Shown here: in pieces, positions 1 through 64,000 of the stretch
Position numbering within the stretch: position 1 is the first letter of the stretch
Layout: every line of letters begins with the position of its first letter
Source of the DNA: Geodermatophilus sabuli
GTDB lineage: Bacteria > Actinomycetota > Actinomycetes > Mycobacteriales > Geodermatophilaceae
Assembly (NCBI RefSeq): GCF_010686765.1
Contig: NZ_JAAGWF010000020.1
Coordinates: forward strand, 1-64,000
Reading direction: 5' to 3'
DNA: 64,000 nt
Translations under genes and position numbers: made by a program
The notes under the pieces: model-generated
Seen by the model: only the letters and a program-made list of their open reading frames with translations
What the model was told of the DNA's origin: nothing
Databases searched by the model: none

Positions 1-84
1 GCGGCCGAGAGCACCATCGCGCGGTCGGACGGCGCCATCACCGCGGCCGAGAGCACCATCGCGCGGTCGGACGGCGCGGTGGCC
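1..84 (+). repeat. Two tandem 42-bp units inside a coding region
   Basis: Bases 1-42 and 43-84 are near-identical; they diverge only at the last few bases. Each unit is 14 codons (AAESTIARSDGAIT, then AAESTIARSDGAVA). The array probably continues upstream of the window, so its copy number is unknown. The unit is a multiple of three, so this is a protein repeat, not a CRISPR array. Confidence 0.85.
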
Positions 85-474
85 GCGGCGGAGGGCGTCC
101 TCGGCCGGACCGCGCCGTTGGTGGAGACCTACGAGGGGCCGCTCCTGGCCCTGGCGCCGGCGGTGCGCCGGCTCGCGGCGTCCCTCGACCCGGCCGAGGT
201 CGACGCGATGATCACGTTCATCGACCGGCTGCCCCAGCTGATGACCCACCTCGACGAGGACGTGCTGCCGGTCCTGGGGTCGTTGGGCAACGTGGGCGCC
301 GACGTGCACGACCTCCTCGACACCATGCAGGACCTGCGTCAGGTGGTGAAGGGGTTCCCCGGCTCCCGGCTGTTCCGTCGGCGCGGGGCCGAGGAGATCG
401 CCGAGAACGAGCAGCGGGAGTCCGACGGCGACCCGTCCCTCGACGGTCAGGAGCCGGAGCGCACCGGCTCCTGA
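1..474 (+). CDS. Hypothetical protein with 14-residue tandem repeats (3' part)
   Basis: The gene is open at the window's left edge. The frame runs unbroken from base 1, so the GTG at 79 is probably internal rather than the true start. The visible product begins with two 14-residue repeats rich in Ala, Ser and charged residues. A helical segment of about 95 residues follows (LVETYEGPLLALAP onward), with alternating leucines and acidic residues that suggest a coiled coil or helical bundle. A conserved-looking basic stretch (GSRLFRRRGAEE) comes next, then a hydrophilic acidic tail. There is no enzyme motif. The stop is 10 nt from the stop of the convergent DUF2795 gene. Function unknown; a structural or envelope-associated role is only a guess. 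Confidence 0.75.
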   Translation, partial: AAESTIARSDGAITAAESTIARSDGAVAAAEGVLGRTAPLVETYEGPLLALAPAVRRLAASLDPAEVDAMITFIDRLPQLMTHLDEDVLPVLGSLGNVGADVHDLLDTMQDLRQVVKGFPGSRLFRRRGAEEIAENEQRESDGDPSLDGQEPERTGS

Positions 475-484
475 CCGCCGCCGC

Positions 485-916
485 TCAGGTCTCCGTCGGG
501 TAGCCCAGGGCGCGGACGACGTCGCCGATCCGCTCGTAGGTCTCCCCCTCGGGCAGCCGCTCCAGCTCCGCGACGACGGCGTCGGGGGCACGGTGGTCCC
601 GCGCCGCCTCGACCAGGTCGGGTCCGGTGTTGGGGAAGTCCGCGCGGACCAGCCAGCGGGCCAGTTCGGCGCGGGCGACGACCGCGTCGGCGTCCATGCC
701 CACGGGCGTGCCACCGACCAGCGTTCCCGCCGGGTCGGCCGTCAGGTCCGGCTCGCCCTCGGCGACCGGCTCGACCTCGCGCCACTCGTGGGCGCGGGTG
801 GCGTGGTCGCCCTTGAGCATCCCCTGGATCTCGTGCTCGAGTTCCTCGTCCACCCGGGGACTGTGCTTGGTGCTGCGTGCCGATGTGCCGGCGAACTGGT
901 CTCCGGTCTCGCTCAC
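485..916 (-). CDS. DUF2795 domain protein
   Basis: 143 residues. The C-terminal 60 residues (ELARWLVRADFPNTGPDLVE through ALGYPTE) fit the DUF2795 pattern: a helix with F/P, a central 'A...DAVVAELERLP' and a terminal 'Y..I.DVVRALG'. The N-terminal half is hydrophilic. The GTG start at 916 is chosen because an AGGAGG lies 7 nt upstream, and longer readings become arginine-rich noise. The gene follows the DUF2945 gene by 25 nt on the same strand, so the two are probably co-transcribed. DUF2795 proteins are common small actinobacterial proteins of unknown function; a stress role is inferred only from the company they keep. Confidence 0.8.
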   Translation of the reverse strand: MSETGDQFAGTSARSTKHSPRVDEELEHEIQGMLKGDHATRAHEWREVEPVAEGEPDLTADPAGTLVGGTPVGMDADAVVARAELARWLVRADFPNTGPDLVEAARDHRAPDAVVAELERLPEGETYERIGDVVRALGYPTET

Positions 917-941
917 TGTCGCCCTCCTCCTGGTCCGTTCG

Positions 942-1151
942 TCACTTCTCGTGCAGGGCGCCGGGCTTGTGCACCGCCGTCTTGCCGGTCTTGTCGCTCT
1001 CGACCTCGTACTGCGGCTCGTCCTTGCTGGCCTTGACCTTCCGCCCGGACGCCTCCGTCTCCTTGGTGATCTTCCGCTTGACGGTGCCCTCGACCTCCTG
1101 GCCGTGGCTGCTCCAGGTGACCTCGTCACCCTTGCTGAACTCGTCCGCCAT
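942..1151 (-). CDS. DUF2945 (HVA1 / TUDOR-like) small protein
   Basis: 69 residues, highly charged. It carries the family signature: FSKGDEVTWSSHGQEVEGTV, then KRKITKETEASGRKVKASKD, then YEVESDKTGKTAVHKPGAL. This small SH3/TUDOR-like fold is known as DUF2945 or hypervirulence-associated protein HVA1; its molecular role is unknown. The length matches the family. Start is ATG 1151, with a GGGAG just upstream. It is the first gene of a probable two-gene unit with the DUF2795 gene. Its upstream region holds two ATCACCCG boxes and an ACGTAGC box that recur before a small gene near 39.2 kb. Confidence 0.85.
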   Translation of the reverse strand: MADEFSKGDEVTWSSHGQEVEGTVKRKITKETEASGRKVKASKDEPQYEVESDKTGKTAVHKPGALHEK

Positions 1152-1212
1152 CTACCGCTCCCGTCCCGCGCCGTCGTCCCCCGCCCCTGCCCGCGCGGCG
1201 CCCGCGACACAC

Positions 1213-1276
1213 ATCACCCGTTCGGACCCCCGGATCACCCGTGCGGGCACTGGCACAGGCCTCGCGGTCACGTAGC
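1213..1276 (-). promoter_or_regulatory. Repeated CGGGTGAT boxes plus GCTACGT upstream of the DUF2945 gene
   Basis: Read on the minus strand, GCTACGT (1270-1276) is followed by CGGGTGAT (1234-1241) and a second CGGGTGAT (1213-1220), 61 nt before the start codon. The same three words in the same order occur at 39241-39295 before another small minus-strand gene. This could be an alternative-sigma promoter or an activator site. Confidence 0.4.
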
Positions 1277-1415
1277 GTTCACGTCGACGGGAGCTACCGG
1301 GACATCACGCCTGATGGAGGCGGATATCCCGATCACCCACGGTGACGTGGCCCGTCCCTCGATCGCCGGCCCGGTCGACCCCATTCCCCCGGGGTCGGCC
1401 GGGTCGGCCCCGTTC

Positions 1416-1421
1416 TAGGCT
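1416..1421 (+). promoter_or_regulatory. -10 box TAGGCT
   Basis: TAGGCT ends 9 nt before the GTG at 1431 and no Shine-Dalgarno is present. This is the arrangement of an actinobacterial leaderless transcript. Confidence 0.55.
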
Positions 1422-1430
1422 GACCGGACC

Positions 1431-2207
1431 GTGACTGCTCCCGACGCCACCCGCCCGGTCGACGTCCTCACCGTCGTGTCGGTCACCGACGTCACCCCGT
1501 CGGTGCGCCGCGTCCTGCTGTCGGGGACGCCGGCCGCGGCCAGGGCGGCGGGGCCCACCATCTCGCTGCTCGTCCCCCGCGTGGGCGACCCGGCCCCGCA
1601 GTGGCCTGCGGTGGCCCGGGACGGGCGGATCGTGTGGCCGACCGGGTCGCACGGGGTGAGCCTGCGCAGCTACACCGCCCGCCGGCAGGATCCCGACCGC
1701 GGCGAGGTGGAGATCGACTTCGTGCTGCACGGGGACGGGCCGGCCGCGGCATGGGCCGGCGCGGCGGGTCCCGGGACGACGGTCGGGGTCGCCGGCGGCG
1801 GTCCGCTCGGTGAGCGTCCCGCCCGATGGCTGCTGCTCGCGGGGGACGAGACCGCGCTGCCGGCGATCAGCCGGATCCTCGCGGAGGCCGCTCCCTCCAC
1901 CGCGGGGGTGGCGCTGGTCGAGGTGGCCGGCGCCGCGGAACGCCAGCCCGTGCCGGCGCCGGCGGGCGTCGAGGTGCGCTGGCTGCACCGCGACGGCACC
2001 CCTCCCGGGGAGGGCACGCTGCTCGCCGACGCCGTCGCCGCTCTGGACCGGCCGCCGGGGGACGACGTCTTCGCCTGGGTCGCCGCGGAGTCCGGGGCGG
2101 TGCGCGCCATCCGGGCCGACCTCCGGGGTCGCTGGGGTCTCGGGCGGGCCCAGCACCACGCGATCGGCTACTGGCGCCGAGGGCGCGCCATGTCCCCCGC
2201 CGGCTGA
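1431..2207 (+). CDS. Siderophore-interacting protein (SIP/ViuB family ferric-siderophore reductase)
   Basis: 258 residues, the usual length. It should be a cytoplasmic FAD enzyme that reduces ferric siderophores to release iron. The N-terminal FAD-binding barrel holds the diagnostic RSYTARR. The C-terminal NAD(P)H-like domain has the SIP signature LLLAGDETALPAISRIL and the acidic 'VFAWVAAESGAVRAIR' segment, ending in GYWRRG. Codons show strong G/C at third positions throughout. The gene stands alone, followed 120 nt later by the two-component pair. A leaderless start is indicated by TAGGCT just upstream. No Fur-like box was recognised, so iron regulation is not shown by the sequence. Confidence 0.9.
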   Translation: MTAPDATRPVDVLTVVSVTDVTPSVRRVLLSGTPAAARAAGPTISLLVPRVGDPAPQWPAVARDGRIVWPTGSHGVSLRSYTARRQDPDRGEVEIDFVLHGDGPAAAWAGAAGPGTTVGVAGGGPLGERPARWLLLAGDETALPAISRILAEAAPSTAGVALVEVAGAAERQPVPAPAGVEVRWLHRDGTPPGEGTLLADAVAALDRPPGDDVFAWVAAESGAVRAIRADLRGRWGLGRAQHHAIGYWRRGRAMSPAG

Positions 2208-2329
2208 CGGCGACGGCGCGTCCGGTCGGCCGCTCGTCCAGGGACCTCACAGGTAGCCTCCAGGCCCGGCCCAGTCCCGCGCCGCACGCTCGTGGCATGA
2301 CGACGGCTGCACGTCCGACAGGAGGTCGC

Positions 2330-3058
2330 GTGTCCGGCTCCCGCACTGCGGGGGGATCGGCGCCCGAGGCCCGCCTCCTGGTGGTCGACGACGAACCCAA
2401 CATCCGGGAGCTGCTCTCCGCGAGCCTCCGCTACGCCGGGTTCGAGGTGGCCACGGCCGCCGACGGGCAGCAGGCGCTGGCGATGGCAGCGTCCTTCCGG
2501 CCGGACCTGCTCGTCCTCGACGTGATGATGCCGGGCCTGGACGGCTTCGGTGTGGTGCGGCGACTGCGGGAGAGCGGCCGGCACACCCCGGTGCTGTTCC
2601 TCACCGCGCGCGACGCCGCGGAGGACAAGGTCTCCGGCCTCACCCTGGGCGGCGACGACTACGTCACCAAGCCGTTCAGCCTCGACGAGGTGCTGGCCCG
2701 CATCCGGGCGGTGCTGCGCCGGAGCACCGGGCCGCAGCGCGCCGCCGAGGCACCCCGGCTGTCCTTCGCCGACATCGAGCTCGACGAGGAGTCGCACGAG
2801 GTCATCAAGGCCGGCACGGTGGTCGGGCTGTCGCCGACGGAGTTCAAACTGCTGCGCTACCTGATGGCCAACGCCGGGCGGGTGCTGTCCAAGGCGCAGA
2901 TCCTCGACCACGTCTGGAACTACGACTTCAACGGCGAGGCCAACGTCGTGGAGTCCTACATCTCCTACCTCCGCCGCAAGGTCGACACGACCGAGCCGCG
3001 GCTGCTGCACACCATCCGGGGCGTGGGCTACACGTTGCGGCTCCCCCGCGGCACGTGA
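2330..3058 (+). CDS. OmpR/PhoB-family response regulator
   Basis: 242 residues. The receiver domain (about 15-130) has the acidic pair D20/D21, phospho-acceptor D64 in LLVLDVMMPGLDG, T92 and K114. The winged-helix DNA-binding domain ends in YLRRKVD and IRGVGYTLR. GTG 2330 is preferred because AGGAGG sits at 2320-2325. An in-frame ATG at 2297 lacks a ribosome site and adds only low-complexity residues. TAGCCT at 2254-2259 is a plausible -10, giving a leader of about 60 nt. The partner kinase starts 4 nt after the stop, so the pair is an operon. It resembles the MprA/TcrA/PrrA group; the signal is unknown. Confidence 0.92.
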   Translation: MSGSRTAGGSAPEARLLVVDDEPNIRELLSASLRYAGFEVATAADGQQALAMAASFRPDLLVLDVMMPGLDGFGVVRRLRESGRHTPVLFLTARDAAEDKVSGLTLGGDDYVTKPFSLDEVLARIRAVLRRSTGPQRAAEAPRLSFADIELDEESHEVIKAGTVVGLSPTEFKLLRYLMANAGRVLSKAQILDHVWNYDFNGEANVVESYISYLRRKVDTTEPRLLHTIRGVGYTLRLPRGT

Positions 3059-3062
3059 GCGC

Positions 3063-4571
3063 GTGAGCGGACAGGGGCGGCTGTCCCGCTTCCCGCTGCG
3101 GGTGACCCTGGTGGCGCTCGTCGTGGGACTGGTGGCGCTGGCACTGACCGTCACCGGCGTCGCCGCCAGCAGGCTGCTGCACGGCTACCTGGAGGAGCAG
3201 CAGGACGACCAGCTGCGGGCGGCCCTCGCGGAGGTCGTCCGGATCCCCGGTTTCCGGGAGGCCTGCGACAGCGGCGTGGGCGAGCCCTACCCGAACACGT
3301 ACTACGCGGCCTGCCGCGCCCCCGGCGCGGCCGAGGCGACGGTCGTCTACGTCCCGCCGGGCCCCGGCGGGGAGATGCCCCGGCTGACCGGGAAGGGCGC
3401 CGACGAGCTGCTCGAGGGCGACGGGCACGCCGTGACGCTGCGGTCTGCCGACGGTCACGCCTGGCGCATGGTCAGTGGCGTGACCCGCAGCGGCTACACC
3501 GTGGTGGTCGGCACCGACCTGGCGCGCGACGAGCGAGTCATCGGCCGACTCGTCGCGATCGAGGCCATCGTCGGGCTGATCGTGCTCGCGCTCCTCGGTG
3601 GGGCCGGCTACGTGCTGGTCAGCAACAGCCTGCGGCCGCTCTCGGAGGTCGAGCGCACCGCCCGGGCCATCGCCGCCGGCGATCTGTCCCAGCGGGTGCC
3701 CACCGGGGACGAGCGCACCGAGGTCGGCCGGCTGTCGACGGCGCTCAACGGGATGCTGTCCCGCATCGAGCGGGCGTTCCGGGCCCAGCAGGCCTCCGAG
3801 GAGCAGGCCCGCGCCTCGGAGAGCCGGATGCGGCGGTTCATCGCCGACGCCAGCCACGAGCTGCGCACCCCGTTGACCTCGATCCGCGGCTTCGCCGAGC
3901 TCTACCGCCAGGGCGCGGTGGGCACCCCGGAGGAGACCGGACGGCTGCTGCAGCGCATCGAGGCCGAGGGTGCCCGCATGGGCGTGCTCGTGGAGGACCT
4001 CCTGCAACTGGCCCGCATGGACCAGCAGCGGCCCCTGACCATCACCCCGGTCGACCTGGCCGAGGTCGCCGGGGACGCCGTGCACGACGCCTGCGCCGTC
4101 CAGCCCCAGCGGCCGATCGCGCTGCACGTGGACGAGGCCCTGAGCGAGGTGCCGGTCGTCCTCGGCGACGAGGCGCGGCTGCGCCAGGTGGTCGGCAACC
4201 TGCTGACCAACGCCCTGGTGCACACGCCCCCCGACGTGCCCGTCACCGTGACCCTGTCGGACGAGCCGGGCACCGGGGAGGCGACCGGCGACGACGACGA
4301 CGGCGGCGTGGTGGTGCTCCGCGTCGCCGACGAGGGCCCCGGGATGACCCCGGAGGACGCCGGCCGGGTCTTCGAGCGCTTCTACCGGGCCGATCCCTCC
4401 CGCACGGGCGTCGGCACCGGCCTCGGCCTGGCGATCGTCGCGTCGCTGGTCGAGGCGCACGGCGGCAGCGTGCAGCTGGACACCGCGCCGGGTCGCGGAG
4501 CCGCGTTCACCGTGCGCCTGCCACGGTCCGGCCCGCTCGTCCCCCCGTCCGGCGACGGGGTCGGGGTCTGA
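3063..4571 (+). CDS. Sensor histidine kinase, HAMP type
   Basis: 502 residues. One membrane helix lies at about 15-37, followed by an extracytoplasmic sensor region of about 120 residues that includes two Cys (EACDSGVG and YYAACRAP). A second helix lies at about 160-183, then a HAMP domain (LRPLSEVERTARAIAAGD). The dimerisation helix carries phospho-acceptor H265 in FIADASHELRTPL. The ATPase domain has the N box (NLLTNALVHTP), G1 (DEGPGM), F box (VFERFYRAD) and G2 (GTGLGLAIV). It is the cognate kinase of the regulator 4 nt upstream. The paired sensor cysteines could form a disulfide. Ligand unknown. Confidence 0.92.
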   Translation: MSGQGRLSRFPLRVTLVALVVGLVALALTVTGVAASRLLHGYLEEQQDDQLRAALAEVVRIPGFREACDSGVGEPYPNTYYAACRAPGAAEATVVYVPPGPGGEMPRLTGKGADELLEGDGHAVTLRSADGHAWRMVSGVTRSGYTVVVGTDLARDERVIGRLVAIEAIVGLIVLALLGGAGYVLVSNSLRPLSEVERTARAIAAGDLSQRVPTGDERTEVGRLSTALNGMLSRIERAFRAQQASEEQARASESRMRRFIADASHELRTPLTSIRGFAELYRQGAVGTPEETGRLLQRIEAEGARMGVLVEDLLQLARMDQQRPLTITPVDLAEVAGDAVHDACAVQPQRPIALHVDEALSEVPVVLGDEARLRQVVGNLLTNALVHTPPDVPVTVTLSDEPGTGEATGDDDDGGVVVLRVADEGPGMTPEDAGRVFERFYRADPSRTGVGTGLGLAIVASLVEAHGGSVQLDTAPGRGAAFTVRLPRSGPLVPPSGDGVGV

Positions 4572-4589
4572 GCCGGCCGAGCGGCTCGT

Positions 4590-4595
4590 TACCGT
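4590..4595 (+). promoter_or_regulatory. -10 box TACCGT
   Basis: TACCGT ends 6 nt before the GTG at 4602, the same spacing as several other apparent leaderless genes in the window. Confidence 0.5.
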
Positions 4596-4601
4596 CCGGC
4601 G

Positions 4602-4896
4602 GTGGACTCCGACGTGCAGGGGCAGCCCCCGGACACCGACCTCATGGCAGCGGTGACCGAGCTGGGCCTCGCGCTCCGGCAGTTCCGTCGACGCGTCGGT
4701 GCTCACCACCGTCCCCGCCGGCGCGCTGCGGGCCGTGGCCGCCGAGGCCCGCTCCGCCGTCGCGCGGCTGACCCGGGTCCAGCGTCCGCACACCCAGCTC
4801 TCGGTGCTCGACGACCCGCTGGTCTCCCGCCGGGTCCACGACCCGGTCAGCAGCGTGGGCAGCGCCATCGCCACCGCGCTCTCGGGGCAGCCGTGA
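4602..4896 (+). pseudogene. Small hypothetical gene split by an apparent frameshift
   Basis: The first 26 codons from GTG 4602 (DSDVQGQPPDTDLMAAVTEL...) have third-position G/C and coherent sense. After about 4680 that frame turns into arginine-rich noise. From about 4681 the coherent reading moves to the next frame (SSVDASVLTTVPAGALRAVA...) and runs to a clean stop at 4896. One extra base, or two missing, near 4675-4690 would explain it: a sequencing error, a true mutation or, less likely, programmed slippage. An independent start at GTG 4699 is also possible. Joined, the product would be about 97 residues and largely helical. It has its own -10 box. Function unknown. Confidence 0.55.
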
Positions 4897-4969
4897 CCGG
4901 GCTCGCGAGGTCACGTACGTCCACAGCACCGTCGGGCGCCGGCCCGACCATCGTCCGCGAGGAGGACCG

Positions 4970-5707
4970 ATGAGCGACGTCGAGGTCGCCGCCGCCGCGG
5001 CCCGCGCGGCGGCGGCGGCGCTGCTGCAGCTGCGTGCCGAGGGGCGGTCGAGCGGCCGGGCGCTGGGCGACGCCGGGGACGCCGCGGCGCAGGCTGCCAT
5101 CACCGGGGTGCTGGGGGCCGCCCGCCCGGCGGACGTCGTCTTCAGCGAGGAGGCGGCCGACGACCGGCGCCGGCTGGACGCCGCGCGGGTGTGGATCGTC
5201 GACCCGCTGGACGGCACCCGGGAGTACGGCGAGCCGGGCCGCCCGGACTGGGCGGTGCACGTCGCCCTGTGGGCCGACGGCGACCTGGCTGCCGCGGCCG
5301 TGGCCCTGCCCGCGCTGGACGAGGTCCTCGTCACCGACCCCGCTCCGGCCGTGCCGGCTGCCGGCGGCGGGCGCCTGCGGATCGCGGTCAGCCGCACCCG
5401 TCCGCCGGACCAGGCGGGTGCGGCCGCTGCTGCGCTCGACGCCGATCTGGTGCCGCTGGGCTCGGCCGGCTTCAAGGTGACCGCCGTGGTCCGCGGGGAG
5501 GTCGACGCCTACGTGCACGCGGGCGGCATGTACCAGTGGGACTCCGCGGCCCCGGTCGCCGTCGCCCGGGCCGCGGGCCTGACCGCCGTCCGGCTGGACG
5601 GGACGCCGCTGAGCTACAACGGCGCGGACCCCTGGTTGCCCGACCTGCTGGTCTGCCGCCCGGAGCTGGCCGGCCGGCTGCTGGCGGCGGTCCGCCCGGC
5701 CGGCTGA
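4970..5707 (+). CDS. cysQ: CysQ-type 3'(2'),5'-bisphosphate nucleotidase (inositol monophosphatase family)
   Basis: 245 residues. It should hydrolyse PAP/PAPS-type 3'-phosphates using Mg2+, clearing the by-product of sulfate activation. Metal-binding motifs of the family are present: SEE at 59-61, WIVDPLDGT at 75-83, and the late MYQWDSAAP. ATG 4970 follows GAGGAGG. Its place directly before cysD and cysN, on the same strand and 117 nt upstream, supports the CysQ assignment over a generic inositol phosphatase. The usual family length is 240-270. Confidence 0.85.
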   Translation: MSDVEVAAAAARAAAAALLQLRAEGRSSGRALGDAGDAAAQAAITGVLGAARPADVVFSEEAADDRRRLDAARVWIVDPLDGTREYGEPGRPDWAVHVALWADGDLAAAAVALPALDEVLVTDPAPAVPAAGGGRLRIAVSRTRPPDQAGAAAAALDADLVPLGSAGFKVTAVVRGEVDAYVHAGGMYQWDSAAPVAVARAAGLTAVRLDGTPLSYNGADPWLPDLLVCRPELAGRLLAAVRPAG

Positions 5708-5824
5708 GCCGGGGGTCGCTGCCGCACGGGAAGTCCGATGCCGGACACTGTGAGGGGAATCCTCCCGGAACCGGTGCGGTTGGTGCTGGTTCAGGTCCTG
5801 TCCCCGACGTCCGGAGCCGAACGC

Positions 5825-6733
5825 GTGCCCACACCCGACTACCGGCTCTCCCAGCTGGAGACGCTGGAGGCCGAGTCCATCCACGTGATCCGCGAGGTCG
5901 CCGCCGAGCTGGAGCGGCCGGTCCTGCTGTTCTCCGGCGGCAAGGACTCCATCGTGATGCTCGAGCTGGCCCGCAAGGCGTTCGCGCCGGCCCGCATCCC
6001 CTTCCCGGTCATGCACGTGGACACCGGCCTGAACTTCCCCGACGTGCTGGAGTTCCGGGACAAGCGGGTGGCCGAGCTCGGCGTCCAGCTGATCGTCGCC
6101 TCGGTGCCCGACGCGATCGCGGCCGGCACGGTCAAGGAGGAGCCGAACGGCTCGCGCAACCGCATCCAGACGCCGGTGCTGCTCGACGCCGTGGAGGAGC
6201 ACGGATTCACCGCGCTGTTCGGTGGCGCCCGCCGCGACGAGGACAAGGCCCGCGCCAAGGAGCGGGTGTTCTCCTTCCGCGACGAGTTCGGCCAGTGGGA
6301 TCCGAAGAACCAGCGCCCGGAGCTCTGGGACCTCTACAACGGCCGGATCCACCTCGGCGAGTCGATCCGGGTGTTCCCGCTGTCGAACTGGACCGAGCTC
6401 GACATCTGGCAGTACGTCCTCCGCGAGGAGATCGAGATCCCGGCGCTCTACCTCGCGCAGGAGCGGGAGGTCGTCGAGCGCCAGGGGATGCTCTACGCGG
6501 TGAACGAGTTCATCCGCCCCAAGGACGGCGAGCAGGTGCGCCGGGAGACCGTCCGCTACCGCACCGTCGGCGACGCGAACCTCACCGCCGCCGTGCTGTC
6601 GGAGGCGACCACCGTCGAGGAGGTCATCGCCGAGATCGCGGTGACCCGCATGACCGAGCGGGGCGCCACCCGCGGCGACGACAAGGTCAGCGACGCCGCC
6701 ATGGAGGACCGGAAGAAGGAGGGCTACTTCTGA
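5825..6733 (+). CDS. cysD: Sulfate adenylyltransferase subunit 2
   Basis: 302 residues, the standard CysD length. It catalyses ATP + sulfate to APS together with CysN. The ATP pyrophosphatase loop is SGGKDS (37-42). Family blocks HVDTGLNFPDVLEFRD, GGARRDEDKARAKERVFSFR, FPLSNWTELDIWQY and the C-terminal EDRKKEGYF are all intact. GTG 5825 is chosen over the in-frame ATG 5738 because it gives the family N-terminus (DYRLSQLETLEAE) and has GGAG 8 nt upstream. The stop overlaps the cysN start by one base (TGATG), so the subunits are translationally coupled. Confidence 0.95.
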   Translation: MPTPDYRLSQLETLEAESIHVIREVAAELERPVLLFSGGKDSIVMLELARKAFAPARIPFPVMHVDTGLNFPDVLEFRDKRVAELGVQLIVASVPDAIAAGTVKEEPNGSRNRIQTPVLLDAVEEHGFTALFGGARRDEDKARAKERVFSFRDEFGQWDPKNQRPELWDLYNGRIHLGESIRVFPLSNWTELDIWQYVLREEIEIPALYLAQEREVVERQGMLYAVNEFIRPKDGEQVRRETVRYRTVGDANLTAAVLSEATTVEEVIAEIAVTRMTERGATRGDDKVSDAAMEDRKKEGYF

Positions 6734-8034
6734 TGGCCGTTCCCCTGCACTCCCCCGAGGCCGAGCACGCCCACGACCTCGCGCTGGCCCGCAAGGACAT
6801 CCTGCGCATCGCGACCGCCGGGTCGGTGGACGACGGCAAGAGCACGCTGATCGGCCGGCTGCTCTACGACAGCAAGGCGATCTACGAGGACCAGTACGAG
6901 GCGGTCGAGCGCGCCAGCAAGGGCGACTACGTCGACCTCGCGCTGCTCACCGACGGGCTGCGCGCCGAGCGCGAGCAGGGCATCACCATCGACGTCGCCT
7001 ACCGCTACTTCAGCACCCCGCGGCGCACGTTCATCCTGGCCGACACCCCCGGCCACGTGCAGTACACGCGGAACATGGTCACCGGCGCCTCGACCGCCGA
7101 CCTGGCGATCGTGCTGGTCGACGCCCGCAAGGGGATGCTCGAGCAGAGCCGCCGGCACACGTTCCTCGCGTCGCTGCTGCGGGTGCCGCACCTGGTGGTC
7201 GCCGTCAACAAGATGGACCTCGTCGACTGGTCGGAGGACGTCTACGAGGGGATCCGGGACGAGTTCACGGCGTTCGCGACGAAGCTGAACATCCCGGACC
7301 TGACCGTCGTGCCGGTCTCGGCCCTGCACGGGGACAACGTGGTGACCCGGTCGGACCGGAGCCCCTGGTACCAGGGCTCCTCCCTGCTGCACCACCTCGA
7401 GCACGTGCACGTGGCCAGCGACCGCAACCTGGTGGACGTCCGGTTCCCGGTCCAGTACGTCGTCCGCCCGCAGTCCGACGCGTTCCACGACTACCGCGGG
7501 TACGCCGGGACGGTCGCCAGTGGCGTGCTGCGCCCCGGTGACGAGGTGCAGGTCCTGCCCAGCGGCCTGACGACGACGATCGCCGCCATCGACGGTCCGC
7601 GCGGTCCGGTCGCCGAGGCCTTCGCGCCCATGGCGGTCACCGTGCGGCTCACCGACGATCTCGACGTCTCCCGCGGCGACCTGATCTGCCGGCCGGCCAA
7701 CGCCCCGCACCCGGCGCAGGACCTCGACGCCATGGTGTCCTGGATGACCGAGGAGCCGCTGCGCCCGCGGCAGCGCCTGACGGTGAAGCACACGACGCGC
7801 ACCGTCCGCGCCATGGTGAAGGACGTCCAGTACCGGCTGGACGTCAACTCGCTGCACCGGGACCTGACCGCCGGCGAGCTCGGGCTCAACGACATCGGTC
7901 GCGTGCGGCTGCGCACCACCCAGCCGCTGTTCGTCGACGACTACGCCCGGAACCGGGTGACCGGCCGGTTCATCCTGATCGACGAGGCCACGAACGCGAC
8001 CGTCGGCGCCGGGATGCTCACCCCGGCCGGCTGA
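6733..8034 (+). CDS. cysN: Sulfate adenylyltransferase subunit 1 (GTPase)
   Basis: 433 residues. This is an EF-Tu-like GTPase that drives APS synthesis by CysD. The P-loop GSVDDGKST lies at about 30-38, DTPGHVQ at 104-110 and NKMD at 159-162; beta-barrel domains follow. The length shows an unfused CysN with no C-terminal APS kinase (CysC) domain, and no cysC is nearby. In actinobacteria this often means direct APS reduction, with CysH elsewhere. A strong hairpin follows the stop. Confidence 0.95.
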   Translation: MAVPLHSPEAEHAHDLALARKDILRIATAGSVDDGKSTLIGRLLYDSKAIYEDQYEAVERASKGDYVDLALLTDGLRAEREQGITIDVAYRYFSTPRRTFILADTPGHVQYTRNMVTGASTADLAIVLVDARKGMLEQSRRHTFLASLLRVPHLVVAVNKMDLVDWSEDVYEGIRDEFTAFATKLNIPDLTVVPVSALHGDNVVTRSDRSPWYQGSSLLHHLEHVHVASDRNLVDVRFPVQYVVRPQSDAFHDYRGYAGTVASGVLRPGDEVQVLPSGLTTTIAAIDGPRGPVAEAFAPMAVTVRLTDDLDVSRGDLICRPANAPHPAQDLDAMVSWMTEEPLRPRQRLTVKHTTRTVRAMVKDVQYRLDVNSLHRDLTAGELGLNDIGRVRLRTTQPLFVDDYARNRVTGRFILIDEATNATVGAGMLTPAG

Positions 8035-8038
8035 CCGA

Positions 8039-8074
8039 CGACGCCGCCGGGGCCTCGCGGTCCCGGCGGCGTCG
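8039..8074. terminator. Bidirectional hairpin between cysN and the coxM-like gene
   Basis: Arms of 16 bp (8039-8054 and 8059-8074, one mismatch) with a 4-nt loop lie between convergent genes. There is no T-tract, as is usual in this GC range. Confidence 0.7.
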
Positions 8075-8097
8075 CGGCCCCCAGCGGGGGTGCTTCC

Positions 8098-8928
8098 TCA
8101 GGCTGCGGCCGACGCCGCCCCGGCCGCCCGCTCCAGCGCCCGGCGGGTGAGCAGCCGGGCCAGGTGACGGCGGTACTCCTGGTCGGCGTGCATGTCCGCC
8201 CCGGGGCTGGTGCCCTCGTCGGCCAGCGCGGCCGCCTCGGCGATGGAGGCCCCGCGGGCCAGCGCCTCCTCGGTCGCGGTCGCCCGCACCACCGAGCCGG
8301 CCATGTTGGCCAGCGCCACCCGGCCGTCGACCGCGGCGGCGGCGACGATCGGCCAGTCGTTGGCCCGGCGGGTGAACTTCTCGTACGCCCAGCCGGCCGA
8401 CCCGGTGCGCGGCACGCGGATCTCCACGATCAGCTCGTCCTCGGCCAGGGCGGTCTCGAAGAAGCCCAGCCAGAACTCGGTCAGCGGGATCGTCCGGCGG
8501 CCCTCGGGCCCCTGGACGACGACGTCACCGCCGAGCGCGAGCAGCGCGGTGGGCAGGTCCGACGCCGGGTCGCTGTGCGCCACCGTGCCGCCGATGGTGC
8601 CCCGGTGCCGCACCTGCGGGTCACCCACCTGGCTGGCGGTGTAGGGCAGGAGCGGCACCTCGGCCGCCGCGACGGCGTCCTTCTCCAGCTCGTGGTGCCG
8701 GGTGCCGGCGCCGATCGCGACCTCGTCGCCGTCCACCCGCACGTAGGACATCCCGGGGATGCCGCTGATGTCCACGAGGTAGGCCGGCATGGCCAGCCGG
8801 AGCTTCATCAGCGGCAGCAGGGAGTGCCCGCCGGCGAGGATCTTGGCGTCGTCCCCGTGCTCGACGAGCGCCGCGATCGCGTCCTCGACCGACGTGGCCC
8901 GGACCAGCTCGAACGGCCCGGGGATCAT
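8098..8928 (-). CDS. Molybdenum hydroxylase FAD subunit (CoxM/CutM family)
   Basis: 276 residues. The medium subunit carries FAD and passes electrons from the Fe-S subunit to an acceptor. FAD-binding motifs are [15 protein letters not shown] near the N-terminus and [16 protein letters not shown] in the middle; the C-terminal CO-dehydrogenase flavoprotein domain follows. ATG 8928 is set by overlap with the upstream gene's stop (ATGA). It is the last gene of the coxL-coxS-coxM-like operon on the minus strand. It is named for its family only, because the large subunit is not a true CO dehydrogenase. Confidence 0.9.
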
Positions 8929-9428
8929 CGGGCGACCTCCTGACCCTGCGGAACCTGACCGGCGGCCGGGCCGGCCTTGGCCGCGCTCTGCACCGCGCGG
9001 ACGATGTTGTGGTAGCCGGTGCACCGGCAGAGGTTGCCCTCGAGGCCCTCGCGCACCTCGCGGTCGCTCGGGTCGGGGTTGTCGGCCAGGACGCCGATGG
9101 CGGCCATGACCATGCCGGGGGTGCAGAACCCGCACTGCAGCCCGTGCTCCTCGCGGAAGGCCTTCTGCATCGGGTGCAGCTCGCCGTCGGGACCGGCGAG
9201 GCCCTCCAGGGTCGTCACCTCGGCGCCCTCGGCCTGGGCCGCGAGCAGCGTGCACGACTTCACCGACAGCCCGTCGACGATCACCGTGCACGCCCCGCAG
9301 GAGGTGGTGTCGCAGCCGATGTTGGTCGCCTTCAGCCCCACGACGTCGCGCAGGTAGTGCGCCAGCAGCAGGCGGGGCTCCACCTCGTCGCTGTGCTGCT
9401 GGCCGTTGACGGTCATGGAGACCTGCAT
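8925..9428 (-). CDS. Molybdenum hydroxylase 2Fe-2S subunit (CoxS family)
   Basis: 167 residues. The plant-type [2Fe-2S] cluster ligands are C39, C44, C47 and C59 ([12 protein letters not shown]). The second helical-domain cluster ligands are C99, C102, C134 and C136 (CGFCTPGM and [10 protein letters not shown]). The subunit relays electrons from the Mo site to FAD. ATG 9428 overlaps the coxL-like stop (TGATG), and its own stop overlaps the next start, so all three subunits are translationally coupled. An upstream reading beginning at 9470 only adds residues encoded inside the large-subunit gene. Confidence 0.93.
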
Positions 9429-11710
9429 CAGTGGGTGCCCTCCTGCTGAGCCTGCTGGATGGCCCGCCACACCTTCATCGGCGTGGTGGGCATGTCGATG
9501 TGCCGGACGCCGAGGTGCGCCACGGCGTCGATGACGGCGTTGTGCACCGCGGGGGTGGAGCCGATGGTGCCCGCCTCGCCGATGCCCTTGGCGCCCAGCG
9601 GGTTCATGGGCGTGGGCGTGGCCATGTCGACCAGCTCGAAGCTGGGCAGCTCGGTCGCCGAGACGAACGGGTAGTCCGCGAGCGTCGAGGTCTGCGGGTT
9701 CCCGTCGGCGTCGTAGAGCACCTCCTCGAGCAGGGCCTGCGCGACGCCCTGGGCGATCCCGCCGTGCCGCTGCCCCTCGGCGAGCAGCGGGTTGACGATG
9801 GTCCCGGCGTCGTCGACGGTCACCACCCGCTGCACCTCGGTCTTGCCCGACTCGGTGTCGACCTCGACGACGACGAGGTGCGCACCGAACGGGAAGGTCG
9901 GGCCGCCCGCCTCGAAGCGGGTCTGCACCAGCAGCGGCTCCTTCTCGGCCAGCTGGGCCAGCGTGATGCCGGCGCCCGGGGTGCCCCGGACGCTCAGCCC
10001 GGCCGAGGAGAGGTCGATCTCCAGGTCGGCGGGGTCGGCCTCCAGCTGCTCCGCGGCCCGCTGCTTGGCGAGCTCCACGAGCTCGGTGGCGGCCTGGTGG
10101 ACGGCGGCGCCGCCCTGCTGCAGGCTGCGCGAGCCCATGGTGCCGCCACCGCGCGGGATGCGGTCGGTGTCGCCGTGGATGACGGTGATCTTGTCCACCG
10201 GGATGCCGGTCTGCTCGCTGGCGATCATCGCCCAGGCGGTGGCGTGGCCCTGGCCGTGCGGCGAGGTGCCGGTGAGCACGGTCGCCGTCCCGTCGGGGTG
10301 CACCTCCATCTCGGCGGACTCGCCGGCGCCGAGGCCGGTGTCGGCGCCGGTGATCTCGACGTAGACCGACATGCCGATGCCCAGCTGCTTGACGTCGCCG
10401 TTCTCCCGGCGGCGGGCCTGCTCGGCGCGGAGCTCCTGGTACCCGGCGGCGTCCAGCACCTTGTCCAGGGCCGCCACGTACTCACCGCTGTCGTAGACCG
10501 CGCCCATGGCCGTGGTGTGCGGCTCGTGGAAGTCCGGCAGCAGGTTCTTGCGGCGGACCTCCGCGGGGTCCATGCCGATCTCGGCGGCGAACAGGTCCAG
10601 CGCCCGCTCGACCGCCGCCGTCGCCTCGGGACGCCCGGCGCCGCGGTAGGCGCCGATCGAGGTGGTGTTGGTGGCCAGCGCCCGGGCCTGGGCGTGCACC
10701 TTGGGGAAGGCGTACACGGCAGGGGCCATGAGCATGGTCAGCGTCGGCAGCACCGGCCCGAAACGCGGGTAAGCGCCGCAGTCCTGGTCGACGAGCAGGC
10801 TGTAGGCCTCCACCGTGCCGTCCCGGCTGCCGCCGATCGCGACCACCTGGTCCTGGCCGCGGCCGTGCAGCATCCCGACCAGGTTCTCCGAGCGGTTCTC
10901 CACCCACTTCACCGGGCGGCCGGCCTTCTGGGCGAGCCAGGCGACCATGGCGAACTCGGGGTCCGCGCCGATCTTGGCGCCGAACCCGCCGCCCACGTCG
11001 GGGGTGACCAGGTGCACCAGCGCCGGGTCCAGCCCCAGCCAGCCGGCGATCTGGGCCTTGGCCTGCTGGGCACCCTGGTTGGAGCAGAAGATCGTGACCC
11101 GGCCGTCCTCACCCCACGCCGCGGCTGCGGCCCGCGTCTCCAGGGGTACCGGGGCGACGCGCTGGTTGACCACGGCCTGCCGGACGACGACCTCGCAGCC
11201 GGCGAAGAAGTCCGCGGGCTCGGGCTCTCCGAAGGCGGCCATCACGTTGGTGCCGGCCTCGGGGAAGAGCAGCGTCTCGTCCTTCAGGGCGTCGGCCGTG
11301 GTCACCACCGCGGGCAGCGTGTCGATGTCGACCGACACCATCTCGGCGGCGTCCTCGCCCTGGTAGCGCTCCTCGGTGAGGACGACGGCGATGATGTCGC
11401 CGACGAACCGGACGGTCTCCGAGGCGAACCACGGGCGGGACATGGCCGCCGGCACCATCGGCAGCCCGGCGGGGATCGGGTCCAGGTCGGTGCAGTCCTC
11501 GGCGCTGTACACGGCGACGACGCCGGGCGCCTCGCGCGCGGCGGAGGTGTCGACCGAGAGCACGCGGCCGTGGGCCACCTGGGATCGGATGAAGGTCGCG
11601 TGCAGCGCACCGGTGAGCCGGTCGTCGACCAGGTCGTCGGTGTAGGTCGCACCACGCGTGAGGAACAGCGGGTCCTCCGTGCGGACCACGCGGGTACCGA
11701 GGATGCTCAT
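9428..11710 (-). CDS. Molybdenum hydroxylase large subunit, form II (CoxL-like; xanthine oxidase family)
   Basis: 760 residues. It binds the Mo-molybdopterin cytosine dinucleotide cofactor and should hydroxylate an aldehyde, purine or other heterocycle. The diagnostic active-site loop reads AYRGAGR (354-360), the form II signature; true CO dehydrogenases (form I) have AYxCSFR. A GIGEAG block near the C-terminus holds the catalytic Glu. ATG 11710 is preferred, with GGA(AAG) 8-10 nt upstream; a GTG at 11746 is an alternative. GATAGT near 11745 on the minus strand could be the -10. Large subunit first, then small, then medium is an uncommon but known order. The substrate cannot be read from the sequence. 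Confidence 0.9.
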
Positions 11711-11815
11711 GCGCTCACTTTCCGTCGGGCGAGAGACCGCGGTCACTATCCATGCACGTGCGCCGCTCCGCCAACCCCCTACCGTCCTGCGGAAACAGGG
11801 CCGGGCGGGCCGCGG

Positions 11816-11857
11816 GACGTCGTCCGCCCCCAGTCTCCCGGGGGCGGGGACGACGTC
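11816..11857 (-). terminator. Long hairpin downstream of the small acidic gene
   Basis: Arms 11816-11831 and 11840-11857 pair over 16 bp with a 2-nt bulge. They sit 13 nt beyond the stop of the 56-residue gene, and upstream of the coxL-like promoter region. Confidence 0.6.
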
Positions 11858-11869
11858 GCGCGCAGGGGG

Positions 11870-12040
11870 TCAGCCGCGGTCGTCGGGGGCCGGGGTGGCG
11901 GCCGGGTCGCCGTCCCAGTCCTTGCCTGCCACGTCGGCGTTCTCCGAGGCGCTGTCGGTCTGCTCGGCGACGGTCTGGACCATCTCCTCGTCGGAGAGCC
12001 CCTCGCCGGCGCTCTCGGTGTGCCCGGTCGGCTCGCTCAT
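11870..12040 (-). CDS. Small acidic hypothetical protein
   Basis: 56 residues, strongly acidic (about a quarter Asp/Glu) and without Cys or hydrophobic segments, so probably disordered. It begins MSEPTGHTESAGEGLSDEE. ATG 12040 follows GAGGAG at 8 nt, a clear ribosome site, and the reading frame uses third-position G/C. A hairpin closes it. It lies divergent from the HTH regulator at 12241, with the palindromic operator between them. I do not recognise the family. Confidence 0.65.
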   Translation of the reverse strand: MSEPTGHTESAGEGLSDEEMVQTVAEQTDSASENADVAGKDWDGDPAATPAPDDRG

Positions 12041-12187
12041 GCCATCGCTCCTCGGTCGGTCGGTCGGGTCCCCCGCCCCTCCCCGGGACCCGGCGGCGGC
12101 AAACTCGGTCGCCGACTCCTCCGCGCAACCACCGTTGCGCGACACGCCGGTTCCCTGCCACCCGCCTTGCGGGCCCGGTGGGCCCGG

Positions 12188-12220
12188 TCGATAGTGGACA
12201 ACAGGATCGTCCACCATCGA
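12188..12220. promoter_or_regulatory. Long inverted repeat, probable operator of the divergent HTH gene
   Basis: Arms TCGATAGTGGAC (12188-12199) and GTCCACCATCGA (12209-12220) pair at 11 of 12 positions around a 9-nt spacer. The site ends 20 nt before the GTG of the HTH gene at 12241 and lies 148 nt upstream of the divergent gene at 12040. Autoregulation is the simplest reading. Confidence 0.6.
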
Positions 12221-12240
12221 TATTGACCCTGGAGCACACC

Positions 12241-12621
12241 GTGGCCATCGACCTCGCCCCGCGGGAGTCCGCCGAGGAGCAGGATCCGGCCGCTCGAGCG
12301 CTCGGCGAGCTGCTCGAGGTCCTGGACGTCTGCATCGCCGACCTCGAGCGCGCCCGGAGCCGCGGGCGGGAGCTGCTCGAGCGGCGCCGGACCGGCACCC
12401 CGTGGCTGGACATCGTCACCGCGGAGTCCCGGCCACTGGTCGTCGAGCAGGTGAGCACGGTGATGGCGGCGCTGGCGACCGCCGGGGGCGCGTGGCGCCG
12501 CGAGCAGGCGCACGCGCTGCAGTCCGAGCAGGTGAGCATCAACCGGATCGCCGCGCTGTACGGCGTCACCCGTCAGCGCATCTCCGCGCTGCTGCGCGAG
12601 CGGGCCCGGAGCGTGGCCTGA
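12241..12621 (+). CDS. Small HTH protein (putative regulator)
   Basis: 126 residues. The first 90 are helical with a heptad-like pattern (LGELLEVLDVCIADLERARSR) and could mediate dimerisation. The C-terminal 35 form a helix-turn-helix (SINRIAALYGVTRQRISALLRER) similar to sigma-70 region 4 or resolvase-type helices. GTG 12241 has GGAG 7 nt upstream. The long palindrome immediately upstream is a natural operator for a dimer of this size. It ends 4 nt from the hrpA stop (convergent), with no terminator between. Target genes beyond its own promoter are unknown. Confidence 0.7.
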   Translation: MAIDLAPRESAEEQDPAARALGELLEVLDVCIADLERARSRGRELLERRRTGTPWLDIVTAESRPLVVEQVSTVMAALATAGGAWRREQAHALQSEQVSINRIAALYGVTRQRISALLRERARSVA

Positions 12622-12625
12622 CCCC

Positions 12626-15600
12626 TCACGGGACGAGGGCGTCGATGGCCTTGTAGACCCGCTGCTCGGACACCGGCCGTGGCGTGCCGACGACCTGGGC
12701 GAACAGGCCCACCCGCAGCTCCTCGAGCATCCAGCGCACGCGAGTCACCGGGTCGTCGGGCGATCCGGTGGCGGGCACCTGGGCGCGCAGCTGCTGGTAC
12801 TCGGCGGCGACCGCCGCGACCTGGGCGGTCCACAGCTCGTCGCGCGCGGCGTTCGCCGGCAGCTTCTCCAGCCGGTGGGCCATGGCCCGGAGGTACCGGA
12901 CGAGGTCGGGGAGACGGCGTCGCCCGGCCGCGGCGACGAAGCCCCGGTGCAGCAGCCCGCCCATCTGGCGGCGCAGGTCGGCGATCGCCGCCTCGGGCAC
13001 CCGGCGACCCGGTGCCGCGCCGATCGCCACGGCCACCTCGCGGGCCTGGGTCAGCACCGCCTCCACCCGGCCGACGGTGTCGGTCGTCAGGGGCAGCAGC
13101 TGCGCGCGGGCGGTGGCCACCAGCGCCGCGAAGGCCGCCTCGTCGCGCGGGGGCCCGCCGGCGGCGGCGACCAGCTCGTCGGCGGCGGCGTCGACGCAGT
13201 CGTCGACCAGCGCCGGGATCTCGCCGTCCGGGTTGAACTGCAGCGCCAGTCGGGTGCGCGGGGACAGCCCCTTGACCACCTGCCGGGACGGGGAGCCGGC
13301 GACCAGGAGCAGCAGCCGCCGCGTGCCGCGCCAGCTCAGCCGGGTGGCCTCGACCTCGGTGGCCACGACCCGGATGCCGACGGTCCCGCCCTCGTCGACC
13401 AGGGCCGGGTGGGCGGTCACGACGTGCCCGCCCCGGCGGACCTGCACGGTGCGCGGCAGGGTGCCGAAGGTCCAGGCGGTCTGCCCGGTGCGCTCGACGT
13501 CGGCCGCCGCGGCCGCCAGGCTCGCCCGGCTCTGCGGTGCCACCTGGGCGCGCAGGGCCTGCAGGTCCTTGCCGAGGGCCAGCGGCCGGTGCCGGTCGTC
13601 GACGACCCGGAAGGTGGCCCGCAGGTGGTCGGGCACCTGGGCGGGCGTCCAGGCGTCCGGCGGGACGATGACCGCCGCCGAGCGGCGCAGCTCGCGCTCC
13701 AGGGCCGGCAGCAGCGGCTCGGTGGGCGCGATGCGCGGCAGCACCTCGCGGACCCGGTCCGGGATCGGCACCAGCGCCCGCCGCAGCTGCTTGGGCAGGG
13801 TGCGCAGCAGCGCGGTGACCAGCTCCTCCCGCTGGCCCGGCACGGTGAACGCCAGCGTCTCGCCCGCCGTGCGCTCGGCGACGGCGTCCAGGACGGCGAG
13901 GGGGACCTCGACGGTGACGCCGTCCTGCGGCGTGCCGGGCGCGAACGCGTACGACAGCGGGAGGGTCAGCCCCTGCGACAGCGGCACCTCGTCGGGGAAG
14001 TCCTCGGCCCGCACCTGACCGGCCGCTGCGGCGTTGGTGAGCAGCTCCGGGGTGAGGGTGAGCAGCTCGGGGGTCTCCCGCCGCGCGGCCTTCCACCACC
14101 GGTCGAAGTGCCGGGTGGAGACGACGTCGGCGGGGATGCGGGCGTCGTACAGCTCGAACAGCGTCTCGTCGTCCACCCTGATGTCGCGACGGCGGGCCCG
14201 TTCCTCGAGCTCGGCGACCCGCTCGATCGCCTTCTGGTTGTCCTGCCAGAACCGGTGGTGCGTCGTCCACTCGCCCTGGACGAGGGCGTGCCGGATGAAC
14301 AGCTCACGGGAGACGACCGGGTCGATCGACCCGTACTGCACGCGGCGGCCGACGACCAGCGGGATGCCGTAGAGGGTGACCCGCTCGGTGGCCACGACCG
14401 ACCCCCGCTTGGCGTCCCAGCGCGGCTCGGAGTACTGCCGCTTCACCAGGTGGTCGGCCAGCTTCTCGACCACCTCGGGGTCGATGCGGGCGACCGTGCG
14501 CGCGAACAGCCGGCTGGTCTCGACCAGCTCGGCGGCGACCACCCAGCGCGGCGGCTTCTTCGCCAGCGGCGTGCCCGGGGCGATGACGAACCGGGCGTTG
14601 CGCGCGCCGAGGTACTCGCGGCTGGGCCGGCCGGGCTTGCCGTCGCGGCCCGTGGCCGGCTCCTGCTGCAGCCCCACGTGGGAGAGCAGCCCGGCCAGGA
14701 CGGCGGTGGAGATGCCCCGCTCGTCGGGTTCGGCGGCGAGCTCGCCGACCGACATCCCGAGCCGGCGGGCGGTGCTGCGCAGCTGGCCGTAGAGGTCCTG
14801 CCACTCGCGGATGCGCAGGTAGTGGAGGAACTCGCGCTTGATCGTCCGGCGGAACTGGCTGCCGGAGAGCGCCTCCTGCTGCTCGGAGAGGTACCGCCAG
14901 AGGTTGAGCAGGGCGACGAAGTCGGAGTGCTCGTCGGCGAACCGGGAGTGCAGCTCGTCGGCGGCCTGCTGGTGCTCGGTGGGTCGCTCCCGCGGGTCCT
15001 GGATGGTCAGCCCGGCCGCGATGACCAGCACCTCCTCCAGCACTCCGCGCCGGTCGGCCTCGACGACCATGCGGGCCATCCGCGGGTCCAGCGGGAGGGC
15101 GGCCAGCGCCCGGCCGGTCGGGGTGAGCCGGCCGACCCGCGCCTCGGCCGAGCCCTCGAGGGCGCCGAGCTCCTCGAGCAGGGCGAGGCCGTCGGCGACG
15201 GCGCGGCGGTCCGGTGGGTCGATGAACGGGAAGTCGGCGACGTCGCCCAGGTCGAGTGCGGCCATCTGCAGCAGCACCGACGCCAGGCTGGTGCGCAGGA
15301 TCTCCGGATCGGTGTACTCGGGGCGGCTGTCGAAGTCGTCCTCGGAGTACAGCCGGATGGCGATGCCCTCGGAGGTCCGGCCGCAGCGGCCCGACCGCTG
15401 GCGGGCCGACGCCTGGCTGACCGGCTCGATCGGCAGCCGCTGCACCTTCAGCCGGGCGCTGTAGCGGGAGATGCGCGCGGTGCCGGGGTCGATGACGTAG
15501 CGGATCCCGGGCACGGTCAGCGAGGTCTCGGCCACGTTGGTGGCCAGCACGACCCGCCGTCCGCTGTGCGGCGCGAACACCTTGTGCTGGTCGGCCGCCG

Positions 15601-16591
15601 ACAGCCGCGAGTAGAGCGGCACCACCTCGACGGCGGGGAAGCGCTCGCCGAGGACGTCGGCGGTGTCGCGGATCTCCCGCTCGCCGGCGAGGAACACCAG
15701 CACGTCCCCGGGACCCTCGGCGACCAGCTCGTCGACGGCGTCGGCGATGGCGGTCACCTGGTCGCGATCGGGATCGGCGTCCGGATCGTCGGGGTCCACG
15801 ACCGGCCGGTACCGGACCTCGACCGGGTAGGTGCGCCCGCTGACCTCGACGACCGGCACCTCGGCGCCGTCCGTGCTGAAGTGCTTCGCGATCCGCTCGA
15901 CGTCGATGGTGGCCGAGGTGATGACCAGTTTGAGGTCGGGGCGTCGCGGCAGCAGCTGGGCGAGGTAGCCCAGCAGGAAGTCGATGTTGAGGCTGCGCTC
16001 GTGCGCCTCGTCGATGATCAGGGTGTCGTACTGGCGCAGCATCCGGTCGCGGCCGATCTCGGCGAGCAGGACGCCGTCGGTCATGACCTTGACCAGCGTG
16101 CTGTCGGAGACCTGGTCGGTGAAGCGCACCTTCCACCCGACGGCGCCCGAGCCGAGCTCGGTGCCCAGCTCCTCGGCGATCCGTTCGGCGACGGTGCGCG
16201 CGGCGATCCGGCGCGGCTGGGTGTGCCCGATCCGGCCGTGGACGCCGCGGCCGATCTCGAGCGCGATCTTGGGCAGCTGGGTGGTCTTGCCGGAGCCGGT
16301 CTCGCCGGCGACGACGACGACCTGGGAGTCGCGCAGGGCGGCGGCGATGTCCTCGCGGCGGGCGCTGACCGGCAGCTCGGGCGGATAGGTGACCGCCGGC
16401 ACGGCCGCGCGGCGGCGGGCGATCCGCTCCTCGGCGGCGGCGACGTCCGCGGCGATCCGGGCCTGCTGGCGCGACCGCGCCTCGGGGTCACGGGTGCGGC
16501 GGGTGCCGTCGAGGCGGCGGCCCAGCCGGTGCGCGTCCTCGAGGGTGAGCCCCGCCAGCCGCGCACGCAGGTCGTCGGGCGCGGCGCTCAC
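12626..16591 (-). CDS. hrpA: HrpA-type DEAH-box ATP-dependent RNA helicase
   Basis: 1321 residues, the usual size for bacterial HrpA. Walker A GETGSGKTT lies at 96-104, then IIDEAHERS, SATID and the motif VI arginine finger QRSGRCGR. The helicase-associated and OB domains follow, with the long C-terminal DUF3418 region typical of HrpA. GTG 16591 is chosen because GGAGGAG lies about 8 nt upstream; a further 20 codons upstream look non-coding. HrpA proteins are cytoplasmic RNA helicases; in E. coli HrpA acts in mRNA processing and rescue of stalled ribosomes. Confidence 0.93.
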   Translation of the reverse strand: MSAAPDDLRARLAGLTLEDAHRLGRRLDGTRRTRDPEARSRQQARIAADVAAAEERIARRRAAVPAVTYPPELPVSARREDIAAALRDSQVVVVAGETGSGKTTQLPKIALEIGRGVHGRIGHTQPRRIAARTVAERIAEELGTELGSGAVGWKVRFTDQVSDSTLVKVMTDGVLLAEIGRDRMLRQYDTLIIDEAHERSLNIDFLLGYLAQLLPRRPDLKLVITSATIDVERIAKHFSTDGAEVPVVEVSGRTYPVEVRYRPVVDPDDPDADPDRDQVTAIADAVDELVAEGPGDVLVFLAGEREIRDTADVLGERFPAVEVVPLYSRLSAADQHKVFAPHSGRRVVLATNVAETSLTVPGIRYVIDPGTARISRYSARLKVQRLPIEPVSQASARQRSGRCGRTSEGIAIRLYSEDDFDSRPEYTDPEILRTSLASVLLQMAALDLGDVADFPFIDPPDRRAVADGLALLEELGALEGSAEARVGRLTPTGRALAALPLDPRMARMVVEADRRGVLEEVLVIAAGLTIQDPRERPTEHQQAADELHSRFADEHSDFVALLNLWRYLSEQQEALSGSQFRRTIKREFLHYLRIREWQDLYGQLRSTARRLGMSVGELAAEPDERGISTAVLAGLLSHVGLQQEPATGRDGKPGRPSREYLGARNARFVIAPGTPLAKKPPRWVVAAELVETSRLFARTVARIDPEVVEKLADHLVKRQYSEPRWDAKRGSVVATERVTLYGIPLVVGRRVQYGSIDPVVSRELFIRHALVQGEWTTHHRFWQDNQKAIERVAELEERARRRDIRVDDETLFELYDARIPADVVSTRHFDRWWKAARRETPELLTLTPELLTNAAAAGQVRAEDFPDEVPLSQGLTLPLSYAFAPGTPQDGVTVEVPLAVLDAVAERTAGETLAFTVPGQREELVTALLRTLPKQLRRALVPIPDRVREVLPRIAPTEPLLPALERELRRSAAVIVPPDAWTPAQVPDHLRATFRVVDDRHRPLALGKDLQALRAQVAPQSRASLAAAAADVERTGQTAWTFGTLPRTVQVRRGGHVVTAHPALVDEGGTVGIRVVATEVEATRLSWRGTRRLLLLVAGSPSRQVVKGLSPRTRLALQFNPDGEIPALVDDCVDAAADELVAAAGGPPRDEAAFAALVATARAQLLPLTTDTVGRVEAVLTQAREVAVAIGAAPGRRVPEAAIADLRRQMGGLLHRGFVAAAGRRRLPDLVRYLRAMAHRLEKLPANAARDELWTAQVAAVAAEYQQLRAQVPATGSPDDPVTRVRWMLEELRVGLFAQVVGTPRPVSEQRVYKAIDALVP

Positions 16592-16704
16592 GGGGCACTC
16601 CTCCAGCACGGGTGGACGATGGGGGGACGGGGACCCCGGTCGGCGGGGCACCGGTCCAGGATCCCACCGTCCGTCGGACGACGGAGGTGGCCGACCTCAC
16701 TCGT

Positions 16705-16755
16705 GTGCACGGTGCAACCAAGTGCATGTAGGGCGCAACCGGTTGTACGGTGCAC
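16705..16755 (+). promoter_or_regulatory. Inverted repeats upstream of the marR-type gene
   Basis: A 15-bp arm (16705-16719, GTGCACGGTGCAACC) pairs at 13 of 15 with 16741-16755. Between them is a perfect 10-bp palindrome CAACCGGTTG (16736-16745). The site ends 32 nt before the GTG. Such paired palindromes suit a MarR dimer repressing its own operon. Confidence 0.55.
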
Positions 16756-16787
16756 ATGTTCTCGTCCGCACCAGTCCCGGAGCGCCC

Positions 16788-17288
16788 GTGTCCCCGCCTC
16801 CTGCCGACCGCGCCGGCGAACTGCGCACCCTCGGAGAGCAGCTGCCGCGCTTCATGCGGCTGGTCCACGCGCTCAAGGCCGGCCAGTCCACCGGGGACCG
16901 TGACCGTGCGGCGCACGTGCTGCTCTTCCCGCTCGTGCGGCTGGGCCCACTGCGCCAGGGTGCCCTCGCCGAGCTGGTGCACGCCGACCCCTCGACGGTC
17001 AGCCGGCACGTCGCCGCCCTGATCGAGCAGGGCCTGGTGCTCCGGGTCGCCGACGAGACCGACGGCCGGGCCAGCCGGCTGGTCGTCACCGATGCCGGAC
17101 GGGCCGCTCTCGAGCAGGCCCGGGCCGACCGCGAGGCGCACCTGGACCGGGTCACCGCCGACTGGACACCGGACGAGCTCGCCAGCCTCACCACGCTCTT
17201 CGGCCGTCTGCTCGACGGCCTCACCGCCACCCTGCCCAGCGATCCGGCCAGCCCGGCACCACCCGCCTCCGTGAGAGAGAAGTCATGA
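16788..17288 (+). CDS. MarR-family transcriptional regulator
   Basis: 166 residues. Winged-helix core: LRQGALAELVHADPSTVSRHVAALIEQGLVLRV, then the wing DETDGRASRLVVTDAGRAAL, flanked by dimerisation helices. GTG 16788 has GGAG 5 nt upstream. The stop overlaps the exporter's ATG by 4 nt (ATGA). Regulator and exporter are therefore one translation-coupled operon, and the regulator probably represses both until it binds a small aromatic or lipophilic ligand. The upstream palindromes fit this. Confidence 0.9.
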   Translation: MSPPPADRAGELRTLGEQLPRFMRLVHALKAGQSTGDRDRAAHVLLFPLVRLGPLRQGALAELVHADPSTVSRHVAALIEQGLVLRVADETDGRASRLVVTDAGRAALEQARADREAHLDRVTADWTPDELASLTTLFGRLLDGLTATLPSDPASPAPPASVREKS

Positions 17289-19051
17289 GCCACAGCACCC
17301 GCAGCAGTGCGGCGGACCGGCGGGACGCCCGAGCGGCAGCCGCCGCCCCCGGCGAGGACGGCGCCTTCAGCCACCGGCAGATCGTCACGATCCTGGTCGG
17401 GCTGATGGTCGCCATGTTCCTGGCCGCCCTCGACCAGACCGTCGTGGCCACCGCCATCCGCACGATCGCCGACGACCTGCAGGGCTACGACCTGCAGGCG
17501 TGGGCGACCACGGCGTTCCTGATCACCTCGACGATCGCCACCCCGCTCTACGGGAAGCTGTCGGACATCTACGGTCGCCGGCCGTTCTACCTGTTCGCGA
17601 TCGCCGTCTTCGTCGTCGGCTCGGTGCTGTGCGGCCTCGCCGACTCGATGTACCAGCTGGCCGCCTTCCGGGCGGTCCAGGGCATCGGCGCCGGCGGTCT
17701 CATGTCGATGGCGCTGGCGATCATCGGCGACATCGTGCCCCCGCGCGAGCGCTCCCGGTACCAGGGATACTTCATGGCCGTCTTCGGCACCTCGAGCGTG
17801 CTCGGCCCGGTCATCGGCGGGTTCTTCGCCGGCCAGTCCTCGCTGCTGGCGCTCGACGGCTGGCGCTGGATCTTCTTCATCAACGTGCCCCTCGGCCTGC
17901 TGGCCTTCCTGGCCGTCTTCCGGGTGCTGCACCTACCGCACGAGCGCCGCGACCACCGCATCGACTGGCCCGGCGCGCTGGCGCTGATCACCTTCCTGGT
18001 CCCCCTGCTCATCGTCGCCGAGCAGGGCCGGATCTGGGGCTGGACGTCGGGCCGCTCGCTGGCCTGCTACGCCATCGGTGCCGTCGGCTTCCTGCTGTTC
18101 GTCGCGGCCGAGCGGGCCTACGGGGACGAGGCGCTGCTGCCGCTCCGGCTGTTCCGCAACCGCACCTTCACCGTCAGCGGGATCGGCAGCGTGGTGATGG
18201 GCGCCGGCATGTTCGGCGGCCTGCTGCTCCTCCCGCAGTACCTGCAGATCGTGCACGGCTCCAGCGCGACGGCCGCCGGGCTGCAGCTGATCCCGCTGGT
18301 CGCCGGGATCATGGTCGGCGCGATGGGGTCGGGCATCGCCATCTCGAAGACCGGCAAGTACCGGGTGTACCCGCTCGTCGGCATCGCGTTGATGACGGTC
18401 GCGCTGGTCGCGATGTCCATCGTCGTCGACGCCGACGCCTCGATCTGGACCCTGGTGCCGTTCATGGTGCTGCTGGGCCTCGGCCTGGGCTTCAACTTCC
18501 AGCCGGTGATCCTCGCCGTGCAGAACGCCGTCTCCCCGCGGGAGATCGGCGTGGCCACCTCCTCCGTCACGTTCTTCCGGCAGATGGGCGGCACGATCGG
18601 CACCGCCGCGTTCCTCTCCGTGCTGTTCACCCGGCTGCCGCAGGACATCGGCGACGCGGTCGACACGGCCGCCGCCTCCGACCCGCGGGTCGCCGAGGCA
18701 CTGCAGAGCGGTCAGCTGGCGGGCGTCGGCGACCTGTCGGACACGTCCTTCATCCAGGACCTGCCGGGCTTCCTCGCGCTGCCGTTCAAGACGGGCTTCT
18801 CGAACTCGATCGACCTGGTCTTCCTCATCGCGGCGTGCGTCGTGGCGATCGGGTTCTTCGTGTTCCTGTTCCTGCCGCAGCTGGCGCTCTCGGACAAGTC
18901 CGGCATCCAGGCCCGTCAGGAGGCCGAGCAGACCGCCGGGAACCCGGACCGGGACGCGGCAGCTCAGGCGGAGCAGGCCGTGGGCGCCGCCGCCCCGACG
19001 TCCACGCCGCCGCCCGTCGGCCGCCCCGGGGACGCCGACACCCGCGGCTGA
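17285..19051 (+). CDS. DHA2-family MFS drug:H+ antiporter (EmrB/QacA type)
   Basis: 588 residues with about 14 hydrophobic helices. Family motifs: LDQTVVATAIRTIADDLQG in helix 1, GKLSDIYGRRPFYL (motif A) after helix 2, and R-x-x-Q-G-x-G-A-G in helix 4 (FRAVQGIGAGG). The C-terminal 60 residues are a hydrophilic Ala/Pro-rich tail. It is coupled to the MarR gene by a 4-nt overlap, so a drug or toxic-metabolite export role under MarR control is likely. The substrate cannot be inferred. Confidence 0.92.
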   Translation: MSHSTRSSAADRRDARAAAAAPGEDGAFSHRQIVTILVGLMVAMFLAALDQTVVATAIRTIADDLQGYDLQAWATTAFLITSTIATPLYGKLSDIYGRRPFYLFAIAVFVVGSVLCGLADSMYQLAAFRAVQGIGAGGLMSMALAIIGDIVPPRERSRYQGYFMAVFGTSSVLGPVIGGFFAGQSSLLALDGWRWIFFINVPLGLLAFLAVFRVLHLPHERRDHRIDWPGALALITFLVPLLIVAEQGRIWGWTSGRSLACYAIGAVGFLLFVAAERAYGDEALLPLRLFRNRTFTVSGIGSVVMGAGMFGGLLLLPQYLQIVHGSSATAAGLQLIPLVAGIMVGAMGSGIAISKTGKYRVYPLVGIALMTVALVAMSIVVDADASIWTLVPFMVLLGLGLGFNFQPVILAVQNAVSPREIGVATSSVTFFRQMGGTIGTAAFLSVLFTRLPQDIGDAVDTAAASDPRVAEALQSGQLAGVGDLSDTSFIQDLPGFLALPFKTGFSNSIDLVFLIAACVVAIGFFVFLFLPQLALSDKSGIQARQEAEQTAGNPDRDAAAQAEQAVGAAAPTSTPPPVGRPGDADTRG

Positions 19052-19065
19052 GCCCGGAGCCGCCC

Positions 19066-19101
19066 CGAGGCCCCTTCCCGCACCCGCGGGGAGGGGCCTC
19101 G
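19066..19101 (+). terminator. Hairpin after the MFS exporter gene
   Basis: Arms 19066-19081 and 19086-19101 (16 bp, one mismatch) with a 4-nt loop, 15 nt after the stop. Confidence 0.7.
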
Positions 19102-19118
19102 CCGTGTCCGCCCGGGCC

Positions 19119-19124
19119 TACTGT
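19119..19124 (+). promoter_or_regulatory. -10 box TACTGT of the acyl-CoA dehydrogenase gene
   Basis: It lies 34 nt before the GTG at 19159, allowing a leader of about 28 nt that contains the GGAG ribosome site. Confidence 0.4.
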
Positions 19125-19158
19125 GGCGGGACCGCACCGACCCTGCCTGGAGATCCCC

Positions 19159-20952
19159 GTGCCGCCGTCGCTCATCCTGTCCCGCCGCGACCTGGAGTTC
19201 CTGCTCCACGAGTGGCTGGACGTCGAGGGCCTGGTCGAGCGCCCGCGCTACGCCGAGCACTCGCGGGAGACCTTCGACGCGGTGCTGGACCTGGCCGAGC
19301 GGATCGCGACGGAGCACTTCGCGCCGCACAACCGGACGGCCGACGAGCACGAGCCTCGCATGGTCGACGGGCGGGTGCAGCTGGTCCCCGAGGTCGCCGA
19401 CGCGCTGCGGGTGTTCGCCGACGCCGGCCTGATGGCCGGCGAGTTCGACGAGGAGTACGGCGGCATGCAGCTGCCGCACACGGTGGGCCAGGCCGTCTTC
19501 GCGTGGTTCAAGGCGGCCAACGTCGGCACGGCGGCCTATCCGTTCCTCACGATGGCCAACGCCCGACTGCTGCTGGCCCACGGGTCGGAGGAGCAGAAGG
19601 CCACGTACGTCCGGCCGATGGTCGAGGGCCGCTGGTTCGGCACGATGGCCCTGTCCGAGCCGCAGGCGGGGTCCTCCCTCGCGGACATCACCACCCGCGC
19701 CGAGCGCCAGGACGACGGCAGCTACCGGCTCACCGGCAACAAGACGTGGATCTCCGCCGGTGACCACGAGCTGACGGAGAACATCGTCCACCTGGTGCTG
19801 GCCAAGGTGCCCGGCGGTCCGCCCGGGGTGAAGGGCATCTCGCTGTTCGTCGTCCCCAAGGTCCTACCCGCCGGGGACGGCTCGCTGGGCGAGCGCAACG
19901 ACGTCGTCCTGGCCGGGCTCAACCACAAGATGGGGTACCGCGGGACGACGAACACCCTGCTCAACTTCGGTGAGGGCGTGCACACCCCCGGCGGCCGGGC
20001 CGGCGCGGTCGGCTTCCTCGTCGGCGAGGAGCACCGCGGCCTGACCTACATGTTCACCATGATGAACGAGGCCCGGATCGGCGTCGGCATGGGCGCGACC
20101 GCGCTCGGCTACACCGGCTACCTGCACGCCCTGGAGTACGCGCGGACCCGCACGCAGGGCCGGCCGCCGACCGACCGGGACCCCACCACGCCGCCGGTGC
20201 GGATCGTCGAGCACACCGACGTCCGCCGGATGCTGCTGGCCGCGAAGTCCTACGTCGAGGGCGGGCTGGCGCTGGGGCTGTACTGCGCGCGGCTGGTGGA
20301 CGAGGAGCAGACCGCCGAGAGCACCGACGACCGCGGCCGCGCCCGCCTGCTGCTCGAGGTGCTGACGCCGATCGCGAAGTCCTGGCCGTCGCAGTGGGGC
20401 CTGGTCGCCGACGACCTCGCCATCCAGGTGCACGGCGGCTACGGCTACACCCGGGACCACGCCGTCGAGCAGTTCTACCGGGACAACCGGCTCAACCCGA
20501 TCCACGAGGGCACCGCCGGCATCCAGGGGCTGGACCTGCTCGGCCGCAAGGTGGTGATGCAGGGCGGCGCCGGGCTGGTCCTGCTCGGCGAGACGATCGC
20601 GGCCACGACGGCACGGGCGGCGGGTACCGAGTGGGCCGCCCACGCCGCCGACCTCGACGCCCTGGTGGCCCGGCTGGGCGCGGTCACGGCGACGCTGTGG
20701 GGTGCCGGGGACCCCGCGGTCACCCTGGCCAACGCCACGTACTACCTGGAGGCCGCCGGCCACGTCGTCGTCGGCTGGCTGTGGCTGGAGCAGGCGCTCG
20801 CCACGGGCGGGCGGACCAGCGACTTCCACGAGGGGAAGCGGGCGGCCGCCCGGTACTTCCACCGCTACGAACTGCCCACGGTGCACACCCGGCTGGACCT
20901 GCTCGAGTCCCTGGACCGCACGGTCCTGGACACCCCCGAACGCTGGCTCTGA
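19159..20952 (+). CDS. Acyl-CoA dehydrogenase with C-terminal extension (FadE5/AcdA-like)
   Basis: 597 residues, longer than the 380-residue classic type. The FAD-dependent core has LSEPQAGSSLADI and the substrate/flavin loop GNKTWISAG. Later come the C-terminal four-helix domain (QVHGGYGYTRDHAVEQFYRD, then EGTAGIQGLDLLGRK) and an extra C-terminal domain of the acetyl-CoA dehydrogenase-like (PF12806) kind. It should oxidise acyl-CoA to enoyl-CoA in fatty-acid degradation. GTG 19159 has GGAG 6 nt upstream. The gene stands alone. Mycobacterial FadE5 has a similar architecture and a broad chain-length range, but specificity here is unproven. Confidence 0.9.
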   Translation: MPPSLILSRRDLEFLLHEWLDVEGLVERPRYAEHSRETFDAVLDLAERIATEHFAPHNRTADEHEPRMVDGRVQLVPEVADALRVFADAGLMAGEFDEEYGGMQLPHTVGQAVFAWFKAANVGTAAYPFLTMANARLLLAHGSEEQKATYVRPMVEGRWFGTMALSEPQAGSSLADITTRAERQDDGSYRLTGNKTWISAGDHELTENIVHLVLAKVPGGPPGVKGISLFVVPKVLPAGDGSLGERNDVVLAGLNHKMGYRGTTNTLLNFGEGVHTPGGRAGAVGFLVGEEHRGLTYMFTMMNEARIGVGMGATALGYTGYLHALEYARTRTQGRPPTDRDPTTPPVRIVEHTDVRRMLLAAKSYVEGGLALGLYCARLVDEEQTAESTDDRGRARLLLEVLTPIAKSWPSQWGLVADDLAIQVHGGYGYTRDHAVEQFYRDNRLNPIHEGTAGIQGLDLLGRKVVMQGGAGLVLLGETIAATTARAAGTEWAAHAADLDALVARLGAVTATLWGAGDPAVTLANATYYLEAAGHVVVGWLWLEQALATGGRTSDFHEGKRAAARYFHRYELPTVHTRLDLLESLDRTVLDTPERWL

Positions 20953-21061
20953 GTGAGGACCCCTCCTCCCACCCCTCGCAGGCTCGGGGCGGTGCCCTGT
21001 GTGGCCCCGGTGCGGCGTCCCGCCGCGAGCCCGCGAGCTCAGGAGGGCAGCGGGGCCTCTC

Positions 21062-21235
21062 TCAGGCGGCTCGTGCTGCGCCGACCGGCTCGGCCGCGGC
21101 CTGGGCCGGACGCCGGGCCGCGGTGGCGGCCCGCTGCTCGCGCTCGTAGCGCGCCGTCGTCGAGGTGCCCATCACGATCACCAGTGCGGTCAGCACCAGG
21201 AACCCGATCAGGGTCACGGCCGGCCACAGCACCAT
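21062..21235 (-). CDS. 57-residue single-helix membrane protein
   Basis: ATG 21235 follows AGGGGG at 8 nt. The product starts MVLWPAVTLIGFLVLTALVI, a clear membrane helix, followed by a cytoplasm-favouring basic tail (TTARYEREQRAATAARRPAQ) and an Ala-rich end. Third positions are G/C throughout. It lies alone between the acyl-CoA dehydrogenase and an MFS gene on the other strand, 194 nt from the latter. It could be a small transporter subunit or a membrane anchor. No family recognised. Confidence 0.65.
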   Translation of the reverse strand: MVLWPAVTLIGFLVLTALVIVMGTSTTARYEREQRAATAARRPAQAAAEPVGAARAA

Positions 21236-21429
21236 CTGTCAGTCCCCCTGCGTGCTCAGCGTCCTCACCGTCGGGGGCGGCCCCCCGCGGCGCGTCGTCG
21301 GAGGATGACTTCCCCGGCCGGCCCGACTCCAATCGTCGTTACGCAGTCTTGATCTGACCGTCTGTGACGAAGAGCACGCCAGGCGGGAGTGTGGCTCCGC
21401 TCCTCCCCGGGGCGTGTTCTGATCGGCGG

Positions 21430-22911
21430 GTGCCCGCTGCCGACGTCCGGGAGACCGGTGCCCGGCCGGCCCCCCTCGTCGCGACGCTCGCGCTGGGGAC
21501 GACGACGCTCTCCCTCCTGCAGAGCGTGGTGGTCCCGGTGCTGCCGCAGATCAGCGCGCAGCTCGACGTCTCGGTCAGCGCCGCCGGCTGGGTGCTGACG
21601 GCCAACCTGCTGGCCGCGGCCGTCTCCACACCGGTGCTCGGGCGCCTGGGTGACACCCGCGGCGAGCGTCCCGTGGTGCTCGGCGTCACGACCGTCGTCG
21701 CGATCGGCACGCTGCTGGCCCTGGTGACCGAGTCGCTGCCCCTGCTGCTGCTCGCCCGGGTCCTGCAGGGGCTGTCGTTCAGCCTGTTCCCGCTGTCGAT
21801 CAGCGTGCTGCGCCGCGAGCTGCCCGCCGCCCGGCTGGGCGTGGCGATGTCCGTCGTGAGCAGCATGCTGGCCGTCGGTGGGGTGGTCGGACTGGTGGCG
21901 GCCGGGGTCTTCGCCCGCGGCGACGGCGACTACCGGCAGCCGTTCTGGATCATCCTCGGCGTCCTGGTCGCCTACCTCGGCGCGGCGGCGTGGGTGCTGC
22001 CGCGGCGGGCCCCGACGGCGTCGGGCCGGGTGGACTGGGCCGGTGCCGGGGTGCTGGCCGCCGGCCTGGTGCTCCTGCTGCTGCCGGTCTCCCAGGGCAA
22101 CGCCTGGGGCTGGACCTCCCCGGGCACCCTCGGCTGCCTGGCCGCGGCGGCGGTCGTCCTCCCCGGCTGGGTGCTGCTCCAGCGGCGGCTGGCCGAGCCG
22201 CTGGTGCGGCCGACGATGCTGACCGACCCGCGGATGCTGCTGCCCAACGTCGCCGGCCTGATGACCGGCATGGGCGTGTTCGTGTCCTTCCTGATCGTGC
22301 TGCAGGTGGTGCAGGCGCCGCCGGCGCTGGCCGGGTACGGGTTCGGGGCCACCGTGCTCGAGGCGGCGGTCGTCTACCTGCTCCCGGGAGGCGTCGTCGG
22401 GACCGTGCTCGCGCCCGTCGCCGGCCGGGTCGTGACGCGGGCCGGAGCCCTGCCCACCCTGCTGGCCGGTGGGGTGAGCGGACTGCTCGGCTTCGCGCTG
22501 CTGGCGGTGTCCCGCGGTGAACCGTGGCTGGTGGTGGTCGCCGGCGTGCTCACCCAGCTCTGGATCACCATCGCCTTCGCCGCGCTGCCCGCCCTGGTGG
22601 TCCAGGCGGTGCGCCCCGAGGAGACCGGCGTGGCGAACGCGGTCAACTCCATCACCCGCTCGTTCGGCTCCGCCGTCGGCAGTGCCCTGACCGTGGCGGT
22701 CCTCGTGCACGGCACGGACCCCGCCACCGGCTTCCCGACCGCCTCGTCGGTCACCGCGGTGTGCCTGGTCGGGGTGGCGGCGGCCACCGTGGTCGCCGGT
22801 CTCGCGCTCGCCGGCGTGCTGACCGGCCGCCGTGCCGCCGGCCCGTCGGGGGCCGGGACCGCGGGTCCGACGACGGCTGGTGGGCGGTCCCCGGTCAGCG
22901 GTCCCCGCTGA
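21430..22911 (+). CDS. MFS transporter, DHA2-like
   Basis: About 493 residues and 13-14 helices. Motif A reads GRLGDTRGERPVVL after helix 2; LQSVVVPVLPQISAQLD is the first helix, and RVLQGLSFSLFPLSISVLRRELP is helix 4. The start is uncertain. GTG 21430 gives a sensible hydrophilic N-terminus, with GTG 21391 and 21364 as in-frame alternatives; none has a good Shine-Dalgarno. Compared with the exporter at 17.3 kb it has no neighbouring regulator. The C-terminus is a Gly/Ala/Thr-rich tail. A role in drug or metabolite efflux is inferred from the family only. Confidence 0.85.
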   Translation: MPAADVRETGARPAPLVATLALGTTTLSLLQSVVVPVLPQISAQLDVSVSAAGWVLTANLLAAAVSTPVLGRLGDTRGERPVVLGVTTVVAIGTLLALVTESLPLLLLARVLQGLSFSLFPLSISVLRRELPAARLGVAMSVVSSMLAVGGVVGLVAAGVFARGDGDYRQPFWIILGVLVAYLGAAAWVLPRRAPTASGRVDWAGAGVLAAGLVLLLLPVSQGNAWGWTSPGTLGCLAAAAVVLPGWVLLQRRLAEPLVRPTMLTDPRMLLPNVAGLMTGMGVFVSFLIVLQVVQAPPALAGYGFGATVLEAAVVYLLPGGVVGTVLAPVAGRVVTRAGALPTLLAGGVSGLLGFALLAVSRGEPWLVVVAGVLTQLWITIAFAALPALVVQAVRPEETGVANAVNSITRSFGSAVGSALTVAVLVHGTDPATGFPTASSVTAVCLVGVAAATVVAGLALAGVLTGRRAAGPSGAGTAGPTTAGGRSPVSGPR

Positions 22912-23022
22912 CCGACCGAGATCACGAGGCGGTGTCGACACACCGGGCAGCGGCATGGAACCGCACCGTCCGGGGCACCGGGGTCGGGACTGACGCCCGC
23001 TCCCATCCCGGAGGACGACCCG

Positions 23023-24066
23023 ATGGCCCGAACCACCGGCTCCCGCAGCGCATCCAGCGCCGCGAAGGACACCCGGTTCTCCGGAAACTCGACCGGAGAC
23101 CCCGCACCGCAGGACGACAAGGTCAACTCCACCCGCTTCGACAACGCCCCCCGGGGGACGGACACGAAGCCCACCACGGTGGGCACGCTCAAGCGCACGC
23201 TCAAGGAGTTCAGCGAGGACAACCTCACGGACTGGGCAGCGGCGCTGACCTACTACGGCGTCCTCGCGCTGTTCCCGGCGCTGATCGCGCTGCTGTCGAT
23301 CGTCGGCCTGCTGACCGACCCGCAGCAGCTCACCGAGGCACTGACGGCCGTCGTCCCCGCCCAGGCCGCCGAGACGCTGAACCCGGTGATCCAGCAGATC
23401 GCCGGCAACACCGGGACGGCCGGACTCGGGCTGATCCTCGGTATCGCCGGCGCGGTCTGGTCGGCGTCGGGCTACGTCGGCGCCTTCACCCGCGCCGCCA
23501 ACGTCGTCTACGAGACGCCCGAGGGTCGCAAGATCTGGAAGCTCAAGCCGCTGCAGCTGCTGGTCACCCTGGTCGGCATCCTGTTCGCCGCGCTGATCGT
23601 GGCGATGCTGGTGCTCAGCGGCCCGGTCGTCGAGGCCATCGGGTCGGCCATCGGGCTGGGCGACACCGTCCTGACGGTCTGGAACGTGGCCAAGTGGCCG
23701 GTCATGCTCGTCCTCCTCGCGCTGATGATCGCCGTCCTCTACTACTCGACGCCGAACGTCAAGCTGCGGGGCTTCAAGTGGGTCAGCCCCGGCGCCGGGG
23801 TCGCCATCCTGGTGGCCGTCGTCGCCTCGGCCGCGTTCGCCTTCTACGTCGCCAACTTCGGCAGCTACAACAAGACCTACGGCGCGCTGGCCGGCGTGGT
23901 GATCTTCCTGATCTGGTTCTGGCTGATCAACGTCGCGCTGCTGTTCGGCATCGAGCTCGACGCCGAGATGGAGCGGACCAAGGAGCTCGAGGAGGGCGTG
24001 CCGGAGGCGCACAAGGAGATCCAGCTCGACGCCCGCGCCGACCCGAAGCCGCGCAACACCAACTGA
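23023..24066 (+). CDS. YihY/UPF0761-family inner-membrane protein
   Basis: 347 residues. A hydrophilic N-terminus of about 60 residues is followed by the family core: WAAALTYYGVLALFPALIALLS, six predicted helices, the YYSTPNVKLRGFKWVSPGA block and the late FGSYNKTYGALAGVV. The family was long mislabelled ribonuclease BN; its role is unknown. ATG 23023 has GGAGG 8 nt upstream. A perfect 10-bp palindrome GTGTCGACAC (22932-22941) lies in the upstream gap. The gene ends in a very strong hairpin shared with the convergent hemerythrin gene. Confidence 0.9.
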   Translation: MARTTGSRSASSAAKDTRFSGNSTGDPAPQDDKVNSTRFDNAPRGTDTKPTTVGTLKRTLKEFSEDNLTDWAAALTYYGVLALFPALIALLSIVGLLTDPQQLTEALTAVVPAQAAETLNPVIQQIAGNTGTAGLGLILGIAGAVWSASGYVGAFTRAANVVYETPEGRKIWKLKPLQLLVTLVGILFAALIVAMLVLSGPVVEAIGSAIGLGDTVLTVWNVAKWPVMLVLLALMIAVLYYSTPNVKLRGFKWVSPGAGVAILVAVVASAAFAFYVANFGSYNKTYGALAGVVIFLIWFWLINVALLFGIELDAEMERTKELEEGVPEAHKEIQLDARADPKPRNTN

Positions 24067-24074
24067 AGGAGGGC

Positions 24075-24112
24075 CCGAGGGCCGGCTCCGCACCCGCGGA
24101 GCCGGCCCTCGG
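24075..24112. terminator. Perfect 17-bp hairpin between convergent genes
   Basis: Arms 24075-24091 and 24096-24112 are perfectly complementary, with the 4-nt loop ACCC. It starts 8 nt after one stop and ends 4 nt before the other, so it serves both strands. Confidence 0.85.
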
Positions 24113-24116
24113 CGGT

Positions 24117-24824
24117 TCACCGGGACGTCGGCGGCCGGTCCCCCCGGCGCGACAACGGCACCCGCTCCACCAGGCCGGCCAGCCCGGCCAGGCTCTGGCT
24201 GACCGCCCGCCCGGCCGGTGCCAGCCGCTCCGGGCCGCGGCGGACGGCGGCGTCGAGGACGTCGCGGGTGCGGTCGATGACCGACAGCGGCAGACCCGAG
24301 AGCGCGTTGCCCGGCGGACGGCGGGAGACCGTGGGGTGCGCCCGGGTCGGGGAGACCCGCCGGGCCAGCTGCCACTGCCGGCCCAGGCGGCGCAGCTCGT
24401 GCGGGTCGAGCTTCTCCTGCAGCCGCGGGAAGAGCACGTCCTCCTCGTCGCGGACGTCCTCCCTCAGCACCGCGACCAGCCGGGCCAGCCGCTGCGCGCG
24501 GCGCGGGTCGTCGGGCCCGTCGGCCTCGAGCGCGCTGACCAGCTCGTTGACCTCCTGGTGCTCCTCCTCCACCCGGAGCGTCAGCGCGTCGCCGTCGGGC
24601 AGCACCCGGCGCAGCACCGGCCAGAGCACGGTCTCCTCCGCGAACGCGTGGCTGAAGACCAGCCGGTCGATGCGGGTGAGCACCTCCTCCTGCGCCGCGC
24701 CGCTGCTGCCCTGCAGCTCCCGCAGCAGCCGATCGAGCTCGATGTGGTCACGGCGCTGACGGGTCAGGACGCTGCCCGGTCCCCCGAGCTCCTCCTCGGA
24801 CTGGTCGGCGATCGATCGGGCCAC
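24117..24824 (-). CDS. Hemerythrin HHE-domain protein
   Basis: 235 residues. Putative di-iron ligands come in HHE order: H27 (RRDHIELD), H59 and E63 (FSHAFAEETVLWP), H89 (EEEHQEV), then the acidic DVRDEEDVLFPRL. The four-helix bundle covers about 20-145. The C-terminal 90 residues are basic and Pro/Arg-rich with no domain. Such actinobacterial proteins are linked to oxygen, NO or H2O2 sensing or detoxification, by family only. GTG 24824 has AGGAGG 9 nt upstream. Confidence 0.85.
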   Translation of the reverse strand: MARSIADQSEEELGGPGSVLTRQRRDHIELDRLLRELQGSSGAAQEEVLTRIDRLVFSHAFAEETVLWPVLRRVLPDGDALTLRVEEEHQEVNELVSALEADGPDDPRRAQRLARLVAVLREDVRDEEDVLFPRLQEKLDPHELRRLGRQWQLARRVSPTRAHPTVSRRPPGNALSGLPLSVIDRTRDVLDAAVRRGPERLAPAGRAVSQSLAGLAGLVERVPLSRRGDRPPTSR

Positions 24825-24909
24825 GACGGGCCACCTCCTGCGTTGCGCGGTACGGACCGCCGTCCTGCCCGTCCGGCAGCGTCCTCATGCACCACGGCGG
24901 CGGGGCGGG

Positions 24910-25815
24910 TCAGCGGCCGGCCCACCACAGGGCCGCGGCCTCCGCCGGGGTCCGCCCGTCCAGGGCCACGGCGCGGTTGAGCCGCACGAGGTCGGCGGTG
25001 GTCAGCCGGGCGCTCACCGCGTCCAGCGCCGTCCGCAGCTCCGAGCCGGCCTGGTCCAGCACCCGGGTGCGCACGACCGGGACCACGTTCTCGTGCGGCT
25101 GCAGCGCCCGGTCGTCCTGCAGCAGGATCAACCGGGCGTCGCCCAGCCGGGGGTCGGTCGTCTCCAGCAACCCGACGTCGATCTCGCCCGACCGCAGCGC
25201 CTCCACCGTCGCGGCGCGCGACGGCATGGACCGCACCTCCGCGAACTCCAGGCCGTACACGGCCCGCAGGCCGGGCAGGCAGAAGCGCCGCTCCGCGCAC
25301 TCCGGCGGACCGCCGAAGACCAGCCCGGGGGCGAGCGCGGCCAGGTCGGAGAGCCGGCGGACGCCGTTCTGCTCGGCGAACGCGCCGCGGACGGCGAACC
25401 CGTTCTGGTCCTCGGCCGACGCGGCGGCCAGCACGGTGGCCCCCCGCTGGGCCAGCACACGGGCGAGCGCGGCGCGCAGGTGCCCGGGCTCCCGCTGCAC
25501 CGCCGGACCACCGGGCTCGACGAACTCCAGGGCCGTGCCCAGGTAGTCGACGACCACGTCGACCACCCCCTGCTCCAGCGCCGGCAGGACCACCTCGCGG
25601 GTGCCGATGCCGTGGTCCACGGACACCGGCAGGCCGGCCCTCCGGATCGCCTCGGCGTAGACCTCGGCCAGGATCTGGTTCTCCGGGAAGTCGTACGAGG
25701 CGACCCGGACCGTCCCCTCCGCCGCGGGTGCCGCGGGCGGTCCGGCCGAGCCGCACCCGGGCAGCACGAGACCGATCAGGACCACCAGGGCGAGGAGGGC
25801 CCGGCGACGCCACAT
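24910..25815 (-). CDS. Orphan substrate-binding lipoprotein, OpuAC/ProX (glycine betaine/choline) family
   Basis: 301 residues. The N-terminal signal ends in a lipobox VLPGC (Cys21), so it should be a lipid-anchored receptor outside the membrane. The fold markers of quaternary-amine binding proteins are present: VRVASYDFPENQILAEVYAEAI, then DVVVDYLGTALEF, then late GEIDVGLLETTDPRL. Two cysteines (CAERRFC) may form a disulfide. ATG 25815 follows GGGAGGAG. No ATPase or permease gene is adjacent, which is unusual for this family. It is divergent from the PAP2/kinase gene. Confidence 0.85.
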   Translation of the reverse strand: MWRRRALLALVVLIGLVLPGCGSAGPPAAPAAEGTVRVASYDFPENQILAEVYAEAIRRAGLPVSVDHGIGTREVVLPALEQGVVDVVVDYLGTALEFVEPGGPAVQREPGHLRAALARVLAQRGATVLAAASAEDQNGFAVRGAFAEQNGVRRLSDLAALAPGLVFGGPPECAERRFCLPGLRAVYGLEFAEVRSMPSRAATVEALRSGEIDVGLLETTDPRLGDARLILLQDDRALQPHENVVPVVRTRVLDQAGSELRTALDAVSARLTTADLVRLNRAVALDGRTPAEAAALWWAGR

Positions 25816-25917
25816 CGGGGCACTCCTCCCGGCGGGGGCTGTGCGCGGACCACGCTAATGGCCGACGGCGACGATTTCGATGGACCCGGCGCCGCTGGAG
25901 GTGCAGCATCGGGCGCC

Positions 25918-27648
25918 ATGGCGGCGCTCCCGCACGCCCCCCCGGAGACGGGTCCCCTCCGGCGGCCCGGCCTCCCGCCGATCCGGCGCGTCCACCGGCG
26001 CCGCCGTCCCTCCGGTGAGCCCCCACCCCTCCCCCGCCACCTCAACGCCTCCGGCCGGTGGTGGCTGGGACTGTCCGCCGGCGTGTTCCTCGCCTGGGTC
26101 CTGGTCGTGGTCACCGACAGCCTCGCGCTGGTGGACGCCGTCGACACGAGCGTGCTCCGGGCCTTCGCGGAGCTGCGCTCCCCCGTGCTGACCGACGTCG
26201 CCGAGGTCACCGGGGTCCTGGCGGGTGGGCGCGCCATCCACGTGCTGTGGCTGGCCAACCTGGCGGTGCTCGTGGTCTTCCGCCGTTGGCACCACCTGTT
26301 CGTCTGGGTCGGCGTCGGGCTGCTCGTGGTCAACGCCGGCGTGCTCCTCACCCGGACCCTGCAGCGGCCACGGCCCTACGGGGTGGAGGTCCTGGGCGAC
26401 TGGAGCGGCTACTCGATGCCGTCGCTGCCGGTGACGGTGCTCGCCGCCTTCCTGGTCAGCACGGTGTACGCGCTGGTGCCGGCCGGCCGGCCGCGCACCA
26501 TCGGCAAGGCGGTGGTGGCCGGCCTGCTGACGCTCACCGCCCTCTCGCGCCTGTACCTCGCCCAGGACCACCCCACCGACGTCCTCGCCGGCGTGGTGCT
26601 CGGCGTCGCGCTCCCCCTCGCCGCGTTCCGGCTGCTCACTCCCAACGACGTCCACCCGGTGCGGTACCGCCGGGGCAGCCCCGCCCACCTCGACGTCTCC
26701 GGCGCCCGGGGCGCGGCCATCGTCCGCGCGCTGCAGGACCAGCTCGGCCTGCTGGCCACCGACGTCGCACCGTTCGGCCTGGCCGGGTCGGGCGGCTCGA
26801 CGCCCCTGCGGATCGCCGTCAAGTCCGACGCCGGACCCCGCGACGGCGCGGACGGGCCGGGCGCCGACGGGGACAGCTACGTCTTCGGCAAGCTCTACGC
26901 CGCCACCCACGTGCGCTCCGACCGCTGGTTCAAGCTGGGCCGCACCCTGCTCTACGGCCGGATGGAGGACGAGAAGCCGTTCCACAGCGTGCGCCGGCTC
27001 GTGCAGTACGAGGACTACGTCCTGCGGGTGTTCACCGACGCCGGCCTCCCGGTGCCGCAGCCGCTCGGCATCGTCGAGATCACCCCGGAGCGCGAGTACC
27101 TCCTCGTGGCCGAGTTCCTCCGCGGCGCCCAGGAGATCGGCGACGCGGAGATCGACGACGGGGTCATCGACCAGGGGCTCGCGGTGGTGCGCCGGATGTG
27201 GGACATCGGCGCCGCCCACCGCGACATCAAGCCGGCCAACGTGATGGTCCGCGGAGGCACCCTGTACCTCATCGACTCCGCCTTCGCGGAGTTGCGGCCC
27301 AGCCCGTGGCGGCAGGCCGTGGACCTGGCCAACATGATGCTGGTCCTCGCGCTGCGCACCGACGCCGAGCGGGTGCTCGCCCGGGCCCGGCTGCGCTTCT
27401 CCGACGAGGAACTGGCCGAGGCCTTCGCCGCCACCCGCGGGCTGACCATGCCCTCCCAGCTGCGGCGGTGCCTGCGCGCCGACGCCCGCGACCTGCACGG
27501 TGACTTCCTCCGACTGCTGCCCTACCGGCTGCCGCCGGTGCGGATCCAGCGGTGGAGCTGGCGCCGGGCAGGGTTGTCGCTGGTGGCACTGCTGGGCCTC
27601 CTGCTGGCGGCGGTCGTCCTCGTCGACCTGCTGGGGTCGCCGCTGTGA
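25918..27648 (+). CDS. Fusion of a PAP2-like membrane domain and a kinase-like domain
   Basis: About 576 residues. The N-terminal half (45-240) is a PAP2-type membrane domain with about six helices. It has weak phosphatase motifs: RTLQRPRP, then MPSLP (167-171) where PSGH is expected, then SRLYLAQDHPTD (210-221) with Asp in the usual His position. The C-terminal half (about 285-545) is a protein/lipopolysaccharide-kinase fold: YVFGKLYA (candidate Lys325), HRDIKPANV (434-442) and IDSAFAE in place of DFG. A last membrane helix lies near 555-572. The start is uncertain: ATG 25918 is used, ATG 25858 is possible. Its stop overlaps the next gene by 4 nt. It may act on a polyprenyl or lipid phosphate. 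Confidence 0.75.
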   Translation: MAALPHAPPETGPLRRPGLPPIRRVHRRRRPSGEPPPLPRHLNASGRWWLGLSAGVFLAWVLVVVTDSLALVDAVDTSVLRAFAELRSPVLTDVAEVTGVLAGGRAIHVLWLANLAVLVVFRRWHHLFVWVGVGLLVVNAGVLLTRTLQRPRPYGVEVLGDWSGYSMPSLPVTVLAAFLVSTVYALVPAGRPRTIGKAVVAGLLTLTALSRLYLAQDHPTDVLAGVVLGVALPLAAFRLLTPNDVHPVRYRRGSPAHLDVSGARGAAIVRALQDQLGLLATDVAPFGLAGSGGSTPLRIAVKSDAGPRDGADGPGADGDSYVFGKLYAATHVRSDRWFKLGRTLLYGRMEDEKPFHSVRRLVQYEDYVLRVFTDAGLPVPQPLGIVEITPEREYLLVAEFLRGAQEIGDAEIDDGVIDQGLAVVRRMWDIGAAHRDIKPANVMVRGGTLYLIDSAFAELRPSPWRQAVDLANMMLVLALRTDAERVLARARLRFSDEELAEAFAATRGLTMPSQLRRCLRADARDLHGDFLRLLPYRLPPVRIQRWSWRRAGLSLVALLGLLLAAVVLVDLLGSPL

Positions 27649-28244
27649 GCGCGCTCCGGCGGGCCACAGTCCCGATCGCGTCGCTGTCCCTGCTGCTGAC
27701 GGGCTGTGCGACGTCCGTGAGCGCGACGACCGGCCAGCCACCGGCCTGCTCGATCGGCGACGAGGGCAGCGCCGCCAACGGCGTCGTCCTCATGGCCCAG
27801 TCGGTGCCGACGGCGAGCTGGGTGCCGTGCGTGCGTGGGCTCCCGCTCGGCTGGCACTTCTCGGGGCTGGACGCCCGCCGTGACGAGGCCCGGTTCTGGC
27901 TCGACTCCGACCGCGACGGGGTGCACGCCATCGAGGTGCGGCTGACCGCGCGGTGCGACACCGAGGGCGCCACCGAGATCCCCAGCGACCGCGACGGCAT
28001 GCGCCGCCTGGAGCGGGTGACCCAGGTGACGCCGCAGTACCTCGGCCGGCGGTTCTACCTGTTCGACGGAGGCTGCATCACCGTGGTGTTCACCCTCTCC
28101 GGCGACGCCCGCGGCGAACCGCTGGCGCTGGCCACCCAGGGGATCGGCACACTGCCCCGGGAGGAGCTGGCCGAGCAGGTCCGCGAGGAGAGCCACGGGC
28201 GGCTCGAGCTGGACCCGCCCGCGGACGCCGCGGCCCCGCGATGA
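27645..28244 (+). CDS. Hypothetical lipoprotein coupled to the kinase and flippase-like genes
   Basis: 199 residues. A short signal with lipobox LLTGC (Cys21) suggests attachment to the outer face of the membrane. The mature part has four further Cys (PACSIG, WVPCVRG, ARCDTEG, GGCITVV), which could form two disulfides. No known domain was recognised. GTG 27645 overlaps the previous stop (GTGA) and its own stop overlaps the next ATG (ATGA). It is thus the middle member of a tightly coupled trio and probably works with both membrane proteins. Confidence 0.8.
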   Translation: MSALRRATVPIASLSLLLTGCATSVSATTGQPPACSIGDEGSAANGVVLMAQSVPTASWVPCVRGLPLGWHFSGLDARRDEARFWLDSDRDGVHAIEVRLTARCDTEGATEIPSDRDGMRRLERVTQVTPQYLGRRFYLFDGGCITVVFTLSGDARGEPLALATQGIGTLPREELAEQVREESHGRLELDPPADAAAPR

Positions 28245-29338
28245 GCGCCGAGGCCCCGCCCGCCGTCCCGGCGAAGGCGGCCCGCCCGCGGTGGCGACGG
28301 CTGGTCACGCCGGTCCTCTCCCTGGTCCTGGCGGCCGCCGTCCTGGGCTGGTTCCTCCCCCAGTTCACCAGCCTGTCCGAGGTGTGGGGAGCGGTCCGGG
28401 CGATGAGCGGCGCCGAGATCGCCCTGCTGCTGGCCGTCACCGTCTGGAACCTCGCGACGTACCAGTTCGTCCTGGTCGCGACCATGCCCGGGCTGACCCT
28501 GCGACAGGCCACCGTGAGCACGCTGACCACCACCGCGGTGTCCAACACCGTCCTGGGCGGGGCGGCCATCGCGCTGGGCCTCACGTACGGACTGAACTCC
28601 TCCTGGGGCTTCTCCCGCTCCCGCACCTCGGTGTCGCTGCTGGTGGCCGGGCTCTGGAACAACTTCGCCAAGCTCGCCCTGCCCGTGCTGGCGCTGAGCC
28701 TGCTGGCGTTCGGGTCCACCCCGAGCACCGGGCGGGTGGTGGCCGGCGCGGCGGGCCTGGGCGGGCTGGTCGCCGTCGTCGTCCTGCTGGGTCTGCTGCT
28801 GCACAGCCCCGCGGGCGCGGCCCGGATCGGCAGGGGCGCCGGGCGGGCGGCGTCCGCGCTGCTGCGGCCGTTCGGCCGGCCACCGGTGACCGGCTGGGAC
28901 CAGGCCACGACGAAGTTCCGCGACCGGACGGCGCTGCTGCTCCGGGCCCGCTGGCACTGGATCACGCTGGGGACGCTGGTCAGCCACCTGTCGCTGTTCG
29001 TCGTGCTGCTGGTCGCCCTGCGCATCGTCGGGGTGGACGACGCACAGGTGAGCGTGGTGGAGGCGCTGGCGGTGTTCGCCTTCGCCCGGCTGCTCACCGC
29101 GGTGCCGTTCACCCCCGGCGGGCTGGGTGTCGTCGAACTGGCGATGATCACCGGCCTGGCCGCCGCCGGCGGCGACCGGCCGCTGGTCGCCGCCGCCGTC
29201 CTGGTGTACCGGGCGCTGACGTACGTCCTGCCCATACCGCTCGGCCTGGGGACCTACGTGTTCTGGCGGCGCAACCGGTCGTGGCGGCGGCCGCCGAACA
29301 CCGCACCCCGGACGGCGCTGGTCCCGGAGTCGGCCTGA
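28241..29338 (+). CDS. Flippase-like integral membrane protein (LPG synthase TM-region family, UPF0104)
   Basis: 365 residues and about eight helices. The family signature VPFTPGGLGVVELAMI is intact near the C-terminus, as is the conserved ALGLTYGL segment. It lacks the soluble aminoacyl-transferase domain of true lysyl-phosphatidylglycerol synthases. It is therefore a stand-alone flippase-like unit, as in glycolipid or polyprenyl-phosphate transfer systems. It is the last gene of the trio that starts with the PAP2/kinase fusion. Function inferred from family only. Confidence 0.85.
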   Translation: MSAEAPPAVPAKAARPRWRRLVTPVLSLVLAAAVLGWFLPQFTSLSEVWGAVRAMSGAEIALLLAVTVWNLATYQFVLVATMPGLTLRQATVSTLTTTAVSNTVLGGAAIALGLTYGLNSSWGFSRSRTSVSLLVAGLWNNFAKLALPVLALSLLAFGSTPSTGRVVAGAAGLGGLVAVVVLLGLLLHSPAGAARIGRGAGRAASALLRPFGRPPVTGWDQATTKFRDRTALLLRARWHWITLGTLVSHLSLFVVLLVALRIVGVDDAQVSVVEALAVFAFARLLTAVPFTPGGLGVVELAMITGLAAAGGDRPLVAAAVLVYRALTYVLPIPLGLGTYVFWRRNRSWRRPPNTAPRTALVPESA

Positions 29339-29449
29339 GGGCCGCGCGGGTGGTGTCACCCGGAGGGGCGGCCTGGGCGGGCGCAGGCCCCGACGTCGTG
29401 GTTGAGTGGCTGCGGTCCCACCGCGAGCCACAGCACCGAGGAGCCCGGC

Positions 29450-31171
29450 ATGACCGACGCCGCGAGAGCCCGTACGAACAGCTCCGACGAGGCCGCCCAG
29501 GAGGCCGGCGACGCCGTCATGGGGCTGGACATGCTCCTCGTGGACGGCGCCCGCGGTCCGCTGCGCCGGATGATCCCGCCGGCCCGCACCGTCCTGAGCC
29601 TGGGCAAGGCGCTCGCCCGCCGTCCCGAGACCGTGGTCCACCACGCCAGCGAGCTGGCCAAGGACCTCGGCCGGGTCGTCGCCGGCCGCTCGGAGATCGC
29701 GCCGTCCCCGAAGGACAAGCGCTTCGCCGATCCGGCCTGGTCGGGCAACTGGCTGATGCGGCGGGCGATGCAGGCGCACATCGCCGCGGCCCGGGCGGCG
29801 GCCGGCCTGGTCGACGACGCCGACCTGGACTGGCACGACGACGAGCGCATCCGGTTCACCCTGACCAACGTCGTCGACGCCCTGGCGCCGAGCAACACGC
29901 CGCTGAACCCGCTGCTGTGGAAGGCGATCATCGACACCGGCGGGCGCAACGCGGTCAGCGGCGCCCGGCGGTTCGTGTCGGACGTGCTCTCGGCCCCCCG
30001 GGTGCCCACGATGGTGGAGCCCGACGCGTTCACCGTCGGCGAGGACCTCGCCGTCACCCCGGGTGCGGTGGTGCTGCGGACGCCGGTGTTCGAGCTGATC
30101 CAGTACCGGCCCACCACCGAGACGGTGCGCAGCGTGCCGCTGGTGGTCGTCCCGCCGACGATCAACAAGTACTACATCACCGACCTCGCCCCCGGCCGCA
30201 GCATCGTCGAGCACTACGTCGCCTCGGGCCAGCAAGTCTTCATGATCTCGTGGCGGAACCCCGACGCGCGGCACGCCGACTGGGGCCTGGACGCCTACGG
30301 GCAGGCCGTCCTCGACGCGATGGACGCCGCGGAGACGATCACCGGCAGCGACCGGGTGGCCCTCCAGGGTTTCTGTTCCGGCGGGATCATCCTGGCGATG
30401 GTGCTGGGCCACCTCGCCGCCATCGGCGCCCAGCACCGCGTGGCCGCCTCGAGCTACGCCGTCGCCGTCCTCGACTGGTCCAAGGCCGGGACGATCGGCG
30501 CGCTCATGGACGAGGAGGCGGTCAAGGAGGCGACGGACAAGTCGCGGAAGAAGGGCTACCTCGACGGCGCGTCGCTGGCCGAGGTCTTCGCGTGGCTGCG
30601 CCCCAACGACCTGGTGTGGAACTACTGGGTCAACAACTACCTGCAGGGCAAGCCGCCACCGGCGTTCGACATCCTCTTCTGGAACGCCGACACCACCCGG
30701 ATGAGCGCCGCCCTGCACCGGGACTTCATCGACGTCGCCATCGGCAACAAGCTGGCCAAGCCGGGCGCGGCGACCATGCTCGGCTCCCCCGTCGACCTGT
30801 CCAAGGTGGAGGTCGACGCCTACGTCACCGCCGGCATCGCCGACCACATCTGCCCCTGGCAGTCCTGCTACCGGACGACGCAGCTGCTGGGTGGGCGCAG
30901 CCGGTTCGTCCTCTCCACCGCCGGCCACATCGCCTCGCTGGTCAACCCGCCGACCAACCCCAAGGCGTCCTTCCAGGTGGCCGCGGAGACGCCGGCGGAC
31001 GCGGAGCAGTGGCTGGCCGCGGCGGAGAAGGAGAAGGGTTCGTGGTGGCCGGACTTCACGTCCTGGCTCGCCGAGCGCACCGGCGAGGACGTGCCGGCCC
31101 CGACGTCGCTGGGGTCCGCGGAGCTGCCGCCCCTGGCCGATGCGCCGGGCACGTATGTCTTCGACAAGTAG
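29450..31171 (+). CDS. phaC: Polyhydroxyalkanoate synthase (PhaC-type)
   Basis: 573 residues. It should polymerise hydroxyacyl-CoA into PHA at granule surfaces. The lipase-like box is GFCSGG with the nucleophilic Cys. The catalytic Asp lies in VTAGIADHICPW and the His in STAGHIASLV. The N-terminal PhaC domain (FADPAWSGNWLMRRAMQAHI) is intact, and VVPPTINKYYITDL is a strong family block. ATG 29450 has GAGGAG 6 nt upstream. A depolymerase gene overlaps the 3' end by 17 nt. The length and partner resemble the medium-chain (class II) arrangement of pseudomonads more than the short-chain phaC-phaE one. Confidence 0.9.
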   Translation: MTDAARARTNSSDEAAQEAGDAVMGLDMLLVDGARGPLRRMIPPARTVLSLGKALARRPETVVHHASELAKDLGRVVAGRSEIAPSPKDKRFADPAWSGNWLMRRAMQAHIAAARAAAGLVDDADLDWHDDERIRFTLTNVVDALAPSNTPLNPLLWKAIIDTGGRNAVSGARRFVSDVLSAPRVPTMVEPDAFTVGEDLAVTPGAVVLRTPVFELIQYRPTTETVRSVPLVVVPPTINKYYITDLAPGRSIVEHYVASGQQVFMISWRNPDARHADWGLDAYGQAVLDAMDAAETITGSDRVALQGFCSGGIILAMVLGHLAAIGAQHRVAASSYAVAVLDWSKAGTIGALMDEEAVKEATDKSRKKGYLDGASLAEVFAWLRPNDLVWNYWVNNYLQGKPPPAFDILFWNADTTRMSAALHRDFIDVAIGNKLAKPGAATMLGSPVDLSKVEVDAYVTAGIADHICPWQSCYRTTQLLGGRSRFVLSTAGHIASLVNPPTNPKASFQVAAETPADAEQWLAAAEKEKGSWWPDFTSWLAERTGEDVPAPTSLGSAELPPLADAPGTYVFDK

Positions 31172-32012
31172 GCCGCGGCGGCTCCGCCAGGGTGCGACCT
31201 GGGCGCACCCTGGCGAGACGATCCGCACGGTCACCGTCTCGGGCCGGACGCTGCGGGTGGCGGTCCGCCGCGGTGAGGACGACGTCCCGCCGCTGCTGCT
31301 GATGAACGGCATCGGGGCGAGCCTGGAGGTGCTCCAGCCCTTCGTCGACGCCCTGGACCGGCGGCGCACCGTCATCCGGTTCGACGTCCCGGGGGTGGGT
31401 GGGTCGCCCCGTCCGGTGGTGCCCTACGTGCTCGCCACGCTGACCCCGGTCGTGGCCGGGATGCTCAGCCAGCTCGGCCACGACGAGCCGGTCGACGTCC
31501 TGGGGCTGTCCTGGGGTGGCGCGCTGGCCCAGCACTTCGCCGTCCAGCACCGCCGGCGGTGCCGCCGGCTCGTGCTGGCCGCCACCGGCACCGGCTCGCT
31601 GATGGTGCCCGCCCACCCGCGGGTGCTGGCCCGGATGCTCACCCCCCGGCGGCACCGCGACCCCGAGTACGCGCGCGAGGTCGCCGGGACGCTGTACGGC
31701 GGCACGGTCCGCTCGGACCCCGCCATGGCGGCCCGGGTGCTGCACTCGGCCAGCCGGCTGGGCCCGCGGCGCGGCTACTACTACCAGCTGGCGGCCTCGA
31801 CCGGCTGGAGCAGCCTGCCGTTCCTGCGGCTGATCCGGCAGCCCACGCTCGTGGTCGCGGGGGACGACGACCCGATCGTCCCGGTGGTCAACGCCCGGAT
31901 CATGGCCCGGCTGATCCCCGACGCGCAGCTGCACCTCTACGCCGGCGGGCACCTGGCCCTGGTCACCGAGGCGCACGAGCTGGCGCCGGTGATCGAGCGC
32001 TTCCTCGACTGA
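31155..32012 (+). CDS. phaZ: Intracellular PHA depolymerase (alpha/beta hydrolase)
   Basis: 285 residues. It matches the intracellular poly(3-hydroxyalkanoate) depolymerase family that sits next to phaC in pseudomonads: VTVSGRTLRVAVR, then LLLMNGIGASLEVLQPFVDA, then RFDVPGVGGS. Catalytic triad: Ser in GLSWGGALAQ, Asp in VVAGDDDPIVP, His in AGGHLALV. ATG 31155 lies 17 nt inside phaC, with no clear ribosome site, so translation is probably coupled to phaC. Synthase and depolymerase made together allow PHA turnover. A general hydrolase is the fallback call. Confidence 0.82.
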   Translation: MSSTSRPRRLRQGATWAHPGETIRTVTVSGRTLRVAVRRGEDDVPPLLLMNGIGASLEVLQPFVDALDRRRTVIRFDVPGVGGSPRPVVPYVLATLTPVVAGMLSQLGHDEPVDVLGLSWGGALAQHFAVQHRRRCRRLVLAATGTGSLMVPAHPRVLARMLTPRRHRDPEYAREVAGTLYGGTVRSDPAMAARVLHSASRLGPRRGYYYQLAASTGWSSLPFLRLIRQPTLVVAGDDDPIVPVVNARIMARLIPDAQLHLYAGGHLALVTEAHELAPVIERFLD

Positions 32013-32015
32013 GCC

Positions 32016-32040
32016 CCGGCCGACCGCGCCGCTCGGCCGG
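32016..32040 (+). terminator. Hairpin after phaZ
   Basis: Perfect 8-bp arms (32016-32023 and 32033-32040) with a 9-nt loop, 3 nt after the stop and before a convergent gene. Confidence 0.5.
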
Positions 32041-32067
32041 CGCCCCCGGGACGGGACCGGCGTGGGG

Positions 32068-32688
32068 TCAGGCGGCCCAGCGGACGACGTGCCCCGTCGC
32101 ACCCCCGAAGGCCTCGACCCCGAAGCCCCGCAGCGTGAGGACGTCGGCCAGCGCCCGGTTCATCACCTGCTGCACCAGGACGTCGGCGGCGGTGCCGTGC
32201 ACCTGGTCGACGCTCATCCGGTCGTGCTGGCGCCAGGTGACCACGATGCCGTCCAGCGCGGGCTCGGGGGTCAGGCAGGCGCCGCCGAGGCCGCCGTCCT
32301 CGCCGGTGGAGTCGTGCAGCGGCAACCCCGCCTCGGCCAGCGCGGCGGTCACCTCGACGACGAGCGTGGCCAGCGGGTCGTCGTCGGAGAGGTCCACGTC
32401 CCAGTCCTCGGGCAGCCGGTCGAGCTGCCCGCCCAGGTGGGCCAGCCAGGCCCAGTCCTGCGGGGACGGCCGACGACGGAGGACGCCCTCGGCCGTGCCG
32501 GTGCCGTAGACCGGCGCGACCGGCACCGCGCCGTCGACGTACGCGCCGGCGGCCCACGAGGCCTCGGCCCGCTGCGCGAACGGCCCGGCGACCACCCGGC
32601 CGGGGTCGCCCTCCTCCGCCGCCACCAGCCACCAACCCTGACCGGCCACGCCGCCGACGACGACCTCACCGCTGGAGAGACCACTCAT
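32068..32688 (-). CDS. Conserved-looking hypothetical protein
   Basis: 206 residues, acidic and soluble. It starts MSGLSSGEVVVGGVAGQGWW and has many Trp and Asp residues in the first half (VDLSDDDPLATLVVEV). No signal peptide, membrane segment or known motif was recognised. ATG 32688 is the natural boundary of the coherent frame, but no ribosome site is clear. TACCGT on the minus strand near 32785-32790 could be a -10, giving a leader of roughly 90 nt. It is convergent with phaZ and divergent from the MerR gene. Function unknown. Confidence 0.65.
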   Translation of the reverse strand: MSGLSSGEVVVGGVAGQGWWLVAAEEGDPGRVVAGPFAQRAEASWAAGAYVDGAVPVAPVYGTGTAEGVLRRRPSPQDWAWLAHLGGQLDRLPEDWDVDLSDDDPLATLVVEVTAALAEAGLPLHDSTGEDGGLGGACLTPEPALDGIVVTWRQHDRMSVDQVHGTAADVLVQQVMNRALADVLTLRGFGVEAFGGATGHVVRWAA

Positions 32689-33002
32689 GCTGCCACCACC
32701 ATCTGCGAGAACAGGGCCGTCGCTGGGGAAGTGCGGCGGCCGGCACGCGGACCCGGCTCCCGGATCGGCGTGATGGCAGAACGGTAGGCAGCGGCGCGTC
32801 GTCCGGGCGCCTCCGGGAACGGCTCCCGGCGGCCGCGTTCCCGGATCGTTGCAGGAGCACCGGACGGGCACGGGTGACCCGTCGTCCGGAGCGCACACAT
32901 GTCGACCGCGCCACGCTCCGCCGAGCGTGGGAGCGCCCGGAGCCGGGTCGGTCACGCCGGGAGCCGCCGCGCGACGCCCGCGTGTCGCGGTGTCCGCCGC
33001 AC
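32689..33002. other. Intergenic region between divergent genes
   Basis: About 310 nt with no convincing gene. It holds a perfect 8-bp hairpin (32911-32918 / 32923-32930, loop CGCC) and a possible minus-strand -10 (TACCGT, near 32785-32790) for the hypothetical gene. I see no tRNA or riboswitch fold. Confidence 0.5.
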
Positions 33003-33034
33003 TTGACCTGGGAGTGGGGTCCAAGGTCTACCGT
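33003..33034 (+). promoter_or_regulatory. MerR-type promoter with operator dyad in a 20-bp spacer
   Basis: -35 TTGACC (33003-33008) and -10 TACCGT (33029-33034) are 20 bp apart, the long spacing typical of MerR-controlled promoters. The dyad GACCTGGGA (33005-33013) and TCCAAGGTC (33020-33028) matches at 8 of 9. The -10 ends 6 nt before the ATG, so the mRNA is probably leaderless. Confidence 0.75.
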
Positions 33035-33040
33035 CCGGCC

Positions 33041-33481
33041 ATGACAGCCGCTCCCGCCCGCGGCATGCGGGTCTCCGAGCTCGCCGAGGCGGCCGGCGTG
33101 GCCTCGGACACGGTGCGCTACTACGAGCGTGCCGGGCTCCTCCCGCCACCGGAGCGGACACCGTCGGGGTACCGCAGCTACGACGCGGGCGCGCTGGACC
33201 GGCTGCACTTCATCCAGGGCGCACAGCGACTCGGCCTGCGGCTGACCGACATCCGTGACCTGCTCGCCATCCGCGACACCGGCCGATGCCCCTGCGAGCC
33301 GGCCGAGGCGGTCCTGCGCCGCCGCCTGGCCGAACTGGACGTCGAGCTGGCGCGCCTGCAGGCGCTCCGGGCCGAGATGGTCGCGATGGCCGACGCGCTA
33401 CCGGCGGCCGACTGCCCGCCGCCGAGCCCCGGCACCTGGTGCCCGCCGGTGGAGGGAGGTGATCCGACATGCTCGTCCTGA
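33041..33481 (+). CDS. MerR-family heavy-metal-responsive regulator
   Basis: 146 residues. The N-terminal winged helix is MRVSELAEAAGVASDTVRYYERAGLLPPPERT. A long dimerisation helix (about 86-120) and a C-terminal metal loop follow. Candidate metal ligands are C83 and C85 (GRCPCEP), then C125 and C134 in DCPPPSPGTWC. The 9-residue step of the last pair matches the loop of MerR/PbrR-type sensors, with one more Cys (C144) near the end. ATG 33041 is leaderless; ATG 33065 is an alternative. The last 13 nt overlap the Cys-rich peptide, so this sensor probably controls that peptide as well as itself. The metal is not known; Hg, Pb, Cd or Zn are candidates. Confidence 0.88.
   Translation: MTAAPARGMRVSELAEAAGVASDTVRYYERAGLLPPPERTPSGYRSYDAGALDRLHFIQGAQRLGLRLTDIRDLLAIRDTGRCPCEPAEAVLRRRLAELDVELARLQALRAEMVAMADALPAADCPPPSPGTWCPPVEGGDPTCSS
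33455..33465 (+). promoter_or_regulatory. Perfect 11-nt Shine-Dalgarno for the Cys-rich peptide
   Basis: GGAGGTGATCC is fully complementary to the 16S rRNA 3' end. GGAGG ends 9 nt before ATG 33469. It lies inside the merR coding sequence and is the longest ribosome site noticed in the window. Confidence 0.8.
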
Positions 33482-33540
33482 CCGTCGACTGCGACTGCGA
33501 CTGCGACTGCGCCGAGGCCTGCAGCTGCGACTGCTGCTGA
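33469..33540 (+). CDS. 23-residue Cys-rich peptide, putative metal-binding (metallothionein-like)
   Basis: The product is MLVLTV followed by DC repeated four times, AEAC, SC, DC and a final C: eight Cys and five Asp among 23 residues. Such an alternating thiol/carboxylate string would bind soft metals. Its ATG lies 13 nt inside the end of the MerR metal sensor, on an 11-nt perfect Shine-Dalgarno. Regulator and peptide are therefore one leaderless, translation-coupled unit, closed by a hairpin 22 nt after the stop. It adjoins the arsenic genes. It matches no metallothionein class I know. It could be a metal buffer, a chaperone to the sensor, or a Cys-codon leader that senses cysteine supply. 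Confidence 0.75.
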   Translation: MLVLTVDCDCDCDCAEACSCDCC

Positions 33541-33562
33541 TCGTCCTGCTCCGACGTACCGC

Positions 33563-33599
33563 ACCACCGGGCCCGGGCCCGGTCGCTGTCGCCGGTGGT
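33563..33599 (+). terminator. Hairpin between the Cys-rich peptide and arsR
   Basis: Arms ACCACCGG (33563-33570) and CCGGTGGT (33592-33599) are perfect, with a GC-rich loop of 21 nt that can fold further. It separates the merR-peptide unit from the arsR promoter. Confidence 0.5.
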
Positions 33600-33615
33600 T
33601 CATCCGGTCTTCACC

Positions 33616-33652
33616 CATCGATGCCGATCACATCGATGGACATCACTAGACT
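33616..33652 (+). promoter_or_regulatory. arsR promoter with two CATCGATG palindromes
   Basis: Identical 8-bp palindromes CATCGATG lie at 33616-33623 and 33631-33638, 15 bp apart. They are followed by -10 TAGACT (33647-33652), 8 nt before ATG 33661. The pair is a likely ArsR operator overlapping the promoter, and the mRNA looks leaderless. Confidence 0.65.
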
Positions 33653-33660
33653 GTCGGCTC

Positions 33661-34035
33661 ATGGACGTCGACGACGCACGGCAGACCGGCGGTGCCGGCA
33701 CGCCCTGCTGCCCACCGCTGACCGGTACCGCGATGAGCGCGGAGCAGGCGGAGCGGGTCGCCCCCCTGCTCAAGGCGCTGGCCGACCCGGTGCGGCTGCG
33801 GCTGGTGAGCCTGATCGCCTCGGCCGAGCGGGGCGAGGCGTGCGTGTGCGACCTCAACGAGGCCTTCGACCTCACCCAGGCCACGGTCAGCCACCACCTG
33901 AAGGTGCTGCACTCGGCAGGAGTGCTGGACCGGGAGAAGCGCGGCGTCTGGGTCTGGTACGCCGTGCGCCCCCAGGCCCTGGCTGCCGTGGCCACCCTGT
34001 TCGCCTCGCCCGCCCTCGTGGGCGCCGGCCGGTGA
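33661..34035 (+). CDS. arsR: ArsR-family arsenite-responsive repressor
   Basis: 124 residues. Winged helix: LLKALADPVRLRLVSLIA, then the recognition helix TQATVSHHLKVLHSAG. The candidate As(III) site is a Cys pair near the N-terminus (C16, C17) plus C61/C63 in EACVCDL. This is like the actinobacterial CgArsR arrangement, in which an N-terminal Cys pair works with a Cys of the other subunit. ATG 33661 is leaderless behind a two-palindrome operator. The stop overlaps the efflux gene by 4 nt (GTGA). It should repress arsR-acr3-arsC until arsenite or antimonite binds. Confidence 0.92.
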   Translation: MDVDDARQTGGAGTPCCPPLTGTAMSAEQAERVAPLLKALADPVRLRLVSLIASAERGEACVCDLNEAFDLTQATVSHHLKVLHSAGVLDREKRGVWVWYAVRPQALAAVATLFASPALVGAGR

Positions 34036-35156
34036 GCGACACCGTCGGCGAGACCGCCCGTCCCGGCACCGGCCTCGACGCCCCGGTGCTGCAGCGACTG
34101 TCCACCCTCGACCGGTTCCTGCCGGTGTGGATCATCGCCGCCATGGCCGCCGGCCTGCTGCTCGGCCGCCTCGTCCCCGGCCTCGACGACGCCCTCGACG
34201 CCGTCGAGGTCGGCGACGTCAGCCTGCCGATCGCGATCGGGCTGCTGCTGATGATGTACCCGGTGCTGGCCAAGGTCCGGTACACCGAGCTCGACCGGGT
34301 CACCGGCGACCGCAAGCTGCTGGGCGCCAGCCTGGTGCTCAACTGGCTGGTCGGCCCGGCGCTGATGTTCGCGCTGGCCTGGCTGCTCCTGCCCGACCTG
34401 CCCGAGTACCGCACCGGCCTGATCATCGTCGGCCTCGCCCGCTGCATCGCCATGGTGCTGATCTGGAACGACCTGTCCTGCGGCGACCGCGAAGCCGCCG
34501 CCGTCCTCGTCGCCCTCAACTCGGTCTTCCAGATCCTCGCCTTCGCCGCGCTCGGCTGGTTCTACCTCCAGGTCCTCCCGGGCTGGCTGGGCCTGTCGAC
34601 CACGTCGGCGGAGTTCAGCGTCTGGGCGATCGTGGTCTCGGTACTGGTCTTCCTCGGCATCCCGCTGCTCGCCGGCTTCCTCACCCGCACGATCGGTGAG
34701 CGCGCCCGTGGCCGCGAGCACTACGAGAGCCGCGTGCTCCCCCGGATCGGCCCCATCGCGCTGTACGGGCTGCTGTTCACCATCGTCATGCTGTTCGCAC
34801 TGCAGGGCGATGCGATCACCTCGAACCCCTGGGACGTCGCGCGCATCGCGATGCCGCTGCTGGCCTACTTCTCCCTGATGTTCGGCGGCAGCTTCCTGCT
34901 CGGGATGCGCCTGGGCCTCGGCTACGCCAAGACCGCGACGCTGGCCTTCACCGCGGCGGGCAACAACTTCGAGCTGGCCATCGCCGTGGCGATCGGCACC
35001 TTCGGCGTCACCAGCGGCCAGGCCCTCGCCGGCGTCGTCGGGCCGCTCATCGAGGTCCCCGTCCTCGTCGGTCTCGTCTACGTCTCCCTCTGGGCGGCCC
35101 GGCGCTGGTTCCCCGGCGACCGCACCGTCCCCGACGCCGTCCGGAGCGCCCGATGA
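34032..35156 (+). CDS. acr3: ACR3-family arsenite efflux permease
   Basis: 374 residues with ten predicted helices. It exports As(III) across the membrane. The conserved Cys of the fourth helix is present (C138 in GLARCIAMVLIWNDLSCGD), as is the late conserved Glu in AAGNNFELAIAVAIG; both are hallmarks of Acr3 function. GTG 34032 overlaps the arsR stop and its own stop overlaps arsC (ATGA), so the three genes form one coupled operon. The N-terminal 25 residues are a hydrophilic extension. Confidence 0.95.
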   Translation: MSDTVGETARPGTGLDAPVLQRLSTLDRFLPVWIIAAMAAGLLLGRLVPGLDDALDAVEVGDVSLPIAIGLLLMMYPVLAKVRYTELDRVTGDRKLLGASLVLNWLVGPALMFALAWLLLPDLPEYRTGLIIVGLARCIAMVLIWNDLSCGDREAAAVLVALNSVFQILAFAALGWFYLQVLPGWLGLSTTSAEFSVWAIVVSVLVFLGIPLLAGFLTRTIGERARGREHYESRVLPRIGPIALYGLLFTIVMLFALQGDAITSNPWDVARIAMPLLAYFSLMFGGSFLLGMRLGLGYAKTATLAFTAAGNNFELAIAVAIGTFGVTSGQALAGVVGPLIEVPVLVGLVYVSLWAARRWFPGDRTVPDAVRSAR

Positions 35157-35569
35157 CCCAGCCCACCCGGCCCAGCGTGCTGTTCGTCTGCGTGCACAAC
35201 GCCGGCCGGTCGCAGATGGCCGCCGGCTGGCTGCGTCACCTCGCCGGGGACGCCGTCGTCGTCCGCTCCGCCGGGTCGGTGCCCGCCGAGCAGCTCAACC
35301 CGGCCGCGGTCGAGGCGATGGCCGAGGTCGGCATCGACATCGCCGACCAGCGCCCCGAGGTGCTCACCACCGGTGCGGTCGAGGCCTCCGACGTCGTCAT
35401 CACCATGGGCTGTGGCGACGCGTGCCCGGTCTTCCCGGGGAAGCGCTACCTGGACTGGGCCCTCGAGGACCCGGCGGGCAAGGGCGTGGAGTCGGTGCGG
35501 CCGATCCGCGACGAGATCGAGAGCCGCATCCGCGGCCTGCTCGCCGACCTGGGGACCGCACCGGTCTGA
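35153..35569 (+). CDS. arsC: Arsenate reductase, low-molecular-weight phosphatase fold
   Basis: 138 residues. It reduces As(V) to As(III) for export by Acr3. The P-loop is C13-V-H-N-A-G-R19 (the CX5R of LMW phosphatases), and further Cys are C87 and C91 in MGCGDACP. The late PIRDEIESRIRGLL helix is typical. Actinobacterial members use mycothiol/mycoredoxin or thioredoxin; which one applies here cannot be seen. It is coupled to acr3 by a 4-nt overlap and ends 29 nt from the convergent arsO-like gene. Confidence 0.93.
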   Translation: MTQPTRPSVLFVCVHNAGRSQMAAGWLRHLAGDAVVVRSAGSVPAEQLNPAAVEAMAEVGIDIADQRPEVLTTGAVEASDVVITMGCGDACPVFPGKRYLDWALEDPAGKGVESVRPIRDEIESRIRGLLADLGTAPV

Positions 35570-35598
35570 GCGGCCCGCTCGCCCGGAGCCGCGGCGGC

Positions 35599-36966
35599 TC
35601 AGCCGGTGGTGGCCGGTTGCCCCTCGGCCGACCAGCCGTGCGCCGATCCCGTCGCGAACCCCACGCCCGCGACCTCGGCGGCGTCACGCGCCCCGAGGTC
35701 GGTCGAGCAGACCCCGGTCGCGGGCAGCGCCAGCTCGACGCGCTCCGCGGCCGCCACATCGCCGGCCAGCGCGGCCGCGATCGAGCGCACCTGCTCGTAG
35801 CCGGTGGCCAGCAGGAACGTGGGCGCGCGGCCGTAGGACTTCACCCCGACCACGTAGAGGTGCTCGTCGGGGTGCGCCAGCAGCGCCGCGCCGTGCGGCG
35901 GGACGGTGCCGCAGGAGTGCGCGTTCGGGTCGATCAGCGGGGCCAGGCGCGCCGGCGCCTCGACGGCGGGGTCGAGGTCGAGACGGACCTCGCGGAGCAG
36001 GTCGAGGTCGGGGCGGAAGCCGGTCGCCGGCACGACGGCGTCGACCTCGAGGCGCACCACGGCGCCGTCCCGGCCCGCGCCGGTCACGGTCAGCCGACCG
36101 GCCCCGCCGTCCGGCGTCGCCAGAGAGGCGACGGTGAACTCGCGGACGAGGTCGACGGCGCCGACGGCGACGGCGTCCCGGAGCGTCCAGCCCAGCAGCC
36201 CGCGGGCCGGCAGGCCGTCGGCGTCCCCGCCGCCGTAGAGGCGGGCCGGCGAGCGGCCGCGGATCGCCCAGGTGACCCGCGTGCCCGGCTCCTGCTCCCG
36301 CAACCGGACGAGGGCCAGCAGCGTGGTCGCCGCCGAGTGGCCCATGCCGACGACGAGCGTGTGCCGCCCGGCGAACCGCTCCCGGTCGGTGCCGAGGACG
36401 TCCGGCAGCGGCCCGGTCAACCAGGCGCCGGCCCGGTCCTCCCCGACGGCAGGGAGCCCGGCGGCTCCCAGCGGGTTGCGGTGGCCCCACGTGCCCGAGG
36501 CGTCGAGCACCGCACGGACCGGCACGTCGGCGACCCCGCCGTCGGCGACGGTGCGGACGACGTAGGGCCGGCCGGCGCGGCCGACCGTACGGGTCTTGTC
36601 CACGCCGCTGCGGCTCACGGCGAGCACCCGGGTGCCGGTGCGGATGCGTGAGGCCAGCTCCGGGGTGGCCGCCAGCGGGGCGAGGTAGGCATCCACCAGT
36701 TCGGCCCCGGTGGGCAGCGCGTCCGGGTCGGGCGGCGTCCAGCCGTGCGCCACGAGCAGGCGCCGGGCCGCCGCGTCGACGTCGTAGGCCCACGGGGAGA
36801 ACAGCCGCACGTGCCCCCAGGCCCGGACGGTGGCACCCACCTCCCCGCCGGCCTCCAGCACGAGCGACTCCAGCCCGCGTTCCAGCAGGTGCGCCGCGGC
36901 GGCCAGGCCCACAGGCCCGGCGCCGATGACCGCGACCGGGAGCTCCGACGTCGGCACGTCCGCCAT
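35599..36966 (-). CDS. FAD-dependent monooxygenase, ArsO-like
   Basis: 455 residues. An N-terminal FAD Rossmann motif (VAVIGAGPVGLAAAAHLLERG), a second nucleotide site (LVVGMGHSAATTLLALV) and a late flavin block (LYVVGVKSYGRAPTFLLATG) are seen. ATG 36966 has GGAGGTGA 6 nt upstream; the ATG at 36984 would place that site inside the gene. Its position beside arsR-acr3-arsC and opposite a second arsR matches the flavin-binding ArsO described in Streptomyces arsenic clusters. Its reaction is not established there either. An unrelated amine or ketone monooxygenase is the alternative. Confidence 0.78.
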   Translation of the reverse strand: MADVPTSELPVAVIGAGPVGLAAAAHLLERGLESLVLEAGGEVGATVRAWGHVRLFSPWAYDVDAAARRLLVAHGWTPPDPDALPTGAELVDAYLAPLAATPELASRIRTGTRVLAVSRSGVDKTRTVGRAGRPYVVRTVADGGVADVPVRAVLDASGTWGHRNPLGAAGLPAVGEDRAGAWLTGPLPDVLGTDRERFAGRHTLVVGMGHSAATTLLALVRLREQEPGTRVTWAIRGRSPARLYGGGDADGLPARGLLGWTLRDAVAVGAVDLVREFTVASLATPDGGAGRLTVTGAGRDGAVVRLEVDAVVPATGFRPDLDLLREVRLDLDPAVEAPARLAPLIDPNAHSCGTVPPHGAALLAHPDEHLYVVGVKSYGRAPTFLLATGYEQVRSIAAALAGDVAAAERVELALPATGVCSTDLGARDAAEVAGVGFATGSAHGWSAEGQPATTG

Positions 36967-37063
36967 GCCGGTCACCTCCACCATATTTCGACAGGTGTCT
37001 ATGCCTGGTCAACGTAACAGTCGATGCTGTTGTCATCAACCGCGGCATGTCAGACTGGCTTGC
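36967..37063. promoter_or_regulatory. Divergent promoter region arsO-like / arsR2
   Basis: This 97-nt gap is richer in A/T than its surroundings. The arsR2 -10 is probably CAGACT (37051-37056), 7 nt before ATG 37064, so leaderless. GACA-GG-TGTC at 36990-36999 is a short inverted repeat. A shared ArsR2 operator serving both genes is likely but not defined. Confidence 0.45.
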
Positions 37064-37426
37064 ATGCGACAGGACCTCGACGTGCGGCTCCTCGACCGCG
37101 GATCCCTGCTCTCGGCTGTCGACCGTGCCGGCCTGCTCGCACCCCGACTCAAGGCGCTCGGGGACCCCAACCGGCTGCACCTGCTGCTGCTGCTGGCGGA
37201 CTCCCCGCGGTCGGTGCGCGAGCTGACCGAGCTCAGCGGGATGGGGCAGACGCTGGTGAGCCACCACCTCGCGCCGCTGCGCGAGCAGGGGCTGGTCACC
37301 GTCACCCCCGAGGGGCGCAGCAACGTCTACGCCCTGTGCTGCGAGGCGCTCGCCGGACCGGTCCGGCTGCTGGCCACCCTGGCCGCGCTCACCCCCGAGG
37401 GCGCCGACGCCTGCTGCGCTCCCTGA
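37064..37426 (+). CDS. Second ArsR-family repressor
   Basis: 120 residues. Winged helix: LKALGDPNRLHLLLLLA, then LSGMGQTLVSHHLAPLREQGLV. Metal-site candidates differ from the first ArsR: two Cys pairs in the C-terminal part (C92-C93 in YALCCEAL and C117-C118 at the end), none near the N-terminus. It is divergent from the arsO-like gene across 97 nt, so it probably regulates that gene and itself. Different Cys placement from the first ArsR suggests it evolved separately or senses a different form, for example an organoarsenical. Confidence 0.88.
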   Translation: MRQDLDVRLLDRGSLLSAVDRAGLLAPRLKALGDPNRLHLLLLLADSPRSVRELTELSGMGQTLVSHHLAPLREQGLVTVTPEGRSNVYALCCEALAGPVRLLATLAALTPEGADACCAP

Positions 37427-37611
37427 GGCGGTCCGGCGTCCGGCCGGCCGACGCGGCCGCGCCCGATCGACCCGTCCCGGTGTCGCCGGCGGCCTTGCGC
37501 GCTTCTTGCGGAAGCGCCGCGGTGGTCGTGCGGTGGAGTCGGCAGGGTCCTCGTCACCGGCGGGCGCACCCGCCGGTCCATGGCTCGGAGCCCGACCACA
37601 CGGGGGACCCC
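37427..37611 (+). other. Intergenic region with two hairpins
   Basis: It holds stem GCGCTTC/GAAGCGC (37499-37505 / 37511-37517) and a perfect 8-bp stem (37557-37564 / 37569-37576, loop CGCA). The first may terminate arsR2; the second lies in the leader of the next gene. Confidence 0.4.
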
Positions 37612-38289
37612 TTGACGCTCGCCCACCTCGACCGCACCGTCCGCACCCTGCGCGTGCTGGTCGTCGACGACCACCGGACGTTCGCCGAGCTGCTCTCCGG
37701 AGCGCTGCAGTCGGCCGGGATGGACGCGGTCGGCGTGGCGCACTCGGCCGCCCAGGCGGTCGCCATGGCCCAGGACCTGCAGCCCGACGTCGTCGTGATG
37801 GACATCGAGATGCCCCGCCAGGACGGCCTGGCGGCGACCCGCCGCGTCCTGCAGGTCGCCCCCGACGCCGTCGTGGCCGTGGTCACCGCCCACCGGGACC
37901 CCGACTGGGTCGTCCGGGCCGCCCAGGCCGGCGCCTCGGCGTACATCCCCAAGGACGGCTCGCTCGCCGAGATGATCGACGTGCTGACCCGGGTGCAGTC
38001 CGGGCAGATGCTCGTGGCCCCCTCCACCTTCACCGGGGGTCCCACCTGCGCTCCCGCCGCCTCACCCGACCGGGGCGCGCCGCCGCAGCTGACCCGCCGC
38101 GAGCAGGAGGTCCTCGACTGCCTGGGCCGCGGCATGCAGGTCAAGGCCATCGCCCGCGTCCTGGGCATCACGCTGGAGACCGCGCGGGGCTACGTGAAGT
38201 CCCTGCACGCCAAGCTCGGGGTCCGCTCCCAGCTCGAGGCCGTCGTCAAGGCACAGCAGCTCGGCCTGCTGGTCCCTGCCGGCGACTGA
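37612..38289 (+). CDS. NarL/LuxR-type response regulator (orphan)
   Basis: 225 residues from a TTG start with GGGGGA just upstream; GTG 37654 would cut into the receiver fold. Receiver: D19/D20, phospho-acceptor D64 (VVVMDIEMPRQDG), T92 and K114 (YIPKDGS). The C-terminal LuxR helix-turn-helix is LTRREQEVLDCLGRGMQVKA through ETARGYVKSLHAKLG. No kinase gene is adjacent, so its partner is elsewhere or it works without phosphorylation. Target genes unknown. Confidence 0.88.
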   Translation: MTLAHLDRTVRTLRVLVVDDHRTFAELLSGALQSAGMDAVGVAHSAAQAVAMAQDLQPDVVVMDIEMPRQDGLAATRRVLQVAPDAVVAVVTAHRDPDWVVRAAQAGASAYIPKDGSLAEMIDVLTRVQSGQMLVAPSTFTGGPTCAPAASPDRGAPPQLTRREQEVLDCLGRGMQVKAIARVLGITLETARGYVKSLHAKLGVRSQLEAVVKAQQLGLLVPAGD

Positions 38290-38298
38290 CCGACCGCC

Positions 38299-38679
38299 CT
38301 ACCGGGATCGGACCGTCGCCGCCGCCCGCCGCAGCAACCGGACGCGCAGTCGTCCCGCCGCACGGGTCTCCAGCGCGGAGGCCCGGTGGATCGGAGGCGC
38401 AGCGGGCAGTTCGTCGAGCAGCCCGCGCCCGCGGACCGAGAGCATGAACGTCTCACTGTGCTGGTCGGCGTCCCGGGGCAACGACTCGAGGTAGCCGGCC
38501 TCGTGGAGCTCGGAGAAGGAGCCCAGGAGGTGGATCTGCCGCTGGCGCCACGTCTCGAGCGCGCTCCCCATCTCGCTGACCGCTGGGTTCAGCCGCTGGA
38601 TCAGGGCGAACATGGATGCAGGCTGCGCCTCGGCCCGCACGGCTTCGAGGATCGCGCGGGCCTCGACGGAGATCTCCAT
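38299..38679 (-). CDS. Hypothetical protein, possible winged helix
   Basis: 126 residues starting MEISVEARAILEAVRAEAQP. Its middle (WRQRQIHLLGSFSELHEAGYLESL followed by FMLSVRGRGLLDEL) resembles a small winged-helix: two helices, then a beta wing ending in a G-R-G-L-L helix. The tail is very basic. ATG 38679 is supported by a minus-strand TAGCGT 8 nt upstream (leaderless). Convergent with the orphan response regulator, 9 nt between stops. No family assigned. Confidence 0.6.
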   Translation of the reverse strand: MEISVEARAILEAVRAEAQPASMFALIQRLNPAVSEMGSALETWRQRQIHLLGSFSELHEAGYLESLPRDADQHSETFMLSVRGRGLLDELPAAPPIHRASALETRAAGRLRVRLLRRAAATVRSR

Positions 38680-38687
38680 GCCGGACG

Positions 38688-38693
38688 ACGCTA
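38688..38693 (-). promoter_or_regulatory. -10 box TAGCGT
   Basis: 8 nt before ATG 38679 on the minus strand; leaderless arrangement. Confidence 0.45.
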
Positions 38694-38806
38694 GAGCCGC
38701 CACGCCGCATCCCGTCCGAGCAGAACCACCAAAGCAGCTCCCCCGCGGATGGGGAGCGTCGCCATGTGGCCGGATCAGTTCCGAGCAGGCCGTGCCGCCG
38801 CGAGGG

Positions 38807-38879
38807 TGGGCCCCGTGGGGATCGAACCCACAACCCGCGGATTAAAAGTCCGCTGCTCTGCCAGTTGAGCTAGAGGCCC
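38807..38879 (-). tRNA. tRNA-Lys (TTT anticodon)
   Basis: 73 nt. Acceptor stem GGGCCTC/GGGGCCC (one G-U), D arm GCTC/GAGC, anticodon stem GCGGA/TCCGC around CTTTTAA (anticodon TTT), T arm GTGGG-TTCGATC-CCCAC, discriminator A. The CCA end is not encoded. Confidence 0.97.
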
Positions 38880-38919
38880 GAGGGATCCGTCGTTCTCGCG
38901 GTTCGTCCGCAGATCTCCT

Positions 38920-38939
38920 CTCGGTGGGAGCCCACCGAG
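38920..38939. other. Perfect 9-bp inverted repeat upstream of tRNA-Lys
   Basis: CTCGGTGGG (38920-38928) and CCCACCGAG (38931-38939), 41 nt from the tRNA 5' end, in its promoter region. Role unknown. Confidence 0.4.
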
Positions 38940-39082
38940 GTCGACCGGGCCGACGGATCCGCCACCGCGGAGACTACGGCTGCGGATCCTGGCCGTCGAC
39001 GTCAGCGATCTCGGCTGCCGGCGGTGACCCGGGCGGCTCTCCGTGGCCGCAGCGCCGAGTCCCCCGTGCCCGCACGTCCTGC

Positions 39083-39223
39083 TCAGAGCACGTCGAGGAG
39101 CAGCAGCACGAGCAGGGTGAGGACGGCGGAGACGACGAGCGAGCCCAGGCAGCCGAGCCGGCTCGAGAAGAGGAAGAACACCGCGCAGTCCTGCCCCATC
39201 GCGGCACGTCGAACCTCGATCAT
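39083..39223 (-). CDS. 46-residue single-helix membrane protein
   Basis: ATG 39223, with ATG 39199 as a shorter option (38 residues, starting MGQDCAVFFLFSSRLGCLGS). The end LVVSAVLTLLVLLLLDVL is a clear membrane helix, preceded by RLGCLGSL, with two Cys in all. I have the impression that short actinobacterial proteins with a GCLGSLL-type segment recur, but cannot verify this here. Two CGGGTGAT boxes begin 18 nt upstream. No ribosome site is clear, so confidence is moderate. Confidence 0.5.
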   Translation of the reverse strand: MIEVRRAAMGQDCAVFFLFSSRLGCLGSLVVSAVLTLLVLLLLDVL

Positions 39224-39240
39224 CACCGTCGGTGTTCTTC

Positions 39241-39295
39241 ATCACCCGGCATCACCCGGTCAGGGGATGTCTGGACGGGCCAGCGGCTACGTAGC
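39241..39295 (-). promoter_or_regulatory. CGGGTGAT boxes plus GCTACGT upstream of the small membrane gene
   Basis: Minus-strand order: GCTACGT (39289-39295), CGGGTGAT (39251-39258), CGGGTGAT (39241-39248). The same words are seen at 1213-1276 before the DUF2945 gene; the distance from GCTACGT to the first CGGGTGAT is 30 nt here and 28 nt there. Confidence 0.4.
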
Positions 39296-39404
39296 GTCAC
39301 ATCTGTCCGAGAGCGCCACACCGACGTGAGACGCGCACCGGACCCCCAGACCCGGCCCGGTCGTCCTGATCCCCCCAGGGCGGCCGGGCCGGACCTCACG
39401 CCGG

Positions 39405-40265
39405 TCAGGCCGGCTGCTCGCAGACCTGCGCGACCAGGGCCCAGAAGAGGTCGACCTGCGCCGGTTCGACCGGGAGCGGCACCGGGACGCCCTCGCGGTC
39501 CCCGACGGCGACCAGCAGCGGGAAGACGAACGGCTGCTTCGTCTCGGCCAGCACGTGCGGCGCGCAGGTCGCGGGCGTGAACGCCACCGCGACCGATGCC
39601 TCGACGTCCCCCTCACCCAACTCGAGCGGGAGACCGTCGGCGCTGACGTCGAGGACCACCGAGCCGCGGGCGTCAGTGACGACGATCGGGCGGTCGCCGC
39701 TCCCGCGCCGGGTCAGGACGACGGCGCCACGGACCTCGTCGCCCTCGAGCGTCAGCCCCATCAGGGAGATGGCGGCCTCGGACAGCACCCCGGCGACCGC
39801 GCACTCCTCGCGGTGGACGACGTCGAGGTCGTCCCCGGAGAGGGGCACGCGCACCTCCTGGGCGGCTCCGTCCGGGCGGAGCACGGTGAGGCGCGCGGCG
39901 ACGGGGGCCGGCTCCGCCGTGCACCGCGGCTCCCCGTAGCGCACCGGCAGCTCGATCACCCGGCGCGGCGCGAACGCCGCCGTCATCGGAGCCGCGGGCA
40001 GCGGCTCGAAGCCCGGCGAGTCGAGCGCGAGCGCGGTGATGGTGAACGGCTGGTCGCCGGTGTCGGTCACCCGGACGTGCACCTGTCCGCCGACGGCGAC
40101 GTCGGTGCGCAACCGCACCACCTCGGCGTCGATGCCGGGCACCGCCGGCACGGTCGGCCCGGCGGTCGTGGGTGCGGCAGCCCGGGCCGGCGCGGGCGCC
40201 GGGTCCCCGGAGCACGCCGTGCAGAGCAGGACGACCGCCGCCGCCAGGGCCGCCCTACGCCTCAT
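39405..40265 (-). CDS. Hypothetical lipoprotein
   Basis: 286 residues. Signal with lipobox LCTAC (Cys18), then a Pro/Ala/Thr linker and a mostly beta mature part with a CARDB/DUF4352-like feel (VHVRVTDTGDQPFTITALAL). Four Cys in the mature part (PRCTAEP, EECAVAG, ATCAPHV, QVCEQP) may pair. ATG 40265 has TACGCT 8 nt upstream on the minus strand (leaderless). It lies after the Rieske gene on the same strand, 28 nt away, and could be co-transcribed. Function unknown. Confidence 0.75.
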   Translation of the reverse strand: MRRRAALAAAVVLLCTACSGDPAPAPARAAAPTTAGPTVPAVPGIDAEVVRLRTDVAVGGQVHVRVTDTGDQPFTITALALDSPGFEPLPAAPMTAAFAPRRVIELPVRYGEPRCTAEPAPVAARLTVLRPDGAAQEVRVPLSGDDLDVVHREECAVAGVLSEAAISLMGLTLEGDEVRGAVVLTRRGSGDRPIVVTDARGSVVLDVSADGLPLELGEGDVEASVAVAFTPATCAPHVLAETKQPFVFPLLVAVGDREGVPVPLPVEPAQVDLFWALVAQVCEQPA

Positions 40266-40273
40266 GCCGCCGC

Positions 40274-40279
40274 AGCGTA
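40274..40279 (-). promoter_or_regulatory. -10 box TACGCT
   Basis: 8 nt before ATG 40265 on the minus strand. It lies in the 28-nt gap after the Rieske gene, so the lipoprotein may have its own leaderless promoter. Confidence 0.45.
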
Positions 40280-40293
40280 GGGCTGCGGGCGAC

Positions 40294-41175
40294 CTACTCG
40301 TGCCGTCCGGGCAGCCGGGCCATGACCCGGCCGGCCTCCATCCGGACCTCGAGCTTCTCCTGCGGGTTGGCCGCCGGACCGCGCCGCGGCTCGCCGTTGT
40401 CCAGGTCGAACGCCGAGCCGTGCCAGGGGCAGACCAGGCACTGGTGGCCGCGCACGTCCTCGACCGATCCCTCGTGCAGGGGACCGGCAAGGTGCGAGCA
40501 GGAGCTGACGAACACGTCCACCCGCGTCCCCCGCCGGACGGCCGTCAACGGTACGTCGAAGCTCGCACCCTTCCCGGGTCGCAGGGCGGGCCGCCCCTCG
40601 GGCAGGTCGTCGAGCGGGCCCAGGTCGATCCAATCGGTGCTCAGGGCGCGGGCCGCAGTGGCTGCGTGCGAGGCGCCGGAGGCCTGCGCGTAGGACATGT
40701 GGCCGCCCACCGCCGCCGACCCGGTCGCCAGCCCCAGGCCCGCGTAGGACAGCACCCGCCCGAGGCCGTCCCGCCCCTGCCCCCGGGCGGCGAGGGAGCC
40801 CACGTAGAGCCCCAGCGCCACGGTGTTGGCGACCGCGTGCAGGGCGCCGAGCCGGCGGACGCCGACCTCCTGCTCCGACCAGTCGGCCGCGCCGGACAGG
40901 GCGGCGGGGACGGCGGCGGCCACGCCGGTGCCGATCAGCAGCGTCGCCGCCGGCCGCATCCGGGGGATCGCGTCGAGCAGCCCGGCGGACACCCAGCTGC
41001 CGACGGGGACCTGGACCAGAACCGGGTGCAGCGGATGGCCGAGCCAGGTGCCGTGCAGGAGGTCCTTGACCGCCTGCGGCCGCAGCACGGCCTGCACGGC
41101 CTTGCGGGCCGGTTCGATGGCCTTGTCGAAGGTCGCGACGTCTGCGATCCGGTCGAGGATCCCCATGAGGCTCAT
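40294..41175 (-). CDS. DUF2231 membrane domain fused to a Rieske [2Fe-2S] domain
   Basis: 293 residues. The N-terminal half (about 45-165) is a DUF2231-like domain with four helices (HGTWLGHPLHPVLVQVPVGS is its signature). The C-terminal half is a Rieske ferredoxin: ligands C226/H228 (SSCSHLAG) and C249/H252 (CLVCPWHGSAFDL). This suggests a membrane-bound electron-transfer protein. ATG 41175 follows GGGGAG. Partner enzyme unknown. Confidence 0.88.
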   Translation of the reverse strand: MSLMGILDRIADVATFDKAIEPARKAVQAVLRPQAVKDLLHGTWLGHPLHPVLVQVPVGSWVSAGLLDAIPRMRPAATLLIGTGVAAAVPAALSGAADWSEQEVGVRRLGALHAVANTVALGLYVGSLAARGQGRDGLGRVLSYAGLGLATGSAAVGGHMSYAQASGASHAATAARALSTDWIDLGPLDDLPEGRPALRPGKGASFDVPLTAVRRGTRVDVFVSSCSHLAGPLHEGSVEDVRGHQCLVCPWHGSAFDLDNGEPRRGPAANPQEKLEVRMEAGRVMARLPGRHE

Positions 41176-41320
41176 GCCGCTCCCCTACCCGGACAGGACG
41201 ACAGCGAAGCCGGGTGACGTCCCGCACGACCGACCGGGTGAGTCCGGGAATAAGGGCTGGCTCCAGGGGATTGTCAGGAGGACCCTGGATGCTGACCGCG
41301 TGCCCGTCGAGAGGAGCGTC

Positions 41321-41797
41321 GTGACCTGCCCGTCGCTGTCCCGCCGTCCGGCGCTCGGCGACGCCTTCGGCACTGTCGCGGCCAGGGTCCGAGGCGAGGA
41401 CACGCTCGGCCAGTTCGCCCGGTTCGTGCTGGTCGGGGGCGCGACGACGCTGGTGTACGCCGCCCTGTTCGTGGCGCTCACGGCGCTGGGTTACCTGCCC
41501 GCTCACCTGATCGCGACGGCCGCGTCGACCGCGCTGGCCAACGAACTGCACCGGCGGCTCACCTTCCGCGCCGGGGAGCGGGTGCACTGGTTCACCGCGC
41601 AGTGGGAGGCCGGCGGCATCACCGTGATCGGCCTGTTCGCCACCAGCGCGGCCCTCGGCGTCCTGGACTCGACGGTCGACTCGGTGAGCGTGGTCATCCA
41701 GGTCGCACTCGTCGTCACGGTCACCGGGCTGATCGGTCTCATGCGCTTCATCGCGCTGCGCTGGATCTTCCGGGCACCGGTGGCCGACGCCGCCTGA
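41321..41797 (+). CDS. GtrA-family membrane protein
   Basis: 158 residues with four hydrophobic helices. GtrA signature: FARFVLVGGATTLVYAALFV at the first helix, ANELHRRLTFR between helices 2 and 3, and RFIALRWIFR at the end. The family is linked to transfer of polyprenyl-phosphate sugars for cell-surface polysaccharide. GTG 41321 has GAGGAG 4 nt upstream. It is followed 40 nt later by the metallophosphoesterase gene, which has its own -10 box. Confidence 0.88.
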   Translation: MTCPSLSRRPALGDAFGTVAARVRGEDTLGQFARFVLVGGATTLVYAALFVALTALGYLPAHLIATAASTALANELHRRLTFRAGERVHWFTAQWEAGGITVIGLFATSAALGVLDSTVDSVSVVIQVALVVTVTGLIGLMRFIALRWIFRAPVADAA

Positions 41798-41825
41798 TCC
41801 GCGGCGGTCCCGGTCGGCCGCTCAG

Positions 41826-41831
41826 TACGGT
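41826..41831 (+). promoter_or_regulatory. -10 box TACGGT
   Basis: 6 nt before GTG 41838; leaderless arrangement. Confidence 0.5.
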
Positions 41832-41837
41832 GGGCCG

Positions 41838-43346
41838 GTGAGCGAGCCGAGCACTCCCTCGCGTCGCTCCCGGGCGCTGCGGCGGGCCGGCCGTTGGACC
41901 GTCCGCGTGGTCATCGCGCTGGTCGGGGCCTTCCTCGGCATCCTGGTGCTCGGCCGGGTCGCGGCGCCGATCGGCCCGTTCGACGCGACGGTGGCGTTCC
42001 GGCCGTTCGGCGGCGGAGCGGACCTCGACATCCCACCGCTCGGCGCGCTCGAGGTCGACGCGTACGACGGTCCACTGCGCCTGGAGATCCAGCTCAGCCG
42101 GGTCGACGAGATCCGCGCCCAGGCACTCGCCGCCGACCCCAGCCGGCTCGACGGAGTCGTCGACCGGGTCAGCGCCGACCTGCGTGACGCGGTCGAGCGG
42201 GTCGCGTTGCTCACCGCCCTCGCGGCGGTCGGTGGCGCGACGCTGACCTCGCTGCTCGTCCTCCGGCGCCGCCGCGAGACGGTCATCGCCCTGGGCCTGT
42301 CCACCGCGCTGGTCGCGGGCACCGGCGGGCTCGCCGCGGCGACCTGGCGGCCCGAGGCGCTGTCGCAGCCGACGTACACCGGGCTGCTGGTGAACGCGAA
42401 CAGCCTCATCGGGAGCGCCCAGGACATCGTCGCGCGCTTCGACGCCTATCGCGCCTCCCTCGAGGACCTCGTCGCCAACGTCAGCACGCTGTACTCGACG
42501 CTGTCCACGCTGCCACCTCCCGGTGGGCGGGCCGACTCGGTCGCGCTGCTGCACGTCTCCGACCTGCACCTCAACCCCGCCGGGTTCGACCTGGTCCGGC
42601 AGGTCGCCGCGCAGTTCGAGGTGGACGGCGTCCTCGACACCGGCGACATCACCGACTGGGGCAGCGAACCGGAGAACCGGCTGATCTCGTCGATCGGGAC
42701 CCTCGACGTCCCCTACGTCTTCATCCGCGGCAACCACGACTCCGCCGTCACCGCCGGCCTGGTCGCGTCCCAGCCGAACGCGACCGTCCTCGACGACTCC
42801 GCGGTGACGGTGGCCGGCATCGAGGTCGTCGGGACGCCGGACCCCCGCTTCACCCCCGACCAGGGCGCGACCGGCGACGTCGAGTCGCTCGAGGAGACCG
42901 GCGAGGGGCTGGCCGAGTTCGTCGACGACCTGCCCGACCCCCCGTCGATCGCACTGGTGCACGACCCGAAGCAGGCCGTGCCGCTGGACGGCGTCGTCCC
43001 CGTCGTGCTGGCCGGGCACACCCACGAGCGGGAGGTCACCGAGCTCGACGACGGGACCCTCCTCATGGTGCAGGGCTCGACCGGTGGCGCCGGGCTGCGC
43101 GGCCTGCAGGGCGAGTACCCCGAGCCGCTGACCTGCACCGTGCTCTACCTGGACCCGGACACCGGCGCGCTCACCGCCTACGACCAGATCACCCTCGGCG
43201 GCCTGGGCGAGACCGAGGTGACGATCGGGCGCGTGGTGATCGAGCCGCCGTCCGACGGGGACGGCGGCACGGAGGACGGCGACCAGCCGCCGGCGGGGAC
43301 CGAGGACGGCGACGACACCGGCACCCCTGCCTCCCCGACCGGCTGA
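41838..43346 (+). CDS. Membrane-anchored metallophosphoesterase
   Basis: 502 residues. One helix lies at about 22-45, then an extracytoplasmic region, then a second pair of helices near 125-175. The calcineurin-like domain follows: SDLHLN, DTGDITDWG, GNHDS and GHTHE, which supply the di-metal ligands. The C-terminal 35 residues are Asp/Gly/Thr-rich and disordered. The active domain most likely faces outside, with phosphoester substrates of unknown nature. A leaderless GTG start at 41838 is supported by TACGGT. Confidence 0.87.
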   Translation: MSEPSTPSRRSRALRRAGRWTVRVVIALVGAFLGILVLGRVAAPIGPFDATVAFRPFGGGADLDIPPLGALEVDAYDGPLRLEIQLSRVDEIRAQALAADPSRLDGVVDRVSADLRDAVERVALLTALAAVGGATLTSLLVLRRRRETVIALGLSTALVAGTGGLAAATWRPEALSQPTYTGLLVNANSLIGSAQDIVARFDAYRASLEDLVANVSTLYSTLSTLPPPGGRADSVALLHVSDLHLNPAGFDLVRQVAAQFEVDGVLDTGDITDWGSEPENRLISSIGTLDVPYVFIRGNHDSAVTAGLVASQPNATVLDDSAVTVAGIEVVGTPDPRFTPDQGATGDVESLEETGEGLAEFVDDLPDPPSIALVHDPKQAVPLDGVVPVVLAGHTHEREVTELDDGTLLMVQGSTGGAGLRGLQGEYPEPLTCTVLYLDPDTGALTAYDQITLGGLGETEVTIGRVVIEPPSDGDGGTEDGDQPPAGTEDGDDTGTPASPTG

Positions 43347-43357
43347 GACCCCCGCTC

Positions 43358-43363
43358 TAGGCT
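43358..43363 (+). promoter_or_regulatory. -10 box TAGGCT
   Basis: 6 nt before ATG 43370; leaderless arrangement. Confidence 0.5.
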
Positions 43364-43369
43364 CCTGGC

Positions 43370-43702
43370 ATGCCCTCGACGACTCGTGCCGCCCGCCTGG
43401 CCGCCGGTGCCCTCGCCGGCGGACTGGCCCTGCTGCCGCTGAGCGCCTGCTCCTTCACCTCGAACAACTTCTCGTGCAGCGGGACGTCGTGCACCGTGTC
43501 GCTGTCCGGCGAGGGCTCCGAGGTCGAGATCCTCGGCACGACCGTGACCCTCGGTGGCGTCCAGGACGGCCGCGCCTCCATCAGCGTGGGCGGGGCGAGC
43601 GTCTCCTGCGCCCAGGGGGAGACGGTCACGGCCGGCCCGCTGTCCCTGGAGTGCACCACGGTGGCAGACGACTCGGTGGAGCTCAGCGCCTCCCTCGGCT
43701 GA
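43370..43702 (+). CDS. Small hypothetical lipoprotein
   Basis: 110 residues. Signal with lipobox PLSAC (Cys27). The mature part is short, Ser/Thr/Gly-rich and beta-like, with four Cys (FSCSG, TSCTV, VSCAQ, LECTT) that probably form two disulfides. Leaderless start. Convergent with the next lipoprotein gene, 9 nt between stops. No family recognised. Confidence 0.78.
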   Translation: MPSTTRAARLAAGALAGGLALLPLSACSFTSNNFSCSGTSCTVSLSGEGSEVEILGTTVTLGGVQDGRASISVGGASVSCAQGETVTAGPLSLECTTVADDSVELSASLG

Positions 43703-43711
43703 GACCGGGCG

Positions 43712-44359
43712 TCACCCGGCGTCGGCGACCTCGAGCACGATGCGGGTGGGGTCCTCGAGCGCGTAGACCCGGAAGGGCGCCTTCGCCGACGTCCCGACGA
43801 AGGCCACCGACGTGCCCTCGAAGGTGGCGTCCCACACGACCTCGGTGACCACCTGCGTGCCGTTGCCGGGGAGCGGGTCGGGGCCGGCCCACTCCTCCAC
43901 GCCGCTGTCGAAGGGGTAGGCCGTCCCGGTGAGGGTCACCTGGAGGACGGCCTCGCCGTCGACCGCCACCGGCGCCCCGCTGCCCTGGGAGCTGGCCTCG
44001 TCGACGTAGCGGACGTCCCAGCCGGGGGTCCCCGTGCCCCCCACCTCGAAGACGACCCGGTCGTAGGACTCCTGTCGCCCCGTACGGATCTCGGTGACGG
44101 TCACCTGCGAGTCGGCGGAGGCCGACTGGGTGTCGGGCTCCGCGTTCGCGGTGAACGGGGGCGCGTCGGGACCCTCGTCCTCTCCGCCCGGCGCGCTGCT
44201 GGCGGCCGGCTCCGACGTCTCGGAACCCGCCGCGGCGGTCGAGGTGGCACTGCTGGAGGACGACGCGGTGTCGGCGTCGTCGTCGCCACACCCGGCGAGC
44301 AGCGTCACGGCGAACAGGAGCGACGGCGCCACGAGGGCGGCGGAACGGCGGCGGGTCAC
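43712..44359 (-). CDS. Lipoprotein with AMIN-like domain
   Basis: 215 residues. Signal with lipobox LLAGC (Cys24), then a low-complexity Ser/Thr/Asp linker of about 65 residues. The C-terminal domain (VTVTEIRTGRQESYDRVVFE to DPTRIVLEVADAG) fits the AMIN-like beta domain, which in relatives binds cell-wall polymers. GTG 44359 is the first start before the signal peptide; its ribosome site is weak. It lies 71 nt downstream of the DUF222/HNH gene on the same strand. Confidence 0.8.
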   Translation of the reverse strand: MTRRRSAALVAPSLLFAVTLLAGCGDDDADTASSSSSATSTAAAGSETSEPAASSAPGGEDEGPDAPPFTANAEPDTQSASADSQVTVTEIRTGRQESYDRVVFEVGGTGTPGWDVRYVDEASSQGSGAPVAVDGEAVLQVTLTGTAYPFDSGVEEWAGPDPLPGNGTQVVTEVVWDATFEGTSVAFVGTSAKAPFRVYALEDPTRIVLEVADAG

Positions 44360-44430
44360 CGCCCGAGGGTGCCAGTGGTCAGGGCGTCCAGCCGCGAGGC
44401 CGACGGACGTGTCGCCGAGGATCGCGTCAC

Positions 44431-46224
44431 TCAGAACGGTGGCAGGTCGTCGGCCGGTTCGGGTGCCGGTGGTGGCGGTCCCGGGGGCGCGGTCAGGACC
44501 CGGGCGCCGCTGACCGGCAGCCGGGATCGGGTCAGATCGGCTGGGCGGTGGTCCGGGTGCCGGTCGGCTGGGCGTCGGTCGGCTGGGTCCCGGTCGCTGG
44601 GCGAGTGGCCGGGTGGTCGGGTGGTGCGGGTGACGCCGCTGGGGGTGGTCACGGTCAGCACCCCGTCGGGGGTCATCGCATAGCGCCAGCCGGGGGCGTG
44701 GGTCTTGAGCCGGTGGTGGCGGCGGCACAGGCAGCAGAGGTTCTGGCAGGCGGTCGGCCCGCCGCAGGCGTAGGACTGCACGTGGTCGAGGTCGGCCCAG
44801 CCGGCCCGGTTGGAGCAGCCGGGATGCCGGCAGGTCCGGTCCCGGGTCTGCACCCACCGCCGCTGCGCAGGCGTCGGCTCGTACCGGTCGATCGGCGGCG
44901 GCCGGTCCAACACCGGACAGCCGCAGGTGTCTGGTGCCGGGTGGTCGTCGGACGCCGCATGCGCTGTGTCGGGTTGTCGTCGGCGGCGGCGTCTCCGGCC
45001 GATGGGCTGGTCGTGGATGGGGCAGCCGCGGCGGGCGATGCTCTCCAGTTCCCGCCGGGACGCGGTCGCCCACAGGGTGCCGTCCGGGTCGGTGATCGCC
45101 ACCGTCAGACTGCCCCCGGTCGGGGCCTGCAGCCCGCCGGGACAGACCGCATCCAGCTGGATCAGCAGCTCCCGGACGTGGCCGGCGGTGATCGGCTCCC
45201 CACCCACCACCGCGGTCGGTGCGGGCACCGACCCCGGCCGCACCAGCACCGCACCCGCACTAGCGGTGTCGGGCCCGGGTGGGCTGAGCAGGTCCAGCGG
45301 CGCAGCACCCGCAGGGGTCCTGGTGGGGCGGAGCGCGTCCAGGGGTGCGGTGATCGTCAGCTGCGCGGTCACGGGGTCGCGGGTGTCGTTCCACGGGCGC
45401 AGGGTCAGGTCGGCCAGTGCACCGACCCGCAGCACCCCCAGGGGGCGGTCGTCACCGGCGGCCTTTCCCGCCCGCGCATGACCGGTGAGGGTGTCCCGCA
45501 CCGCCAGAGCGAGCGGCTGCGGCATCCGCGCGACCAGCTCGGCCATCCCGTCCCCGGCCGGGCGGACGGTCACGTCCGCGGCCGCCTCCGCGTCCCGCCG
45601 GCGCACCTCCGCCGCCGCGGCGTCCCGGGCGGTCAGCTCCCGCCGCACCACCGCGATCAGCTGCCGGACCGACAGCTCCATCGCCGTCGGCAACACCGCG
45701 GCCTCCACCTCCGCGAGCACCAGCGGATCAGTGGACCGCGCCTTCCACCCCAGCTCGTGCGCCATCGCCCGCGCCCGCGGCCAGTCCAGCCGCCCATCGG
45801 CCAACGCCGCCCACGTCCCGGGCAACTTCCCGACCAGCGTCACCGCCTGATCGGTCAACGCGGTCGCCGCGCCCCGGGAGCAGTTCAGCACCTGCGCCAA
45901 CTCATCGGCGAAGAACTCCGACACACCCTCCGGCGCCCCCGGCCCCACCACGTCGGCCGCGGCCCCACCGGGAGAACCGGCCGGAACGTCGAACACCGCC
46001 GGCCGGTCCCCGGCCAACGACGCCACCAGATCCACCCGGTACGCCGCGATCATCGCCTCCAACCGGGCCAGGCGCCCCAACTCCAGCGCCTTCTCCGCCG
46101 GCGTCCGCGACGACACCGGCAGCACCTCCGACAGGCGCGCCGGACGCTCCCACTCCGCCAACTGCGAGGGCACCACGAGATCAGCGACCGTCAACCCGAC
46201 GCCGAACCCGCCACCGATGAACAC
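44431..46224 (-). CDS. DUF222 / HNH endonuclease-domain protein (13E12 repeat family)
   Basis: 597 residues. The N-terminal DUF222 domain (about 30-370) is helical. The C-terminal HNH domain has CRHPGCSNRAGWADLDHVQ, then GPTACQNLCCLCRRHHRLKT, with Cys pairs for a structural zinc and D-H as the catalytic core. Two more Cys motifs precede it (RRGCPIH, TCGCPVLD). The tail repeats RPADRHPDHRPADL-type words. The GTG start is 6 nt after minus-strand TAGGTT (leaderless). This family is multi-copy in actinobacteria and of unknown role. It sits next to a tRNA cluster but has no transposase or terminal repeats. Confidence 0.88.
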   Translation of the reverse strand: MFIGGGFGVGLTVADLVVPSQLAEWERPARLSEVLPVSSRTPAEKALELGRLARLEAMIAAYRVDLVASLAGDRPAVFDVPAGSPGGAAADVVGPGAPEGVSEFFADELAQVLNCSRGAATALTDQAVTLVGKLPGTWAALADGRLDWPRARAMAHELGWKARSTDPLVLAEVEAAVLPTAMELSVRQLIAVVRRELTARDAAAAEVRRRDAEAAADVTVRPAGDGMAELVARMPQPLALAVRDTLTGHARAGKAAGDDRPLGVLRVGALADLTLRPWNDTRDPVTAQLTITAPLDALRPTRTPAGAAPLDLLSPPGPDTASAGAVLVRPGSVPAPTAVVGGEPITAGHVRELLIQLDAVCPGGLQAPTGGSLTVAITDPDGTLWATASRRELESIARRGCPIHDQPIGRRRRRRRQPDTAHAASDDHPAPDTCGCPVLDRPPPIDRYEPTPAQRRWVQTRDRTCRHPGCSNRAGWADLDHVQSYACGGPTACQNLCCLCRRHHRLKTHAPGWRYAMTPDGVLTVTTPSGVTRTTRPPGHSPSDRDPADRRPADRHPDHRPADLTRSRLPVSGARVLTAPPGPPPPAPEPADDLPPF

Positions 46225-46230
46225 ACCCCG

Positions 46231-46236
46231 AACCTA
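46231..46236 (-). promoter_or_regulatory. -10 box TAGGTT
   Basis: 6 nt before GTG 46224 on the minus strand; leaderless arrangement. Confidence 0.5.
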
Positions 46237-46375
46237 GACACCGGGTACGACAGTTCCAGGCCGCTGAGCAGGGAGAACGGAGACGAGCGCTCCGACGTGG
46301 CCGACCAGGGGAACACCCCGCGTCGGGACCCCCGTCCGGGCCATGTATGGTTCTCGCTGCCCCCGGCGAACACGA

Positions 46376-46448
46376 GCCCCCATCGTCTAGCGGTCCAGGA
46401 CGCCGCCCTTTCAAGGCGGTAGCACGGGTTCGAACCCCGTTGGGGGCA
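46376..46448 (+). tRNA. tRNA-Glu (TTC anticodon)
   Basis: 73 nt. Acceptor GCCCCCA/TGGGGGC, anticodon loop CTTTCAA (TTC), T arm ACGGG-TTCGAAC-CCCGT, discriminator A, no encoded CCA. TATGGT at 46346-46351 is a plausible -10 for the three-tRNA cluster. Confidence 0.97.
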
Positions 46449-46461
46449 CGCAGCACAGCAA

Positions 46462-46535
46462 GGCCCTGTAGCGCAGTTGGTTAGCGCGCCGCCCTGTCAC
46501 GGCGGAGGTCGCGGGTTCGAGTCCCGTCAGGGTCG
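46462..46535 (+). tRNA. tRNA-Asp (GTC anticodon)
   Basis: 74 nt. Acceptor GGCCCTG/CAGGGTC (one G-U), anticodon loop CTGTCAC (GTC), discriminator G as expected for tRNA-Asp, no encoded CCA. 13 nt after tRNA-Glu. Confidence 0.97.
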
Positions 46536-46558
46536 CTCTCCGGTGGAGACACCGGGAG

Positions 46559-46632
46559 GGGCAGGTAGCTCAGTCGGTACGAGCGCTCGCCTGAAAAGCG
46601 AGAGGTCGGCGGTTCGACCCCGCCCCTGCCCA
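46559..46632 (+). tRNA. tRNA-Phe (GAA anticodon)
   Basis: 74 nt. Acceptor GGGCAGG/CCTGCCC, anticodon loop CTGAAAA (GAA), T arm GGCGG-TTCGACC-CCGCC, discriminator A, no encoded CCA. Last of the Glu-Asp-Phe cluster. Confidence 0.96.
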
Positions 46633-46646
46633 CACACACTGCCCCA

Positions 46647-46664
46647 CCGTCGCCGAGGCGACGG
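46647..46664 (+). terminator. Hairpin after the tRNA cluster
   Basis: CCGTCGCC (46647-46654) and GGCGACGG (46657-46664), perfect 8-bp arms, 14 nt after tRNA-Phe. Confidence 0.5.
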
Positions 46665-46686
46665 GTCCGCCGCGACTCCCTGACAG

Positions 46687-47688
46687 TCAGTCCCGCCGGC
46701 GGTCGCCCATCACCTGCGCGTACACCTGCTCGTGCACGGCCTGGACGGCGGCGCGCTGCTGGTCCCGCCAGGCCCGGTCAGCCGGCCGGGGGGCAGGGCG
46801 CGCGAGAGCCGCCGTGACCGCGGCGTCGAGGGAGACGGGGTCGAAGCCGTCGTCCTCGTCGTTGCCGTAGGTCACCACGTCGGACCACTGGTCGGCGAAC
46901 CACCCGCAACTGGGCGCGACCACGCGGGTCCCGACGTCGCGGCAGATCTCCAGGTCCCGCGAGTGGGTGCCGCACCGCTCCGCCAGGACGGCGACGTGGA
47001 GTTCCTGCAACTGCGCCACCCAGCCGTCGTCGTCCCGCGCGACGTACTCCAGCGTGTCGCCGGCGGAGGGCACCGGCGGGGGGACCACGCCGTCGTCGAG
47101 GTACACCCGCAGCCGTCCCCCGCCGTTGACCGCGCCCGACAGTGCCGCCCGCACCAGCCCCGAGGGATCCGGCACTGCCGGCCCGCGTGCCCCCAGCCGC
47201 AGCCCGACCAGCCCGCGTTCGGCGCCCAGGTCGGGCACCGGCGTGACGACCGACGGGTGCGCCACCACGATCGCCGTTCGCCCGAACCGCTCGGCGATCT
47301 CGTCGGCGGCGCCCGGGGTCAGCGTCAGCACCACCTCCGCCGTGGCCAGGAGCGCACCGAGATGGGCGTCGTGCCGCTGCGGGGAGGGGTTCTCCGGATC
47401 GCGCAGCTGGTGGACCGTCGTCACGATGGGGACGCCGGTCCGCCGCGCCGTCTCCGTCCAGCTGACCACCTCGTCCTCGGGCAGGTGGCCGTAGCCGGTG
47501 TGCAGGTGCACCACGTCGACGTCGGCGGCGTGCACGGCGAGGTAGCCGGGGTCGAGCCACGGGCTGGGGCCGCCGACCGGCCCCACCCGGACCACTCCCG
47601 CGGGCAGGACGGCGTCGACGTAGGGATCGTGGTGCGGCACCGTCGCCACCCGGGGACGCAGGTCTCCCGGATGCTCTGCGGTGCTCAC
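46687..47688 (-). CDS. Glycosyltransferase-like protein (GT4-type N-terminal domain)
   Basis: 333 residues. The N-terminal part has the GT4 feel: DVDVVHLHTGYGHLPEDEVV, then VPIVTTVHQLRDPENP and TAEVVLTLTPGAADEIAERFG. The C-terminal nucleotide-sugar domain looks reduced: the usual E-x7-E is not obvious, and the DFDxVSLDAAVTAALARP segment replaces it. GTG 47688 has GGAG 9 nt upstream. Convergent with the tRNA cluster. It may make or modify a glycolipid or small glycoside. Sugar and acceptor unknown. Confidence 0.75.
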   Translation of the reverse strand: MSTAEHPGDLRPRVATVPHHDPYVDAVLPAGVVRVGPVGGPSPWLDPGYLAVHAADVDVVHLHTGYGHLPEDEVVSWTETARRTGVPIVTTVHQLRDPENPSPQRHDAHLGALLATAEVVLTLTPGAADEIAERFGRTAIVVAHPSVVTPVPDLGAERGLVGLRLGARGPAVPDPSGLVRAALSGAVNGGGRLRVYLDDGVVPPPVPSAGDTLEYVARDDDGWVAQLQELHVAVLAERCGTHSRDLEICRDVGTRVVAPSCGWFADQWSDVVTYGNDEDDGFDPVSLDAAVTAALARPAPRPADRAWRDQQRAAVQAVHEQVYAQVMGDRRRD

Positions 47689-47841
47689 GCGGACGTACTC
47701 CTCCTGCGGCCGCGCACTGCACCGGCAGGGGCGGATCTCCATCGACGGTGACGGGTCGTCCCGTTCTCGTTACCCATCATGCCGATGGCGAACCAGGAGG
47801 ATCACCCTGAGTACAGGGGATCCCTCGGAGGAGTCAGCTGC

Positions 47842-49533
47842 TCAGCCCGGCGCACTCACCAGCGACGCGAGGTGCGCGTGCACCAGCGTGATGGCGAGCG
47901 CGCCCTCACCCACGGCCGAGGCCACCCGCTTCACGGAGGTCGACCGCACGTCGCCGGCCGCGAAGACGCCGGGCGTGCTCGTCTCCAGCAGCCCCGGAGG
48001 ACGGTCCAGCGACCAGGCCGGGTCGGTCTCCCCGGACATGAGCGCCGTCCCGGTCTGCAGGAAGCCCCACCGGTCGCGGGCCAGCGTGCCGGCCAGCCAG
48101 TCGGTGCGCGGCTCGCTGCCGATGAGCAGGAACAGCACCCCGGTCTCCTCCGTCTCCGCCCCTGAGTCGAGGTCGCGCAGGACGAACGACTCCAGGAAGT
48201 CGGTGCCACCGCCACCGACGACCTGCACCCGGGTGCGGATGTCGATGTTCGGCAGCGCCTCGAGCTCGCGGATGAGGTAGTCCGACATGGTCGCCGCCAG
48301 CCCCTGCTTGCGGACGAGGACGGTGACCTGGTCGGCGTAGCGGGACAGGTGGACAGCCGCCTGACCCGCCGAGTTCCCCCCACCCACCACGAAGACGTGC
48401 CGGCCGCGCATCGCCGGTGCCTCGCTGACCGCCGCGCCGTAGAAGACGCCGCGTCCGGCGAGTGCCTCGAGTTCCGGGACACCGATCCGCCGCCAGCTCG
48501 CGCCGAGCGCGAGGACGACGGTGCGCGCGCACACCGAGGTGCCGTCGCTGAGGTCGAGGTGGTGCAGCCCACCCTCCGAGCGCAGCGCCTGCGCATGGCG
48601 CATGAAGTGGAACGTGCTCCCGAAGGCCCACGCCTGCTGGTAGGAGCTGAAGGCCAGCCGGTTGCCGCTGATCCCGGTCGGGAAGCCGGGGTAGTTGCGG
48701 ATCATCGAGCTGGTGCCGGCCTGCCCGCCGACCGCCTCGGCCTCCAGCACGAGCGTGGACAGGCCCTCGGAGGCCGCGTACACGCTGGCGCCGAGTCCGG
48801 CCGGGCCCGCGCCGACCACGACGAGGTCGTACACCGCGGTCGGGTCGAGCGGCTCGAAGAGCCCGAAGGCCTCGGCGACCTCGAGGTCGCTCGGGTCCTG
48901 CAGCACCGTGTGCTCCGGGTGGAAGCGCAGCACGACCACGGGCAACGCCGGCGACTCGAGCCCCAACCCCTCCAGCAGCGCCTTCCCCCTCGGGGAGGCG
49001 GCCTCGTAGAAGCCGAGCGGGATGCGGTTCCGGTTCATCTGGTCGCGCAGGTGCTGCGCGCGCGGCGACCACCGCTCGCCGATCATCACCACCGCCTCGC
49101 GGCCGCCGCCCCGGCGGTTGGCGGACTCCTCGAGCACCTCGGTCACCGCTCGGTGGAACTCCTCGTCGGCCTCGCCCTCCGGGGCGTAGACCCACCGGTC
49201 GAGCTGGCCCAGGGTGAGCGCCTCGAAGATGGGACGCGCGGTCTCCCACGCCCCCCACCGGACGAGCGCGACGGCGAGGGCGCCCGGGTGCCCGGCGTGC
49301 AGCGCCCGCAGCACCGTCAGCCCGTCCGGGTCCTCGGGACCGAGCCCACCCAGGAAGGCGGCCACCGGGGGGTCTCCCCAGGCGGCCAGGGCTGCCGGCA
49401 CCTCGCCGGCCTCGATGCAGGCGACCACCACGTAGTCGGCCCCGTAGCGCCGCTTGAGCTCCCGGACCGTGGCCAGCCGGGGGGCCTCGTCCCGGCACAC
49501 GACCACCACGGCCCCGTGGTAGTCCTCACCCAT
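47842..49533 (-). CDS. Thioredoxin-reductase-like FAD protein lacking the redox CxxC, with N-terminal receiver-like domain
   Basis: 563 residues. The first 110 residues resemble a response-regulator fold (VVVVCRDEAPRLATVRELKR, 'VVACIEAGEVP', 'LTVLRALHAGHPGALAVAL') without clear phospho-acceptor residues. A short thioredoxin-like segment follows (about 150-225), then a TrxB-like module: GAGPAGLGASVYAASEG, the second nucleotide site VVGGGNSAGQAAVHLS and the late GVFAAGDVRSTS. The CATC of thioredoxin reductase is replaced by GVFYGAAVSEAPAM, so it cannot reduce thioredoxin in the usual way. ATG 49533 overlaps the previous stop by 8 nt. Likely a flavin oxidoreductase with a sensor domain. Confidence 0.82.
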   Translation of the reverse strand: MGEDYHGAVVVVCRDEAPRLATVRELKRRYGADYVVVACIEAGEVPAALAAWGDPPVAAFLGGLGPEDPDGLTVLRALHAGHPGALAVALVRWGAWETARPIFEALTLGQLDRWVYAPEGEADEEFHRAVTEVLEESANRRGGGREAVVMIGERWSPRAQHLRDQMNRNRIPLGFYEAASPRGKALLEGLGLESPALPVVVLRFHPEHTVLQDPSDLEVAEAFGLFEPLDPTAVYDLVVVGAGPAGLGASVYAASEGLSTLVLEAEAVGGQAGTSSMIRNYPGFPTGISGNRLAFSSYQQAWAFGSTFHFMRHAQALRSEGGLHHLDLSDGTSVCARTVVLALGASWRRIGVPELEALAGRGVFYGAAVSEAPAMRGRHVFVVGGGNSAGQAAVHLSRYADQVTVLVRKQGLAATMSDYLIRELEALPNIDIRTRVQVVGGGGTDFLESFVLRDLDSGAETEETGVLFLLIGSEPRTDWLAGTLARDRWGFLQTGTALMSGETDPAWSLDRPPGLLETSTPGVFAAGDVRSTSVKRVASAVGEGALAITLVHAHLASLVSAPG

Positions 49534-50413
49534 GCCGGCGCCGCCCCTCCGGCGTGGGCGCCAGCCGCCAGCCCGCGGCGCCGGTGCCGACCACCGCCAC
49601 CACGGCCACCGCGAACACCCAGGCCGCCGGCTCACCCCACTCGACGGTGCCGGCGAAGCGGGCCACCGCCACCGCGACCAGCACCCCGAAGACGGTGTAG
49701 GCGATCGCCGCCGTCCGCAGCCGCTCCAGGTCGCCGGCGATCGCGGCGAGGGCCGTCGCGACGCCGAAGGCGACCAGCCAGGCGGCCACCACGCGGGCGG
49801 TCAACGGCGTGAGCGGCCACGGCCACAACGTCGTCGCCGTCGAGGGAGCCGCGAACAGCGCCGCACCGACCGCGGTCAGGAGCACCGACTCGGCGCCGAG
49901 CAGGCCGCGCAGCACCGCGGGTACGGGGGCGCGGGCCGGCGGGTCGGTGCCCGGTGCGCGCTCCTGCGGGAGCAGCAGCGCCAGCATGGCCAGCGGGACG
50001 ACGACGTAGACCGCGAGCCAGAACCAGGCCGCGGCCCGCGCGATCGCCGGCCCGGCGGCGAACTCCGCGGAGAAGTGGAACCGGTCCAGGTGCAGCAGCG
50101 TCGCGGCCAGGGTGAGCACGACGAAGACCAGGATCGTCAGCAGCGGCACACGGGTGCGCGCCCACACGGCGTCCCGCAGCGAGAGGGCCACCAGCACGCA
50201 GCCGGCCGCGTAGCCGGCACCGAGGAAGGCGGCGGTCAGCGGCGGCTGGATGGTCCAGGCGAAGGTCTCGTCGGTCTGCTCGGCCAGGACGAACAGGGCG
50301 ACCACTGCCATCGCGGTGAGCAGGCTGAACGCGGCGAGCAGCAGCCGCATCGCGGGGAGCAGTTCGCGGGCTCGCGCGGTGGGTTCCGGAGTGCGGGTGG
50401 TGGAGGCGTCCAC
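49526..50413 (-). CDS. Hypothetical integral membrane protein
   Basis: 295 residues with about eight hydrophobic helices (LLLAAFSLLTAMAVVALFVL first). No known transporter motif. GTG 50413 follows GGGAGG at 5 nt. Its stop overlaps the TrxR-like gene by 8 nt, so both are probably one operon. The membrane protein could act as redox partner or anchor, which is inference from the coupling only. Confidence 0.75.
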   Translation of the reverse strand: MDASTTRTPEPTARARELLPAMRLLLAAFSLLTAMAVVALFVLAEQTDETFAWTIQPPLTAAFLGAGYAAGCVLVALSLRDAVWARTRVPLLTILVFVVLTLAATLLHLDRFHFSAEFAAGPAIARAAAWFWLAVYVVVPLAMLALLLPQERAPGTDPPARAPVPAVLRGLLGAESVLLTAVGAALFAAPSTATTLWPWPLTPLTARVVAAWLVAFGVATALAAIAGDLERLRTAAIAYTVFGVLVAVAVARFAGTVEWGEPAAWVFAVAVVAVVGTGAAGWRLAPTPEGRRRHG

Positions 50414-50521
50414 AAGGACCTCCCGTGCGCCTCGGTTCCCCCGTGCACGGTGACGGACGGGGGAATCGAACCACCGGCCCCTCGCCCTGTCACTGCCTTT
50501 CCGCGGGCCCCGCGACGTCCT

Positions 50522-50527
50522 TAGACT
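50522..50527 (+). promoter_or_regulatory. -10 box TAGACT of the STAND gene
   Basis: 58 nt before GTG 50586; would give a leader of about 50 nt carrying the GGGGGAGG ribosome site. Confidence 0.4.
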
Positions 50528-50585
50528 CGCCGGGACGACGGTGCCGTCGCCGCGCCGCTGACGGCACCGGGCGGGGGAGGTGTCC

Positions 50586-53171
50586 GTGGCCGGACCGCGA
50601 CCGGCGCCCGACGACGTCCCGCCGCTGATCGCCACCCCCGACCAGCGGCTGCGGGTGTTCGTCTCCTCGACGCTGGAGGAGCTGGCCGCCGAGCGTCGTG
50701 CGGTCCGCGCGGCGATCAGCCGGATGCGGCTCACCCCGGTGCTGTTCGAGCTCGGTGCCCGGCCGCACCCCCCGCGCGACCTCTACCGCGCCTACCTCGC
50801 GCAGAGCGACGTCTTCGTCGGCATCTACGGCGACCGCTACGGCTGGGTGGCGCCCGAGATGTCGATCTCCGGGCTCGAGGACGAGTTCGAGCTGTCGGCG
50901 GGCAAGCCGCGGCTGCTCTACGTCCGCCGCAGCGCCCCGGACCGCGACCCGCGGCTCACCGACCTGATCACCCGGATCCAGGCCGAAGGCGGCGCCTCCA
51001 CCACGCCCTTCGACGACCCGGAACAGCTCGCCGACCTGGTGGCCGACGACCTCGCGGTGCTGCTCACCGAGCGCTTCGCCGTCCCCGCCGCTCCCCCACC
51101 GGGCCTGTCCGTCGGCTGGCTGCCCACCCCGTCCACCCCGCTGGTGGACCGGGCCGCTGAGCGGAGCCTGCTCGCCGGGTTGCTCGACGACCAGGGGGTC
51201 CGGCTGGTCACCGTGACCGGCCCGGGTGGCACCGGGAAGACCCGGCTCGCGCTCGCGGTCGCGGAGCAGCTGGTCGCCGCGCGGGACGCCGTCTGGTGGA
51301 TCGACCTGGCCCCGCTGCGCGACCCACGCGAGGTGCCGGTCACGGTCGCCGCAGCGCTCGGCGTGACCGCGGAGGGCCGTCGTCCCCTGCTGGACGCCGT
51401 CGCCGACCGGCTGGCCGGCCTGCGTGCGCTGCTCGTGGTCGACAACGCCGAGCAGGTGCTGGGCGCCGCTCCCGCCGCCGCGGCCCTGCTGGCGCGTTGC
51501 CCGGGCACTCAGCTGCTGGTGACCAGCCGGTCGGTCCTCGGACTGCGCGGCGAGTACGACGTACCGCTCGGCCCGCTGGCCGTCCCCCGTCCCGGCGAGG
51601 ACCGCCCCGACCGGGTGTCGGCCGCGCCCGCGGTGGAGCTGTTCGTGGCCCGCGCCCGGCGGGCCGACCCGTCGTTCGCGGTGACCGGAGCGACGGCGGC
51701 GGCGGTGGGCGAGGTGGTGCGCCGGCTCGACGGGCTGCCGCTGGCGGTCGAGCTGGCCGCGGCGCGGGTGCGCACCCTGCCGCCGGCGGTCCTGCTGCGC
51801 CGGCTGGGGCGCGCCCTGGACCTGCGCGGGGCCGACGTCGACGCCCCCGACCGGCAGCGCACCCTGCGGGACACGATCGCGTGGAGCCACGAACTGCTCG
51901 GGGAGTCCGAGCGGGCGCTGCTGGCCCGGCTGTCGGTCTGCGCCGGCGGCTGCACCCTCGACACCGCCGAGGCCGTGGGCGCGGACGACGACGACCTCGA
52001 CGTCCTGGAGACGCTGTCGGCGCTGGTCGGACACAGCCTGGTCACCTCCAGCGACGCCGAGGGCGGTGAACCGCGCTTCCGGATGCTGGAGCTGGTCCGG
52101 GCGTTCGCCGCCGAGCGGCTGCGCGAGCGCGGTGAGGAGGAGGCGACCCGCGAACGGCTGGCCGAGCACCTGTCCGCCGTCGCGCGGGAGGCCGGCGCAG
52201 CACTGTCCGGACCCGACAGCCGGCCCTGGCTGGCCCGCCTGGAGGCCGAGGCCGCCGACCTCGAGGCGGCACTGCGCTGGGCGGTGGAGCACGACCGGGC
52301 CGAGCTGGCCGTCCGGCTCGCGGCGCCCCTGGCCCGCTGGTGGTGGGCCCGGGGCCTGCTCGCCGCCATGGCGGAGCTGGCCGAGCGGACGGCGGACCTC
52401 CCCTCGGCCAGCTCCCTGCCACCGGACCTGGCCGGCCAGCTGCTGTGGGCCCGCGGGGCCACCCGCGTGGCGCTCGGCCGGACCGACGAGGCCGAGCCGC
52501 TGCTGCGGCAGCTGGTGGCCGACGCGCAGTCCCGCGACGACCCCTGGCTGCTCGGGCACGGCCTGAACGGCCTGGCGATGACCCTGCCACCGGGCGATGA
52601 CCAGCTCGCACCCACCCTCGACGCGGCGGTGGCCGCGCTGCGCCGCAGCGGTGACACCTGGTCGGTGGCATTCGCGCAGCTGTTCCGAGGGGCCGTCGCG
52701 GTCCTCGCGGGACGGCCGGAGGAGGCGACGACCATCCACGGAGAGGCGCTGGAGCTGGCCCGCGCGCTGGGCGACGACCACCTCGCCGCCACCGTGAGCG
52801 ACCAGCTCGGGCTGGACGCCCTGCTCTCCGGGGACCCGGCCGCGGCGCGGGTCCACTACGCCGAGGCGGCCGTCCTGCACCGGCAGGGGCGGGACCTGGA
52901 GGGGCTGGCCTACTGCCTGGACGGTCTGGCCGGCCTCGCCCTGGCCGAGGGGGACGCCGCCCGCGCCGCCCGGCTCTCCGGCGCGGCGTCCGCCGCCCGC
53001 GCCGAGCTGGGCGTGGTCATCTGGCCGCCGCTGCGACCGCTGGCCCGGCAGCTGTGTGACGCGATCGCCGGCGCGCTGGGGCCGGACGAGGACCGCCGGC
53101 AGCGGGCGGCCGGGGCGGCGATGGGCCCGTGGGCGGCGCTGGACGAGGCCCTGCCACCTCCCGGCGGATGA
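50586..53171 (+). CDS. DUF4062-STAND NTPase-TPR protein
   Basis: 861 residues. N-terminal DUF4062 (about 20-110: LRVFVSSTLEELAAERRAVR, then SDVFVGIYGDRYGW, a TIR-like nucleotide-binding fold). Then a STAND/AfsR-type ATPase with P-loop GPGGTGKT (212-219), Walker B LLVVDNAEQ, the sensor LLVTSRS and the GLPLAVELAAARV block. TPR-like helical repeats (about 530-800) complete it. There is no C-terminal DNA-binding domain. GTG 50586 is taken, with GGGGGAGG 5 nt upstream; GTG 50580 has the site too close. Such proteins act as signal or phage sensors in other bacteria. The ligand is unknown and no effector gene is adjacent. Confidence 0.85.
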   Translation: MAGPRPAPDDVPPLIATPDQRLRVFVSSTLEELAAERRAVRAAISRMRLTPVLFELGARPHPPRDLYRAYLAQSDVFVGIYGDRYGWVAPEMSISGLEDEFELSAGKPRLLYVRRSAPDRDPRLTDLITRIQAEGGASTTPFDDPEQLADLVADDLAVLLTERFAVPAAPPPGLSVGWLPTPSTPLVDRAAERSLLAGLLDDQGVRLVTVTGPGGTGKTRLALAVAEQLVAARDAVWWIDLAPLRDPREVPVTVAAALGVTAEGRRPLLDAVADRLAGLRALLVVDNAEQVLGAAPAAAALLARCPGTQLLVTSRSVLGLRGEYDVPLGPLAVPRPGEDRPDRVSAAPAVELFVARARRADPSFAVTGATAAAVGEVVRRLDGLPLAVELAAARVRTLPPAVLLRRLGRALDLRGADVDAPDRQRTLRDTIAWSHELLGESERALLARLSVCAGGCTLDTAEAVGADDDDLDVLETLSALVGHSLVTSSDAEGGEPRFRMLELVRAFAAERLRERGEEEATRERLAEHLSAVAREAGAALSGPDSRPWLARLEAEAADLEAALRWAVEHDRAELAVRLAAPLARWWWARGLLAAMAELAERTADLPSASSLPPDLAGQLLWARGATRVALGRTDEAEPLLRQLVADAQSRDDPWLLGHGLNGLAMTLPPGDDQLAPTLDAAVAALRRSGDTWSVAFAQLFRGAVAVLAGRPEEATTIHGEALELARALGDDHLAATVSDQLGLDALLSGDPAAARVHYAEAAVLHRQGRDLEGLAYCLDGLAGLALAEGDAARAARLSGAASAARAELGVVIWPPLRPLARQLCDAIAGALGPDEDRRQRAAGAAMGPWAALDEALPPPGG

Positions 53172-53175
53172 GCGG

Positions 53176-53874
53176 TCAGCGGCCGGCCGCCCGGCTGCGC
53201 TGCTCCTGGGCCGTCGCGTAGGCCGGCGCGCGGAACCGGGCCATCGGCCCGTCGGGGACCAGCCCCGGCGGCGGGTTGCGGACGGCGTCGAACTGCAGGT
53301 CCGGGTCGAAGTCGGCGACCGGGCCCAGCAGCCGCAACCGGCCGAAGGGCAGCCACTCCCCGCTGCCTCGGGCGACGGAGAGCACGAAGACGGGCCGGCG
53401 CGCGGCGACGGCGGCCGCGAGGGCTCCCGGGTCCGACGGGAGGGGCGCGGTGCCCGGCTCCGGCGTCGCGGCGAACAGCAGCGTCCCGGCGTCCGAGCGG
53501 TACCCCATGATCGAGGAGTAGGACGATGCCGCGTCCCGCCGCAGCACCGTCCCGCGGCGGGTCAGCCGCCCCTGGCCGGCGCTCGACAGCAGCAGGTCGA
53601 CCGGCCGGTCCGGGCCCGGCACGCGCACGGCCAGTCCGAGCAGGTCCGGCAGACGCAGCGGCAGCCCCGCACCGCGCGACAGCCGCACCGCGGCCGGCTG
53701 GCTGCCCTCGGCGGCCAGCCACGGCACGCCCCAGCCGGCCGGGCCGCCGGAGCGTTCCAGGACGGCGTCGAGCACCACCCCGCGGGGATGCATCGGCTTC
53801 CCCCGGCGCCAGCGGGCCAGCGCGCCCAGCGGAACGGCGACCGCGCGCCCGGCCACTCGGGGCAGGTCCAGCAC
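53176..53874 (-). CDS. Conserved-looking hypothetical protein
   Basis: 232 residues. Notable blocks are KPMHPRGVVLDAVLERSG, VRLSRGAGLPLRLPDLLGLA and SSYSSIMGYRSDAG. I recall similar actinobacterial proteins labelled phosphodiesterase, but no phosphodiesterase metal motif is visible, so I do not adopt that name. GTG 53874 follows GAGGAGG at 7 nt. Convergent with the STAND gene, 4 nt between stops. No signal peptide or membrane helix. Confidence 0.7.
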   Translation of the reverse strand: MLDLPRVAGRAVAVPLGALARWRRGKPMHPRGVVLDAVLERSGGPAGWGVPWLAAEGSQPAAVRLSRGAGLPLRLPDLLGLAVRVPGPDRPVDLLLSSAGQGRLTRRGTVLRRDAASSYSSIMGYRSDAGTLLFAATPEPGTAPLPSDPGALAAAVAARRPVFVLSVARGSGEWLPFGRLRLLGPVADFDPDLQFDAVRNPPPGLVPDGPMARFRAPAYATAQEQRSRAAGR

Positions 53875-54070
53875 CGGCGTCCTCCTCAGATCGACTGCTC
53901 CCGCTCCTACCCCGGCGGACCGACTTCCGCGCACGGGTCTCAGCGCTCGTCGCGGCCACTACCAGGGTCGCGACCGGGCGCGCGGGAGCGGGCACATCCT
54001 GTGCAACGCGACCGAGATGTTCGGGGGCATTTGCCCACGCTGACGGCGTGACACGGACTGGTCCGGCGCT

Positions 54071-54076
54071 TACGTT
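54071..54076 (+). promoter_or_regulatory. -10 box TACGTT
   Basis: 6 nt before ATG 54083; leaderless arrangement. Confidence 0.5.
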
Positions 54077-54082
54077 CAGTAC

Positions 54083-54280
54083 ATGTTCACGACGCTCTTG
54101 GTGATCGGCGGTGTCCTCGTCGGGCTCGTCGCCCTGCTCGCGCTCATCGTCAGCCTGAGCGCTCGCCCCGCCCCCTCCCGGGGGCCGGCGAAGAGCGGCA
54201 CGGGCTGGGTCGCCGACACCGGCCGCACCCACCCGGACGCGTGGTCGCCCCCCACGGCGGAGATCCCGGCGGCGCGCTGA
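54083..54280 (+). CDS. 65-residue single-helix membrane protein
   Basis: The N-terminal MFTTLLVIGGVLVGLVALLA is a membrane helix. The rest is a hydrophilic Pro/Ser/Gly tail with GTGWVADTGRTHPDAW. Leaderless start supported by TACGTT. It lies upstream of the penicillin-binding protein gene but 156 nt apart, so probably separate. Function unknown. Confidence 0.7.
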   Translation: MFTTLLVIGGVLVGLVALLALIVSLSARPAPSRGPAKSGTGWVADTGRTHPDAWSPPTAEIPAAR

Positions 54281-54436
54281 CCACCTCCTGAACCGGCGTC
54301 CCGGCGGCTGCGGGCAGCGCGCCGCCGGGACGCTCCGGCTTCCGTGACGGTTCCCCTGTTGCGGAACGTCGACGTACGTCACCATCGGACTGCGTCCGCC
54401 CGCTCACCCTGAGTGGTTCGGCGCAGCGAGGTCGAC

Positions 54437-56503
54437 ATGCTCCGGCAGCGCGCAGCACACCGCGCCCATCCCCGGCTGCGGGCAGCCGGACTGCTCCTGA
54501 TGATCCTCCCCCTGGCCGGCGCTCTGGTCGCCGCCGCGCTGATGCCCTGGGTGGTCGGCCCCGGGATCGCGGCCAGCAACTCCGCGTCGCTGCTGGCCCC
54601 CCTGCCGGTCGAGCTGACCGACGCCACGCCGCCGGGCAACACCGCCGTCCTGGCTGCCGACGGCTCGCTGATCACGCACTTCTACCGCAACAACCGGACG
54701 CCGGTGGCCGCCGACCAGATCGCCGACGTCATGGAACAGGCACTGGTCGACATCGAGGACGCCCGCTTCTACGAGCACAACGGGCTCGACGTCGAGGGCA
54801 CCCTCCGGGCGCTGGTGCGCAACCTCAGCTCCGGCTCGGTGCTCGAGGGCGGCTCGACCATCACCCAGCAGCTGGTCAAGCAGACGCTGCTGCAGGTGGC
54901 GGGCACCGCGGAGGACCGCCGCGCGGCCACGGAGCAGAGCCTGGCCCGGAAGCTGCGCGAGGCCCGGCTGGCCCTGGCGCTGGAGGAGACCTACGACAAG
55001 CAGGAGATCCTCACCCGCTACCTCAACATCGTGTACTTCGGCGAGGGCGCCTACGGCGTGCAGGCCGCCGCGCAGGCGTACTTCGGCGTGAACGCCGCCG
55101 ACCTCACCCTCCCCCAGGCCGCCATGCTGGCCGGCCTGGTGCAGACCCCGACCGCCGACAGTCCCCTCGCCGACCCCGATCGCGCCCAGGTGCGCCGCAA
55201 CCAGGTGCTCACCCGGATGCACGACCGCGGGCACATCACCGACCAGGAGCTGGCCGAGGTGTCGGCGCTGCCGGTGGAGACGAACCCGGCACCCTCCCCG
55301 CCCAACGGCTGCGTCGACGCCCTGATCGGCGGGTTCTTCTGCGACTTCCTGCAGCGTCACCTCACCCAGACCCTCGGCATCCCCCAGGAGCAGCTGGAGG
55401 ACGGCGGGCTGACCGTCCGGACGACGCTCCGCGCGGACCTGCAGCGCTCCGGCGACGCCGCGGTGCTGGGCGCCGTCCCCCTCGGCGACCGGGTCGCCGC
55501 GGTGTTCACCGTGGTCGAGCCGGGCACGGGCAACCTCCTGGCCATGAGCGTCAACCGCGTGTTCGGCTTCGACGAGGCCGATCCGGCGCAGGAGTCGGTC
55601 AACCTCAACGTCGCCGCCAGCAAGGGCTCCGGCTCGACGTACAAGGTGTTCGTGGCCGCGTCGGCGCTGGAGCGGGGCATCCCGCCCTGGAACACCATCA
55701 CGACGTCGAGCCCCTACACCTCGCGCGTCTACCGCAACGGCTTCGAGCCCTACACGGTCGAGAACGTCGGTGACCTGCCACCGACGCTGACGATGGTGGA
55801 GGCCCTGCAGCGCTCCTCGAACACCTACTTCGTCGCCCTCGAGGACCAGCTCGGCAGCGTCGAGGGCCCGGTGCGGGCGGCCCAGCGGATGGGCCTGACC
55901 TCCCTGGACCCGGTGGCCGACCAGGTGGTCGCCGAGAACCGCGGTTCCTTCACCCTCGGTCCGGAGGCGACCAGCCCCCTGGCGTTGGCCAGCGCCTACT
56001 CCACCCTCGCGGCCAACGGCACCCGGTGCGCACCGGTGCCGGTGGTGGAGGTCCTCGACCGGAACGGGCAACCGCTCACCCGCGAGGACGGCAGCCCGGT
56101 CGGCACCGGCGCCTCGTGCACCCCCGAGGCGGTGCCGCCGCCGGTGGCCACGACCCTCAACCAGATCCTGGTCGGCGGGTCGACGCTGCCCTGGGGCACG
56201 GGTCTGCGCGCGGCCATACCGGGCCACCAGGTCGCCACCAAGACCGGGACCGCCCAGGACCGGTTCTCCGTCGCCTTCGTCGGCTACACCCCGCGCTACG
56301 CCGGCAGCGTGATGCTGTTCAACCCGACGGCGAACGAGGACATCGGCGGGTTCGGCGGGGGCCTCGCCGCGCCCATCTGGCGGAACGCCATGTTCCCCGT
56401 CGTGACCGCGGAGCCGCCCGCGTTCTTCCCGCCGCCGGGGATCCCGCTGCAGCCGCCACCGCCCGGGCCGTCCGGGGGTCTGGGCGCCTCGGGCCCCGGC
56501 TGA
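54437..56503 (+). CDS. Class A penicillin-binding protein (glycosyltransferase-transpeptidase)
   Basis: 688 residues. Membrane helix at about 20-45, then the GT51 domain (EDARFYEHNGLD with catalytic Glu, and GGSTITQQLVK), then the transpeptidase with active Ser400 in S-T-Y-K, SSN, and K602-T-G. It builds and cross-links peptidoglycan outside the membrane. The C-terminus is Pro-rich. ATG 54437 has GAGG 6 nt upstream; a GTG at 54413 lacks one. Confidence 0.94.
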   Translation: MLRQRAAHRAHPRLRAAGLLLMILPLAGALVAAALMPWVVGPGIAASNSASLLAPLPVELTDATPPGNTAVLAADGSLITHFYRNNRTPVAADQIADVMEQALVDIEDARFYEHNGLDVEGTLRALVRNLSSGSVLEGGSTITQQLVKQTLLQVAGTAEDRRAATEQSLARKLREARLALALEETYDKQEILTRYLNIVYFGEGAYGVQAAAQAYFGVNAADLTLPQAAMLAGLVQTPTADSPLADPDRAQVRRNQVLTRMHDRGHITDQELAEVSALPVETNPAPSPPNGCVDALIGGFFCDFLQRHLTQTLGIPQEQLEDGGLTVRTTLRADLQRSGDAAVLGAVPLGDRVAAVFTVVEPGTGNLLAMSVNRVFGFDEADPAQESVNLNVAASKGSGSTYKVFVAASALERGIPPWNTITTSSPYTSRVYRNGFEPYTVENVGDLPPTLTMVEALQRSSNTYFVALEDQLGSVEGPVRAAQRMGLTSLDPVADQVVAENRGSFTLGPEATSPLALASAYSTLAANGTRCAPVPVVEVLDRNGQPLTREDGSPVGTGASCTPEAVPPPVATTLNQILVGGSTLPWGTGLRAAIPGHQVATKTGTAQDRFSVAFVGYTPRYAGSVMLFNPTANEDIGGFGGGLAAPIWRNAMFPVVTAEPPAFFPPPGIPLQPPPPGPSGGLGASGPG

Positions 56504-56518
56504 CCGGGCACCGGGGAC

Positions 56519-58138
56519 TCAGCCCGCCGTCATCAGCTCCGCGGCCCGCTCGCCGATCATGACCGCGGTCGCCGCCGGCCCGCGGGAGGTCACCCGCGGC
56601 ATGACGGAGGTGTCCACCACCCGCAGGCCCTCGACGCCGCGCACCCGCAGGTGCTGGTCGACGACGGCGCCGGGGTCCGAGGCCGGGCCCATCCGCGCGG
56701 TCCCGGCGAGGTGCACGGCGGTGGCCAGGTGCCGGCGGATCCAGCGGTCCAGCTCCCGGTCCGCGGCCAGGACGTCGTCGGGCAGGCCGGTGCGTGCGGC
56801 CACCAGGCCCGCCAGCGGCGGGGTCCGCAGCAGCTCGGCCGCCAGCCGCACGACCTCCCGCATCCGCCGCCGGTCGGACTCCTCGGTCAGGTAGCGGTAC
56901 TCGATCCGCGGCTGGACGGCGGGATCGGCCGAGGCCAGGCTGAGCCGGCCGCGGCTGTCCTCCCGCTGCAGGGCCACGCCGAGGAACAGGTCGTCCCGGC
57001 GGCGGGCGGTGTCCAGCAGCCGGTGCAGCGAGGCGCCGCGGAGCGCCCGGAGCGTCGCTGCCGGCCGGCCCAGCGCACCGGCCAGCCCGGCGGTGGTGCG
57101 GTCCACCATCACCCGGCTGAAGGGCTTGAGCCACGGCAGGACCTCCAGGTCGCCGGCCACCGCCGACCCCTCGGAGGTCAGGTTGAGGGCGGTGTGCAGC
57201 GGGAGCAGCCCGGGTGGCATCGGCAGCCGCCGGGCCGGCTGCCAGGTGACGTAGAGGTCCGGGTGGTCGGTGAACTCCGCGCCCACCCCCGGCAGGTCGG
57301 CCACCACGTCGATGCCGACCGCGCGCAGATCCGCGGCCGGACCGATGCCCGACAGCAGGAGGAGCTGGGGTGACCCCACGGCCCCGGCGCTGAGCACGAC
57401 CTCGCCGGCGCGCAGGACGCCGCCATCGGTCGCCACGCCGACGACCCGGCCGCCCTCCACGACCACCCGTCGGACGGCCACGCCCCCGCGCACGGTGAGC
57501 CCCGGCCGGTCCCGGCGGGGTGAGAGGTAGGCCATCGCGGTGTTGACGCGCATCCCGCCCGCCACGTTGAACGGGATCGGTCCCACCCCCGGCGGCCCGT
57601 CGGCGTTCTTGTCCGGCTCGTCCGGGAAGCCCAGCGCCGTGGCCGCACCGGTGAAGGCCTCGACCAGCGGGTGGCCTCCGGGCCGGCGGGTCACCGGCAC
57701 CGGCCCCGCGCTGCCGTGCCCGGGGCGGGCGCCGTACTGGGCGTCGGCCTCCAGCCGCACGAACGCCGGCAGCACCGAGTCGTAGCCCCACAGGTCGTTG
57801 CCGTCGGCGGCCCAGCCGTCGAGGTCGGCGCGGGTGCCCCGGACGAAGTAGCCGCCGTTGAGCGCGCTCGACCCGCCCGCCACCCGGCCCCGCGGCACCG
57901 GGAAGGTGAGTTCCCCGGTGAGCTCCCCGGTGAGGTTCCAGTTGGCCGGGTGACCGGGCACCGCGGCGCCCATCGTCGCGGCGTCGGTGAGCACCGCCGG
58001 GAAGTCCGCGATGCCCGGGTGGTCGGCTCCGGCCTCCAGGAGCAGCACCCGCCGGCCGGCGTCGGCCAGCCGGGCGGCCAGCGGCGCGCCGGACGTGCCG
58101 GCCCCCACCACGACGACGTCCCAGTGGTCGTCAGGCAT
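56519..58138 (-). CDS. GMC-family FAD oxidoreductase
   Basis: 539 residues. Flavin site VVVVGAGTSGAPLAARLADAG (about 8-28), GMC signature GRVAGGSSALNGGYFVRG, and late VHLAGTARMGPASDPGAV with the catalytic His region and PAATAVMIGERAAELM. It oxidises an alcohol, sugar or choline-like substrate. ATG 58138 overlaps the acyl-CoA synthetase stop by 8 nt. It is the last of a three-gene coupled operon with the synthetase and an MBL hydrolase, which suggests an alcohol-to-acyl-CoA type pathway, by inference. Confidence 0.9.
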   Translation of the reverse strand: MPDDHWDVVVVGAGTSGAPLAARLADAGRRVLLLEAGADHPGIADFPAVLTDAATMGAAVPGHPANWNLTGELTGELTFPVPRGRVAGGSSALNGGYFVRGTRADLDGWAADGNDLWGYDSVLPAFVRLEADAQYGARPGHGSAGPVPVTRRPGGHPLVEAFTGAATALGFPDEPDKNADGPPGVGPIPFNVAGGMRVNTAMAYLSPRRDRPGLTVRGGVAVRRVVVEGGRVVGVATDGGVLRAGEVVLSAGAVGSPQLLLLSGIGPAADLRAVGIDVVADLPGVGAEFTDHPDLYVTWQPARRLPMPPGLLPLHTALNLTSEGSAVAGDLEVLPWLKPFSRVMVDRTTAGLAGALGRPAATLRALRGASLHRLLDTARRRDDLFLGVALQREDSRGRLSLASADPAVQPRIEYRYLTEESDRRRMREVVRLAAELLRTPPLAGLVAARTGLPDDVLAADRELDRWIRRHLATAVHLAGTARMGPASDPGAVVDQHLRVRGVEGLRVVDTSVMPRVTSRGPAATAVMIGERAAELMTAG

Positions 58139-59480
58139 GTCCCCCTCCGCCCGACCCCGCGCGTCGAGGATCGGCCAGGCCGAGCACCGCGGGCAGGTCG
58201 AGGCGGCGCACCTTGCCGGTCGAGGTGCGCGGCAGCTCCTGCACGGGATGCAGGCTCTTGGGGCGCTTGGCCGGGGCCAGCCGCTCCCGGGCCCAGCCGG
58301 CCAGCTCCGCGGGGTCCGCCGTCCCCACGTAGGCGGCGACCACCCGCTGGCCCCACTCCGCGTCGGGCATCCCGACGACGGCGCTCTCCGCGACCCCGGG
58401 ATGGGCGTCGAGCACCGCCTCCACCTCGGCCGGGTAGACGTTCACCCCGCCGGAGATGACGAGGTCCTCCCGGCGTCCGTCCAGCCAGACCACGCCGTCG
58501 TCGTCGACCCGGCCGAGGTCGCCCACGGTGACCCGGTCCTCGCGCCAGGCGGCGGCGGTCTTCTCCGGCGCCCGCCAGTACTCGAACCGCGCCCAGGGCG
58601 GCAGCGCACACCACAGCTGGCCGCGGTCGTCGGTCTCCAGGCGCCGGCCCGGGCGGGCGCGGCCGACGCTGCCGGGGTGCGCCAGCCACTCCCCGGGCGG
58701 GCAGACGGTGAACTGCGCCTCGGTGGAGCCGTAGAACTCCCAGACGCTGCCGGGCGGGAGCGCGGCGAGGACGGCGCGCTTGAGCGGCTCGGGGCAGGGC
58801 GCGCCGGCGTGCACCAGGCGGCGGAAGGAGGACCAGTCGACGTCGGCGCGGGCGACGAGCCGCTGCAGGTGGGTGGGCACGCAGAAGGTCGTGGTCGGGT
58901 GCAGCGTGGAGATGGCGGCCGCGGCCCGCGCAGCGTCGAAGGGGCCGGGCAGCAGCACCTCGCCGCCGGCCAGCAGCGTGTGGACGGCGAACCGCAGCGG
59001 CGCCGAGTGGTGCAGCTGCGACAGCACCAGGTGGCGGTCGGCCGGCCCGAAGCCCCACAGGTCGATCTCCTCGGCGGCGAGCGCCCGGGCGTCGTCCTCG
59101 GCCAGGAGGCCGGACCACACGCCCTTGCGCCGGCCGGTGGTCCCCGACGTGTAGTGCATCGGCCGGGCCAGCGGCACGTCGGCCAGCGCGGCCTCGTCGC
59201 GGCCGGCCAGCAGCGAGGCCGGGTCGTCGTGCAGGTCCAGGCCGGGGTCGGCGTCCTCGGCCAGCGCCGCCCGCTCGGCCGCCGGCAACGCGGGGTCGAG
59301 CAGCACCGGGACGACGCCGGTGCGCAGCGCGCCGAGGACGACGGCCAGCAGCGCGGGCGAGGACGCCGCCGAGACCAGCACGCGGTCGCCGGGGCGCAGG
59401 CCCGCATCCCGCAGCGCGGCCGCCGCCCGCCGCTGGTCGCGCTCGCTGTCGGCCGCCCGGACGACCGCGGTGCCGCTCAC
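58131..59480 (-). CDS. AMP-dependent acyl-CoA synthetase, shortened N-terminus
   Basis: 449 residues, about 60-100 shorter than usual at the N-terminus. It activates a carboxylic acid to acyl-AMP and then acyl-CoA. P-loop-like motif TSGTTGRRKG (111-120), then EFYGSTEAQFTV, GDLGRVDDDGVVWLDGR and the C-terminal hinge and Lys region (LPRTSTGKVRRLDL). GTG 59480 overlaps the upstream MBL gene by 4 nt. The first conserved substrate-loop region is partly missing, so it may use small acids. Substrate unknown. Confidence 0.85.
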   Translation of the reverse strand: MSGTAVVRAADSERDQRRAAAALRDAGLRPGDRVLVSAASSPALLAVVLGALRTGVVPVLLDPALPAAERAALAEDADPGLDLHDDPASLLAGRDEAALADVPLARPMHYTSGTTGRRKGVWSGLLAEDDARALAAEEIDLWGFGPADRHLVLSQLHHSAPLRFAVHTLLAGGEVLLPGPFDAARAAAAISTLHPTTTFCVPTHLQRLVARADVDWSSFRRLVHAGAPCPEPLKRAVLAALPPGSVWEFYGSTEAQFTVCPPGEWLAHPGSVGRARPGRRLETDDRGQLWCALPPWARFEYWRAPEKTAAAWREDRVTVGDLGRVDDDGVVWLDGRREDLVISGGVNVYPAEVEAVLDAHPGVAESAVVGMPDAEWGQRVVAAYVGTADPAELAGWARERLAPAKRPKSLHPVQELPRTSTGKVRRLDLPAVLGLADPRRAGSGGGGHA

Positions 59481-60346
59481 GCCAGTCGCACCGCGCCCTC
59501 GAGCCGTCCCTCGACGGCGCCCTCGGCGAGCAGCTTGACGAGCGTCGCCCGGGTCGACTGGGCGGCGGCCGGCCAGACCGCCCGGGGCACCTCCGCGTAC
59601 ACGGCCGCGACCAGCTCGTCGACGGTGGCCGGCCCCTCCCGCAGGACGGCGAGCAGCTGCTGCTCGCGGGCCGCGCGGTGCGCCAGGTAGTAGTCGAGGA
59701 CCGCACCCGGGTCCTCGGTCAGCTCCGGCCCGTGGCCGCAGTAGAGGGCGCTGGGGCCGAGCTCGTGCACCCGGCGCAGTGACTCCAGGTAGGCCAGCAC
59801 GTCGCCCTCGGGGTGGGTGACGACCGACGTCCCCCGGCCGAGCACGTGGTCGCCGACCAGCACCGCGCCGGACTCGAGGCGGAAGGCCAGGTGGTCGGCG
59901 CAGTGCCCCGGCGTGGGGACGACGTCGAGCGCCGTGCCGGCCAGCGTCAGCCGCTCCCCCGGGGTCAGCACCCGTCCGCCGGGCCCGGCGACCCGCGGGT
60001 CGGCCGCGGCGACCTGCGCCTCGAACCGCCGTCCCCAGGGCAGGGCCGCCTCGGCGTGGTCGCCGTGGTGGTGGGTGACCAGGACGGCGACGCAGCGGGC
60101 TCCCCGCCCGGCCAGCGCCGCCTCGACCGCGGCCAGGTGTGCCGGGTCGTCGGGGCCGGGGTCGACGAGCACCGCCTGCCCGCTGTCCGGGGCGCCGACG
60201 ACGTAGGTGTTGGTGCCGTCCAGCGTCATCGGCGACGGATTGGGCGCCAGAACCCGGGTCACCAGCTGCTCGAGCTCCGCCGTCCGGGGCATCGTCCCGG
60301 GCGCCGGGAGGTCCCACGGGAGGCGGGGGTCGGCGGGGGTCTGCAC
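59477..60346 (-). CDS. MBL-fold hydrolase (LACTB2-like)
   Basis: 289 residues. Zinc motif THHHGDH (91-97), then GHCADHLAF, the metal-bridging Asp in VLVGDHVLG, and CGHGPELTEDP. A C-terminal winged-helix-like segment is usual in this subfamily. The GTG start at 60346 is leaderless (TACCGT 7 nt upstream); ATG 60289 is an internal alternative. Homologues are RNases or thioesterase-like hydrolases. It is the first gene of the operon with the synthetase and GMC gene, so a thioesterase or lactonase role is worth testing. Confidence 0.87.
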   Translation of the reverse strand: MQTPADPRLPWDLPAPGTMPRTAELEQLVTRVLAPNPSPMTLDGTNTYVVGAPDSGQAVLVDPGPDDPAHLAAVEAALAGRGARCVAVLVTHHHGDHAEAALPWGRRFEAQVAAADPRVAGPGGRVLTPGERLTLAGTALDVVPTPGHCADHLAFRLESGAVLVGDHVLGRGTSVVTHPEGDVLAYLESLRRVHELGPSALYCGHGPELTEDPGAVLDYYLAHRAAREQQLLAVLREGPATVDELVAAVYAEVPRAVWPAAAQSTRATLVKLLAEGAVEGRLEGAVRLA

Positions 60347-60353
60347 GTCGGGG

Positions 60354-60398
60354 ACGGTAGCCGCGCCGCTCCGTCCGGGTGCGGGCGGCGGCTACCGT
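60354..60398. promoter_or_regulatory. Back-to-back TACCGT promoters
   Basis: Minus-strand TACCGT (60354-60359) and plus-strand TACCGT (60393-60398) each sit 7 nt from their start codon (GTG 60346 and ATG 60406). The 33-nt gap between them must hold both upstream promoter parts. Confidence 0.6.
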
Positions 60399-60405
60399 GC
60401 CGCAC

Positions 60406-60930
60406 ATGCGCTCGCCTGTCCGCCTGTTCCGCTCGGCCGTCGCCGGAGCCGCAGCCGTCGTCGTGCTCACCGCCTGCGGCGGCTCCGGGGACGAGGACCC
60501 CGCCGCGTCGTCCAGCGCCTCCTCGTCGGGCTCGTCGAGCGCCTCGTCGTCCGCGCCCAGCTCGACGCCGGCCCCCGACCCCGCCGCGGCCGAGTTCTGC
60601 ACCCAGGTGAGCGCGGCGTTCCAGGAGCTCTCCACGACGCTGGGCACCGCCACCCCGACGGAGGTCGCCGGCCGGCTGCCCGAGGTCGTGGCCACTCTCG
60701 AGTCGGTCCAGGCCCCGGCCGACATCGCGCCGGACTGGAACGCGCTGATCGACGGCCTCCGCCAGCTGGCCACCACCGCCGGGTCCCTGGACCTGACCAC
60801 CCCGGAGGGCCAGCAGCAGTTCAGCGACGCCGAGGCCCAGCTGACCGCCCAGCTCGGCACGGCCCAGACCAACCTCACCAGCTACGTGGTGGCCAACTGC
60901 TCCCTGGCCGTCCCCACGCCCACCGGCTAG
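60406..60930 (+). CDS. Hypothetical lipoprotein
   Basis: 174 residues. Signal with lipobox LTAC (Cys24), then a 35-residue Ser/Ala linker. The mature domain (about 65-170) is helical (FCTQVSAAFQELSTTL... SDAEAQLTAQLGTAQTNL), with one Cys at each end of the domain. Leaderless ATG, from a promoter back to back with the MBL operon. Convergent with the M23 peptidase across a hairpin. Function unknown. Confidence 0.82.
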   Translation: MRSPVRLFRSAVAGAAAVVVLTACGGSGDEDPAASSSASSSGSSSASSSAPSSTPAPDPAAAEFCTQVSAAFQELSTTLGTATPTEVAGRLPEVVATLESVQAPADIAPDWNALIDGLRQLATTAGSLDLTTPEGQQQFSDAEAQLTAQLGTAQTNLTSYVVANCSLAVPTPTG

Positions 60931-60939
60931 ACGAAGGAC

Positions 60940-60987
60940 CCCCCTGCCCCCACCGCTCGCGAGCTCGCAGCGGGTCCCTGCAGGGGG
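60940..60987. terminator. Hairpin with inner stem between convergent genes
   Basis: Outer arms CCCCCTGC (60940-60947) and GCAGGGGG (60980-60987) enclose an inner stem CCGCT (60953-60957) / AGCGG (60969-60973). Confidence 0.6.
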
Positions 60988-60993
60988 CCGCGC

Positions 60994-62358
60994 TCAGCAG
61001 CCGCTGAACGCCACCCCGCGGGCCCGGAGCCACGGGGCCGGGTCGATCTGGCTGCCGTACATGGAGCCGCCGGGGTGGACCTCGAAGTGCAGGTGCGGGC
61101 CGGTGGACTGGCCGCGGTTGCCGACCTCGGCGATCTCCTCGCCGGCGACGACCCGCTCGCCGGCCTCGACGTAGTAGCTGTTGACGTGGCCGTAGACGGT
61201 GATCGCGCCGTCGTCGCCGCGGATGTAGACGGCGTAGCCGAAGCCGGTCGCCGTGCCGGCGCGCTGGACGACGCCGGAGTGAGCCGCGTAGACGGGGGTG
61301 CCGATCGGTGCGGCGATGTCGACGCCGCCGTGCAGGGCGCCCCAGCGCCAGCCGAAGCAGCTCGACGTCCGGCCCGACGTCGGCTTGACGTAGGGCCCCG
61401 AGCCACCCGAGCCGCCGGAGCCGGCCGACGAGCCGGAGCTGCGGGACCCGCCCGACGCGGCCGAGCGGGCCGCGGCGGCCGCGGCGGCGGCCTCCTGCGC
61501 GGCGCGACGAGCGGCCTCCGCCGCGGCGGCCTCCTCGGCGGCCTTCTGGGCCTGCCACTGCTGGTAGGCGTCGCGGGCACCCTGCAGCTCCAGCAACCGG
61601 ATCTGCGCGGCCTGGAGCTGCTCGTCGTAGGCGGCCTTCTGCGCCGTCACCTGCTCGTAGGCGCTCCGCTGGGCGGCCAGCTGGCCGTCAGCGGCGGCCT
61701 TGGCCTCCGCGGCGGCCGTCTCCGCCGCGGCCATCTGGTCCCGGGCCGCGCGGGCGGCCGAGTCGGCGTTGGCCTGCTGGACGCGGGCGACCTCCAGCTG
61801 GCCCAGGACGTCGAGCTGGTTGTCCGAGACGTACTCGAGCATGGCGGCCCGCTGGATCAGCTCGGCCGGACCCTCCGCGTCGAGCAGCACCGCGGCGGTG
61901 GACAGCGTGCTGCCGCCCATGTAGCTGTCCCGGGAGAAGCCCGCGATGCGGGCCGTGGCCGCGGCGACGGCGTCGGCGGCCGCCTGCAGCTGACCCGCGG
62001 TGCGGTCGGCCTCGGCCTGCGCCTGGGTCAGGGCCTCCTCGGCGGCGAGGTAGGCCGCACCCGCGGCCTCGGCCTGGACACCGAAGCGCTCCAGCTCGCC
62101 CTCGGCGGCGGCCACCAGCGCGGCGATCCGGCCGACCTCGGCGGCGACGGCCTCCTGCGTCGTCTGCGCCTCCCCGAGCTGGGAGTCGGTCGGGTTGGGC
62201 GGCGGCGCCGGCGCGGCGCCGGCGGGGGCGATGGTGCCCAGGAGCACGGCGCCGGTGACGGCGCCGGCCAGGGTGATCCGCAGCGCCCGCGTCCGCGGAC
62301 GGCGTCCCGGGCCCCCGGTGGGGTCGGACGCGCGCCGGTGGGGACGGCTGAGCAGCAT
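60994..62358 (-). CDS. Secreted M23-family peptidase with coiled coil
   Basis: 454 residues. Signal peptide to about residue 48 (ITLAGAVTGAVLLGTIAPAG). Long Ala/Glu/Gln coiled coil (about 55-290), Ser/Gly linker, then the lysostaphin-like domain: SSCFGWRWGALHGGVDIAAP (zinc His, Asp), GHVNSYYVEAGERV and GPHLHFEV. It should cut peptidoglycan cross-links during growth or division, with the coiled coil regulating it as in NlpD/EnvC relatives. ATG 62358 follows AGGGAG. The gene ends in a hairpin. Confidence 0.92.
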   Translation of the reverse strand: MLLSRPHRRASDPTGGPGRRPRTRALRITLAGAVTGAVLLGTIAPAGAAPAPPPNPTDSQLGEAQTTQEAVAAEVGRIAALVAAAEGELERFGVQAEAAGAAYLAAEEALTQAQAEADRTAGQLQAAADAVAAATARIAGFSRDSYMGGSTLSTAAVLLDAEGPAELIQRAAMLEYVSDNQLDVLGQLEVARVQQANADSAARAARDQMAAAETAAAEAKAAADGQLAAQRSAYEQVTAQKAAYDEQLQAAQIRLLELQGARDAYQQWQAQKAAEEAAAAEAARRAAQEAAAAAAAARSAASGGSRSSGSSAGSGGSGGSGPYVKPTSGRTSSCFGWRWGALHGGVDIAAPIGTPVYAAHSGVVQRAGTATGFGYAVYIRGDDGAITVYGHVNSYYVEAGERVVAGEEIAEVGNRGQSTGPHLHFEVHPGGSMYGSQIDPAPWLRARGVAFSGC

Positions 62359-62526
62359 GACGCTCCCTGGGGAAGAGGGGAGTGGAGTCGGCGCAGCGTC
62401 GCATCGTCACGCCAGGTGACAAAGCCAACACGCGGCACAGTGGTCACACTGCGCTCGTCAGCCCGCCCGGTCCACTTCTGTCCCTCTTGTTGTCGTCACC
62501 CGTCGGGGTGACCTTGAGGGCTGCCG
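62359..62526 (-). other. Upstream region of the M23 peptidase gene
   Basis: 168 nt without a gene. It is richer in A/T than the surroundings near 62422-62440 and 62485-62495, which fits a promoter. GTCAC-type words recur several times. I do not recognise a riboswitch. Confidence 0.35.
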
Positions 62527-63342
62527 TCAGCTTTCTGGAGAAGGCGACCGTTCCAGTTCCGTCGTCAGCTCCGCGAGCTCCGCACCGCCGGCCATCAACC
62601 GGGTGATCTCCTCGACGCTGACCTCGCCCTTCGCGAAGTCGCCGAGACTGCGCCCCCGGCCGAGCAGGAGGAAACGGTCCCCCACGGGGTGCGCGTGGTG
62701 GGGGTTGTGCGTGATGAAGACCACACCCACCCCCCGGTCGCGCGCCTGGCTGATGTAGCGCAGCACGATGCCGGCCTGCTTCACCCCCAGCGCCGACGTC
62801 GGCTCGTCCAGGATCAGCACCCGCGCACCGAAGTGGACGGCGCGGGCGATGGCCACCGACTGCCGCTCCCCGCCGGAGAGGGTGCCCACGGGCTGGTCGG
62901 GATCGCGGATGTCGATGCCCATGGCCAGCAACTCCCGGCGCGTCGTCTCCTTGGCCGTCGCGGAGTCGAACCGGCGGAACGGGCCGCGGCCGCGCGTGGG
63001 CTCGGCGCCCAGGAAGAAGTTCCGCCAGATGGCCATCAGCGGGATCATCGCCAGGTCCTGGTAGACGGTGGCGATCCCGGCGTCGAGGGCGTCCCGGGGA
63101 GCACCGAAGGACACCGGCGCCCCGTCGAGCAGCACCTCGCCGCGGTCGGGCGGGTGCACCCCGGCGAGGACCTTGATCAGCGTGGACTTGCCCGCCCCGT
63201 TGTCCCCGAGCACGCAGGTCACCTCGCCCGCGCGGACGGTGGTGCTGATGCCGTCGAGGGCGATGACCGAGCCGAAGTCCTTGCCGACGCCCCGGAGCTC
63301 CAGGAGCGGTGCCGCGCCGCTCCCCCGCACCGCGTCGGTCAC
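62527..63342 (-). CDS. ABC transporter ATP-binding protein, sugar-type (FrcA-like)
   Basis: 271 residues, a single nucleotide-binding domain rather than the double RbsA type. Walker [11 protein letters not shown], signature [15 protein letters not shown], Walker [12 protein letters not shown], switch His in FITHNPHHA. Such single-domain ATPases pair with a FrcC/RbsC permease. GTG 63342 overlaps the permease stop by 4 nt. The binding protein gene is probably upstream, outside the window. Confidence 0.9.
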
Positions 63343-64000
63343 CGCCGGGCCGCCTCGGCGTAGCGCCGGACCAGCCGGTTGGCGAGGACGGCGAGCAGCA
63401 GCATGACGCCGAGGAAGAAGTAGAACCAGTCCGCGTCCCACCGCAGGTAGACGATGCCCAGCTGCGTCATCCCGAAGATCAGCGCACCGAGGGACGCCCC
63501 GACGGCCGAGCCGAACCCGCCGGTCAGCAGGCAGCCGCCGATGACCGCCGCGACGATGTAGATCAGCTCCTGGCCGATGCCGGTGTTGGCCTGCACGGAG
63601 GTCAGCCGGACGGCGAGGGTGACGCCGACGAACCAGGCCGCGGTCGCCGTGGTCATGAACAGGGTGATCGTCGTCCGCCGGGCCGGGACGCCGACGTTGC
63701 GGGCGGCCACCTCGTCCCCGCCGGTGGCGAACACCCAGTTGCCGAACCGGGTGCGCAGCAGCACCCAGGTGGCCAGGGCGGTGGCCAGCACCCACCACAG
63801 GACAGCCACCCGGAACTCCACGCCGGCGATCTCCAGGCGGGAGGCGAACACCCACTCCGCGCTGCCGTAGCCCGCCGCCCCGGCGATCCCGGCCGCGGTG
63901 ACCGTGCCGGTGAACAGCTTGGTCAGGCCCAGGTTGAGGCCCTGCAGCATGAGGAAGGTGCCCAGCGTGATGATGAAGCTGGGCAACCCGGTGCGGGTCA
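63339..64000 (-). CDS. ABC transporter permease, FrcC/RbsC family (3' part)
   Basis: The frame is open to the window's right edge, so the N-terminal part is missing. Visible: [21 protein letters not shown], about six helices, and the family block [22 protein letters not shown]. It forms the membrane channel with the FrcA-like ATPase, coupled by a 4-nt overlap. Substrate likely a monosaccharide, by family. Confidence 0.9.

Follow-up and report, generated by a model that had tools for sequence, protein, structure and literature searches.

The 64,000-nucleotide stretch of Geodermatophilus sabuli DNA analysed here (the window) carries a gene for a 23-residue peptide with eight cysteines, which begins within the last codons of a gene for a MerR-family metal sensor. 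Comparison with relatives establishes it as a genuine gene that is kept by selection and is linked to one clade of MerR proteins and to the operator of that clade. At a probability of roughly 0.75, we read the pair as an autoregulated two-gene merR–peptide operon for metal buffering, whose effector would be a gene-encoded micro-metallothionein of 11–34 residues. The pair comprises the following features.

33003..33034, + strand: predicted MerR-type operator/promoter, TTGACC-20 bp-TACCGT, facing merR; found in the same place in relatives
33041..33481, + strand: merR, MerR-family metal sensor of 146 aa with C83-P-C85 and C125-x8-C134 (NCBIfam, PDB profiles, alignment)
33455..33465, + strand: Shine–Dalgarno (SD) site GGAGGTGATCC, able to pair over 11 nt with the 16S 3′ end (16S tail of a same-genus genome; Gly codon skew in relatives)
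33469..33540, + strand: gene for the Cys-rich micropeptide, 23 aa with 8 Cys (relatives conserve the frame, Cys clusters and SD and show purifying selection)
33486..33511, + strand: 6-bp tandem repeat, 4.3 copies, encoding DCDCDCDC of the window copy (Tandem Repeats Finder)

A conserved cysteine-rich micropeptide gene

The micropeptide ATG (33469–33471) lies inside the final merR codons, the merR TGA falls at 33479–33481, and the frame closes at a stop codon at 33538–33540 to give the product MLVLTVDCDCDCDCAEACSCDCC. These coordinates confirm the preliminary description of the locus, which had placed a 23-residue, eight-Cys frame with its ATG at 33469 in the last codons of merR. The four Asp-Cys pairs of the window peptide coincide with the 6-bp tandem repeat (100% matches), which makes comparison with relatives essential. 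The Cys pattern that had been described stood in part: clusters of CxC and CC with Asp, Glu, Gly and Pro spacers recur in relatives, but the exact CDCDCDCD string was seen only in the window copy. A simple-repeat artefact is excluded, as the peptides at L031 and L044 share similar Cys layouts with other intervening residues.

Among the 71 peptides recovered by the scan described below, length ranges from 11 to 34 aa (median 21); Cys accounts for 34% of residues, Asp for 16% and Lys for <1%, and 43 of the peptides carry CC at the C-terminal end; at L013 the length of 18 residues is counted from an ATG, and an earlier GTG exists. Small size, very high Cys content (34% after the Met, 4–10 Cys across the 71 peptides) and CxC/CC motifs are all features of metallothioneins. 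Pfam and NCBIfam profiles gave no match at E up to 10 to the window peptide or to four further short peptides, and a sixth (L097, 38 aa) gave a single chance Pfam match (6.5 bits against a cut-off of 24). None of the peptides searched is therefore recognised by a metallothionein profile of either collection, in which profiles may be unable to detect peptides this short.

Conservation of the frame and its Cys pattern in relatives had been set beforehand as the point on which the description would stand or fall, and it is borne out at every level sampled. The MerR protein was searched against 112 genomes of the family, and close MerR matches (E 8.1e-41 or better) lie at 22 places in 20 of them. 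The best 20 of these places all have a Cys-rich frame of 16–24 residues and a GGAGG-containing SD at the merR 3′ end, and the next ten MerR loci fetched from the family have no Cys-rich frame at the merR 3′ end; one such control, L024, has a 13-aa, three-Cys frame without SD 465 nt downstream. A second copy in genome G086 keeps the frame with one Cys lost and the merR stop gone. The second copy in G048 (L175, with the W..C motif of its MerR kept; see below) retains an SD, has lost the Cys frame and the usual merR stop, and carries an eroded operator; it resembles a duplicate in decay, in a genome that also has an intact pair. Overall, the peptide frame with a strong SD is present at 21 of 22 family loci of this MerR clade.

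In a set of named species, the best 80 of 559 candidates, the frame occurs at 61 of 67 actinobacterial loci (L031–L097) and at none of 13 from other phyla; the six misses include L095 and L096, with a longer Cys-rich frame, and L089, with a two-Cys frame. Carriers belong to Geodermatophilus, Modestobacter, Georgenia, Knoellia, Ornithinimicrobium, Micrococcus, Enemella, Virgisporangium, Saccharothrix, Lentzea, Amycolatopsis, Actinomycetospora, Actinomadura and Glycomyces. The frame begins past the merR stop, with its own SD, at 16 of the 61 loci of this best-80-of-559 set, which rules out a C-terminal MerR extension made by frameshifting. At the order level 20 of 24 scanned loci carry the frame (27 were newly numbered; L113, L114, L135 and some of the 24 repeat loci already seen). 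Across 396 genomes of the phylum, 20 have a MerR at E 1e-36 or better, and a Cys-rich frame follows at 16 of the 19 loci besides our own, of which L151 and L163 are read in frame with merR and L164 and L166 are longer; the exceptions have two Cys (L156), a thioredoxin-like-looking partner (L157) or nothing (L158). Two Rhodococcus plasmids also carry the pair, with no CDS at the peptide in the PLSDB table, itself incomplete. The family, order, phylum and named samples overlap (for example, L002 = L031, L003 = L042, L040 = L115, L059 = L152, L089 = L156 and L090 = L155), and these counts are not additive.

We then compared the merR 3′ zones with the surrounding DNA, scanning 91 merR loci (window locus left out) for frames of 10–40 aa with at least 4 Cys and at least 20% Cys. 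Such a frame is present in the merR 3′ zone at 71 of the 91 loci, 67 of them with an SD match of at least 7 nt; outside these zones, the same loci (1.32 million strand-bases) contain 18 such frames, none with an SD match of at least 7 nt. Groups of comparable peptides, drawn from 31 of the 71 loci, give a pN of 0.097 and a pS of 0.328, a ratio of 0.30 (0.15–0.53 in single groups; window locus left out, pairs not independent). The shifted frames give 1.79 and 1.16, and the proposed check for purifying selection thus came out in favour of the gene. At aligned Cys positions, 437 pairs are kept, 43 of them through a TGC/TGT change, and 17 are lost.

The SD sequence GGAGGTGATCC is present as a single copy in the 64-kb window, both strands searched, and shuffled windows contain it 0.03 times on average (3 of 100 shuffles with a match). 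The full 11-nt complementarity noted from the window holds against the 16S 3′ end in a genome of the same genus (L171), since that end reads ...GGCTGGATCACCTCCTTTCTAAGG; a search for the 16S tail pattern in the window's own assembly gave no match. In relatives, the Gly codons of merR within the SD stretch are GGA 49, GGG 26, GGT 25 and GGC 0, and those elsewhere in merR are GGC 367, GGG 252, GGT 84 and GGA 66. Because of this skew, with GGC absent, the SD site seems to be conserved for its own sake, beyond merR coding. The match is just 5–6 nt at several loci (L013, L016, L047, L071, L117).

Several loci depart from the simple pair. At L155/L090 (the same locus), L159 and L160, two different Cys-rich micropeptide genes follow one merR in tandem, each with its own SD (MTDVVPCDCPCGCCPCEGC and MTETPCPCCGCPCGDCGGPGSK at L159, for example). 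At L151 and L163 the reading frame runs on from the MerR C terminus into the peptide without an intervening stop, and L151 retains an internal GGAGGTGA ahead of ATGATG, so that it may yield the peptide in free as well as fused form. Proteins of greater length, with repeated CGCG/CSCG motifs, lie behind merR at L095, L097, L164 and L166 in other Actinomycetota. At L157, from position 1944 onward, a small protein that is thioredoxin-like by eye (FTAGCPVC...LPTVVVNG) replaces the peptide, preceded by a merR and an operator of the usual type.

The MerR sensor and its operator

The window MerR combines a winged-helix domain with a dimerisation helix, as judged by NCBIfam, PDB profiles and predicted secondary structure, and its PDB profile matches are CadR, MerR and CueR. 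Against the NCBIfam models for MerR, ZntR, CadR and CueR it scores below every equivalog cut-off (MerR 90.2 against 150.85; CueR 79.3 against 147.4), and it is not assigned to any of these named types. The predicted structure (mean pLDDT 82.5) has a long helix at residues 88–119 and a low-confidence C-terminal loop. In the alignment, C85 takes the position of the divalent-metal Cys in CadR and mercury MerR, and C125-x8-C134 fits the C-terminal loop, although C125 is absent in L018 and L019. The window protein thus has the ligand set of divalent-type sensors, a Cys at the start of the dimer helix and a C-terminal Cys pair.

Presence of the peptide goes with the last ligand Cys, part of the W..C motif. 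The CxC motif is found in 93 of 94 peptide-linked MerRs, and among CxC MerRs W..C is kept in 89 of 93 with a peptide versus 3 of 10 without (Fisher p 1.8e-6, relatedness ignored); in these counts the window locus is left out, and L163 (fused), L164 and L096 (longer frames) were labelled by hand as having a peptide. The seven sister MerRs with Arg or Lys after that W, at the position of the last ligand Cys, are all without a peptide, and L048 and L149 have Leu there and keep theirs. W..C is kept yet no peptide with at least 4 Cys is present at L089, L157 and L158; the peptide is present without W..C at L048, L149, L095 and also L087, whose merR is frameshifted.

The operator is recognised in three of the seven Arg/Lys sisters (L056, L148 and L150, the first two near-identical), where it faces away from merR. 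At L148 (M. abscessus pGD22-1) and L150 (Streptomyces pFRL4), the reversed operator points at a divergently oriented gene with the annotation of a cation-translocating P-type ATPase. The best match of the fetched parts is the heavy-metal P-type ATPase family, above the cut-off for L148 and just below it for L150, and the second-best family in both is the cadmium one, below cut-off. A more distant plasmid MerR relative adjoins merA. In a MerR tree of 127 rows, every peptide carrier falls in one 102-row group (92 with, 10 without; support 100/99), and the label changes between peptide and no peptide number 5 versus 31.0 in shuffles. This tree has few columns and midpoint rooting, omits L087, L019, L156 and rows of <100 residues, and includes L163 and L164 with labels set by hand.

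The predicted operator has the over-long spacer and the inner GGA/TCC dyad of an operator-promoter of this family (TTGACC-20-TANNNT). It ends 6 nt before the merR ATG, which makes a leaderless merR mRNA likely. A scan of 130 loci for the motif (window locus left out; L156, read at a wrong position here and in the W..C counts above, scored as a miss in both) found the operator facing merR at 70 of the 91 loci positive in the scanner, both ways at 1, only away at 0, and not at all at 20. Among the 39 loci without a scanned peptide it faces merR at 6, faces away at 5 and was not found at 28; one of those six, L163, has the peptide fused in frame.

In the window's own genome the operator pattern has one match at up to 3 mismatches, at merR itself. 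Among 26 genomes of the genus, the pattern occurs once in 10 and is absent in 16. By position, nine of the ten sites are at the peptide-clade merR, and the tenth (G057) precedes a different, longer MerR-type protein without a Cys frame; G049, which has the peptide, shows no operator site at that stringency. The exact pattern was too strict, matching 0 of 394 genomes of the class, our own included because its operator differs by one base. The sensor's own operon is thus the one target that shows up at this level of stringency, and, judged by the operator, MerR seems to control itself.

Proposed metal buffering and competing explanations

In the cycle we propose, MerR without metal would sit on the over-long (20-bp) promoter ahead of its own gene. 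A soft metal bound by the MerR cysteines (C85 with C125/C134 by alignment, together with C83) would untwist the promoter and turn on a merR transcript with the peptide as its second cistron. Ribosomes would enter this cistron through the strong SD overlapping or following the merR stop, and the acidic peptide, about one-third Cys, would bind metal by its thiolates like a miniature metallothionein. By lowering the free metal, the peptide would then switch the sensor off again. The operator supports metal-induced expression; metal activation of the sensor, the level of translation and abundance of the peptide, its binding of metal and a role in detoxification or tolerance are what we infer from this arrangement. 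Zn/Cd/Pb/Hg-like divalent ions are the likeliest metals, favoured by the operator type, with its likeness to zntA-type promoters, and by the ATPase and merA sister systems. As(III) is possible, and As(III)/Sb(III) are kept as candidates because of the loci with an ars island. Features downstream of the peptide gene in the window are as follows.

about 33566..33583, + strand: GC-rich hairpin after the stop, a possible terminator without a T run (fold)
33661..34035, + strand: arsR, ArsR/SmtB repressor, apparent start of a separate ars operon; context (ORF list, NCBIfam)
34032..35156, + strand: acr3, arsenite efflux transporter; context (NCBIfam TIGR00832, 438.6 bits)
35153..35569, + strand: arsC-type arsenate reductase; context (NCBIfam)

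A hairpin soon after the stop, which the preliminary description had reported, is present, and such stems are enriched in relatives, where stems of at least 8 bp lie within 90 nt of the stop at 32 of 71 loci versus 69 of 1420 random windows (window locus left out); the window copy, however, is not stronger than shuffled sequence (z = +0.52). Of 60 loci with a next gene called, 28 have it on the same strand and 32 on the opposite strand, and at 31 it has no relative in the set, by automatic gene calls that mis-parsed the window arsR. The loci therefore lack the conserved co-directional downstream gene expected of an attenuator. Identified neighbours elsewhere are thrS, purA, hrpA and a histidine kinase, and no conserved transporter lies beside the pair in the loci examined.

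The ars island of the window spans 33661–37426 and continues, after arsR, acr3 and arsC, with a reverse-strand gene of an ArsO-like flavoprotein cluster and a second gene of an arsR cluster. Just before arsR (33661), positions 33616–33646 hold an imperfect 15-bp direct repeat with CATCGATG blocks, possibly an ArsR operator, and the ars operon may accordingly have its own control. Similar ars gene sets occur near the merR–peptide pair in several other genera. Membership of the peptide in the ars operon was rejected, as just 10 of the 61 loci checked hold two or more out of five gene clusters with ars-type members (clusters formed by blastp linkage and named by their representatives, not member by member).

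Four other explanations of the peptide can be set against metal buffering. A chance frame or simple repeat, with an SD conserved only since merR encodes E-G-G-D, would fit the 6-bp repeat in the window copy and the overlap of the SD with merR codons; its probability is practically nil, being refuted by the family and named-set counts, the SD scan and the pN/pS ratio, together with the named loci that start after the merR stop (16/61, best 80 of 559) and the Gly codon skew. The peptide might instead be the precursor of a modified natural product (RiPP) or a metallophore. Short gene-encoded Cys-rich peptides can indeed be RiPP precursors, but no gene cluster recurs beside most loci (the identified neighbours being thrS, purA, hrpA, the kinase and ars genes) and a leader–core layout is not evident, and we regard this origin as very improbable. 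The preliminary description had itself offered a leader that senses cysteine or mycothiol. Ribosomes stalling on the Cys codons of such a leader would attenuate a downstream gene. Such a leader would account for a short, Cys-codon-rich frame in actinobacteria and for the hairpins past the stop at 32 of 71 loci, and it has a precedent in the mycobacterial polycysteine sORF attenuators, described as leaderless and as controlling a downstream gene (Canestrari 2020, as cited in PMC9094748). Those sORFs are likewise short, Cys-rich and from Actinomycetota; as far as that secondary citation describes them, they differ from the window type, which is a distal cistron with a strong SD and no conserved downstream gene. 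The leader is disfavoured because the next gene varies between genomes and lies on the opposite strand at 32 of 60 loci; the frame is a second cistron with a strong SD rather than a leaderless first frame, and it goes with the metal-ligand cysteine of MerR. On this evidence the leader is quite improbable.

The fourth alternative sees the peptide chiefly as a feedback buffer, acting as off-switch or metal chaperone on its own MerR rather than as a bulk detoxifier, with detoxification taking place elsewhere. The sole operator found in the own genome sits at merR itself, no conserved transporter was found alongside, and merR and the peptide can be read in one frame at L151 and L163, all of which suit this role. 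The strong SD, in contrast, suggests a peptide output above that of the sensor, and the tandem second peptides (L090/L155, L159, L160) look like added binding capacity; we regard an off-switch as the main role as unlikely. A broader form of the metal-buffering operon is more tentative than the operon itself, and we put it at somewhat less than even odds. In that form the peptide would be both effector and feedback off-switch, the peptides would be phylum-wide the smallest gene-encoded metallothioneins (down to 11 residues, 4–6 Cys), each exporter-free and with its own MerR, and the MerR lineage would have swapped efflux ATPase for peptide, or the reverse, by turning the operator round and losing or gaining one ligand Cys.

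Relation to known metal-binding peptides

Bacterial metallothioneins such as SmtA, MymT and PmtA have about 50 aa or more. The peptide resembles them in being small and Cys-rich, in its metal-resistance context and in its expected thiolate binding, and differs from them in its length of 11–34 aa and its place as second cistron behind its own MerR. We class it with the metallothionein kind by its presumed way of working, strict membership being putative. Among fungal mini-metallothioneins, the copper-specific Neurospora copper MT has about 25 aa with CxC motifs, a similar size and Cys density; these are eukaryotic and without an operon. Phytochelatins, which an enzyme assembles from glutathione through gamma bonds, and synthetic (Glu-Cys)n peptides share with DCDCDCDC their repeats of an acidic residue and Cys; unlike phytochelatins, the window peptide is ribosomal.

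The nearest printed precedent that we found is in Pseudomonas aeruginosa, where CadR activates zrd, a gene for a small metallothionein-like Cys protein that annotation had missed (PMC12301328). According to that report, Zrd has two predicted zinc-ribbon domains, its gene lies away from cadR, and cadR autoregulation is discounted. Both systems combine a MerR-family sensor with a small Cys product overlooked by annotation; unlike CadR–zrd as portrayed there, the micropeptide shares one operon with its sensor, and that sensor, judged by the operator, seems to be autoregulated. Searches of open-licence PMC papers listed no report of a MerR-coupled Cys micropeptide.

Gene finders readily miss reading frames of this size, and the two annotated plasmid records checked that carry the pair list no gene at the peptide; a system of >12 named genera (in the best 80 of 559) may consequently be largely unannotated. 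If the peptide binds metal as expected, it would define the lower end of the size range of natural metallothioneins and would supply ready-made metal-binding peptides of 11–23 residues with natural sensors. It would also represent a metal circuit without an adjacent exporter, made of one operator, one sensor and one peptide. The diversity of natural variants makes the relation of Cys spacing to metal choice directly testable. In Geodermatophilus obscurus DSM 43162 (L087/L020), the frameshifted merR is followed by an intact peptide frame and SD, which may reflect a sequencing error or decay.
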